Shown: positions 1 to 31,158 of the stretch, in pieces
Numbering within the stretch: position 1 is the first letter of the stretch
Layout of the letters: every line of letters begins with the position of its first letter
From: a virus
IMG/VR virus record: IMGVR_UViG_3300035698_003452
Location: 1 to 31,158 of that record
Reading direction: 5' to 3' (one strand)
Length of the DNA stretch: 31,158 nt
Translations under genes and position numbers: made by a program
The notes under the pieces: generated by a model
What the model was told of the DNA's origin: nothing
The model's input: only the letters and a program-made list of their open reading frames with translations
The model's database searches: none

Positions 1-5
1 AGCTT

Positions 6-24
6 GTTTGAAAACTTTTCAAAC
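6..24. promoter_or_regulatory. Dispersed palindrome, copy 1 (operator-like)
   Basis: The sequence GTTTGAAAACTTTTCAAAC is a perfect 9+1+9 palindrome and the most symmetric of the 14 copies. It lies just upstream of the ribosome site (GAGGAGGGG) of the lipoprotein gene. A bound protein here would sit over the start of the transcript or the leader. Any promoter lies left of the window. Confidence 0.75.
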
Positions 25-38
25 CAGAGGAGGGGCAG

Positions 39-1592
39 ATGAAGACCATGAACAAGGGCGGTGGCAGTACGAACGCAATACAGGCTTGTAGGCTCGCTGT
101 GGTGGCCCTTGTAGGGCTTTCACTGTGTGGGTGTGGTACATTGCCCACGGGAACAGGCAAGGCCCTTCTAGGGGCCATTCCGGGGATCGTAGAGGACAGA
201 GCCGGGGCACCCATGCCCGAGGTAGACTTCAGCCAAATTACGGACAAGTCCTACCGCGAGAATACCATTGACCGTTTCGAGGCGTGGTGGGAACTTACGC
301 CGTGGGCTGACAAAGAGGAACCAGCTGGAAGCGTGGTGTTCCTTGACGGGCCGAATACACCCATAGGCGATCCACCTGCCGGGGCTACGCTTCAGATGTT
401 GTGGAAGCAGGAGAGCGAGAGCACGGGCAATCCCGTCCTTATCTGGCATACGTCATTGCGGGAAATGACAGGCGTTACGGTGAATGGGCGTAGCGAAGGC
501 GGGGCTAAGAGTGGTGGCCATAAGAGCGATTTCTACAATGGCGACAGGTGGCACGTCTGGATTGACAGCGACAAGAGCAGCTATCCCAAGGATACTGTTA
601 TTCGTGCGCGTACTGCCAGTGGGCATCTAACGGAATGGGTTGTGCCTAATCCTCTTGTGCGTAATGAGAATGTGCGCGGTGAGTGGGTATACGAGCAGGG
701 ACCGGAGTACGTTGCCAGTGTATTATATACTACGGATAAGCAAGGTTTCTTCTCTGTGGTTGAGCATGCTGGGGATGTGTACGGTGGTGAGTATTCAAAT
801 CGGGGCAGGGTCATTGGCGGGGGCAGTCATTACGATTTGAATCCGGGTGAGTCTGTCTACCGCATGTTGTCGGTGGGTGATGACATTTGGTCTACCACCG
901 AGAACAAGGGTATTTTGTTCCGAGGCAGGCAGGAGATTCTGCGCGCAGGTAAGTGGGGGTTCGGCCTGCTTGAGCATAAGGGCAGTGTGGTATCCACACA
1001 CTCCAACCCAGAGACCCAGATATACCTTACGAGGATTGCCGATAACCACGTTGTACGGGCATCGGTGCCGGGGGGTGGTAACAGGACAGCCCGGAGTTTG
1101 TGCGAGCTTGACGGGGTGCTGTACGCTCCCGGTTTTGACTACGGCACGGAAGAGGGCGGGTGGTTTCGCTCTACGGATGACGGTCTCACGTGGAAGTGGA
1201 TAGCCGTTATCAAGGGTGTTCGGTTCATGGACAGTGCTAAGTACGATGGACGGATGTGGCTAGCTGCCTCTCCTTATGTGAGTGGCAAGAGGGTTCACCC
1301 GGCTGGCGTGTATTCGACCGAGGGTGCCGGGGTGCGTGAGGAGTTGCGCACTAAGGACACTCGCGTAGGCATGTGTATCACGACTCACGGTGATGGGTTG
1401 CTGTTTGGTACGTTGAACAACTGGCGTGCAACGTCTGGCAATGGTGAGCTGTGGGAATACAACGGGGGACAGTGGGGGATGTTGTGGAAGGCACCTGAGC
1501 CAGAGTTGACGAAGATTGTCAGCACGAGCGAGGGAATCGTGCTGAGCACGAGGCGTGACAATGGTAATGGCAAGGTATACCTGCTTAGGTAG
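39..1592 (+). CDS. Secreted lipoprotein with Asp-box (BNR-like) motif
   Basis: This 517-residue protein starts at an ATG behind a strong GAGGAGGGG ribosome site. Its N terminus has a hydrophobic stretch (about residues 19-30) ending in LCGC, a plausible lipobox, so the mature protein is probably lipid-anchored. At residues 378-385 the string STDDGLTW matches the Asp-box S-x-D-x-G-x-T-W found in sialidase-like and other beta-propeller proteins. Only one clear copy is visible, so a full propeller is inferred. The rest is rich in Gly, Trp and short beta-like segments. It is the first gene of a run with 1625-2038 and 2035-2619. Possible roles are a host-surface lipoprotein (for example superinfection exclusion or lysogenic conversion) or a tail-associated adhesin. 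The exact role is unknown. Confidence 0.7.
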   Translation: MKTMNKGGGSTNAIQACRLAVVALVGLSLCGCGTLPTGTGKALLGAIPGIVEDRAGAPMPEVDFSQITDKSYRENTIDRFEAWWELTPWADKEEPAGSVVFLDGPNTPIGDPPAGATLQMLWKQESESTGNPVLIWHTSLREMTGVTVNGRSEGGAKSGGHKSDFYNGDRWHVWIDSDKSSYPKDTVIRARTASGHLTEWVVPNPLVRNENVRGEWVYEQGPEYVASVLYTTDKQGFFSVVEHAGDVYGGEYSNRGRVIGGGSHYDLNPGESVYRMLSVGDDIWSTTENKGILFRGRQEILRAGKWGFGLLEHKGSVVSTHSNPETQIYLTRIADNHVVRASVPGGGNRTARSLCELDGVLYAPGFDYGTEEGGWFRSTDDGLTWKWIAVIKGVRFMDSAKYDGRMWLAASPYVSGKRVHPAGVYSTEGAGVREELRTKDTRVGMCITTHGDGLLFGTLNNWRATSGNGELWEYNGGQWGMLWKAPEPELTKIVSTSEGIVLSTRRDNGNGKVYLLR

Positions 1593-1624
1593 TGTTACCT
1601 TGGGTGTGAAGGGAAGTTACAGCA

Positions 1625-2038
1625 ATGCCAAACGGAAGCGATAAACCACTTGGTGGAGATAGCCCCGCTGATGTAGTAGATGAGCGAAGGCCAGGCTACG
1701 GTAAGCTAGTCGATGAAATGACCAATGTGTCTGTTAGGATGGCTCACCTCATTGGGAGATTCGACACGTTCTCTGCTGTTCAGACAGGCGTGTTGAAGCA
1801 AGCGGCTGAAGATAGGCAGAGGCTGTTTGACAGACTAGACAACCTGCATGCCAATGGATGTTCAAAGGCTGTGGGGCATGAGCTTTTGGCGCGTTCGCTT
1901 GATGGGCGCGTGCGACACGTTGAGCAGGCAGGGGCTAAGATGGCTGGTGCTGTGGCACTGGCCATAGTGGTAACTGCGCCCATTACGGCAGTGCTAGTCA
2001 CTATTATATCGGAGTATATGTCTAGGAAGCTGCAATGA
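1625..2038 (+). CDS. Small membrane protein, N-terminal soluble region plus C-terminal TM helix
   Basis: This 137-residue protein has a polar N terminus and a helical, heptad-like middle (about residues 25-105, with charged segments such as EDRQRLFDRLDNL). One strong hydrophobic helix (about residues 107-129) precedes a short basic tail. The soluble helix plus C-terminal anchor resembles XhlA-type lysis accessory proteins and some holin-associated proteins, but it is longer than XhlA and I see no diagnostic motif. Its stop overlaps the start of the next gene (ATGA), so the two are translationally coupled. A lysis or membrane role is an inference from topology only. Confidence 0.6.
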   Translation: MPNGSDKPLGGDSPADVVDERRPGYGKLVDEMTNVSVRMAHLIGRFDTFSAVQTGVLKQAAEDRQRLFDRLDNLHANGCSKAVGHELLARSLDGRVRHVEQAGAKMAGAVALAIVVTAPITAVLVTIISEYMSRKLQ

Positions 2039-2619
2039 ACGATTTGTCATCTAGGATTTGCTGCATACCGGGCAGTCAGGCTGTGTGGGTAGTCGATTAT
2101 CCTATACGCCTAGATGATACCGGGGTACGTATACCGGGTTGGCCACCGTGGAGGAGACGCCCCCTTTACGAGTATAACAAGGCGGGTGCTACACCTGTTA
2201 CCCTGCAACTTGCCAGTGATCTGTTTGTCCGCAGTGATCGGCATTTCTACACTGACCTTGGCAGTGTGCCAGAGCTTGGCCAGCTCGTGGTGCCGAAGGA
2301 CCTGCATAATCCCTCCTACGTTTTGCACGATAGTTCATGCCTGTTTTACGGGCTGTACTTCAGTACTACCGAGAATGGTGAGTATGTCTTCCACGCAATC
2401 TCCTCTGAGGCTGCGGCCAAGATTCTTGCACTTGGGTTTTACGCTGCCGGGTATACCCTGCGGTGCAGGCTGGTGCATAGGCTTGTGCGCAGGCTTGGGC
2501 CACAGTGGAAAGCTGGAGATGCTCCGGGTACTGCGCTTGATGAGTTACGGGCTTTGGCTGAGAACCGTTACAGGCCAAGCATTAACCGTGCCGACAAAAA
2601 ATCTATTTTTTCTTTTTAG
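2035..2619 (+). CDS. DUF1353-family phage protein
   Basis: This 194-residue protein carries the pattern F-x-TDLGSVP (about residues 69-77) followed some 20 residues later by SYVLHDSSC. This is the DUF1353 signature (TDLASVP ... HD). The family is common in phages, often near tail-fibre or lysis genes, and its biochemical role is unknown. The start overlaps the preceding stop. The last dozen codons lie inside the conserved core of the repeated intergenic module that starts at 2578, so this repeat encodes the C terminus (SINRADKKSIFSF). The other two core copies are noncoding. The native C terminus may therefore have been replaced when the module arrived. Confidence 0.75.
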   Translation: MNDLSSRICCIPGSQAVWVVDYPIRLDDTGVRIPGWPPWRRRPLYEYNKAGATPVTLQLASDLFVRSDRHFYTDLGSVPELGQLVVPKDLHNPSYVLHDSSCLFYGLYFSTTENGEYVFHAISSEAAAKILALGFYAAGYTLRCRLVHRLVRRLGPQWKAGDAPGTALDELRALAENRYRPSINRADKKSIFSF

Positions 2620-2766
2620 GTGTACAAAGTACCACGGAGGGGGTCGAACGCTGTACAGGGCAACCTCGGACGTTTTAGAGGGGGTCAAAATGGCCTTTTT
2701 GGGCAAAATTGCTCTAAACCTGGGGCGGTTTTTTCATTCGTGCTCACATAGGCAAAACAAATTTTT

Positions 2767-2782
2767 TGGCACGATACCTGCT
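2767..2782 (+). promoter_or_regulatory. Sigma-54-like -24/-12 element in module 1
   Basis: TGGCACGATACCTGCT matches the sigma-54 pattern TGGCACG-N4-TTGCW except for one base. GG (2768-2769) and GC (2780-2781) are separated by exactly 10 bp. The same signature sits in the other two modules. No enhancer-binding activator gene is visible in the window, so function is unproven. Confidence 0.4.
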
Positions 2783-2826
2783 ATGCGCGTGCCTGTGCAT
2801 GTGCGGTAGAGTGGTGAACAGCGCGG

Positions 2827-2843
2827 GTTGAAATTTTTTCAAA
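2827..2843. promoter_or_regulatory. Dispersed palindrome, copy 2
   Basis: GTTGAAATTTTTTCAAA differs from TTTGAA-N5-TTCAAA at the first base only. It lies 7 bp upstream of the -35 box at 2851, the same spacing as at 3869 and 29653. That places it in the -40 to -60 zone, where it could also act as an A/T-rich UP element. Confidence 0.75.
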
Positions 2844-2850
2844 ATAACCG

Positions 2851-2879
2851 TTGACACAAAATCGGTTTCGTGTTTTACT
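2851..2879 (+). promoter_or_regulatory. Sigma-70-type promoter (type A)
   Basis: TTGACA (2851-2856) is followed by a 17-bp spacer and TTTACT (2874-2879). Nearly the same promoter occurs at 3893 and 29677, including the shared ACAAAAT after the -35 and GTGTTTTACTTGT around the -10. It should drive 2923-3873. Confidence 0.75.
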
Positions 2880-2922
2880 TGTACCCAGAGTTAGAGCAAC
2901 ACAGAGCAACCGGGAGAAGACG

Positions 2923-3165
2923 ATGACGGCATTTGAACGAGTGGAAGCGCGGATGCACACGAGGGAGTTGAGTCAGCACGTGACGCTATCTGTTACGTCT
3001 GACAGGATCATGGTAATCACCCCAGTCCGTGAGACCCCGCAGTATTGGATGGCAGTTGCCAAGTTGGCTGACATTGCCGTTGAAGAGGGATGGACCCGCG
3101 TAGGTGAGCAGGACGATACGGGTAGGGAATGGGAAGCAACTTCGACTGTATTCATGCAGCACTGA
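2923..3165 (+). CDS. Hypothetical small protein
   Basis: This 80-residue protein is not recognised. I chose the ATG at 2923 because it follows a GGGAGAAG ribosome site and lies downstream of the promoter at 2851-2879. An in-frame upstream ATG at the -35 box would be untranslated. The sequence has an N-terminal helix-like part (FERVEARMHTRELSQHV) and a beta-like part with an acidic C-terminal half. It is the first gene after module 1 and may be expressed early, judging only from the strong promoter. Confidence 0.65.
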   Translation: MTAFERVEARMHTRELSQHVTLSVTSDRIMVITPVRETPQYWMAVAKLADIAVEEGWTRVGEQDDTGREWEATSTVFMQH

Positions 3166-3175
3166 GGAGAAGGCG

Positions 3176-3400
3176 ATGACGATGAGGACCAGGACGCGTA
3201 ACAACAACATCCGGCGGACAGTACGAGCGTGGCGCGAGATGGGTCTGGCGTTCGATTTGCACTGGTCCCAGATCAGACTTAGCAACGGCGACCTGCGATG
3301 CATGCAGAGGGTTGTTATCGGGGAGCTGTGCAAGGGCGAGTACATCACGTTCGGGGAGTTCGCTCGCCGCTATCCGTATGCGGCCTGCCCCAGCACCTAA
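3176..3400 (+). CDS. Hypothetical basic small protein
   Basis: This 74-residue protein is not recognised. The start at 3176 is favoured because GAGGAGAAGG lies just upstream, at the end of the preceding gene. The N terminus is strongly basic (MTMRTRTRNNNIRRTVRAWR), and the rest resembles a short helical domain with two Cys residues. Basic composition might suit nucleic-acid binding, but no motif supports a specific role. It is co-directional with 2923-3165, with a 10-bp gap. Confidence 0.6.
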   Translation: MTMRTRTRNNNIRRTVRAWREMGLAFDLHWSQIRLSNGDLRCMQRVVIGELCKGEYITFGEFARRYPYAACPST

Positions 3401-3446
3401 CATCCCACGGTGGGGTGCGTGAGGTGATTCGGATTGAGGTGGTGTC

Positions 3447-3689
3447 GTGAGCATGGTAGGACCGCATGACGTATTGGCGAATGGCACAAGGGTCACCATC
3501 GGCAGGTTGCGTGGCCGGGTGGTGTCTCACAAGGAATGCCAAGCTCACCCGTGTGGCACGATCATCGTCCATACGGTGAAGCTCACCGAGCGGTCTACGC
3601 TCACGTGGGGACACAATCGCAAATGGGTGCGGATTAAGGATCAGGTGTGGACAGGCAACTACACCGCGCTTAACGTGGTGGGAGGGTAA
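3447..3689 (+). CDS. Hypothetical small beta-rich protein
   Basis: This protein of about 80 residues starts at GTG 3447, or ATG 3453 if two residues shorter. The sequence NGTRVTIGRLRGRVVSHKECQ followed by alternating Val/Ile/Thr suggests a small SH3-like or KOW-like barrel, but I cannot assign a family. A GAGGTGGT stretch provides a ribosome site. It belongs to the 2851-promoter run. Confidence 0.55.
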   Translation: MSMVGPHDVLANGTRVTIGRLRGRVVSHKECQAHPCGTIIVHTVKLTERSTLTWGHNRKWVRIKDQVWTGNYTALNVVGG

Positions 3690-3693
3690 CAGA

Positions 3694-3873
3694 ATGGCAG
3701 GCCAGTCGATAGAGAACGTGGAATTGCGCAAGGCAGAAGTGGCACTACTACGGGAGGCGTTACGTCCCCTTATTGCAACATGCAGGTGTGCGATGAACGG
3801 GCAACCTGCTAGCTTTTCTCTCGACAAGATTAAGGCGGCTGAGCGTGCTATGCGGCTCACTCAGCATGTTTGA
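3694..3873 (+). CDS. Small helical protein whose stop codon lies in the palindrome
   Basis: This 59-residue open frame starts with ATG four bases after the previous stop, behind GGAGGGTAACAGA. The translation begins MAGQSIENVELRKAEVALLREAL and is predicted to be mostly helical. It contains a CRC pair and no family motif. Its TGA stop (3871-3873) is part of the palindrome TTTGAAAAAACTTCAAA. The gene at 22966-23196 ends the same way. Translational spacing and composition support a real gene, but its function is unknown. Confidence 0.55.
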   Translation: MAGQSIENVELRKAEVALLREALRPLIATCRCAMNGQPASFSLDKIKAAERAMRLTQHV

Positions 3874-3885
3874 AAAAACTTCAAA
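3869..3885. promoter_or_regulatory. Dispersed palindrome, copy 3
   Basis: TTTGAAAAAACTTCAAA is an exact consensus copy. It overlaps the stop codon of the upstream gene and lies 7 bp before the -35 at 3893. Confidence 0.8.
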
Positions 3886-3892
3886 ATAACCG

Positions 3893-3921
3893 TTGACACA
3901 AAATCGGGAGTGTGTTTTACT
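3893..3921 (+). promoter_or_regulatory. Sigma-70-type promoter (type A), second copy
   Basis: TTGACA (3893-3898), a 17-bp spacer and TTTACT (3916-3921) copy the promoter at 2851. Palindrome spacing and leader text are also alike (CCCAGAGT, then GAGCAACACA). Only the 3' part of the module is duplicated here, without the core or the -24/-12 element. Confidence 0.75.
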
Positions 3922-3964
3922 TGTTCCCAGAGTGACAGAGCAACACACAACAAGGAGCGGTAAG

Positions 3965-4693
3965 ATGACGCAGACACAGACAATGACTTGGAGCCAGCGA
4001 GTTGTCAATCGTCAACAGCACGCGGCGTGTGGACGGTGCGGCGGGTGGAGTAACTGTGGCGGCATGTCGCAGTATTACGCAACTACGGACGGGTGCTGCT
4101 GCACTAACACGATTGAGCAGCTGACGGAAGTGGTCCGGGTTGCCATCACCCACTTCAAGGCCAACGGGATTTCCCACAACCCCAAGAAGGGGCTGGAATA
4201 TGTCCTCGCCTTTCAGGACTTGATCGGTGGGTTGGGGTACGACAAGCTGGCCAAGGTGGAAGCGGCACTCACATCCCAAGAGCGCGAGACGTTCGTGTGG
4301 GTGAACTTCAGTACTCTCTCGCAGGACATGGCGATGGAGATTTTCAAGAAGACCACTGGCCAGCGCAAGATCATGGCACGTTACGAGGCTGAGCGTGGGG
4401 ACATAGCCAAGTGGGAGAACAAGGTTGCTGACAGGGAAGTGGAATGCCGCAGGAAAGAGCAGGACATGATCCGCATGAATGAGGAGAAGAAAGCTGAGAT
4501 CATGCGGCTTCGCGGCAACGTGCTCTCCCTTACCGAGCAGCTTTCCGAGGCACGGGCACAGGTGCACAACATTGCCACCGAGCGGGACGAACTGCGCCGG
4601 GAGAATGGCAAGTTGCACGTGGTGAAAGAGCTTATCGAGGCGGCGGCTGCGGCACAGGCGTGCGATGATCGCAACGATGTTGCAGGCGATTGA
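3965..4693 (+). CDS. Cys-rich N terminus plus long coiled coil, unknown function
   Basis: This protein has 242 residues from the ATG at 3965, chosen because AAGGAGCGG precedes it and the promoter at 3893 starts upstream. Residues about 22-50 hold a cysteine cluster (CGRCGGWSNCGG then DGCCC) that may bind metal. The C-terminal half, from about 140 to 225, is a highly charged continuous coiled coil (EAERGDIAKWENKVADREVECRRKEQ and onward). It is the only gene between this promoter and the next one at 4784. The architecture would suit a scaffold or DNA-associated factor, but no family is recognised. Confidence 0.7.
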   Translation: MTQTQTMTWSQRVVNRQQHAACGRCGGWSNCGGMSQYYATTDGCCCTNTIEQLTEVVRVAITHFKANGISHNPKKGLEYVLAFQDLIGGLGYDKLAKVEAALTSQERETFVWVNFSTLSQDMAMEIFKKTTGQRKIMARYEAERGDIAKWENKVADREVECRRKEQDMIRMNEEKKAEIMRLRGNVLSLTEQLSEARAQVHNIATERDELRRENGKLHVVKELIEAAAAAQACDDRNDVAGD

Positions 4694-4697
4694 TTTC

Positions 4698-4772
4698 AGC
4701 GGGGAGAGGGCGGTTTGTCATCACCGCCCGTTCCGGTACTGGGTGTTGCTCCCCGGTGCTGGACTCCCCGCT
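4698..4772 (+). other. Structured intergenic region, nested inverted repeats
   Basis: AGCGGGGAG (4698-4706) is exactly complementary to CTCCCCGCT (4764-4772). Inside lies GGGCGGT (4708-4714) pairing with ACCGCCC (4723-4729). A direct repeat CCGGT-R-CTGG also occurs inside. There is no U-run, so this is not a standard terminator. It could be a folded 3' end, a transcription pause or an RNA element ahead of the promoter at 4784. Confidence 0.45.
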
Positions 4773-4783
4773 CCATTTGAGGC

Positions 4784-4811
4784 TTGACAAAAGTTCGACG
4801 TGTGGTAAACT
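4784..4811 (+). promoter_or_regulatory. Sigma-70-type promoter (type B)
   Basis: TTGACA (4784-4789), a 16-bp spacer and TAAACT (4806-4811). The flank CTTGACAAAAG is shared with the promoter at 16901, so these two form a second promoter class. No full palindrome is present, only a 5-bp inverted repeat AAGTT/AACTT that spans the spacer and -10. It should drive 4833 onward. Confidence 0.7.
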
Positions 4812-4832
4812 TCTTTTAACAGTGAGGGCAAC

Positions 4833-5237
4833 ATGAGCATGGTATTTGGCACAGGGCGTGATAGCAACGGGAACAAGGTTTGCTCCTGTACTACTGGTGA
4901 GGGTTGCTTTGCTATTCAGACGAATGGCAACCTGAAGCGGACAGACCGGGAGGGCATTGGGCCTTGTACTTACACGGAGGTGCGAGAGTACGTTGAGCGG
5001 TGTGGTACAGATTACCAGCGTCGGCAAGTGCGTATCAGTATGTCAGACCCGGAGCCTACCGTGGACTATCCGAAGTTCAGAGAGGCGTGCCCCTTCCGCG
5101 TACATTCATGGGGGCGGGTGACGTTCTGTAGAAATGATCAACTGAGTCCCCAGAAGTGCCCGGAACGTGCTAGCCAGAATTGTCCGATGTGGCGGCACTT
5201 GAGGAAACTTGGAATATTACCTAGAGGTGAAATATGA
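4833..5237 (+). CDS. Cysteine-rich hypothetical protein
   Basis: This 134-residue protein has about nine Cys residues (CSC and C near residues 18-25, then CTY, ERC, EACPF, TFCRN, KCPE, NCPMW). Their spacing suggests metal or Fe-S binding, but it fits no motif I can name. The ribosome site is weak (AGTGAGGGCAAC). The stop overlaps the next start (ATGA), which couples it to the sliding-clamp-like gene. A replication-related role is possible from this neighbourhood only. Confidence 0.65.
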   Translation: MSMVFGTGRDSNGNKVCSCTTGEGCFAIQTNGNLKRTDREGIGPCTYTEVREYVERCGTDYQRRQVRISMSDPEPTVDYPKFREACPFRVHSWGRVTFCRNDQLSPQKCPERASQNCPMWRHLRKLGILPRGEI

Positions 5238-6199
5238 GAACACCGCCTCGTCGTTTGCCACCGATAGTTCCTGAAGCCGTATGCGCTAGGGAGTATCCCA
5301 TATCCGAGATAGACGCTGCTATTGCGGGGGCACAGGTTGGCGGTGTGGAGAAGGGCGTGTCATTTGCGGGAGTTTACAGTGAGAAGTCTGCGACTTCGCG
5401 GCTGGAGAAAAACAAGGCTATCGGGGTGCGCAATCGTGACAAACTGGGTACGGTTACGTTAAGAGTTTCGGATACATTTACGTATGAGATTCTAAATGAA
5501 AGGGCTGTGTTACGGGGTTTTAAGAAGCGTGCTATGGGCTTGTCGAGGTCACACGTTATTCCCGTAATAAGGTCTAGAGGCTTACCAAAGCCAAAGGCGA
5601 TAGCAAAGGTGGGCAAGCGTCCTACACTTCCTTCTGATATGAAGAAGGCGGTTGCGCACGCCACGAGTAACGACGAGACCCGAGCCGGGCTGATGACGCC
5701 CCACCTAAACGGGGATACCGGGGAACTCGTCGCCTCCGATGGATACCACCTTGTTGTGGTTCTCGGAGTGAAGGGCAATACTACGCTGGGAAGGTACCCT
5801 GCGTATGAAAGGGTTATACCCGGATACGTTAAGGGAAAGATGCCGGATACTACAGGTAGTGAGTCTGCTAGTATCGACACGGGGGCTATGCTTAGTAAGC
5901 TGAATCAAGCTCTTGCGGCTATGGAGGGTGGGACCAGTGTTTATGTACAGGTTATTCAGATGCCGGATGGTACTATTGAGATTGGGTATCGGAACGCCGA
6001 CGGCGAGGAATATCAGAGCGCCGACCTCTCCAAGGGCAAGCGGGTGGTGTCCCTTGACGCGCAGTATTTCCACGATGCCATGACTTTTCTGCGACGAATG
6101 GGGAACGAGTTTGTTATGTTTTGCTGGACTACTGATTTGTCGTCTGTGCTTATCGCAGGAGTCGAGGAATATTCTGTTAATATGCCTATGCGAGTGTGA
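5234..6199 (+). CDS. Sliding-clamp-like (DnaN domain 2/3-like) protein
   Basis: This 321-residue protein's C-terminal two thirds look like DNA polymerase III beta. A segment KKAVAHATSNDETRAGLMTP and VASDGYHLVVV matches the start of the middle domain (AxSxDExR ... TDGHRLA). RYPAYERVIP matches the FPDYRRVLP box. The tail ending VNMPMRV matches the conserved C-terminal MPMR[LIV]. The clamp is a ring that tethers the polymerase to DNA. The first 120 or so residues are basic and do not resemble clamp domain 1, and the whole is shorter than the usual 366 or so. A replication processivity factor is likely. A clamp decoy or regulator that interacts with host polymerase is the main alternative. Confidence 0.72.
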   Translation: MRTPPRRLPPIVPEAVCAREYPISEIDAAIAGAQVGGVEKGVSFAGVYSEKSATSRLEKNKAIGVRNRDKLGTVTLRVSDTFTYEILNERAVLRGFKKRAMGLSRSHVIPVIRSRGLPKPKAIAKVGKRPTLPSDMKKAVAHATSNDETRAGLMTPHLNGDTGELVASDGYHLVVVLGVKGNTTLGRYPAYERVIPGYVKGKMPDTTGSESASIDTGAMLSKLNQALAAMEGGTSVYVQVIQMPDGTIEIGYRNADGEEYQSADLSKGKRVVSLDAQYFHDAMTFLRRMGNEFVMFCWTTDLSSVLIAGVEEYSVNMPMRV

Positions 6200-6225
6200 T
6201 AGTACATGGGATCGGAAGGTGAAGC

Positions 6226-6600
6226 ATGAGCAGGAAGCGATACACGGTTGAGGTGAGACAGGGTGACGGCACTCACGTTGAGACGATCAAGCGGGTGCTG
6301 CGTCGAGAGGCCATTGGCAATTATGCTCATATGTTCTGTGCGTACCGGGGCAAGGGGCGGTGCCTTGTGGAGTCCGATGCCCTGCACTTGGATGACACTT
6401 TGCGATGCGTGGAGGGGGATCATGTTGACCAGTTGTTCATCCTGCCTAGACAATCTGATGGTAGGGTGGTTCCTACGTGGGATCACGTGTTTGGTCTGGT
6501 GAAGACTAGCGGGTGTGCTAGTTGTCACTACACGGGTATTGTGAGCACGGGGGACAAGTGCCCTCTGTGCAAGGGAGGGGAACAACGTGCCGAGGGGTGA
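6226..6600 (+). CDS. Zinc-ribbon hypothetical protein
   Basis: This 124-residue protein has a C-terminal four-cysteine ribbon: CASC, then 11 residues, then CPLC (C-x2-C-x11-C-x2-C). That is a typical small Zn-binding site. The N-terminal 90 residues are mixed alpha/beta and not recognised. The gene follows the clamp-like gene with a short gap and a GGAAGGTGAAGC ribosome site. A nucleic-acid or protein-binding adaptor is plausible. Confidence 0.65.
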   Translation: MSRKRYTVEVRQGDGTHVETIKRVLRREAIGNYAHMFCAYRGKGRCLVESDALHLDDTLRCVEGDHVDQLFILPRQSDGRVVPTWDHVFGLVKTSGCASCHYTGIVSTGDKCPLCKGGEQRAEG

Positions 6601-6682
6601 TGGACCTATCAAGGGTATGAGTAGGGATGTGCGGGTGATGCTCACGTTGACAGGTTGTGGTGTGCATGCACAGTTGCGTTAG
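6587..6682 (+). CDS. Possible 31-residue peptide
   Basis: A GTG start lies behind GGAGGGGAACAAC, inside the end of the zinc-ribbon gene. The frame runs 31 codons and is basic (MPRGDGPIKGMSRDVRVMLT). The ribosome site and overlap are in the style of this genome, but there is no independent evidence. Confidence 0.25.
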   Translation: MPRGDGPIKGMSRDVRVMLTLTGCGVHAQLR

Positions 6683-6689
6683 AGACTGC

Positions 6690-6803
6690 ATGTATCCGGG
6701 CAAACAGAGGAAGATGCGAAAGGACAAGTTCATTCCAGCATGGTGTCCGATACGCAAGGGCTGCCTTACCAGCCGAAGGGAGAAGGACAGTAATGAAAGC
6801 TGA
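6690..6803 (+). CDS. Possible 37-residue basic peptide
   Basis: This frame starts with ATG at 6690 and overlaps the next gene by 11 bp. The product begins MYPGKQRKMRKDKFIPAWCP and is very basic. The ribosome site is weak. It bridges the otherwise empty 190 bp between 6600 and 6793, which is the main reason to list it. Confidence 0.3.
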   Translation: MYPGKQRKMRKDKFIPAWCPIRKGCLTSRREKDSNES

Positions 6804-7191
6804 GAAGATTACAAGGGCTGAAAAGGAGTTGGCCTGCCTTAGCATTGAGCTTCGATACTTGCGCGCCGATATTATAAAAGCCCTGCCGAGGGGTCTTGGA
6901 GGCCCTGTACGGCGTTGGCTATCCAAGGGGGTCCAAGGTACAGGGGTATACCCGCAAACTCCGTACAGCGGCACTCAGGCGGCTTCTGAGTCGTATTCAG
7001 AGTCTACCCCGGTAGAGTCTGTGGCAAAAGACTTGTATCACGGCGAAGACCGGGAGTTCGTGGGTGTGGAACTTGACGCCAAGCATAGCGCACTCGTGAT
7101 TTTGGTGGCGGGTATCACTGCTATCATCTTGTTTTTCCTGCTGCTGGTCATAGGCACTGACTTTTACGTGAAGCTGGCGGGTGCAGTATGA
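6793..7191 (+). CDS. Hypothetical protein with C-terminal TM helix
   Basis: This protein has 132 residues from ATG 6793, preceded by GGGAGAAGGACAG. An N-terminal helical, Lys/Glu-rich segment is followed by a Ser/Thr-rich linker (about residues 60-80). A single strong hydrophobic helix (about residues 101-123) leads to a short tail. It is probably anchored in the inner membrane with the N terminus in the cytoplasm. No family is recognised. The stop overlaps the next start by 4 bp. Confidence 0.6.
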   Translation: MKAEKITRAEKELACLSIELRYLRADIIKALPRGLGGPVRRWLSKGVQGTGVYPQTPYSGTQAASESYSESTPVESVAKDLYHGEDREFVGVELDAKHSALVILVAGITAIILFFLLLVIGTDFYVKLAGAV

Positions 7192-7460
7192 AACTCGTGG
7201 GTATGAAAGTTACGCCGGAAGTCTTCGGCGCGTTCATGCGCAGTGGGGAACGTACGCTCAAGGTGAAGTCTGACCTACCTGAAACAGCGGAGTTCCATCA
7301 TGCGTACTACGACCATGAGCGAGTGTGCTTCGTGGTGGTGTTTCGGGATGTGTCATTCAGAGATTTGGAGGAGGGTGAGTACATCCCGATTGTACCCCCT
7401 GCACAGGTGCAGGTGATTCGCAGGGTGTTTGAAAAAACTTCAAAGTCTGGGGGTGGGTGA
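7188..7460 (+). CDS. Hypothetical protein with palindrome in its 3' end
   Basis: This 90-residue mixed alpha/beta protein is not recognised (MKLVGMKVTPEVFGAFMRSG...). Codons for VFEKTSK near the C terminus are the palindrome at 7428-7444, read in frame. The final residues SGGG look like a nonspecific tail, so the palindrome appears tolerated at the end of the protein. It is coupled by 4-bp or 1-bp overlaps to genes on both sides. Confidence 0.6.
   Translation: MKLVGMKVTPEVFGAFMRSGERTLKVKSDLPETAEFHHAYYDHERVCFVVVFRDVSFRDLEEGEYIPIVPPAQVQVIRRVFEKTSKSGGG
7428..7444. promoter_or_regulatory. Dispersed palindrome, copy 4 (inside a gene)
   Basis: TTTGAAAAAACTTCAAA is an exact consensus copy near the 3' end of the 7188-7460 gene. 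No promoter motif is evident next to it, so it fits a stoperator-like or DNA-organising site better than a promoter operator. Confidence 0.75.
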
Positions 7461-7633
7461 TGTATAGGGTATGGACGTTGGATTTTGGGGAGAAGTGTAC
7501 CTGCATGACAGATTGGCAAAGTAGAGCTGCGTGTAAGCGTATGATCGTGGGTAGATGGGGACACTGGCCTCCCTTTGCTGTCATATCGCAGTGTCAGACA
7601 CGAGAACGATTCGAGAGGAGGTACTTACCGTGA
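7460..7633 (+). CDS. Small hypothetical protein, Cys/Trp-rich
   Basis: This 57-residue frame starts at an ATG that shares its A with the previous stop (TGATG). It ends in GTGA, overlapping the next start. The product begins MYRVWTLDFGEKCTCMTDWQ and has four Cys and four Trp. Precise coupling on both sides is the main support. Function is unknown. Confidence 0.5.
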   Translation: MYRVWTLDFGEKCTCMTDWQSRAACKRMIVGRWGHWPPFAVISQCQTRERFERRYLP

Positions 7634-7866
7634 GGTTGCTTTGTCTATTCGTAGCGGTGCCGAACAAGGTTGCGGACAAGTGGAAGAAGTATGTGCCTGT
7701 CAATTCGCATAAGATGCTACAGATGCAAGACGGCACGGAATTGAACCTGTGCGGAGGGCACCTCATACCGGGCAATGTAAGCCGCTCAGAGGTCGCTCAG
7801 TCCACTCGGCAGATCAGAGAGGGCGAGGGTACCGGGTATCGTGTGCTGTTGCTGGGGAAGTCATGA
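7630..7866 (+). CDS. Hypothetical protein
   Basis: This 78-residue protein starts at GTG 7630 (GTGA overlap) with AGAGGAGGT upstream. That site decides the start against a longer in-frame reading. The N terminus is weakly hydrophobic and the rest is mixed. No family is recognised. It overlaps the next small membrane gene by 4 bp. Confidence 0.55.
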   Translation: MRLLCLFVAVPNKVADKWKKYVPVNSHKMLQMQDGTELNLCGGHLIPGNVSRSEVAQSTRQIREGEGTGYRVLLLGKS

Positions 7867-8054
7867 GGGCATTTATAGTAGTTGTTAATCTCGTGCTGTC
7901 GGTGCTGCGAGCTGTGTTCTGCACGGGGGTGGGAGCTGTTGCAGTTGTCGTGCTAATGGCCGCATTTGTGCTTGTGGGTTTGCTCGGGATGGTAGCGACT
8001 GCGGTGATATTAGCTTTTGGTGCAGGTAGGGCATTACTGGGGATTGACTTATGA
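7863..8054 (+). CDS. Very hydrophobic 63-residue membrane protein
   Basis: Start ATG 7863 overlaps the previous stop. Nearly the whole product is hydrophobic: two helices, about residues 3-25 and 28-55, rich in Val, Leu, Ala and Gly. Size and topology resemble small class II holin-like proteins, but it lies in a block of unrelated small genes away from any endolysin. A membrane role is clear and the specific role is not. Confidence 0.55.
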   Translation: MRAFIVVVNLVLSVLRAVFCTGVGAVAVVVLMAAFVLVGLLGMVATAVILAFGAGRALLGIDL

Positions 8055-8290
8055 TACAGGTATCACTGAAGCAATTGAATGAAATGGTCGAGCAACTACC
8101 CAAGGCTACGCGGTACTGTAGGTATTACAGGTTGGCGGTACCTGAATTACGCTCGTCTGTTGTACGTCTAGATGAGAAACCAGAGGCGTATACGACCAAG
8201 TGCGTTGTCGCTAAGTGCGAAGAGTGGCGGGATAGCAATGGGTGTTACGGGTACAGGTGGAAACTCTTAGATATTGAGGTGGTAGTGTAG
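8051..8290 (+). CDS. Hypothetical protein
   Basis: This 79-residue protein overlaps the previous gene by 4 bp. It has an amphipathic N-terminal helix (SLKQLNEMVEQLPKATRY) and a beta-like C-terminal half with three Cys. I do not recognise it. Confidence 0.5.
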   Translation: MIQVSLKQLNEMVEQLPKATRYCRYYRLAVPELRSSVVRLDEKPEAYTTKCVVAKCEEWRDSNGCYGYRWKLLDIEVVV

Positions 8291-8291
8291 T

Positions 8292-8576
8292 ATGCAGGTA
8301 GCTGTCATAGACGACACGAGTGTGAATCTCATGGAGGCGATAGAGTACCTTCAGGAGTTAATGTACACTGTGACCATGCAGGACCTTGCGGCGAGCACGA
8401 GCTACATTTACTCTTGCGATTACCCCGCGTGCTGTGACGATTCATCCGGGCTAATGGTTAGCGCGGAGCGGTTCAGCGATACGCGGGTACGCAACGGCAT
8501 CCACCCTCCGACTGTGGGATGCCTGATAGAAAACCTAGAGTGGCCCGGAGTTCAACCACGTGCCCCGCCTTCTTAA
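8292..8576 (+). CDS. Hypothetical acidic protein with Cys cluster
   Basis: This 94-residue acidic protein starts one base after the preceding stop, behind AGGTGGTAGTG. A CDYPACCDDSSG segment and a later Cys could bind metal. It contains no recognised domain. It is the last gene before the 8577-8678 gap. Confidence 0.5.
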   Translation: MQVAVIDDTSVNLMEAIEYLQELMYTVTMQDLAASTSYIYSCDYPACCDDSSGLMVSAERFSDTRVRNGIHPPTVGCLIENLEWPGVQPRAPPS

Positions 8577-8611
8577 GCATTCCGGTTTATCGACACAGTT
8601 ATAGGTTGTGT

Positions 8612-8661
8612 CCCCGGAGTCCCGATGCGGTTGGTACCGTAAGGGGTGCTATACTCCGGGG
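8612..8661 (+). other. Inverted repeat in the leader of the next gene
   Basis: CCCCGGAGT (8612-8620) pairs perfectly with ACTCCGGGG (8653-8661), enclosing a smaller CGGT/ACCG hairpin. A TATACT string (8650-8655) overlaps the right arm but lacks a good -35. It could fold in the RNA just before the ribosome site (GAGGAG) of 8679-8960, or mark a binding site. Confidence 0.4.
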
Positions 8662-8678
8662 GCTTTAACAGAGGAGAC

Positions 8679-8960
8679 ATGATGACGATTGAAGATGTGA
8701 TTGGTTTAGCGTTAAAGGGTAGGCAAGAGGTGTTGCGTGAGGGTATCATTCCCGATTACGTGGTACTTGGGCGTGAGGAAATGCGCTTGGTAATTGAGGC
8801 GGTATACTTTCAGAATTTTATCGACATTCTCGGTGGGCAGTCTGGTGAGCCTAAACTAGTGGGGTTATTGATTATACCAGACTGGGATACAGAGTCCACT
8901 GTGCGAGTCACAGAGGGATTTTCCCATAAATCGTGTTCTATGCGGGGTGTGCTGGACTAA
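8679..8960 (+). CDS. Hypothetical protein
   Basis: This protein has 93 residues from ATG 8679, chosen because GAGGAGAC lies just upstream. Another ATG follows at once. The sequence MMTIEDVIGLALKGRQEVLREGIIPDYVVLGREEMRLVIEA looks like a compact alpha/beta fold. Similar short proteins occur widely in phages without assigned function. I cannot name a family. Confidence 0.6.
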   Translation: MMTIEDVIGLALKGRQEVLREGIIPDYVVLGREEMRLVIEAVYFQNFIDILGGQSGEPKLVGLLIIPDWDTESTVRVTEGFSHKSCSMRGVLD

Positions 8961-9048
8961 ACAACGTCCGCTCAGTGCAATATAATTTTGGCGGGTGGGT
9001 AGTAGGTCGAACGGATTGATTCTCAGGCAGTTAAATATGGGGTGTGGG

Positions 9049-9240
9049 ATGGCAGAGTGTCAATGGTGCGGTTGGATGGAGACGGCAGAGGACGTTTTCG
9101 GCAGTGATGTCGAGGATTTGGAATGCGGTGCTGCTGTCGATGGTTTGGGTGGGCCGTATGGCTGCACTCGGATGAAGGGGCACGAGGGTCCGCATGTGGC
9201 GTGCGGTAACATAGACCATGCGATAGCGGTAGAGAAGTAA
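9049..9240 (+). CDS. Small zinc-finger-like protein
   Basis: This protein has 63 residues from ATG 9049 (GGGGTGTGGG upstream). An ATG at 9037 or a GTG at 8995 are possible alternative starts. The sequence carries CQWC, then ECG, then YGCTRMKGHEGPHVACG. The C-x6-HEGPH pattern is frequent in small phage and actinobacterial Zn-binding proteins. Function is unknown. A TATAAT at 8981-8986 lies upstream, but with no convincing -35. Confidence 0.55.
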   Translation: MAECQWCGWMETAEDVFGSDVEDLECGAAVDGLGGPYGCTRMKGHEGPHVACGNIDHAIAVEK

Positions 9241-9404
9241 TGGTGCTGAGAGTCATATACGTGTGTTTGTACAATGTGGCGGCGTGGTGTATCAATGAGT
9301 TTGCGTACAGTGCACACCTAGAGGGCCAGCGTCATCACAAGGGTTACGAGCGGTATGACTTCAGCAGGGACCTGAAATACAAGCGATGGAGGAAATCGTT
9401 ATGA
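9240..9404 (+). CDS. Small basic protein
   Basis: This 54-residue frame starts in a TAATG overlap and ends in an ATGA overlap with the MazG-like gene. The N terminus is weakly hydrophobic (MVLRVIYVCLYNVAAWC) and the C terminus is basic and Tyr-rich. The double coupling supports a real gene. No function is recognised. Confidence 0.45.
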   Translation: MVLRVIYVCLYNVAAWCINEFAYSAHLEGQRHHKGYERYDFSRDLKYKRWRKSL

Positions 9405-9763
9405 GTGATTTTAATGAGCTGATGGATGCGGTGCATACGCAAGCTAACGATCTTGGCTGGCACGATACAGAGCAGACCGAGGATGCGTACATAGAGCGCA
9501 TGTGCAATAACCTCCACGATGAAGTGTCGGAACTGCACGAGGCATGGAGGAACGGGGTTCACCGGGAGGATTGCGACAAGGCAGACGGCATGCGCAAGGC
9601 GAAGTTGCCCGTCCTTACTGCGATAGAGGAGGAGTTAGCCGACATAGTGATACGGGTTATGTGTGATTCTGCACATTTGGGAATTGATTTGCTAACGGCT
9701 GTCAAGGTCAAGTTGCAGTACAACAGGATTCGGGGCTACAGGCCCGGAGGAAAGAAATCGTGA
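9401..9763 (+). CDS. MazG-like nucleotide pyrophosphohydrolase
   Basis: This protein has 120 residues from ATG 9401, with GGAGG nine bases upstream and a 4-bp overlap with the preceding stop. An ATG at 9386 is less likely. It shows the MazG helix pair: DEVSELHEAWR and EEELADIVIRVMCD, whose Glu/Asp residues would bind Mg. The typical C-terminal YNRIRG..PGGKK follows. The family hydrolyses (d)NTPs to NMP and PPi, or lowers ppGpp, in host cells. In phages it may clean the nucleotide pool or delay starvation responses. Its place next to the modification-like cassette fits a nucleotide-pool role. Confidence 0.8.
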   Translation: MSDFNELMDAVHTQANDLGWHDTEQTEDAYIERMCNNLHDEVSELHEAWRNGVHREDCDKADGMRKAKLPVLTAIEEELADIVIRVMCDSAHLGIDLLTAVKVKLQYNRIRGYRPGGKKS

Positions 9764-10221
9764 CAACTACAGAGAAGATACATGCGTGGGATTTTGTTGT
9801 GGAGCTGAGTAAGGAAGCCGGTGAATCTGTAGAGATACTTTGCGAGAATCCGAAGGGGTCACCTAATGCGGCGGTGAGGTGTTACGGCGAATGGACGGAT
9901 TGGGAGCACGAACGATTCGAGGCTACCAGTATCATTGAGGCACTTGCTAGAGCTGTGCTGGTAATGCATGAGCGGCTTGCCGAGGACAGCATAGTTGAAA
10001 AGATTTCAAACGGATCGGTATGTGAGCAGGCTATACCACCCAGTAATGAACTCGCCAGTATGGAGGCCGGGTGGGAGTCGTGCGGGTTGGAGGTTGCACA
10101 GGAATACAGATGGCACATGGCGGGTGGTGGCCTAAGCAGTTGGAGTAGCTGGTACCCTATCGTGTTGCGGGAGTACCCGAGTGCCAAGATTGAGTATCAG
10201 TACAGACGGAGGAAGGCGTAA
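9760..10221 (+). CDS. Hypothetical protein with internal palindrome
   Basis: This 153-residue protein begins at GTG in a GTGA overlap with the MazG-like gene. The N-terminal half (EKIHAWDFVVELSKEAGESVEIL, then an acidic WTDWEHERF region and EALARAVLVMHERL) looks like a single-domain protein seen in many phages. A Trp/Ser-rich segment (SSWSSWYP) and a basic tail follow. Codons for VEKISN fall on the palindrome at 9994-10010, between the two halves. Function is unknown. Confidence 0.6.
   Translation: MTTTEKIHAWDFVVELSKEAGESVEILCENPKGSPNAAVRCYGEWTDWEHERFEATSIIEALARAVLVMHERLAEDSIVEKISNGSVCEQAIPPSNELASMEAGWESCGLEVAQEYRWHMAGGGLSSWSSWYPIVLREYPSAKIEYQYRRRKA
9994..10010. promoter_or_regulatory. Dispersed palindrome, copy 5 (inside a gene)
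   Basis: GTTGAAAAGATTTCAAA differs from the consensus at the first base only. It is read in frame as VEKISN. Confidence 0.65.
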
Positions 10222-10298
10222 TGCCGGAAGGAAAGCATAGGCGTGGTAGGTGGAAGGGCGTGCAGGGGCATGACACACTGGGCACCCTGTCCGAGTAA
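10221..10298 (+). CDS. Possible 25-residue peptide
   Basis: A TAATG overlap starts a 25-codon basic frame (MPEGKHRRGRWKGVQGHDTL). Only the overlap and the ribosome-like GGAGGAAGG just upstream support it. The next 190 bp, to 10491, hold no other gene. Confidence 0.25.
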   Translation: MPEGKHRRGRWKGVQGHDTLGTLSE

Positions 10299-10341
10299 TG
10301 GCGACCCCCCTTATGCTGAAGGTAGAGGAGGAAAATTAGGG

Positions 10342-10370
10342 TTGACGTTATCCCAGTAATGGGTTAGGGT
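10342..10370 (+). promoter_or_regulatory. Candidate promoter before the arginine decarboxylase
   Basis: TTGACG (10342-10347), a 17-bp spacer and TAGGGT (10365-10370) make a weak match. A perfect TTGACA at 10374 and a TATACT at 10391 lie nearby but are only 11 bp apart. This 190-bp gap between genes probably holds the start of the accessory operon, but the exact promoter is unclear. Confidence 0.3.
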
Positions 10371-10491
10371 ATCTTGACAGTTGGAGCATGTATACTTCTT
10401 AAAAGAAAACTGCGACGGCTGACAGAGGATGCACCCTAGCCCGACCGTCCGGGCACGCCGTGTTGTCCTCTTCAGTTATAGGAGAGCGGAC

Positions 10492-11160
10492 ATGGTGAGT
10501 GTAGGCAACATGACGGTTGACGTATCGGCACAGATGGTCTACGGCAACAGGGTACCCCGAACAGCCTTCACCACTACGGGTGCAGGTGACAGTTCACTGA
10601 CTATCCATGCGGGGTCATACCACATGGCCCTCCAAGCGGCGGGTATTGCACGATGCAACATCATGCAGTATTCGTCCATGCTACCAGCAGATCTCACCAT
10701 CACGGCAGACCACGATTCATCCGGGCTCGTCACGGGTTCTGTGATGGATACTATCATGGCTGTTGAGCATGGTCGCTATGGAGACGTGTTAGCGGCCTGT
10801 GTGGCGTATGCGATGCTCACGTGTAGGGTAACGGGGGAAGTTGTGGGCGGTGTCGTTGCAGAGCGTGTTAGCACCTTTCCCGAGGCCATGTGTCTTAGGG
10901 CAGCTACCCAGCGGGTGAGGAACGATGCCAGAGCTAGCATTAGTGAGCTGTACAATGCAACATTTGCTGGGGATTGTGCCATTGGCCATACCGAAGACGT
11001 GTACGCTTCGCACAGAGTGAGTAAGGTATACGGCACGGTACTAGCGGCTATCTGTTTCACCAGCTACAGCTACCCGATACTTGAAAAGATTTCAAACTTG
11101 CTGGATGCGCCGTGGGTGGCTTGTGGGCGGTCAGATGCGGAGGAGTTTAGGTATGAGTGA
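10492..11160 (+). CDS. Pyruvoyl-dependent arginine decarboxylase (PvlArgDC-like)
   Basis: This protein has 222 residues from ATG 10492 (AGGAGAGCGGAC upstream). Key features are FTTTGAGDSS (about residues 26-35), then MALQAAGIARCNIMQYSSMLP (about 45-65). This matches the PvlArgDC region where an AGI-x-N segment leads to the SS-x-x-P self-cleavage site. Cleavage between Ser61 and Ser62 would create the pyruvoyl group. The enzyme converts arginine to agmatine and CO2. Known homologues (methanogens, Chlamydia AaxB) are 165-195 residues. Near the C terminus LEKISN is encoded by the palindrome at 11080. It heads a coupled run with the IbrA/IbrB-like genes. Agmatine could feed polyamine synthesis, DNA condensation, acid resistance or a base modification. 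Confidence 0.78.
   Translation: MVSVGNMTVDVSAQMVYGNRVPRTAFTTTGAGDSSLTIHAGSYHMALQAAGIARCNIMQYSSMLPADLTITADHDSSGLVTGSVMDTIMAVEHGRYGDVLAACVAYAMLTCRVTGEVVGGVVAERVSTFPEAMCLRAATQRVRNDARASISELYNATFAGDCAIGHTEDVYASHRVSKVYGTVLAAICFTSYSYPILEKISNLLDAPWVACGRSDAEEFRYE
11080..11096. promoter_or_regulatory. Dispersed palindrome, copy 6 (inside a gene)
   Basis: CTTGAAAAGATTTCAAA differs from the consensus at the first base. It is read in frame as LEKISN near the end of the decarboxylase gene, about 60 bp before the IbrA-like start. Confidence 0.65.
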
Positions 11161-12316
11161 CGGCGGCACAAGGAACGGTCTACGGTATTACATAGACCGT
11201 AACGTGTTTGAGGCGGGGCTTGACCGTATGCGCTTCATATTCGATGAATTTGACGATGTGATTGTGCATACGTCCGGGGGCAAGGATTCAACTGTCTGCA
11301 TACAGCTCGCCCTTATCGTGGCAAGAGAGCGCAATCGTCTACCTCTCAAGCTGATGTTTGTGGATCAGGAGGTAGAGCACAGTCAGACCATTGACCAGAT
11401 GATGCACGATATGGAGAGTCCTGAAATAGAGCCTCTGTGGATTCAGGTGCCTTACGAGTTCGAGAATGGCACGTCAACCGAGTGTCCCATGTTCACGCCT
11501 TGGGATGAGGAAGTGCGGGATGTGTGGATGCGGCCAAAGCGGGAGGGCAACCCGTATACTGAGAACGTCTACAAGACTCGCAACTTTTACAAGATGTTTG
11601 ATGCCTTTTGCCAGTACCATTTTGGGGATAGGCGGGTGGCCCGGATAGGCGGGGTGCGGTGCGAGGAGTCCCCGAACAGGCGCCTGGCTCTTACCGTGGA
11701 TGCAACCTATAAATGGGCCACGTGGGGCAAGGTGCCTACCCGCAAGACCAAGGAGCAGCACATTCTGTTTTACCCGATCTACGATTGGTCCTATCAGGAT
11801 GTGTGGAAGGCCATTCACGATAACGGGTGGCAGTACAACGAGCTATACGATTTGCAGTATCAGCACGGGGTGCCAGTGCAGATCATGCGGGTATCCAGCA
11901 TAATCCACGAGACAGCCATTCACGCCTTGATGTATCTTCAGGAGGTTGACACGGAGTTCTGGCCTAAGCTATGCAAGCGCGTGCCGGGGGTGGCGTCTGC
12001 GGGTATACTAAAGGAGGGTGCGTTTAGGTTCGCAAATGGCCTGCCTTACATGTTCGCCACGTGGCGTGAGTACGCGGATTACCTGTTAGAGCATTTGGTG
12101 ATAGACCCGGAGCAGAAGGAACGCTTCAGGGTTTCGTGGGGTAGGTTTGAGTCCGGTGCCAAGGTGGCGGGGTGGGTAGCAGACGTGGATTGGGATAGTG
12201 TGATTTGCGCTGCTGAGGCGCGTACGGTGTTGGTGGGTGACTGCCACGGGAATAAGCTTAACGCTGTCTCGGCAACTAAGCAATGGAATAAGCTTGAAGC
12301 GGAGGCAACGGCGTGA
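11153..12316 (+). CDS. IbrA-like PP-loop / PAPS-reductase-family protein
   Basis: This protein has 387 residues from ATG 11153, overlapping the decarboxylase stop, with GGAGGAGT upstream. It shows three hallmarks of the family: the PP-loop SGGKDS (residues 41-46), GGVRCEESPNRR (166-177) and FYPIYDWSYQDVW (206-218). The C-terminal extension and the following ParB-domain gene match the ibrA-ibrB pair of E. coli, which is described as activating prophage-associated eib genes. Family members bind ATP or PAPS and transfer adenylate or sulfur-type groups. Relatives occur in DNA phosphorothioation (DndC). Reaction and substrate here are not known. Confidence 0.8.
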   Translation: MSDGGTRNGLRYYIDRNVFEAGLDRMRFIFDEFDDVIVHTSGGKDSTVCIQLALIVARERNRLPLKLMFVDQEVEHSQTIDQMMHDMESPEIEPLWIQVPYEFENGTSTECPMFTPWDEEVRDVWMRPKREGNPYTENVYKTRNFYKMFDAFCQYHFGDRRVARIGGVRCEESPNRRLALTVDATYKWATWGKVPTRKTKEQHILFYPIYDWSYQDVWKAIHDNGWQYNELYDLQYQHGVPVQIMRVSSIIHETAIHALMYLQEVDTEFWPKLCKRVPGVASAGILKEGAFRFANGLPYMFATWREYADYLLEHLVIDPEQKERFRVSWGRFESGAKVAGWVADVDWDSVICAAEARTVLVGDCHGNKLNAVSATKQWNKLEAEATA

Positions 12317-12957
12317 TGTCTGAAAAAATTTCAAAGACAAGGATGAACGATATTCCAGAGTGCGTTAGGCATAATCCTGTGTCTATCATAAGGTGGGTAC
12401 CTATTGCTGAAGTTGTAGCCAATTCGTATAACCCGAACACGGTACCCAAGAATGAAATGCACCTGCTGTATGTGTCTATCAAGCAGGACGGGTACACTCA
12501 GCCTATCGTCACTGTGCGGGACCCGGAGCGCAAGCTGTACGTGATAGTGGATGGGTTCCACAGGTATAGCGTGATGAAATGCAACCCGGATATCTATGAG
12601 CAGAATCACGGCCTCCTTCCTATTGTGGTATTGAACAAGCCGCTGGAAGATCGGATGGCTTCTACGGTGAGGCACAACCGGGCACGGGGCAAGCACTCAA
12701 TTCAGGGCATGAGCAGTCTCGTGTTTCAGATGCTCAACGAGGGGTGCACTGACGCTGACGTGTGCAACAAGCTAGGTATGTCAGTGGAGGAGCTTGTCCG
12801 GGTTAAACACATCACCGGGTTTAGCAAGCTGTTTGAGAGTATCGAATATCGGCGTGAGTGGGTGACACGGAAGCAACTGAAGATCAAGCACGATAAGTCG
12901 CTGTGGAAGAATACACCTCCCGCAGCTACACCGAAGAGGAGAAAGGTACCAGCATGA
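12316..12957 (+). CDS. IbrB-like ParB-domain protein
   Basis: This protein has about 213 residues from ATG 12316, or one more from GTG 12313. GGAGG is at 12301. The ParB/sulfiredoxin-type domain is clear: RWVPIAEVVANSYNPN, then GYTQPIVTV, then VDGFHRYSVMK. A helix-turn-helix-like stretch follows (CTDADVCNKLGMSVEELVRV). In E. coli, IbrB acts with IbrA as a regulator. The second to seventh codons form the palindrome at 12319. It overlaps both neighbours by a few bases, so IbrA-like, IbrB-like and methyltransferase are probably made together. It could bind DNA, possibly the dispersed palindrome, which is speculative. Confidence 0.78.
   Translation: MSEKISKTRMNDIPECVRHNPVSIIRWVPIAEVVANSYNPNTVPKNEMHLLYVSIKQDGYTQPIVTVRDPERKLYVIVDGFHRYSVMKCNPDIYEQNHGLLPIVVLNKPLEDRMASTVRHNRARGKHSIQGMSSLVFQMLNEGCTDADVCNKLGMSVEELVRVKHITGFSKLFESIEYRREWVTRKQLKIKHDKSLWKNTPPAATPKRRKVPA
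12319..12335. promoter_or_regulatory. Dispersed palindrome, copy 7 (right after a start codon)
   Basis: TCTGAAAAAATTTCAAA has one mismatch. It follows the ATG of the IbrB-like gene directly and encodes SEKISK. Confidence 0.65.
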
Positions 12958-13583
12958 GCAATGCAGTTCAGGTAGGTGGGCATAGGGTTAGGTGTGGTAA
13001 TCTCACGGAGGGGTTGGGTGATCTGATGGGTGGCGAGAAGTGCGATATCTTCTACACCGATCCGCCGTGGGGACAGGGGAAACTCAAGTATTTCCATACG
13101 ATGCAATCTGCACTTGACGGGGTACAGGATAGCCCTCTCAGCTTGCCTGATTTCCTTGACTGCCTGTTCGGGCTTGCGGTGGCCAACTGCAAGGGTATCA
13201 TCATCATTGAGTATGGTGAGAAGTGGGAGCAGAACATACGCGATGCGGGGGATCGTGCGGGGGTGCAGTTCTGCGGTATGGCCTATCCGACGTACAGGGG
13301 CGGCAAGGGGCTACTGCCAATGCACCTGCACGTATACACGATGGACCCAGATGTGCAACCGGACCCGGACTATTACGGGCGGGTGACAGACAGCCATGAT
13401 TATGAAATGACACGTAGGGCGATTGCTCCCTTTGTGGTACCGGGAGGGATCATACTTGACGTGTGTTGCGGGTTTGGCAACACTGCCAAAATGGCACTCA
13501 AGAGCGGCATGCGGTTCTACGGGCAGGAGTTGACACAGGCGCGGCTTGACCGGGCGGTGAAGTTATTGGGGAGGCACGCATGA
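12954..13583 (+). CDS. DNA methyltransferase, DPPW type
   Basis: This protein has 209 residues from ATG 12954, overlapping the previous stop, with GAGGAGAAAGG upstream. Catalytic motif IV DPPW is at residues 36-39 (FYTDPPWGQG). The AdoMet motif I comes late (DVCCGFGNT, about 169-177). This order is usual for beta-class amino-methyltransferases that make N6-methyladenine or N4-methylcytosine. It is short and has no evident target-recognition domain, so it may rely on a partner such as the ParB-domain proteins or act nonspecifically. Anti-restriction or a step of DNA hypermodification are both possible. The next gene overlaps its end. Confidence 0.78.
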   Translation: MSNAVQVGGHRVRCGNLTEGLGDLMGGEKCDIFYTDPPWGQGKLKYFHTMQSALDGVQDSPLSLPDFLDCLFGLAVANCKGIIIIEYGEKWEQNIRDAGDRAGVQFCGMAYPTYRGGKGLLPMHLHVYTMDPDVQPDPDYYGRVTDSHDYEMTRRAIAPFVVPGGIILDVCCGFGNTAKMALKSGMRFYGQELTQARLDRAVKLLGRHA

Positions 13584-14383
13584 AGTTGGTAGTGACCATA
13601 CCTAGTTACGACCGTGAAGAGTGGCTTGCACATACAGTGGAGGGCGTACGGGATGTGATGCGTCCAGATGACTTGATAGTGTATGAGCAACCCAAAGGGA
13701 AGCCAGATGGGATTGGCACAGCACGCCGTAAGATTCACGAAATGGCGGTTGCGAAGCACGGGGAAGATGCCCTGTATCTTATGATGGATGATGACGCGCA
13801 TTTACAGGAGCACCCTGAGCTTGTGAACATTCGGTGGGCTATGCAGCATTTCGAGGAAATGCCGCTTTTGGGGGTGTGCCAGTGCACCATTAGCCTTGAC
13901 CCGCTGGTTGATACGTTCAGGAGACGCAGATGGGTTGCCCACTCTTACTTGATCAGGGGTGCGGTGTTGACAGGTGGGGGCAGCGTGGCTACAGCGTATC
14001 GGGATAACGAGAATCATGCAGATGAACTGTTGTTTTCGATGGAGGCGTGGTTGCACGGATGGACGGTGGGCACTACCGGGAGGTGTAGGATTCCACGGCA
14101 TGTGTTTTTACGCTCAAAGAAGTGCTTTGGGGAGGAACCTGAAGTTGCTAGTGATCCGAAGGCTGTGGGGGGTAGTGAGGGATCGGTAGCTGATGGAGCT
14201 GTTAGTCAGAGTCGGGTATGGGATGTACTGGTTGACAGGGGGCTTGCAGTTGTCTCGGGGTTTCACTATAGGGGGCAGCACAGGATACCAATAATGACAA
14301 GGGTGCAGGTTACAGGTAAGGGGTTGATGTGGCATAACACGTTTGAGCTGCGGCGTAAAAGGAACATGGGGTTGGCAGAATGA
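13580..14383 (+). CDS. GT-A-type glycosyltransferase-like protein
   Basis: This 267-residue protein is coupled to the methyltransferase by an ATGA overlap. The N terminus MKLVVTIPSYDREEW is typical of nucleotide-sugar-binding GT-A folds. GIGTARRKIHEMA and YLMMDDDAHL (DDD at 70-72, the metal and sugar-nucleotide site) follow. This layout resembles phage glycosyltransferases linked to modified bases (TET-associated type), but the family assignment is tentative. Substrate could be a modified base in phage DNA or a surface or capsid glycan. The context favours the former. Confidence 0.62.
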   Translation: MKLVVTIPSYDREEWLAHTVEGVRDVMRPDDLIVYEQPKGKPDGIGTARRKIHEMAVAKHGEDALYLMMDDDAHLQEHPELVNIRWAMQHFEEMPLLGVCQCTISLDPLVDTFRRRRWVAHSYLIRGAVLTGGGSVATAYRDNENHADELLFSMEAWLHGWTVGTTGRCRIPRHVFLRSKKCFGEEPEVASDPKAVGGSEGSVADGAVSQSRVWDVLVDRGLAVVSGFHYRGQHRIPIMTRVQVTGKGLMWHNTFELRRKRNMGLAE

Positions 14384-14404
14384 GTAAGATACGGCAGGTG
14401 GGTA

Positions 14405-15130
14405 ATGTTTGAAAACTTTTCAGACGTGGTTGTGCAGAATCACAAGGCGAGAGACCCCGGCAAGGTGGTTGCTGCGCTTGAGGCACAGGGTGTTAGAGCT
14501 GTGGTTATGACCGATACCACGGACTACTATCGTGGCTCAGATAGGTCATTAAAGTATCTGGGGCTTGTGCGTAATTACTACCGTTGTCTTACTGCGGATA
14601 CAGCGGGACCATGGCAGATGGTAGTTCAGGACGATGTGCACATACCAGAGGGGGCTATTGCTCGCATGCAGCACGTGTTGGGGTTTGTGTCCCCTGATGC
14701 TCCGGTGTCGTTCTACCACCCTACAAACAAAAGCCACATAGAGGCGTGGGAGCAGGGGAAGCATGTACTCACCACGAGGGCCAATTTCTGGATTCAGTGC
14801 TTCTGTATGCCTAAGACTTTAGCGGTGGGTATGATAGAGTGGGCAGATAAAACTGTCTCCTATGGGTCCGCACCAGAGGATGCGATACTGGCAGCGTATC
14901 TGACGATGCGCAAGATATACACGCGCACGGTTCTGCCTGCCTTTGTGCAGCACGAGGGGTATGCGGATAGTGTACTTGGGCATAGTCCGAAGGTGGGTAA
15001 GTACGACAGACTCAGCATGACGTATGATCCTACTTTCGCTGTGGAATCTGTGGATTGGGAGTCTGAGTTTGCTGACCCGTACTGTGACAGCATGACGGGT
15101 AGGCTACAGGACAAGTGGCTTGTAGGCTAG
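14405..15130 (+). CDS. Second glycosyltransferase-like protein
   Basis: This 241-residue protein has GPWQMVVQDDVHIPEGAI (QDD at 75-77) as its probable metal-binding motif. EDAILAAYL and PAFVQHEGYADSVLGH come later, as in GT25-like and other GT-A enzymes. It is distinct in sequence from the gene before it. The start codon leads straight into the palindrome (ATG then TTTGAAAACTTTTCAGA), giving MFENFSD. The ribosome site is weak (GGCAGGTGGGTA). A two-step sugar addition with 13580-14383 is possible but not shown. Confidence 0.6.
   Translation: MFENFSDVVVQNHKARDPGKVVAALEAQGVRAVVMTDTTDYYRGSDRSLKYLGLVRNYYRCLTADTAGPWQMVVQDDVHIPEGAIARMQHVLGFVSPDAPVSFYHPTNKSHIEAWEQGKHVLTTRANFWIQCFCMPKTLAVGMIEWADKTVSYGSAPEDAILAAYLTMRKIYTRTVLPAFVQHEGYADSVLGHSPKVGKYDRLSMTYDPTFAVESVDWESEFADPYCDSMTGRLQDKWLVG
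14408..14424. promoter_or_regulatory. Dispersed palindrome, copy 8 (right after a start codon)
   Basis: TTTGAAAACTTTTCAGA has one mismatch in the right arm. It begins at codon 2 of the second glycosyltransferase-like gene, so a bound protein could block translation-coupled transcription. Confidence 0.65.
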
Positions 15131-15151
15131 GTGTGGGTAGGGGGGTGCGTG

Positions 15152-15633
15152 ATGGTGGTACTACAGAGCAAGGGCGTAACGTACGTATGCACGAATGACC
15201 ATGCGGAGGTGCAGCGTGTGTTCGATGAATTTTACCAGCAGATTACTGGGGTTGGCGGGACAAGGGATGTGCTAAGATACCCGGTAGGTCGGTATGGTAC
15301 TTTGCCTATGTTGAGGGCAGTTTGGTGGGGTCTACGTGCGTATGCTACAGGCGGACTACTACGCATTTGACCAATGCCTATGTTAGCAGTGAGTTCAGAA
15401 GGCGTGGGGTATTCACCACGATGCTTGTATTGGCCATTAACGCATCGAGGTTGCGTGGGGCTGAAAGATTGGCGGCGTATGCGGCAATGGCCAGTCTGCC
15501 TATCTTTTTGCGGTATGGGTTTGTGGCGCAGGGCAAGGTGCGATCAGGGATGTTGAAGGTTCCCAAGTATGCGGGTGGGGGTGAGGTGCCATCCACTACG
15601 ACATACGTGGTTAAGCAACTAGGGAGGGTGTAA
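15152..15633 (+). pseudogene. Frameshifted GNAT acetyltransferase
   Basis: The first part, in the frame of ATG 15152, gives MVVLQSKGVTYVCTNDHAEVQRVFDEFYQ and continues to about 15290. From about 15291 another frame continues with VWYFAYVEGSLVGS and AYVSSEFRRRGVFTTML, ending at 15633. The second part holds the GNAT acetyl-CoA loop (R-R-R-G-V-F) and the C-terminal YGF strand. One missing base, or a minus-one shift near 15280-15300, joins them into about 160 residues. No classical slippery heptamer is seen, so a broken gene or a sequencing error is likelier than programmed shifting. GNAT enzymes acetylate amines, and agmatine or a base amine would be candidate substrates here. Confidence 0.65.
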
Positions 15634-16256
15634 TGGACGTTGTTACTATGGGTATTGGTGATATTCTACCGTATTGGCGCAACCCGCGCAAGAATGCGGA
15701 AACTGTGGTGGAGCTGAAGCTGTCGATCAGGGAGTTCGGGTTCAACGTGCCCTTGGTACTTGATCAGGAGAATGTGATCACAGCAGGCCATGCGCGGTAC
15801 CGGGCCATGCTTGAGTTGGGCGAGCAGACGGTGCCTTGCGTTATCTCGGATATGGATGAAACGAGGGCCAAGGAGTTCCGCATTGCGGACAACAAAATTC
15901 ACGACCTCACCAACTGGGTAGTTGAGGGGTTGCTGAAGGAGCTTGGCAGTAGTGAGTATGCGCTTACTGTGCCGGGGTTCACCACTGGCGATATGGAGGT
16001 GCTGTTCCCTGATACAGCGGCAGACGGTCTAGGATTCACAGAAGACGGCCTAGGAGGCGATGGGGGGTCAGAAGGTGCCAGCACAGGGGGTGATCCATTC
16101 GAGGGCGGTACAGAGCAACCTGCGGACACCTCAGCAGGCTCAGAGGGTGACGAAGACAGAGTTGAGCTGATGTGCCCTAGCTGTCTGGAAGAGGGTGTGT
16201 ACTCGAAGACTGCGTTGCTTGGCACGGGGGAGGATGACGATGAAAGCGGAGAATAG
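15633..16256 (+). CDS. ParB/sulfiredoxin-domain protein, first of a tandem pair
   Basis: This 207-residue protein has an N-terminal ParB-like domain (about residues 5-100). Its landmarks are YWRNPRKNAETVVELKLSIREFG, FNVPLVLD, and ITAGHARYRAMLELGEQTVPCVI. Then come an acidic Gly/Ser-rich linker and a CPSC pair near the C terminus. The G-H-A-R-Y motif is where ParB-family proteins bind nucleotide. Such ParB-domain genes often sit just before phage terminases, sometimes fused to methyltransferases. It overlaps 16240-16899, its paralogue. A regulatory, nuclease or modification-guide role cannot be told apart from sequence. Confidence 0.75.
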   Translation: MDVVTMGIGDILPYWRNPRKNAETVVELKLSIREFGFNVPLVLDQENVITAGHARYRAMLELGEQTVPCVISDMDETRAKEFRIADNKIHDLTNWVVEGLLKELGSSEYALTVPGFTTGDMEVLFPDTAADGLGFTEDGLGGDGGSEGASTGGDPFEGGTEQPADTSAGSEGDEDRVELMCPSCLEEGVYSKTALLGTGEDDDESGE

Positions 16257-16899
16257 AAGACTCGCAGAGATCACGCCATATAAAAGAAATCCAAGGAGCA
16301 ACGCGGAGACGGTAGCTGCGCTTGTGGAGTCGATCCGAAAATACGGCTTCAACGTGCCTTTGGTACTGGACCGTAAGGGCGTGATAATCTGCGGCCATGC
16401 GCGGTTCGCGGCGGCGGTATTGTCGGAGCTGAAGACTGTGCCATGCATCACGGTAGAGTTGAGCAAGGCGAAGGCCAAGCGGTACAGGCTTGCAGACAAC
16501 AAGATTCAGGACATGTCCAAGTGGGATACCAAGAGTCTTGTCACGGAGTTGCGGGAGCTGCCCTCCTTTGACGACATACCGGGATTCAGGGATTCGGAAG
16601 TGGCCATGTACACTAGGGCTTTCTCGAATGGTCCGACGCTGCCACCTATTGACACGGGTGGTGACGACGGGACACGGACTGACGACATCCCGAGGGGTCC
16701 GGGTGTGCCAGCTAGGCGACAGGTGCCGGGGTCTGGCCCTCCCGAGATTGTGCAAAGGCAGGTTGACGCGGCACAGTTGAAGGCCGATGACAAGTTCGCC
16801 GCAAAGGCGAGGACGTATCAGGGGGGGCTTATCAGCGTGACGTGTGTTCACTGCAATGAGCTGTTCATGATATTGCGTGCCGACTTGGTACGAATGTGA
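16240..16899 (+). CDS. ParB/sulfiredoxin-domain protein, second of a tandem pair
   Basis: This protein has 219 residues from ATG 16240 (GGGGGAGG nine bases upstream). ATG 16234 is too close to that site. It is homologous to the gene before it: YKRNPRSNAETVAALVESIRKYG, FNVPLVLD, and ICGHARFAAAVLSELKTVPCI. A proline- and glycine-rich linker leads to a C-terminal CVHC pair (VTCVHCNELF). The pair arose by duplication and has diverged mainly in the linkers. It ends just before the promoter at 16901, so it closes the accessory operon. Confidence 0.75.
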   Translation: MKAENRRLAEITPYKRNPRSNAETVAALVESIRKYGFNVPLVLDRKGVIICGHARFAAAVLSELKTVPCITVELSKAKAKRYRLADNKIQDMSKWDTKSLVTELRELPSFDDIPGFRDSEVAMYTRAFSNGPTLPPIDTGGDDGTRTDDIPRGPGVPARRQVPGSGPPEIVQRQVDAAQLKADDKFAAKARTYQGGLISVTCVHCNELFMILRADLVRM

Positions 16900-16900
16900 C

Positions 16901-16928
16901 TTGACAAAAGAAGCCCTTTTGGTATAAT
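16901..16928 (+). promoter_or_regulatory. Sigma-70-type promoter (type B) for the packaging genes
   Basis: TTGACA (16901-16906), a 16-bp spacer and a perfect TATAAT (16923-16928). The -10 shares its last T with the palindrome at 16928, which would cover the transcription start. It should drive 16961 onward and looks directly repressible by whatever binds the palindrome. Confidence 0.8.
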
Positions 16929-16944
16929 TTGAAAAGACTTCAAA
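16928..16944. promoter_or_regulatory. Dispersed palindrome, copy 9 (over a transcription start)
   Basis: TTTGAAAAGACTTCAAA is an exact consensus copy. It abuts the TATAAT of the packaging promoter and overlaps the likely +1. This is the clearest operator-like placement of all copies. Confidence 0.8.
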
Positions 16945-16960
16945 CCAGATAGGGGCTACG

Positions 16961-17437
16961 ATGAATATAGGGCATTTCGAGAAGTTCGTGCAGGGTTGTC
17001 GTTGGCAGTTTGCGAAGACGTATGCGGCACATTCTCCGCACTGGTATACAGTTAGGGAGTGGGTGCCGGGTACGGAAAGGATGTTTGCGGCCATAGCGTA
17101 TTTCGTAAACAAGTATGGCTCTGACGAGCAGTACAGGGGCAAGCCGTATAGGACGTTCTACCATACCGGGTGGAAGTACTGGACGATGCATGATACGGTT
17201 GCTACGACTAACCTTATCAACAGGACGAATAAAGAGAGTTGCGTGCCCTATCGGGGTATCAACTGGGTGCCGGAAAAGCAGGCGGCGGGGTACCATGAGA
17301 TTGCGGGTTTGCCGGAAGGTCCCGACTGGGAAGTTACGCGGCGTGAGTTTGACGCGAACGATGACATTGTAGAGGTGCGTGGGCTACTGGCCAGCGGTGG
17401 GCAGGGGCAGCTACCACTAGAGGATTTGTGGCTATGA
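16961..17437 (+). CDS. Hypothetical protein upstream of terminase
   Basis: This 158-residue protein is not recognised. It is rich in aromatic residues (HSPHWYTVREWVPG, YRTFYHTGWKYWTMHDT) and ends in an acidic, Gly-rich tail. It is the first gene after the 16901 promoter and overlaps the terminase small-subunit start by 4 bp. Co-expression with packaging genes suggests a head-assembly or replication-to-packaging function, without motif support. Confidence 0.6.
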   Translation: MNIGHFEKFVQGCRWQFAKTYAAHSPHWYTVREWVPGTERMFAAIAYFVNKYGSDEQYRGKPYRTFYHTGWKYWTMHDTVATTNLINRTNKESCVPYRGINWVPEKQAAGYHEIAGLPEGPDWEVTRREFDANDDIVEVRGLLASGGQGQLPLEDLWL

Positions 17438-17979
17438 AGAATCAGCGGAGGGTGCCTACAGCGACTAGCAAGAAGAAAGACGGGCGAGGGGGCAACCCCC
17501 TTACCCGAAGGCCTCCACCGCGCACTGTGACGATCACAAAGCCGTCTCAGCATAAGACAGACCCCGACGCATTGCAGGCTCGCAAGGATGCCTACCTTCG
17601 GGCTTATGAGGTGTCGATGGCCAATGTCACACTTGCCTGTAAGCACAGTGACACCTCCAAGTCTAGCGTGTACAACTGGCGCAGGGATGACGTGCGTTTC
17701 AAAGAGGAAATGGATGCACTGCTAGATGTGCGTATTGACTTCTACGAGAATGCCCTAGATAAGAATGCGCGTGCCGGGAACGTGTCAGCTCAGATATTCT
17801 TTCTCAAATGTCGGGCGAAGCATAGGGGGTACGTTGAGCGCACTGAGGTTACAGGGGCAGATGGGGGACCAGTGGCACTGACCAGAGAGGAGGTCCCAGA
17901 CGCGGCTCTGAGGGCTGCGGTATCCCGTATGGTACAAGACGACCCGGACTTTGCCAAGAGGCTCATACAGGGCAGTTAG
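17434..17979 (+). CDS. terS: Terminase small subunit
   Basis: This protein has 181 residues from ATG 17434 (ATGA overlap). A basic, proline-rich N terminus (about residues 1-45) precedes a helix-turn-helix-like part: AYEVSMANVTLACKHSDTSKSSVYNWRR and then FKEEMDALLD. FFLKCRAKHRGYVERTEVTG follows, a segment common in phage small terminases. The protein recognises the packaging site and stimulates the large subunit. The position immediately before the large subunit gene supports this. Confidence 0.78.
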   Translation: MKNQRRVPTATSKKKDGRGGNPLTRRPPPRTVTITKPSQHKTDPDALQARKDAYLRAYEVSMANVTLACKHSDTSKSSVYNWRRDDVRFKEEMDALLDVRIDFYENALDKNARAGNVSAQIFFLKCRAKHRGYVERTEVTGADGGPVALTREEVPDAALRAAVSRMVQDDPDFAKRLIQGS

Positions 17980-17990
17980 GCACCTTCACG

Positions 17991-19487
17991 ATGACCACAG
18001 ACAACACGGCACAGGACTTGGATACTGCTTTTGATGAGAGCGAGTATGTAGCTCTCATTGCGGCTGTAGCTCAGCAGGCTAGGGTGTCGTTCCCCGCCTT
18101 TCTCACGTTCATGCATCCACCGGGGCACAGCGACTACATACTGGGGCGTCTGCACATGGGGTTGGCGCATGTTGTGCAAGGGGTTATCGACGGTACTACC
18201 GGGCCAAGGCAAGCGGTTAGTGTGCCACCTCAGCATGGCAAGAGTAGGTTGCTATCGGTTAGGGCGGTGGCGTGGGTGCTTGGCCACATGCCGGGTATTC
18301 ACATTGCGCTTACAGGATTCTCGTATGGTCTTCTCACGAGTTTCGTGTCAGAGGTGCGGAGTATGATGGCCTCTCCGCAATACCAGTTGGTGTTCCCAGA
18401 TATGCATGCAGTGTTCGGCAGTGACAGGCAGGATGAAGCCAAGTTCACCAATGGTAGTTCTGTGTTAGTGAAGTCTTGCGGCACGAAGTTGACAGGGCGA
18501 CGGGTAGACTGGCTTATCATTGATGACGCGCATCCCGGACGTGCTGAGGCAGAGTCCAAGAATGCACGGGACAAGATTAAGCAGTGGTACTTCGCGGATT
18601 GCCTATCCCGCCTTAGTCCCAATGCCAAGGTATTTATCATAGGTACTCGCTGGCATCCTGAAGACCTTATCGGCGCGTTGACAGCGGAGGAGTACACTGA
18701 TCAGTTACGGTTGTTAGGGCAAGAAGCCTCGATATTCAATGTTGTGAATTATCCTGCTATAGCAGACCACTTTCCAGAGGCGGGTGAGGTATGCCCGTTG
18801 GGGAGGAAGCCGGGAGAAACGCTATTTCCAGAGCAACGCCCGTTGAGCTTCATGGAGTCTGTGAAAGCGGAGTCACCTGCCTATGAGTGGGAATCTCAGT
18901 ATCAGGGTAGGCCACGATCTTCAGGGTCCGGGCAGGTAAACATTGAGCGGTTCAAGATGATTGACTTGTCGGAGGTGCCTACTGATATCCCGTGGAGCAG
19001 GGGTTGGGACTTGGCGTTGACAGAGGCACAGACTTCGGACTTCAGCGTAGGGGCACTGTGCGCGTATCACAAGGAACGTCAACACTTCTACATCATTGAC
19101 ATTTGGAGGCGCAAGTTGGTGTGGGGTAGGCTGAAACCTCAAGTGGTGGCAGTAGCTATGCTCGACAAGGAAAGATACAACTGCACGATGATGGGACTTG
19201 AGGCGGTGAGCGGGTTCAAGATCGGGCTTCAGGGGTTGCGTAGTTCGTTGGCAGGGGTAGTCAGTATCGTTGAAAAGAATCCTCCGAGGGGTGGGAAACT
19301 AATGCGAGCTTTAGACTGGCTTAATGCGGTGGAGTGTGGTAGGGTGTCTCTTGTTAGAGGATCATGGAATAAGGATTTCAAAGATGAACTGCACGGGTTC
19401 CCAGATGGGGCACACGATGACCAAGTTGACGGAGTTAGCGTGGCGTGGGAAACACTGGCCAGATCAACCAAGTTGCTTTACGCATAG
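17991..19487 (+). CDS. terL: Terminase large subunit
   Basis: This 498-residue protein has the ATPase Walker A-like PPQHGKS (residues 79-85) and Walker B WLIIDD (174-179), followed by FIIGTRWHPEDL. The C-terminal RNase-H-like nuclease shows RGWDLALTEAQTSDFS (Asp340 and Asp350) and HDDQVDGVSVAWE near the end. The enzyme cuts concatemeric DNA and pumps it into the prohead. Length and motif order are normal. It starts 11 bp after the small subunit and is followed by intergenic module 2. Confidence 0.93.
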   Translation: MTTDNTAQDLDTAFDESEYVALIAAVAQQARVSFPAFLTFMHPPGHSDYILGRLHMGLAHVVQGVIDGTTGPRQAVSVPPQHGKSRLLSVRAVAWVLGHMPGIHIALTGFSYGLLTSFVSEVRSMMASPQYQLVFPDMHAVFGSDRQDEAKFTNGSSVLVKSCGTKLTGRRVDWLIIDDAHPGRAEAESKNARDKIKQWYFADCLSRLSPNAKVFIIGTRWHPEDLIGALTAEEYTDQLRLLGQEASIFNVVNYPAIADHFPEAGEVCPLGRKPGETLFPEQRPLSFMESVKAESPAYEWESQYQGRPRSSGSGQVNIERFKMIDLSEVPTDIPWSRGWDLALTEAQTSDFSVGALCAYHKERQHFYIIDIWRRKLVWGRLKPQVVAVAMLDKERYNCTMMGLEAVSGFKIGLQGLRSSLAGVVSIVEKNPPRGGKLMRALDWLNAVECGRVSLVRGSWNKDFKDELHGFPDGAHDDQVDGVSVAWETLARSTKLLYA

Positions 19488-19676
19488 GTAGGCAGCATTA
19501 ACCGTGCCGACAAAAAATCTATTTTATCTTTCAAGGTGTACCAAGTACCACGGAGGGGGGTCGAGTTCGTTCTAGGGGTACTCAGGGCCTTCTACGGTAG
19601 GCACATTTTGGGGTTTTTGGCACTTTTGGTGAAAATAGTTTAAGCGTGGTGGTGGGCAGAGTTGGCCGTGGCAGGG

Positions 19677-19692
19677 TGGCACGATACGTGCT
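19677..19692 (+). promoter_or_regulatory. Sigma-54-like -24/-12 element in module 2
   Basis: TGGCACGATACGTGCT has GG (19678-19679) and GC (19690-19691) exactly 10 bp apart. GCACG-ATA-CGTGC is also an inverted repeat, so another reading is a small hairpin. No sigma-70 box is seen here, which makes this the best case for a functional -24/-12 promoter. Confidence 0.4.
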
Positions 19693-19708
19693 TTGAAATT
19701 TTTTCAGA
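19692..19708. promoter_or_regulatory. Dispersed palindrome, copy 10
   Basis: TTTGAAATTTTTTCAGA has one mismatch. It starts one base after the -12 GC and would cover the transcription start of a -24/-12 promoter. Confidence 0.65.
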
Positions 19709-19722
19709 ATTGGGAGAAGGCG

Positions 19723-19914
19723 ATGTACAATGCGATCATACTTGTTGGAGCGTGGGGCGCGTGCGGTGGTGTGGTGTGGAGGACATACGTGTATAGCCCT
19801 GTGCAGATGGCCACGTGGCTTGAGATTGCGATGTTCATAGCGTGTGGTCCGTTGGTGTGGTTGGTGCCTGTGTTGCACCTCGTAGGCAGGCTAGTCACAG
19901 GGGGACGGAAATAG
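19723..19914 (+). CDS. Small two-helix membrane protein
   Basis: This protein has 63 residues from ATG 19723 (GGGAGAAGG upstream). Two hydrophobic helices are visible, about residues 4-21 and 36-58, with a basic tail (GRLVTGGRK). Topology resembles small holin-like proteins, but it lies between terminase and portal, where no lysis gene is expected. It is the only gene between module 2 and the structured region at 19916. Confidence 0.55.
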   Translation: MYNAIILVGAWGACGGVVWRTYVYSPVQMATWLEIAMFIACGPLVWLVPVLHLVGRLVTGGRK

Positions 19915-19915
19915 T

Positions 19916-19986
19916 ATGGGTGCCTTCGGGGCGTGGCAGAAAGTGCCGCCCTTTCTCCTCTGGGGGTAGTCCCCGGAGGTACCCAT
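19916..19986 (+). other. Structured leader before the portal gene
   Basis: CCTCTGGGG (19957-19965) and CCCCGGAGG (19971-19979) form a 9-bp stem around GTAGT. ATGGGTGCC (19916-19924) can pair with GGTACCCAT (19978-19986) with one G-U pair. A GGCA/TGCC hairpin lies between. A 17-codon frame (MGAFGAWQKVPPFLLWG) spans the first half. The arms compete by two bases, so alternative folds, as in an attenuator, are possible. No U-run follows. Confidence 0.4.
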
Positions 19987-20041
19987 TTTCTCACGATTTG
20001 GCGGCGGGTTAGAGTGTATACACAAATGGAGATTAGCGGAT

Positions 20042-21460
20042 ATGAGATTCCCCATACGGTTAGCAAGGCCAGACAAGACCAAAGCAGCTACAGAGGGCCA
20101 TGCGCCGGGGCGCAAGGAACGGCAGTTTTTGGAGAATACACTGCGTGTGCCCTTGCACAAGTTCGCTGACCGGAAGGCGTATTTGGAGGTGGGGTGTAAG
20201 CGGGTATGGGCGTCCTTCCGGGCATGCCATATCACGGCCTCAATTCTGCTGTCTACAAGGTTCCAGATTCAGGGGATCAGCACCAATGCCGAGGTAGAAG
20301 ACACGGAGCTTACCCGCCTTCTCACATCACCCAATCCCCACGACTCGTGGGAGGAGCTTATCTACCTGTGGGTGTTCCACATGAAGTTGACGGGTGTGGC
20401 GTTTTGGTACAAGTCCGAAATGGACTATACGGGGAAGCCAAAGCATCTATATCCCATGATGCCGCAATTCATGGCAGTGGTCCCGCACGAGAAGGATATG
20501 ATCAGCCATTACATCTACCGGGTGAATGGCAAAGAGACCCGGTTTGAGCGTGATGAAATTATCATGTTCAAGCGCCCTCACCCAATGAAGGCGACTGATG
20601 GTCTTGGCGATATTGAGCCTAGTGAATCCATCTTCTCCGAGTACATTATGCGGGGGAACATGGAGAAGAAGTTTCTTGCCAATGGGGCCATGCCTTCTGG
20701 GATACTGATGAAGGAAGAGACGGTGGAGGATCAGCCGGAATGGGACAAGCTCAAGGCGTGGTGGAAAGCCGAATACGAGGGTGAGCGGAACGTAGGCAAG
20801 ACCGCATTCCTGAATGGCAAATGGTCGTATACCAAGCTCGGTCTTACGCATGCAGAAATGCAGAGCATAGAAAATGAGAAGTGGAGCATCGAACAGATAC
20901 TCACGAATCACGGCGTGCCTCACTCTCTGGCAGGGCTGGATAAAGCTGCGAACCTAGCCACTGCGAGACAGGACGAAATCAACTTCAGGAAATACGAGAT
21001 TGTGCCCCTGCTGGATATCCTTGTTGGCAAGCTCAACGCGGGTGGTGACGAAGCGGGATCACATGCGTTTGTCCGGGCATACAACGTCAATTGGGAAATC
21101 GCGTATGAGCTGTCTGGGCTTATCGACGTTGAGCAGACGGTGAAGGAATACAGGCCCTTGGTGGTGGAGGGTGCAATGTCGCTTAACGAGTTGCGGGAGT
21201 TGTGCGGTCTTGAGGCCATTGACAACCCACTGCTTGATCAGCACTTCATCGGTAGTAGCCGGGTGCCCCTAGAGCTTGCAGGGTACGTTGAGCCGCCCCC
21301 AGATGACATTGAGGTTATAGAGGAAGGCGAACCAGCAGACCCCAAGTTGCCGAAGACTGAGGAGGAGTTACAGGCCAAACTGGACAAGCTCGGGGATACG
21401 GACCCGGACAGGACAGCCCTACTTCAGGCGGCACTGGACAAGATTACCTCCGGGGTGTAA
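20042..21460 (+). CDS. Portal protein, HK97 type
   Basis: This 472-residue protein shows portal features: WEELIYLWVFHMKLTGVAFWYK, DEIIMFKRPHPMK followed by GLGDIEPSESI, the KKFLANGAMPSGIL segment, and ILTNHGVPHSLAGL. An acidic C-terminal tail (about residues 420-470) follows. The dodecameric portal forms the DNA gate of the head and docks the terminase. The order terminase, portal, MuF, protease, capsid is the standard head module. The start at 20042 lacks an ideal ribosome site (GGAGATTAGCGGAT). Confidence 0.88.
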   Translation: MRFPIRLARPDKTKAATEGHAPGRKERQFLENTLRVPLHKFADRKAYLEVGCKRVWASFRACHITASILLSTRFQIQGISTNAEVEDTELTRLLTSPNPHDSWEELIYLWVFHMKLTGVAFWYKSEMDYTGKPKHLYPMMPQFMAVVPHEKDMISHYIYRVNGKETRFERDEIIMFKRPHPMKATDGLGDIEPSESIFSEYIMRGNMEKKFLANGAMPSGILMKEETVEDQPEWDKLKAWWKAEYEGERNVGKTAFLNGKWSYTKLGLTHAEMQSIENEKWSIEQILTNHGVPHSLAGLDKAANLATARQDEINFRKYEIVPLLDILVGKLNAGGDEAGSHAFVRAYNVNWEIAYELSGLIDVEQTVKEYRPLVVEGAMSLNELRELCGLEAIDNPLLDQHFIGSSRVPLELAGYVEPPPDDIEVIEEGEPADPKLPKTEEELQAKLDKLGDTDPDRTALLQAALDKITSGV

Positions 21461-21464
21461 GCAT

Positions 21465-22964
21465 ATGCCTTTTCGTTCTCCCACCATATCGCGTAGGAGC
21501 TTAGCGGCTGCACGTGGTCACATACTCAGCCCTGCCAAGATTGTGGCGCGGGTTAAGCGTAGTCGGGTACCAGACACGGGCTGGACTGATCGCGCTTTCC
21601 GCACGTACAACGGCAGGGCACTTGTGCGGGATATGGTCATTGCCCAAAGGGCCAGTATTGGCAAGGGTATACGCACGTTGGCCCCCAAGCTGCAAGCATG
21701 GTTCGACTCGTACATTGAGGAGGTCATTAGGGTGGTCCTAGCACGTGCTAGCGTGTCTTACGGTGTTAGGGCGGTAGGTAGTAAGGCCGAGGTAATTGCG
21801 CTTGCTCCGGGGGCGCATGAGGCCTTGTGGGGGGAAGCGATTGAGGAGGTTCTGCGAGAGCGTAATCTGTCTTTCGTGTCTGCAAACCTCGGGGCTGTTC
21901 AGAGTGTGGTAGACAGCTCTCACGCTACGACTATCAGCTTGCTCGGGTTGCCGGGTACCACGAGGGGTGCACGGTCTCAGCTTCAGGGACGGGTGAGGGA
22001 CATAGCCTCTAGGGTTACGAATATCAACGAGACCACACGAGGGCGAATGCGGTCTATCATTTCTACAGGCATTGCGAATGACCTCACGGTACCCCAGATG
22101 GCGGGGAACCTGCGGGAGAAGTTCAAAGGCATGAGCGGGTGGCGGACTGCCCTTATAGCGCGTACGGAAATGGGACAGGCTGCGGATGCTGGTAGGAATC
22201 AGGGGATCAAGGATTCAGGTGTTGTAACTCACGTGTCTGTAATTGGATGCATCACGAGAGAGACTACAGGTCGATACACGATGGACGGTGAGTCTACCTG
22301 CAACATACACGATGTGCCAGTAGCCCGTATTGACGAATTGGTATTTCACCCCGGTCACACAGGCACTACTATACCATCACGATTCAGAGACCCGGCTGAA
22401 GATGAAAGGCAGGCTCCGCTGTTTCTTAACGATGGCGATACCATTGAGCCTAGCAGTGGCCCACGTGGATTTGTGTTGCCGCCCACGGTGGCAGACGATG
22501 CTGTTGATCCGTTTCAGGGGTTACGTATGGACGGTGATGCACCAGAGGCAGTTACCGGGTTTGACCGGACTATGCAGGATAAGCGTTTCACCATGCCAGC
22601 ACGGGCAGCGAATGCGCCGGAAGCGTCGATGGTGTGGGTTAGTGTAGACGAATTTGATGATGCGTTCAGGGCAGATAACGATATGTACATTGGTGCCGGG
22701 GGTGCAGGAGGTATCGAAGGCAGGTACGATAGGTTTGGCACATACTTTGCGGACAATGTGGATATTGAGGTATCAGAGCTGTCCATACTCAAGGAGGATA
22801 CGGGGACGGGCACAGTTCGCTTTATCAACGGTAGGCACAGGTACGCATACATGCGAGATAGCGGAGCTACACACATACCCGTGGCTCTGTACAGTGATGC
22901 AGGAACGCTGTCAGCTGTGGAAGCGCGTAGGCTAGGGTTAGTGTACGATCCAGACTTAGGGTGA
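21465..22964 (+). CDS. MuF-like minor head protein with C-terminal ParB-like domain
   Basis: This 499-residue protein starts four bases after the portal stop. Residues about 180-310 hold the MuF core: LIARTEMGQAADAGRNQGI, then a HVSVIGC strand, STCNIHDV and HPGHTGTTIPS. MuF proteins sit inside the head by the portal and can be ejected with DNA. The C-terminal part (about 385-499) is a separate domain: MVWVSVDEFDDAF, then VRFINGRHRYAYMRDSGATHIPVALY. The latter resembles the ParB/sulfiredoxin nucleotide-binding motif. MuF proteins are known to carry variable C-terminal toxin or effector domains, so this may be an ejected effector. Confidence 0.75.
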   Translation: MPFRSPTISRRSLAAARGHILSPAKIVARVKRSRVPDTGWTDRAFRTYNGRALVRDMVIAQRASIGKGIRTLAPKLQAWFDSYIEEVIRVVLARASVSYGVRAVGSKAEVIALAPGAHEALWGEAIEEVLRERNLSFVSANLGAVQSVVDSSHATTISLLGLPGTTRGARSQLQGRVRDIASRVTNINETTRGRMRSIISTGIANDLTVPQMAGNLREKFKGMSGWRTALIARTEMGQAADAGRNQGIKDSGVVTHVSVIGCITRETTGRYTMDGESTCNIHDVPVARIDELVFHPGHTGTTIPSRFRDPAEDERQAPLFLNDGDTIEPSSGPRGFVLPPTVADDAVDPFQGLRMDGDAPEAVTGFDRTMQDKRFTMPARAANAPEASMVWVSVDEFDDAFRADNDMYIGAGGAGGIEGRYDRFGTYFADNVDIEVSELSILKEDTGTGTVRFINGRHRYAYMRDSGATHIPVALYSDAGTLSAVEARRLGLVYDPDLG

Positions 22965-22965
22965 T

Positions 22966-23196
22966 ATGAACGTATTGGCGCAAGGGGGTGGGGCCTCTGT
23001 CTTCATGGTATGTCGGGGGCTATACGAGGATGTGCGTACGGTGGTGAGGGTGGTTGACCTTCAGACCGGGAAGGCGTCTAGGGAGCAGTACCCGGATGAC
23101 CTGTATGCAAGTGGCCAGTGGCACGAGGTGTTACCGGGGACGCTCACACAGAGCAACCTAGACAGTCTCAGCGAGCTATCAGGGTACGCTGTTTGA
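22966..23196 (+). CDS. Small hypothetical protein whose stop codon lies in the palindrome
   Basis: This 76-residue protein begins one base after the MuF stop (TGATATG). It is mixed alpha/beta with a polar C terminus (LTQSNLDSLSELSGYAV). It could be an immunity partner for the MuF C-terminal domain, judging only from position and size. Its TGA (23194-23196) is part of the palindrome. Confidence 0.5.
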   Translation: MNVLAQGGGASVFMVCRGLYEDVRTVVRVVDLQTGKASREQYPDDLYASGQWHEVLPGTLTQSNLDSLSELSGYAV

Positions 23197-23208
23197 AAAA
23201 ACTTCAAA
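23192..23208. promoter_or_regulatory. Dispersed palindrome, copy 11
   Basis: TTTGAAAAAACTTCAAA is an exact copy flanked by G and C (19-bp symmetry). It overlaps a stop codon and lies 12 bp before a weak -35 at 23221. Confidence 0.8.
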
Positions 23209-23220
23209 CGGAATCAAGGC

Positions 23221-23249
23221 TTGCAAGACCTGCCCTTATGTGATACAAC
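23221..23249 (+). promoter_or_regulatory. Candidate promoter (type C) before 23297
   Basis: TTGCAA (23221-23226), a 17-bp spacer and TACAAC (23244-23249). The same unusual TTGCAA -35 follows the palindrome at 25947. The match to consensus is moderate, and the position in an 100-bp gap supports it. Confidence 0.4.
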
Positions 23250-23296
23250 TATATCTGTAATGGGGCATGTAACTTGAAACAAAGGGAGGCAGACAG

Positions 23297-23905
23297 ATGA
23301 AGGCGTTTGTGAGACTGCGGTTCAACGGGGAGGAACGGCTGCACCTTGGGGCTGAGGGTTGGCTTACACCGGGCACGGAGTTTTCCATGCCTGTAGGCAG
23401 GGTGCAGTATCTCAAGGAATCCCGTGATGGGATGCCCGAGTATCTTGAGGTCATCGGCTCTTCCGAGGAATACGAAGAGAAGGCACTGGCCAAAGTCGTG
23501 GTGGAGCCTACCGAGTTGCGTGTTGCCATGCTCGCCCATGCGGAGTTGCGGGGCATTGAGTTCAACGAGTCGGAACTGGCGTTGACGGACGAACAGCTTG
23601 GCGAGAAACTGTCAGCAGTGTGCGAGACGCTTGACGAAGAGGAGCAAGCACTGCACTTGGCGAAGGCACGGGCTGGAGAGTTGGGCCTTGACGTGGCAGA
23701 CCTTGGCGACAACAGGGATGCGATTCAGGCGGCAATCGACGACTACATCCCGCCCTACACGGAGTGGACAGTTGACGCGCTCACCGATGAGCTGAAGGTG
23801 CGGGAAATCCCGATCAAGTCTGGCCTTCGCAAGGATGACCTTGTGGGGTTGCTTGAGGCCGGCGATGTCGAGCGTTTGGCAGCTGACACGGAAGACGGCG
23901 AATAG
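23297..23905 (+). CDS. Head-region protein with C-terminal HeH/LEM-like motif
   Basis: This 202-residue protein starts behind AAGGGAGG. The N-terminal part is beta-like (MKAFVRLRFNGEERLHLG). The middle is a strongly acidic helical region (about 55-140). The end WTVDALTDELKVREIPIKSGLRKDDLVGLLEAGD resembles HeH/LEM or SAP-type helix-extension-helix motifs seen in phage head and tail proteins. It lies between MuF and the protease and is probably structural or scaffold-like. A precise role is not visible. Confidence 0.6.
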   Translation: MKAFVRLRFNGEERLHLGAEGWLTPGTEFSMPVGRVQYLKESRDGMPEYLEVIGSSEEYEEKALAKVVVEPTELRVAMLAHAELRGIEFNESELALTDEQLGEKLSAVCETLDEEEQALHLAKARAGELGLDVADLGDNRDAIQAAIDDYIPPYTEWTVDALTDELKVREIPIKSGLRKDDLVGLLEAGDVERLAADTEDGE

Positions 23906-23911
23906 CACTAA

Positions 23912-23929
23912 CCCCGCATCTGTGCGGGG
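23912..23929 (+). other. Intergenic hairpin before the protease gene
   Basis: CCCCGCA (23912-23918) pairs with TGCGGGG (23923-23929) around TCTG. No U-run follows, and the ribosome site AGGAG lies just after. It may stabilise or process the mRNA rather than terminate it. Confidence 0.45.
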
Positions 23930-23945
23930 GTACAGGAGATTAGCG

Positions 23946-24782
23946 ATGTCATTATTGAGGGTTGGCAAGACAGCAAGACCACAGCGCAAGTCTTTTGTGC
24001 CTCCGTGCGCGGGTGATCCACGGGTGGGTAGTGTCGTTACGTTTACGCACGAGGGTGGTAGCGTAATCGGTGTGTTCAAGGGTGTTACACTTGACGCCGT
24101 AGAGGTGGAGATTGCGTTGCCCGGAAGCGACGGGGTATTGCGCAAGACTGGCTCTACCGTGGTGGTGAATAGCGCGGATATCAGCGTTGACGCCAAGGCG
24201 GTACTGTCAGAGGAGAATCGCCGGGTGACGGCATGGGAGGCTAGCGTCTCCTTATCGGTAATGGATGGCAAGTCACCTACTCCGATCTACGATGGTGAGG
24301 CCAAGGATGTGATTGTCGATTATAGGGACGTGACAATCGAAGGGTTCCTATCCACGTTCGTCGGCACTACCCCCAAAGACCGGGATGGGGATTACGTTGA
24401 GGATGACGCATTCAACGAGACGCTTGCAGAGTTTAAGCGCAACCCGGTAATGCTGACTGACCATAACAATAGCGTGGGGTCACTGGCGGGGTCTTTCACT
24501 AAAATCGGCGTGAACAAGGAAGGCCTAGCAGTGCAGGGCAAGTTGTCTAATGCACCGGGTATGATCGACGCACGCTTCAAGGTGGCAGAGGGTCACTTGA
24601 AATCGCTGAGCATGGGCGGTCTGTTTTTCTACAAGGAAGACAACCGGGGCATTGAGAAGGTTACGCTGTGGGAGGGGTCACTTACCCCAGTCCCCGCGAA
24701 TCAGGATGCCCTCTTCCGAGTGCGAAGTCTCACAGTGGTCGATGCGGTCAAGGCTATCAAGTCTCTGAACATCGGAAGGTAA
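23946..24782 (+). CDS. Prohead protease (HK97/S78-like) with N-terminal extension
   Basis: This protein has 278 residues from ATG 23946 (ACAGGAGATTAGCG). Residues about 125-260 match the S78 prohead protease: a TIEGFLSTF strand, FKRNPVMLTDHNNSVGSL (His173), then GHLKSLSMGGLFFY (Ser222) and LWEGSLTPVPANQDALF. The enzyme matures the head by cleaving scaffold and capsid N termini. The first 120 residues are extra, with a beta-rich GSVVTFTHEGGSVIGVFKGV segment like a small barrel. Typical members lack this, so it may serve as a built-in scaffold or targeting domain. Confidence 0.83.
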   Translation: MSLLRVGKTARPQRKSFVPPCAGDPRVGSVVTFTHEGGSVIGVFKGVTLDAVEVEIALPGSDGVLRKTGSTVVVNSADISVDAKAVLSEENRRVTAWEASVSLSVMDGKSPTPIYDGEAKDVIVDYRDVTIEGFLSTFVGTTPKDRDGDYVEDDAFNETLAEFKRNPVMLTDHNNSVGSLAGSFTKIGVNKEGLAVQGKLSNAPGMIDARFKVAEGHLKSLSMGGLFFYKEDNRGIEKVTLWEGSLTPVPANQDALFRVRSLTVVDAVKAIKSLNIGR

Positions 24783-24785
24783 GCG

Positions 24786-25280
24786 ATGACCCTTGATGAT
24801 CTAGCCTTATCAATCAGTATGTCCGCACGAGTAACCCCTACGGAGGTGGGGGTACTTTTTAATTATCGCGTAGGCATTGGCACGGGTGGGGCTATATCAC
24901 CTACGCTGCCCACAGATTACGATGTGATAGCAGCACGGGACGTAGCCCTTGTGGCGGGGGCAAACTCCACCATACACCTTGACGACTTTCATGTTGACGC
25001 CGGGGCAGCATGGACAGATGCAGACGGGGTTACGGTTTCCATCGTTACGGTATACGCCATTGTGTGCTACGTGTCGGTGGGCACGGATAATACCATCTTC
25101 ACAGTGGCGTCTGCATTGCCGGGTGGCAATATCGCAGGTGTGCTGTACGATGCTGATGACTTTATATGCCACTCCAACTTGACTGGACTGGCATCGGCAG
25201 CTATCCAACTGCTGATCACAGAGACCGGGGCTACGGACGGTGGCACGGTGCGGGTTGTGGCGGTAGGCAAGAGTTCGTAG
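24786..25280 (+). CDS. Hypothetical head-region protein, beta-rich
   Basis: This 164-residue protein is rich in Ala, Val, Thr and Gly, with almost no Lys, and looks like an all-beta fold (TVYAIVCYVSVGTDNTIFTVASALPGGNIAGVLY). It starts three bases after the protease stop behind GGAAGGTAAGCG. It may be a capsid decoration or head-completion protein by position and composition. No family is recognised. Confidence 0.6.
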   Translation: MTLDDLALSISMSARVTPTEVGVLFNYRVGIGTGGAISPTLPTDYDVIAARDVALVAGANSTIHLDDFHVDAGAAWTDADGVTVSIVTVYAIVCYVSVGTDNTIFTVASALPGGNIAGVLYDADDFICHSNLTGLASAAIQLLITETGATDGGTVRVVAVGKSS

Positions 25281-25282
25281 GG

Positions 25283-25299
25283 TCTGAAAAGTTTTCAAA
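25283..25299. promoter_or_regulatory. Dispersed palindrome, copy 12
   Basis: TCTGAAAAGTTTTCAAA has one mismatch. It sits between the 25280 stop and the ribosome site (GGAGGTG) of 25322, as at the left window edge. No promoter is evident beside it. Confidence 0.65.
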
Positions 25300-25321
25300 C
25301 TAGCGATATAGGAGGTGTGGC

Positions 25322-25894
25322 ATGAGTGAGTTACTGAGTAAGGAAGATGCGATTGCAAAAGTGGTTGAGATCAACCGTACCGAATACAAGAATATCGACC
25401 GGAAGGTTGCTGCTCTTGAGGCGGTTGCGGCAGAGTCGGATATGAGCAAGGCAGAGCTGGCCACGAAGGCCGATCAGGTTATCGCGGGTGAAGACAAGGC
25501 AGCAGTCACTTGCAGCGTTGGTGAGTTCGGTTGCAGCATAGCAGCTGCCAAACCTGAGCCTAAGATTGCGACGGCGGTGGCACAGGAGCCGCTGGAAGAT
25601 AGCCAGATCGTCACGTCCAACAGCAATGGCCGGGTGAGTCTCAAGGGCTTGTCCCCAGACACAGACTACATGGTGGTGTCGGTACCGAAGGATGTGCAAG
25701 TCAACGTGCAGCCTCCCTGCCTTATTGCAGGCGGTGCCAAGCGCAAGGTTGCCGTGCTCACAGCAGAATACCGGGTGGGTGTGGAAACCGAAAACAAGGC
25801 CCCTGCGGCATCGGAGGATGCAGAGGTCCCAGAGGGCACGGACGATGGGGCGAGGGTCACCACGGACGTTACAGAGCCTCCTACGGGTGACTGA
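25322..25894 (+). CDS. Hypothetical head-region protein
   Basis: This protein has 190 residues behind a strong AGGAGGTG. The N-terminal 60 residues are helical (SKEDAIAKVVEINRTEYKNIDRKVAALEAV). Then comes a beta-like part (GRVSLKGLSPDTDYMVVSVPKDVQVNV) that resembles a fibronectin-III or Ig-like edge, and an acidic, disordered tail. It is probably structural. The gene ends shortly before a strong terminator. Confidence 0.6.
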   Translation: MSELLSKEDAIAKVVEINRTEYKNIDRKVAALEAVAAESDMSKAELATKADQVIAGEDKAAVTCSVGEFGCSIAAAKPEPKIATAVAQEPLEDSQIVTSNSNGRVSLKGLSPDTDYMVVSVPKDVQVNVQPPCLIAGGAKRKVAVLTAEYRVGVETENKAPAASEDAEVPEGTDDGARVTTDVTEPPTGD

Positions 25895-25920
25895 GAGCAG
25901 TTACCAGCAGTAGTCGGGAA

Positions 25921-25945
25921 GCCCCATTTAACGATGGGGCTTTTT
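25921..25945 (+). terminator. Rho-independent terminator before the capsid gene
   Basis: GCCCCAT (25921-25927) and ATGGGGC (25934-25940) form a perfect stem with loop TTAACG, followed by TTTTT. It separates the upstream head genes from the capsid transcription unit. Confidence 0.85.
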
Positions 25946-25946
25946 G

Positions 25947-25963
25947 TTTGAAAAAACTTCAAA
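25947..25963. promoter_or_regulatory. Dispersed palindrome, copy 13
   Basis: TTTGAAAAAACTTCAAA is an exact copy directly after the terminator U-run and 6 bp before a TTGCAA box. The spacing is almost that of the type A promoters. Confidence 0.8.
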
Positions 25964-25969
25964 ATAAGG

Positions 25970-25998
25970 TTGCAAGGTTGGGTGGTATGCACTACATT
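25970..25998 (+). promoter_or_regulatory. Candidate promoter (type C) for the major capsid gene
   Basis: TTGCAA (25970-25975), a 17-bp spacer and TACATT (25993-25998). It lies after a terminator and the palindrome and before a capsid gene that needs strong expression. About 100 bp of untranslated leader would follow. Confidence 0.5.
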
Positions 25999-26098
25999 AT
26001 AGACATCGTGAGGTTGGTAGCGCATGAAACCCTCAGCCGGGAGTACGGCGCGACAATCTGATAGACGCTTAGTCAATGCGGAAATGGAGATTTGAAGA

Positions 26099-27781
26099 AT
26101 GAGTGCAGAACAGAAAGCGCGTTTGAAGGCCCTTCTGATGAAGGCCGAAAAGTCCGCTGAGGAAATTGCTGAGCTGGCAACCCTTACGCAGACAGCCTCC
26201 ACGGCGGGATACAAGTTCCACGCCGAAACGGGCGAAGAGATTGCCGAAGACGGCATGACCTCCGACGAAGTTAAGATCCTTGTGGCCGATTCGGTCAGTA
26301 AGGCTCTTGGCGATATCGGGCTTGACAGTGCAGGCGTGAAGGCGATCAAGACTCAGCTGGAAGGGATTGAGACCGTTGACGCGGAAGCGATCAAGACAGC
26401 TGTCAAGTCCGTCATGGGCGGCGATGGTCTCAGCGCAGAGGCGATCCAAAAGGCGATCACCGACAACCTGCCGAAGGATACGGCAACTGTCGAGGGAGTT
26501 AAGACCCTCCTTACTGAGTTCAAGACCGAGATCGTGGAAGCGACACGGCGCAAGTCCAAGATGGTGTTTGAGGACACTCATACTCCCATTGAGACTCGCG
26601 GCGGCAACCTCACGGTTGGCCAGAAGCAGCTGCTCAATATCTGCATGCTTTCCGCTCCGCAGACCGCGCTTGACGCATCGGACGGTGGGCACGGGGTGAA
26701 GCGGCCTACGGGCATGAATGACGGTATCACCGAGGATCAGTTGAAGCGTGCGCAGTCCAATGGCCAGCGTTCAGCGAAAATGGTCCGTGATGAAGTCCGT
26801 TACGGTCAGAAGGTACTGACGACTGGTGGTTCCGGCACTGGCCTTGAGCTGGTGAATACGGACCTGTCCAGCGACCTGCAAACCCGCCTGTATCTCGCAT
26901 CGACGCTCGCCGCTCAGTTGGTGGCCAGTGAGGTGCAGATGCCGAGCAACCCGTTCAGGTTCCCGTTGAGCACCACTCGCGTGACGTTCTACAAGGGTAC
27001 TGAGGGAACGGCTGCGGACGCAAGCACTCCGGGCACGTCCAACATCACCCTTGACGCTGAGAAGCTGATCGGGATTGCGCACTACACCTACGAAGCGGAC
27101 GAAGACAGCATCATTGCGATCCTGCCCTTCCTCCAGCAAAACATGGGTGACAGCGCGGCTGCGGCTCTCGAAGATGCCTTCATCAACGGGGACACCACGG
27201 CAACGCACATGGACGCGGACACCGAGGCGGCTGGCGCGGCGGCGCATCAGACGATCTTCAAGGGTCTCCGTAAATACGCCATTGCAGGAGCGATTCAGTC
27301 GAGTTTCGCCAGCGGTGGTATCAGCGCGGCCAACATTTCCGCGTTGCGCAAGATGATGGGCAAGTATGGGATCAAGCCCAGTGACCTGTTCATTTTGGTC
27401 GGACCTTCCGGCTACAATGATATCATTTCGCTGGAACAGACGTTGACAGCCGAGAAGGCGGGACCGAATGCGGCCCGTATCCTCACGGGTGTTGCGCCGT
27501 CCTTGTACGGAATGCCGATCATCACGTCTGAGGTCGTTCGGGAAACCCTGAATGCCTCCGGTGTTTACGATGGTAACACGATAACCAAGGGTTCACTGCT
27601 GATCGTCCATCGTCCCTCGTGGATCGTGGGTGTTCGCCGTGGGTTCACGGTTGAGACCGATGTGGACAAGTCCGCACAGGTGAACAAGGTTATTGCGTCC
27701 TTCCGGCGTGCGTTCATGCCGATGGAAACTCCGAGCACCAGCCTGCCGATGGTTGCTCTAGGGTATAACTACGATGCGTAA
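26099..27781 (+). CDS. Major capsid protein, HK97 fold, with long N-terminal delta region
   Basis: This 560-residue protein's N-terminal 180 or so residues are helical and charged (KAEKSAEEIAELATLTQTA and onward), as in HK97 delta domains that act as internal scaffold and are removed by the protease. The mature part begins near VLTTGGSGTGLELVNTDLSSDL. It shows capsid features: YEADEDSIIAILPFLQQNM, ALEDAFINGD, SDLFILVGPSGYNDI and GMPIITSE. Then come HRPSWIVGVRRGF and a C-terminal SFRRAFMP strand. Codons favour C and G endings more than most neighbours, which suits high expression. It has its own promoter and is bounded by terminators. Confidence 0.9.
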   Translation: MSAEQKARLKALLMKAEKSAEEIAELATLTQTASTAGYKFHAETGEEIAEDGMTSDEVKILVADSVSKALGDIGLDSAGVKAIKTQLEGIETVDAEAIKTAVKSVMGGDGLSAEAIQKAITDNLPKDTATVEGVKTLLTEFKTEIVEATRRKSKMVFEDTHTPIETRGGNLTVGQKQLLNICMLSAPQTALDASDGGHGVKRPTGMNDGITEDQLKRAQSNGQRSAKMVRDEVRYGQKVLTTGGSGTGLELVNTDLSSDLQTRLYLASTLAAQLVASEVQMPSNPFRFPLSTTRVTFYKGTEGTAADASTPGTSNITLDAEKLIGIAHYTYEADEDSIIAILPFLQQNMGDSAAAALEDAFINGDTTATHMDADTEAAGAAAHQTIFKGLRKYAIAGAIQSSFASGGISAANISALRKMMGKYGIKPSDLFILVGPSGYNDIISLEQTLTAEKAGPNAARILTGVAPSLYGMPIITSEVVRETLNASGVYDGNTITKGSLLIVHRPSWIVGVRRGFTVETDVDKSAQVNKVIASFRRAFMPMETPSTSLPMVALGYNYDA

Positions 27782-27801
27782 GGGCGTATCGTGAACCTCC
27801 G

Positions 27802-27830
27802 GGGGAGGAGCCTTCGGGTTCCTCCCCTTT
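27802..27830 (+). terminator. Terminator-like hairpin after the capsid gene
   Basis: An 11-bp stem (27802-27812 with 27817-27827, one G-U pair) closes a TTCG tetraloop and is followed by TTT. The short U-run may allow partial read-through into 27864. Confidence 0.75.
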
Positions 27831-27863
27831 ATACGTTAAACGGGTAGTGGGAGAACTAGAACG

Positions 27864-29327
27864 ATGAAGCGATTGGGATTAGTGGTTGCAGTGCTGTTGG
27901 CAGTAGTGGCAGGTGTGTACGCGGTTGATATTGACCATACGTTCACGCCTACAGCGGTCCCTCAGCGGGGACTGGTCTACATGAAGGATGTGGACTTCAC
28001 GACTACGCAGAATATCGACGTGAACCTGCCGAATAACCACAAGTACGTGGTTGAGGGTGTGTACGTTCGGTCCTCTGCTGTCACTACGCTTTCAGCCGGG
28101 GCGGTGGTGGCGATCAATGAAGTGACTTCGGCGGGTGCGGCGGTGCAAACCGTTATGCCTGCTGTGACGTTGCCGAGTACGGATGCCACGGGTGACATGC
28201 ATGACCTTGGCCCCCTTACTGAAGGGCAGGATGTGCCTGGGTTTGTCTCACTGCGTGATGTGGCTACGGCGGGTACGGACCAGCTGCACGCACAGGTGGC
28301 CGGGTTGACGAATACCGCTACGGTGGCGATCACCTCGGGTATTACGAATCCGGCTACTCCGCGCAACCTTGTCATCACGTTTACGGATGCGGCAAGCGAT
28401 GACCTTGCGGGTACCGTTACTGTGGTTGGTACTGATTGGTCCGGGCGTGCGGTGACCGAGGCTACTACCATTGTCACGGGCACGGTGAGCTACGTGGGTA
28501 GTCAGGTATTCAGGACGGTTACCAGTGTCTCCCGTGCTATGGGAGCTACGGGCGCGGCGGGTGACACGATGGACCTTGGCTATGGCGTAAAGCTCGGCCT
28601 TCCCTTCAACCCGGAAACGCAAGGCGGTCTCGCAGTTGACAAGGTTGAGGTGTATACTTCTGCATCGACTATCGCGTTGACCGAGAGTACGGCAGCAGTT
28701 ACTAACTTCGCGTTGCTTAGTACTACGATTACGAACTATACGTATTCGGGTGACACGATTACTAACTTCGCGTTGCTTAGTACTACGATTACGAACTATA
28801 CGTATTCGGGCAGCACGATTACCAACTATACGTATTCCAGCTCTACCATTACGACTGTGGTGGATACTGCTACGAATACGTATAGCGTGATTATTAGCAC
28901 CCCTGTAACTACCAACTCGTATACGGTGTGGCCTAGCACTGCGACGGCTACCAATACGTACGTTATATATACTAATGCTGCGGCTACAGCAGTGTCAGTA
29001 TTGACAAGTACGGCTACTGCTACCAATGCGTATGTTATATATACTAATGTTGCGGGTACAGCAGTGTCAGTATGGACTAACGCCACTGCGGCAGCTACGG
29101 TTGGGACTCGTGCGTATGAGGCGGCGGGTGCCGTTGACACTACGTATGGCTCGTTCACTGCTACGACTGCGCCGAATGCAGCACGCTCGTATGGTGTGTA
29201 CTACAGCCTCACCGGACCTGCACGGGCAGACGGCATTGACGGATCGAACCTGCTGCGCTTCGGCATCACCGGGAGCACGGCCACGAACGATACCAAGGAT
29301 GTGATAATGCGCGTGCTAGCGTACTAG
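27864..29327 (+). CDS. Secreted, Thr/Ser/Ala-rich repeat protein, fibre-like
   Basis: This 487-residue protein starts with a classical Sec signal peptide (MKRLGLVVAVLLAVVAGVYA, cleavage after AYA). The mature part has beta-rich Thr/Val/Ala sequence and a region of near-identical repeats: TNFALLSTTITNYTYSG twice plus shorter variants (about residues 279-326), then two NxYVIYTNxAxTAVSV units. The C terminus (about 410-487) is a compact domain (YGVYYSLTGPARADGIDGSNLLRFG). A signal peptide is odd beside a capsid gene. It may be a surface-exposed or exported protein, a decoration fibre, or a gene acquired from the host. No family is recognised. Confidence 0.65.
   Translation: MKRLGLVVAVLLAVVAGVYAVDIDHTFTPTAVPQRGLVYMKDVDFTTTQNIDVNLPNNHKYVVEGVYVRSSAVTTLSAGAVVAINEVTSAGAAVQTVMPAVTLPSTDATGDMHDLGPLTEGQDVPGFVSLRDVATAGTDQLHAQVAGLTNTATVAITSGITNPATPRNLVITFTDAASDDLAGTVTVVGTDWSGRAVTEATTIVTGTVSYVGSQVFRTVTSVSRAMGATGAAGDTMDLGYGVKLGLPFNPETQGGLAVDKVEVYTSASTIALTESTAAVTNFALLSTTITNYTYSGDTITNFALLSTTITNYTYSGSTITNYTYSSSTITTVVDTATNTYSVIISTPVTTNSYTVWPSTATATNTYVIYTNAAATAVSVLTSTATATNAYVIYTNVAGTAVSVWTNATAAATVGTRAYEAAGAVDTTYGSFTATTAPNAARSYGVYYSLTGPARADGIDGSNLLRFGITGSTATNDTKDVIMRVLAY
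28701..28820 (+). repeat. Tandem 60-bp repeat in the fibre-like gene
   Basis: Bases 28701-28750 recur exactly at 28761-28810, and a partial third unit follows. The 60-bp period keeps frame and adds 20 residues per unit. The near-identity suggests recent expansion or slippage. Confidence 0.9.
28947..29078 (+). repeat. Second tandem repeat, 72-bp period
   Basis: The block from 28947 recurs from 29019 with a few substitutions, encoding NxYVIYTNxAxTAVSV twice. It is older than the 60-bp repeat because more changes have accumulated. Confidence 0.8.
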
Positions 29328-29340
29328 CATCCGGCAACTA

Positions 29341-29356
29341 GCCAGAGTTCTCTGGC
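29341..29356. other. Perfect short inverted repeat
   Basis: GCCAGAG-TT-CTCTGGC lies 14 bp after the stop of the fibre-like gene, just before a strong terminator. It may be a weak first stem of a double terminator or a protein site. Confidence 0.5.
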
Positions 29357-29361
29357 AAATG

Positions 29362-29397
29362 GGCCTCACTGGAATAACTCCGGTGGGGCCTATTTTT
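29362..29397 (+). terminator. Rho-independent terminator after the fibre-like gene
   Basis: A 12-bp stem (29362-29373 with 29379-29390, two G-U pairs) has loop ATAAC and is followed by TATTTTT. It closes the structural block. Confidence 0.85.
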
Positions 29398-29584
29398 GTG
29401 TAAGCAAGTTGTGTGCCGACAAAAAATCTATTTTATCTTTTAAGGTGTACAAAGCACCACGGAGGGGGGTCAAACGTCCTCACGGGGCTGTGAGGGGCCT
29501 TTACGGATGGCACATTTGGGCCTTTTGGGCCTTTTTGGCTGAAAAAGATTACGGCTCACAGGGCTGTACCCAAGGTCAAACTTT

Positions 29585-29600
29585 TGGCATACTTCCTGCT
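29585..29600 (+). promoter_or_regulatory. Sigma-54-like -24/-12 element in module 3
   Basis: TGGCATACTTCCTGCT keeps GG (29586-29587) and GC (29598-29599) exactly 10 bp apart although the bases between differ from modules 1 and 2. That conservation pattern is the main argument for function. Confidence 0.4.
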
Positions 29601-29652
29601 ACGCGCACGCTCGCACTGCGCGGTAATACGGTGTCGGTGGGGGCGTGAGATG

Positions 29653-29669
29653 TTTGAAAAAACTTCAAA
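29653..29669. promoter_or_regulatory. Dispersed palindrome, copy 14
   Basis: TTTGAAAAAACTTCAAA is an exact copy, 7 bp before the -35 at 29677. Confidence 0.8.
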
Positions 29670-29676
29670 ATAATCG

Positions 29677-29705
29677 TTGACACAAAATTGGGAGTGTGTT
29701 TTACT
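29677..29705 (+). promoter_or_regulatory. Sigma-70-type promoter (type A), third copy
   Basis: TTGACA (29677-29682), a 17-bp spacer and TTTACT (29700-29705). Most of the spacer matches the copy at 3893. It should drive the small-gene block from 29747. Confidence 0.75.
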
Positions 29706-29746
29706 TGTACTAGAATGAGAGCAACAGAGCAACGGAGGGACAGAGG

Positions 29747-30136
29747 ATGACACTGGTACAGCAACTTCAGAGTGGCGTCGAGAGGAGGTGGCACAAGGGC
29801 CAAGTGTCCTATTATGCGGACAGCAAGGAATCACTTGTTGAATTTGGCGAGCCGTACGTGGCTGGCCTCAACCGCACATGGCCGAATCGTAGCACGGTGA
29901 GCTGGACGGTTCAGGTGGTGAAGGGTATTCCCACCCCGGTCAGAGTTGAGAATGTGGGTGAGTCGATGGTCGTGGGTGTGGTGAGTTGGTCACGGCTTAG
30001 TCAGGCGTGGAAGTTGAGAGTTGAGTTGGTCCCCACGAGTACCGCCCTTGCCCTTACCCATGTTATTACTAGTCACGAGTGGGACAAGCTTATCGGGCTG
30101 AAAGACGACTTGGGCAACAGTCTTTCCAACAAATAG
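29747..30136 (+). CDS. Hypothetical protein, first gene after module 3
   Basis: This 129-residue protein is not recognised. ATG 29747 follows GGAGGGACAGAGG. The sequence is mixed, with a beta-rich middle (STVSWTVQVVKGIPTPVRVENVGESMVVGVVSW) and a helical end (HEWDKLIGLKDDL). Its position matches that of 2923-3165 and 3965-4693, the other genes served by type A promoters, but the proteins are unrelated. Confidence 0.6.
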   Translation: MTLVQQLQSGVERRWHKGQVSYYADSKESLVEFGEPYVAGLNRTWPNRSTVSWTVQVVKGIPTPVRVENVGESMVVGVVSWSRLSQAWKLRVELVPTSTALALTHVITSHEWDKLIGLKDDLGNSLSNK

Positions 30137-30147
30137 GAGGGTGAGCT

Positions 30148-30462
30148 ATGAAGACCACACTACGAGCAAAGCCGGGCGGCCAAGACAATCATGTGTCAGC
30201 AAGCAAGGCATTCGGAGGACAACTCGTGAAAACAGAATATCAGTACATTCGATTTGACGACTACAGCAATACCAAGCAGAAGACGGGCCGTTGGATGTGC
30301 GTGAATCGCATACACGGGTCGTTTCTCGGGGAAGTGAAGTGGTATCCAGGATGGCGGCAATACTGCTTTGAGCCGGTCGGTCACGCCGTGTTCAGCAAAG
30401 GATGTATGGACGACATTAGCGATTTCATCCGGCAACTGATAGACGCCAGGAAGCGAGGGTGA
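30148..30462 (+). CDS. Conserved-looking phage protein of unknown function
   Basis: This 104-residue protein has a compact domain: RFDDYSNTKQKTGRWMCVN, then GSFLGEVKWYPGWRQYCFEP, then GCMDDISDFIRQLI. Such a W-x-V-x-N ... LGxVKWYxxWRQYxF ... CxxDIxxFI layout recurs in many phage and bacterial small proteins without a known role. A basic tail (N-terminal 25 residues) precedes it. The ribosome site is AGGAGGGTGAGCT. Confidence 0.65.
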   Translation: MKTTLRAKPGGQDNHVSASKAFGGQLVKTEYQYIRFDDYSNTKQKTGRWMCVNRIHGSFLGEVKWYPGWRQYCFEPVGHAVFSKGCMDDISDFIRQLIDARKRG

Positions 30463-30463
30463 C

Positions 30464-30607
30464 ATGCCGAACATCAAGGTAACGCTCAAGTCAGGATACG
30501 TGTTTGAAATCGAAGACCGGGGCGCGCCACCGTTCCGCTTTGCCCGTATGACCTTATTCACGATGAGAGGTCTACTGCGTGGATTGGTGGCTGGTCTGAC
30601 CGCATGA
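30464..30607 (+). CDS. Short frame, possibly a frameshifted longer gene
   Basis: From ATG 30464 the frame gives MPNIKVTLKSGYVFEIEDRG and ends at 30607 (47 residues). From about 30548 another frame gives YDLIHDERSTAWIGGWSDR and MIDDISNALLG, which looks more protein-like and is open to 30729. A minus-one shift or a missing base near 30545 would join them into about 88 residues. The region may therefore be a damaged gene or contain a sequence error. Confidence 0.4.
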   Translation: MPNIKVTLKSGYVFEIEDRGAPPFRFARMTLFTMRGLLRGLVAGLTA

Positions 30608-30652
30608 TTGATGATATTTCCAACGCCTTGTTGGGTAGAAATGGAGAGCGAC

Positions 30653-30904
30653 ATGGATGTGACGAGAGAGAGTCAAGAAATGGCCTACGCTGCCCGAAAG
30701 ATGGACTCATACACGGCGGCGGCAGGTGAACGTGCCGCGAGCCTGTTGTCGTCTGCTATACGGATGTGCGGCAACGACGAGAAGGCGGCACAACTGGCCG
30801 CCGCTGCGGATGTGTTTAGCAAACGGTGTATCCAGGCTTCGAGCGCCGAAGAACGCTATATGCCCAACGCTGGAGTTGACCGGCAGGAGGAAGCGAAACA
30901 ATGA
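30653..30904 (+). CDS. Hypothetical helical protein
   Basis: This protein has 83 residues from ATG 30653 (GGAGAGCGAC upstream). ATG 30641 is an alternative start. It is Ala-rich and helical (AGERAASLLSSAIRMCGNDEKAAQLAAAADVF) and of unknown function. It ends in an ATGA overlap with the next gene. Confidence 0.55.
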   Translation: MDVTRESQEMAYAARKMDSYTAAAGERAASLLSSAIRMCGNDEKAAQLAAAADVFSKRCIQASSAEERYMPNAGVDRQEEAKQ

Positions 30905-31158
30905 AATGCTTTGCGTGTGACACTGAGCCGTCGGAGAAAACAAGGACGTGTGAATGCGGGGGAACGCGGCTTCCTTCTGTACGGTCGGACGATTTGTTCG
31001 ATGTTCTGGTTGCCATCGTGAACACGGCGCAACTGAACCCCGACCGCTGCATGGCCGACGTGTGCAACGACAATTTCGCTGTGCGCGGGATCAGCCTTCG
31101 CGCAGCGATGACTGGAGATGAGAATACGCCGCTGAGGATAGAGAGTACATCGAACAGC
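30901..31158 (+). CDS. Zinc-finger-like protein, cut by the window end
   Basis: The frame is open for 86 codons to the last base. The N terminus MKCFACDTEPSEKTRTCECGGTRLP has CxxC and CxC pairs, likely one Zn site. A helical part (DDLFDVLVAIVNTAQ) follows. The ATGA overlap and AGGAGG upstream fix the start. Its true length and function are not visible. Confidence 0.6.
   Translation, partial: MKCFACDTEPSEKTRTCECGGTRLPSVRSDDLFDVLVAIVNTAQLNPDRCMADVCNDNFAVRGISLRAAMTGDENTPLRIESTSNS

Follow-up and report, generated by a model that had tools for sequence, protein, structure and literature searches.

Introduction

The closest described relative of the protein reported here is the pyruvoyl-dependent arginine decarboxylase (PvlArgDC, PF01862) of M. 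jannaschii, represented by structures 1mt1, 1n2m, 2qqc and 2qqd. In 2003, Tolbert et al. reportedly described agmatine in contact with Ser52 of one protomer and, in the next protomer, with the side chain of Asp35 and the carbonyls of Gly44 and Val46. We take Asp35 to be the sole side chain that grips the guanidinium group; the corresponding site in the protein described below is His44. Glu109 of the M. jannaschii enzyme is important for cleavage (PMC2720952). SpeD-derived pyruvoyl enzymes of phages have the S-adenosylmethionine decarboxylase fold and, are stated to be non-homologous to the M. jannaschii enzyme (PMC9992855). Here we analyze a PvlArgDC homologue from an uncultivated bacterial virus, encoded by IMG/VR virus record IMGVR_UViG_3300035698_003452, all 31,158 bases of which (positions 1 to 31,158) are referred to as the window.

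A predicted PvlArgDC-family proenzyme encoded by a phage

The first-pass annotation described a phage-borne PvlArgDC at 10492-11160. The open reading frame (222 aa, plus strand) is present as described, and the same record carries terminase, portal, head-morphogenesis and major head genes, which supports a phage origin. The features of the gene are as follows:

10480-10485, plus strand: Shine-Dalgarno-like AGGAGA shortly 5' of the ATG, read from the sequence
10492-11160 including the stop, plus strand: PvlArgDC-family pyruvoyl decarboxylase proenzyme, 222 aa (PF01862 match and AlphaFold model)
10621-10623, plus strand: His44 codon, at the M. jannaschii Asp35 position (alignments; profile alignment gap-free at the site)
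10657-10659, plus strand: Asn56 codon, equivalent to M. jannaschii Asn47, self-processing (alignments)
10672-10677, plus strand: Ser61-Ser62 codons, equivalent to M. jannaschii Ser52-Ser53, with the predicted cleavage site between them and Ser62 the predicted pyruvoyl precursor (alignments)
10861-10863, plus strand: Glu124 codon, equivalent to M. jannaschii Glu109, catalysis/processing (alignments; PMC2720952 for the role)
11078-11097 (listed at 11081), plus strand: copy of the palindrome TTGAA-N5-TTCAA in the 3' end of the gene, read from the sequence

A longer form could start at the ATG at 10429; the 222-aa form is already poorly modelled over residues 1-20. No independent assembly covering the decarboxylase gene was found.

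The match of the protein to PF01862 is far beyond chance (E 3.1e-22; 79.6 bits, cut-off 22.7) and spans profile positions 1-160 of 161. The stricter NCBIfam equivalog models are missed (TIGR00286/NF009064, 32.5 versus 106.95 bits and 30.4 versus 207); thus, the protein is a divergent member of the family. A PHROG search with the decarboxylase found no family. The three motifs on which the annotation had relied are genuine and align with M. jannaschii counterparts: GAGDSS with the SSEGE loop, AGIARCN with AGIGNVN, and YSSMLP, which contains the SSMLP site, with ISSIMP.

Structure prediction leads to the same family assignment. The AlphaFold2 model, built from an alignment of 13 sequences, has a mean pLDDT of 88.3 and is weak at residues 1-20 and the last ~20. 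All 12 Foldseek matches in the PDB at E 0.001 or better are chains of M. jannaschii PvlArgDC. In VIA-align, the comparison with this enzyme (best, 1n2m/2qqd) gives Z 21.0 and an rmsd of 1.8 Å over 152 of 153 residues, and the next family is pyruvoyl histidine decarboxylase, with Z 7.0. The four-layer fold of the M. jannaschii enzyme is present in the predicted model. S-adenosylmethionine decarboxylase is not among the significant fold matches, an absence that does not by itself exclude it; the sequence clearly belongs to PF01862. Nothing significant came up in a structural search among predicted viral proteins.

From the fold and the retained residues we infer that the window protein is very probably a self-cleaving pyruvoyl decarboxylase. 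The proenzyme would cut itself between Ser61 and Ser62 into a beta chain of 61 residues and an alpha chain with the pyruvoyl group at its start. By analogy with the M. jannaschii enzyme, three protomers would assemble with the active sites at their interfaces.

A conserved histidine replaces the guanidinium-binding acid

Equivalents of Asn47, Ser53 and Glu109 are invariant in all full homologue rows of our alignment. The Asp35 position is His in all ten rows of one subfamily, hereafter His35, and Asp or Glu in all 64 other homologue rows (a number that includes some loci fetched twice). The subfamily also has an invariant HAG motif upstream of the histidine, absent from other homologues. Since the alignment of the subfamily profile to 1n2m has no gap at the Asp35/His44 site, misalignment does not account for the substitution. 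The annotation had proposed that missing substrate-binding residues in a structural model would count against it, and the outcome is divided: the catalytic machinery is kept, whereas the presumed substrate contact is lost. The acidic guanidinium-binding residue that we would expect of an arginine decarboxylase at position 35 is His44 here. The arginine-specific reading therefore does not stand as worded: with His at this position throughout the subfamily, arginine as the substrate is unproven. Family membership and the gene neighbourhood of one relative (see below) speak for arginine as the physiological substrate, the invariant histidine against it, and we put this slightly short of an even chance.

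The same residues raise the possibility, conceivable though somewhat doubtful in our view, that these proteins are not arginine decarboxylases, and that the pocket with the histidine takes another amino acid or one already attached to something. The invariant His in place of Asp/Glu, together with a HAG motif unseen elsewhere, speaks for such a change, and the alignment contains no compensating new acid conserved across the subfamily. Gene context also differs in one member: in a low-GC viral contig (L065:406-3083) the His35 decarboxylase comes last in an overlapping run, after an ATP-grasp-like gene and an LPG_synthase_C gene (phosphatidylglycerol-lysyltransferase-like, E 2.9e-16). However, another member is paired with a polyamine gene, and a histidine could bind guanidinium indirectly; the argument for a changed substrate is drawn from a sequence position. 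Since the acid expected to bind arginine is lost throughout, 'arginine decarboxylase' labels in databases may be wrong for the His35 branch, gut Bacteroidales included.

Distribution of the His35 subfamily

The subfamily is recognized by the signature HAG-x-[YF]-H-[MF]-A-L, which is found in nine viral contigs, the window included, and in one Parabacteroides record. It surfaced only through a search of plasmid records, in which tblastn retrieved a P. distasonis homologue with 36.8% identity (E 2e-20) and the sequence YHMAL. With the P. distasonis protein as bait, IMG/VR yielded contig L064; a three-row alignment added seven more (L065-L071), and one of ten rows again gave these eight. In direct pattern scans of IMG/VR, the window protein, M. 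jannaschii PvlArgDC and small mixed alignments found nothing. In the phylogenetic tree, the His35 subfamily forms one side of a branch with support of 76/88, and the window sequence sits on a long branch.

Phage-type genes accompany the subfamily on several contigs: terminase and portal genes beside the decarboxylase in L070, endonuclease VII in L064, a tail spike and ribonucleotide reductase in L066, a T4-type RNA ligase in L068 and a helicase in L069. The His35 branch recurs in several unrelated phages. Searches of 50,697 deposited phage records with four baits and the L070 protein retrieved no PF01862 member, and no PvlArgDC was found in the relatives identified through the terminase (L002-L009), most of which are fragments. 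Outside viruses, the distribution given in the annotation, mainly archaea and bacteria such as Chlamydia, is too narrow, since the family occurs in 143 of 297 genomes sampled from one bacterial phylum.

The long branch of the window protein, and the repeat element found in the coding sequence of its C-terminal tail, could be taken as signs of passive or decaying cargo without a function. Yet the frame is open, the ribosome-binding site and all catalytic residues are kept, the gene overlaps the next one translationally and the subfamily recurs in unrelated phages, so that we regard functionless cargo as very unlikely.

An IbrA-linked cassette downstream of the decarboxylase

The genes that follow the decarboxylase in the window are:

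11153-12316, plus strand: IbrA-like PP-loop protein ('PAPS reductase'; phrog_2302, E 2.2e-80; PF01507 and DUF3440)
12313-12957, plus strand: IbrB-like ParB-domain protein (phrog_2159, E 2.4e-66)
12954-13583, plus strand: amino-methyltransferase-like protein (DPPW motif; N6_N4_Mtase match under the Pfam cut-off)
13580-14383, plus strand: glycosyltransferase-A-like protein, read from the MMDDDAH motif alone, with no family match
14405-15130, plus strand: weak glucosyltransferase match (phrog_854, E 1.6e-4)
15322-15633, plus strand: GNAT acetyltransferase-like protein (family matches)
15633-16256, plus strand: ParB-domain protein of the methyltransferase-associated kind (phrog_620/498)
16240-16899, plus strand: second ParB-domain protein (41% identity to the preceding one over 140 aa)
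16961-17437, plus strand: protein with the N-terminal domain of the methyltransferase-like cassette protein of L070/L071 (35% over 82 aa)

The order in the window is decarboxylase, IbrA, IbrB, methyltransferase-like gene, two glycosyltransferase-like genes, GNAT gene, two ParB-domain genes, and small and large terminase genes. The decarboxylase stop and the IbrA start overlap by 8 nt (ATGAGTGA). Assignment of the IbrA/IbrB pair follows from a PAPS-reductase-like gene adjoining a ParB-like gene, and the FCV-1 pair aligns with both.

The coupling to IbrA proposed in the first-pass annotation is borne out beyond the window. In L070 and L071 the decarboxylase overlaps IbrA by 23 nt, in the opposite gene order; their IbrA is 42% identical to that of the window. 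The order in these contigs, reversed relative to the window, is methyltransferase-like gene, glycosyltransferase, IbrA, decarboxylase and terminase, with ParB-like genes ahead of the methyltransferase-like gene in L071. Common to L070/L071 and the window are the position of the terminase, the domain encoded at 16961-17437 and, weakly, the ParB proteins; no alignment is obtained between the glycosyltransferases of the contigs and those of the window. Because L070 and L071 are closely related, the IbrA linkage counts as two independent cases, that is, one independent repeat. IbrA is present on three of the nine viral contigs of the subfamily, versus 215 of the 50,697 phage records, in which the decarboxylase is absent. 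Thus, the cassette does not need the decarboxylase, as most IbrA-bearing phages lack it, and the enzyme is also employed apart from the cassette, as IbrA is absent from six of the nine contigs. The repeated coupling offers a testable handle on the role of the widespread and unexplained IbrA/IbrB pair of phages.

The decarboxylase lies upstream of packaging genes in both the window and L070/L071, which would suit production of agmatine or another amine to neutralize the charge of capsid DNA. The near-terminase position is common to the whole cassette, though, and nothing is specific to this role; the charge of agmatine is small compared with that of spermidine. We consider charge neutralization most improbable.

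IbrA homologues share the PP-loop SGGKDST, and alignment of the window, L070, Hendrix and FCV-1 proteins has no invariant cysteine column, so that the catalytic or iron-sulphur cysteines of true PAPS reductase/DndC are lacking. This speaks against a redox reduction of PAPS or a sulphur transfer of the DndC type. PADLOC reports only weak DndC and methyltransferase matches, and the structure prediction of IbrA has a pLDDT of 39. A PP-loop ATPase without a conserved cysteine might activate a base carbonyl and join an amine to it, comparable to TilS acting with lysine on tRNA; TilS, the lysidine synthetase, belongs to the N-type ATP pyrophosphatases and links a molecule bearing an amine to a base (PMC11938285). 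If so, the decarboxylase and IbrA would act in succession in a single pathway of nucleic-acid modification, in which the amine is attached to a base to give amine-decorated phage DNA, and the methyl-, glycosyl- and acetyltransferases of the cassette may elaborate the product. This conjugation scheme is quite unlikely in our estimation; if true, it would be a previously undescribed type of DNA hypermodification and would give IbrA/IbrB a function.

Polyamine metabolism as an alternative context

A different neighbourhood is found in viral contig L069 (L069:6374-7976), where a gene of the deoxyhypusine-synthase family (PF01916, E 1.1e-39) immediately precedes the decarboxylase. This deoxyhypusine-synthase-family gene shares 60% identity with its counterpart next to a bacterial PvlArgDC (L046). 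Five of the bacterial PvlArgDC loci retrieved show the pairing as well, and SpeD-type arginine decarboxylases mostly cluster with the deoxyhypusine-synthase-family gene speY (PMC10407285). The L069 pairing is the best evidence at hand and points to some subfamily members making a polyamine precursor.

Together with membership in PF01862 and the existence of phage pyruvoyl arginine decarboxylases of another fold (PMC9992855), this pairing would fit an ordinary auxiliary metabolic gene. The enzyme would then convert L-arginine to agmatine, from which host enzymes make putrescine and higher polyamines for virus growth, and the adjacency to IbrA would be incidental. Three observations make this unlikely for the window protein: the guanidinium-binding acid is replaced by His across the subfamily, the overlap with IbrA is repeated in two gene orders, and searches of the window for arginase/agmatinase and deoxyhypusine-synthase families gave no match. 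Among the nine subfamily contigs, arginase/agmatinase was found in none and deoxyhypusine synthase in L069 alone.

Overall, we lean slightly towards a self-cleaving pyruvoyl amino-acid decarboxylase of the PvlArgDC fold, belonging to the His35 subfamily, whose amine feeds the IbrA-linked cassette. Because the invariant histidine stands where the guanidinium-holding acid would be, the substrate would be arginine bound in another way or an amino acid related to it. The amine would most likely go to the cassette and not be released as a general polyamine; candidate recipients are the PP-loop ATPase, the ParB-like proteins, the methyltransferase, the glycosyltransferases and the acetyltransferase. 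Taken by itself, the idea that the product serves the IbrA cassette is tentative, with the chances a little below balanced.

Repeats and apparent inteins

The palindrome TTGAA-N5-TTCAA is present in 14 dispersed copies in the window, versus 0.71 expected, mostly at gene ends (positions 8, 2828, 3870, 7429, 9995, 11081, 12320, 14409, 16929, 19693, 23193, 25284, 25948 and 29654). Some copies lie just 5' of a TTGACA promoter-like repeat, and the copy in the decarboxylase gene encodes part of a C-terminal tail absent from other subfamily members. The relative L003 has four copies, versus 0.15 expected. These palindromes resemble the operators/stoperators of a repressor or a partition-site system. 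Dispersed repeats of 66-139 nt, 77-94% alike, are found at 2578-2643, 19494-19642 and 29403-29551 of the window, and tandem repeats of 60-72 nt at 28699-29069, within a 487-aa open reading frame downstream of the major head gene. Apparent inteins are present in the portal protein of L003 (L003:7744-10218) and in the large subunit of ribonucleotide reductase of L066 (L066:5187-8954). Both inserts are long and begin with Cys; that of L003 ends with HN.

Comparison with known systems

The window protein shares with M. jannaschii PvlArgDC the predicted fold, the SS site and the equivalents of Asn47, Ser52/53 and Glu109, and differs from it in overall identity (~20%), in His for Asp35 and in longer N- and C-termini. 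Chlamydial AaxB and its relatives are members of this family with a similar length (27% identity), with GG-x-x-A-E and the cleavage region in common; unlike the window protein, AaxB has Asp at position 35, a Thr-Ser cleavage site and a longer PPQPFET loop. P. distasonis WP_005856730.1, annotated as a pyruvoyl-dependent arginine decarboxylase, belongs to the His35 subfamily and is 40% identical to the window protein over 183 aa. In contrast to the window, its neighbours are superoxide dismutase, thioesterase, nfo and nhaD, with no IbrA.

SpeD-derived arginine/ornithine decarboxylases of pelagiphage HTVC201P and other phages are likewise phage-encoded, use a pyruvoyl cofactor and decarboxylate amino acids. 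In the literature searched, a PvlArgDC-fold decarboxylase is not described in a phage and the phage pyruvoyl decarboxylases reported earlier have the S-adenosylmethionine decarboxylase fold; the window protein would accordingly represent a second fold. TilS is a mechanistic analogue only: it shares the PP-loop class with IbrA and acts on tRNA with lysine. The cassette of Microbacterium phage Hendrix resembles that of the window, in that glucosyltransferase, methyltransferase and acyltransferase genes accompany an IbrA homologue (39% identity), but has no decarboxylase. Since these genes occur together in Hendrix, the cassette is more widespread than its association with the decarboxylase.
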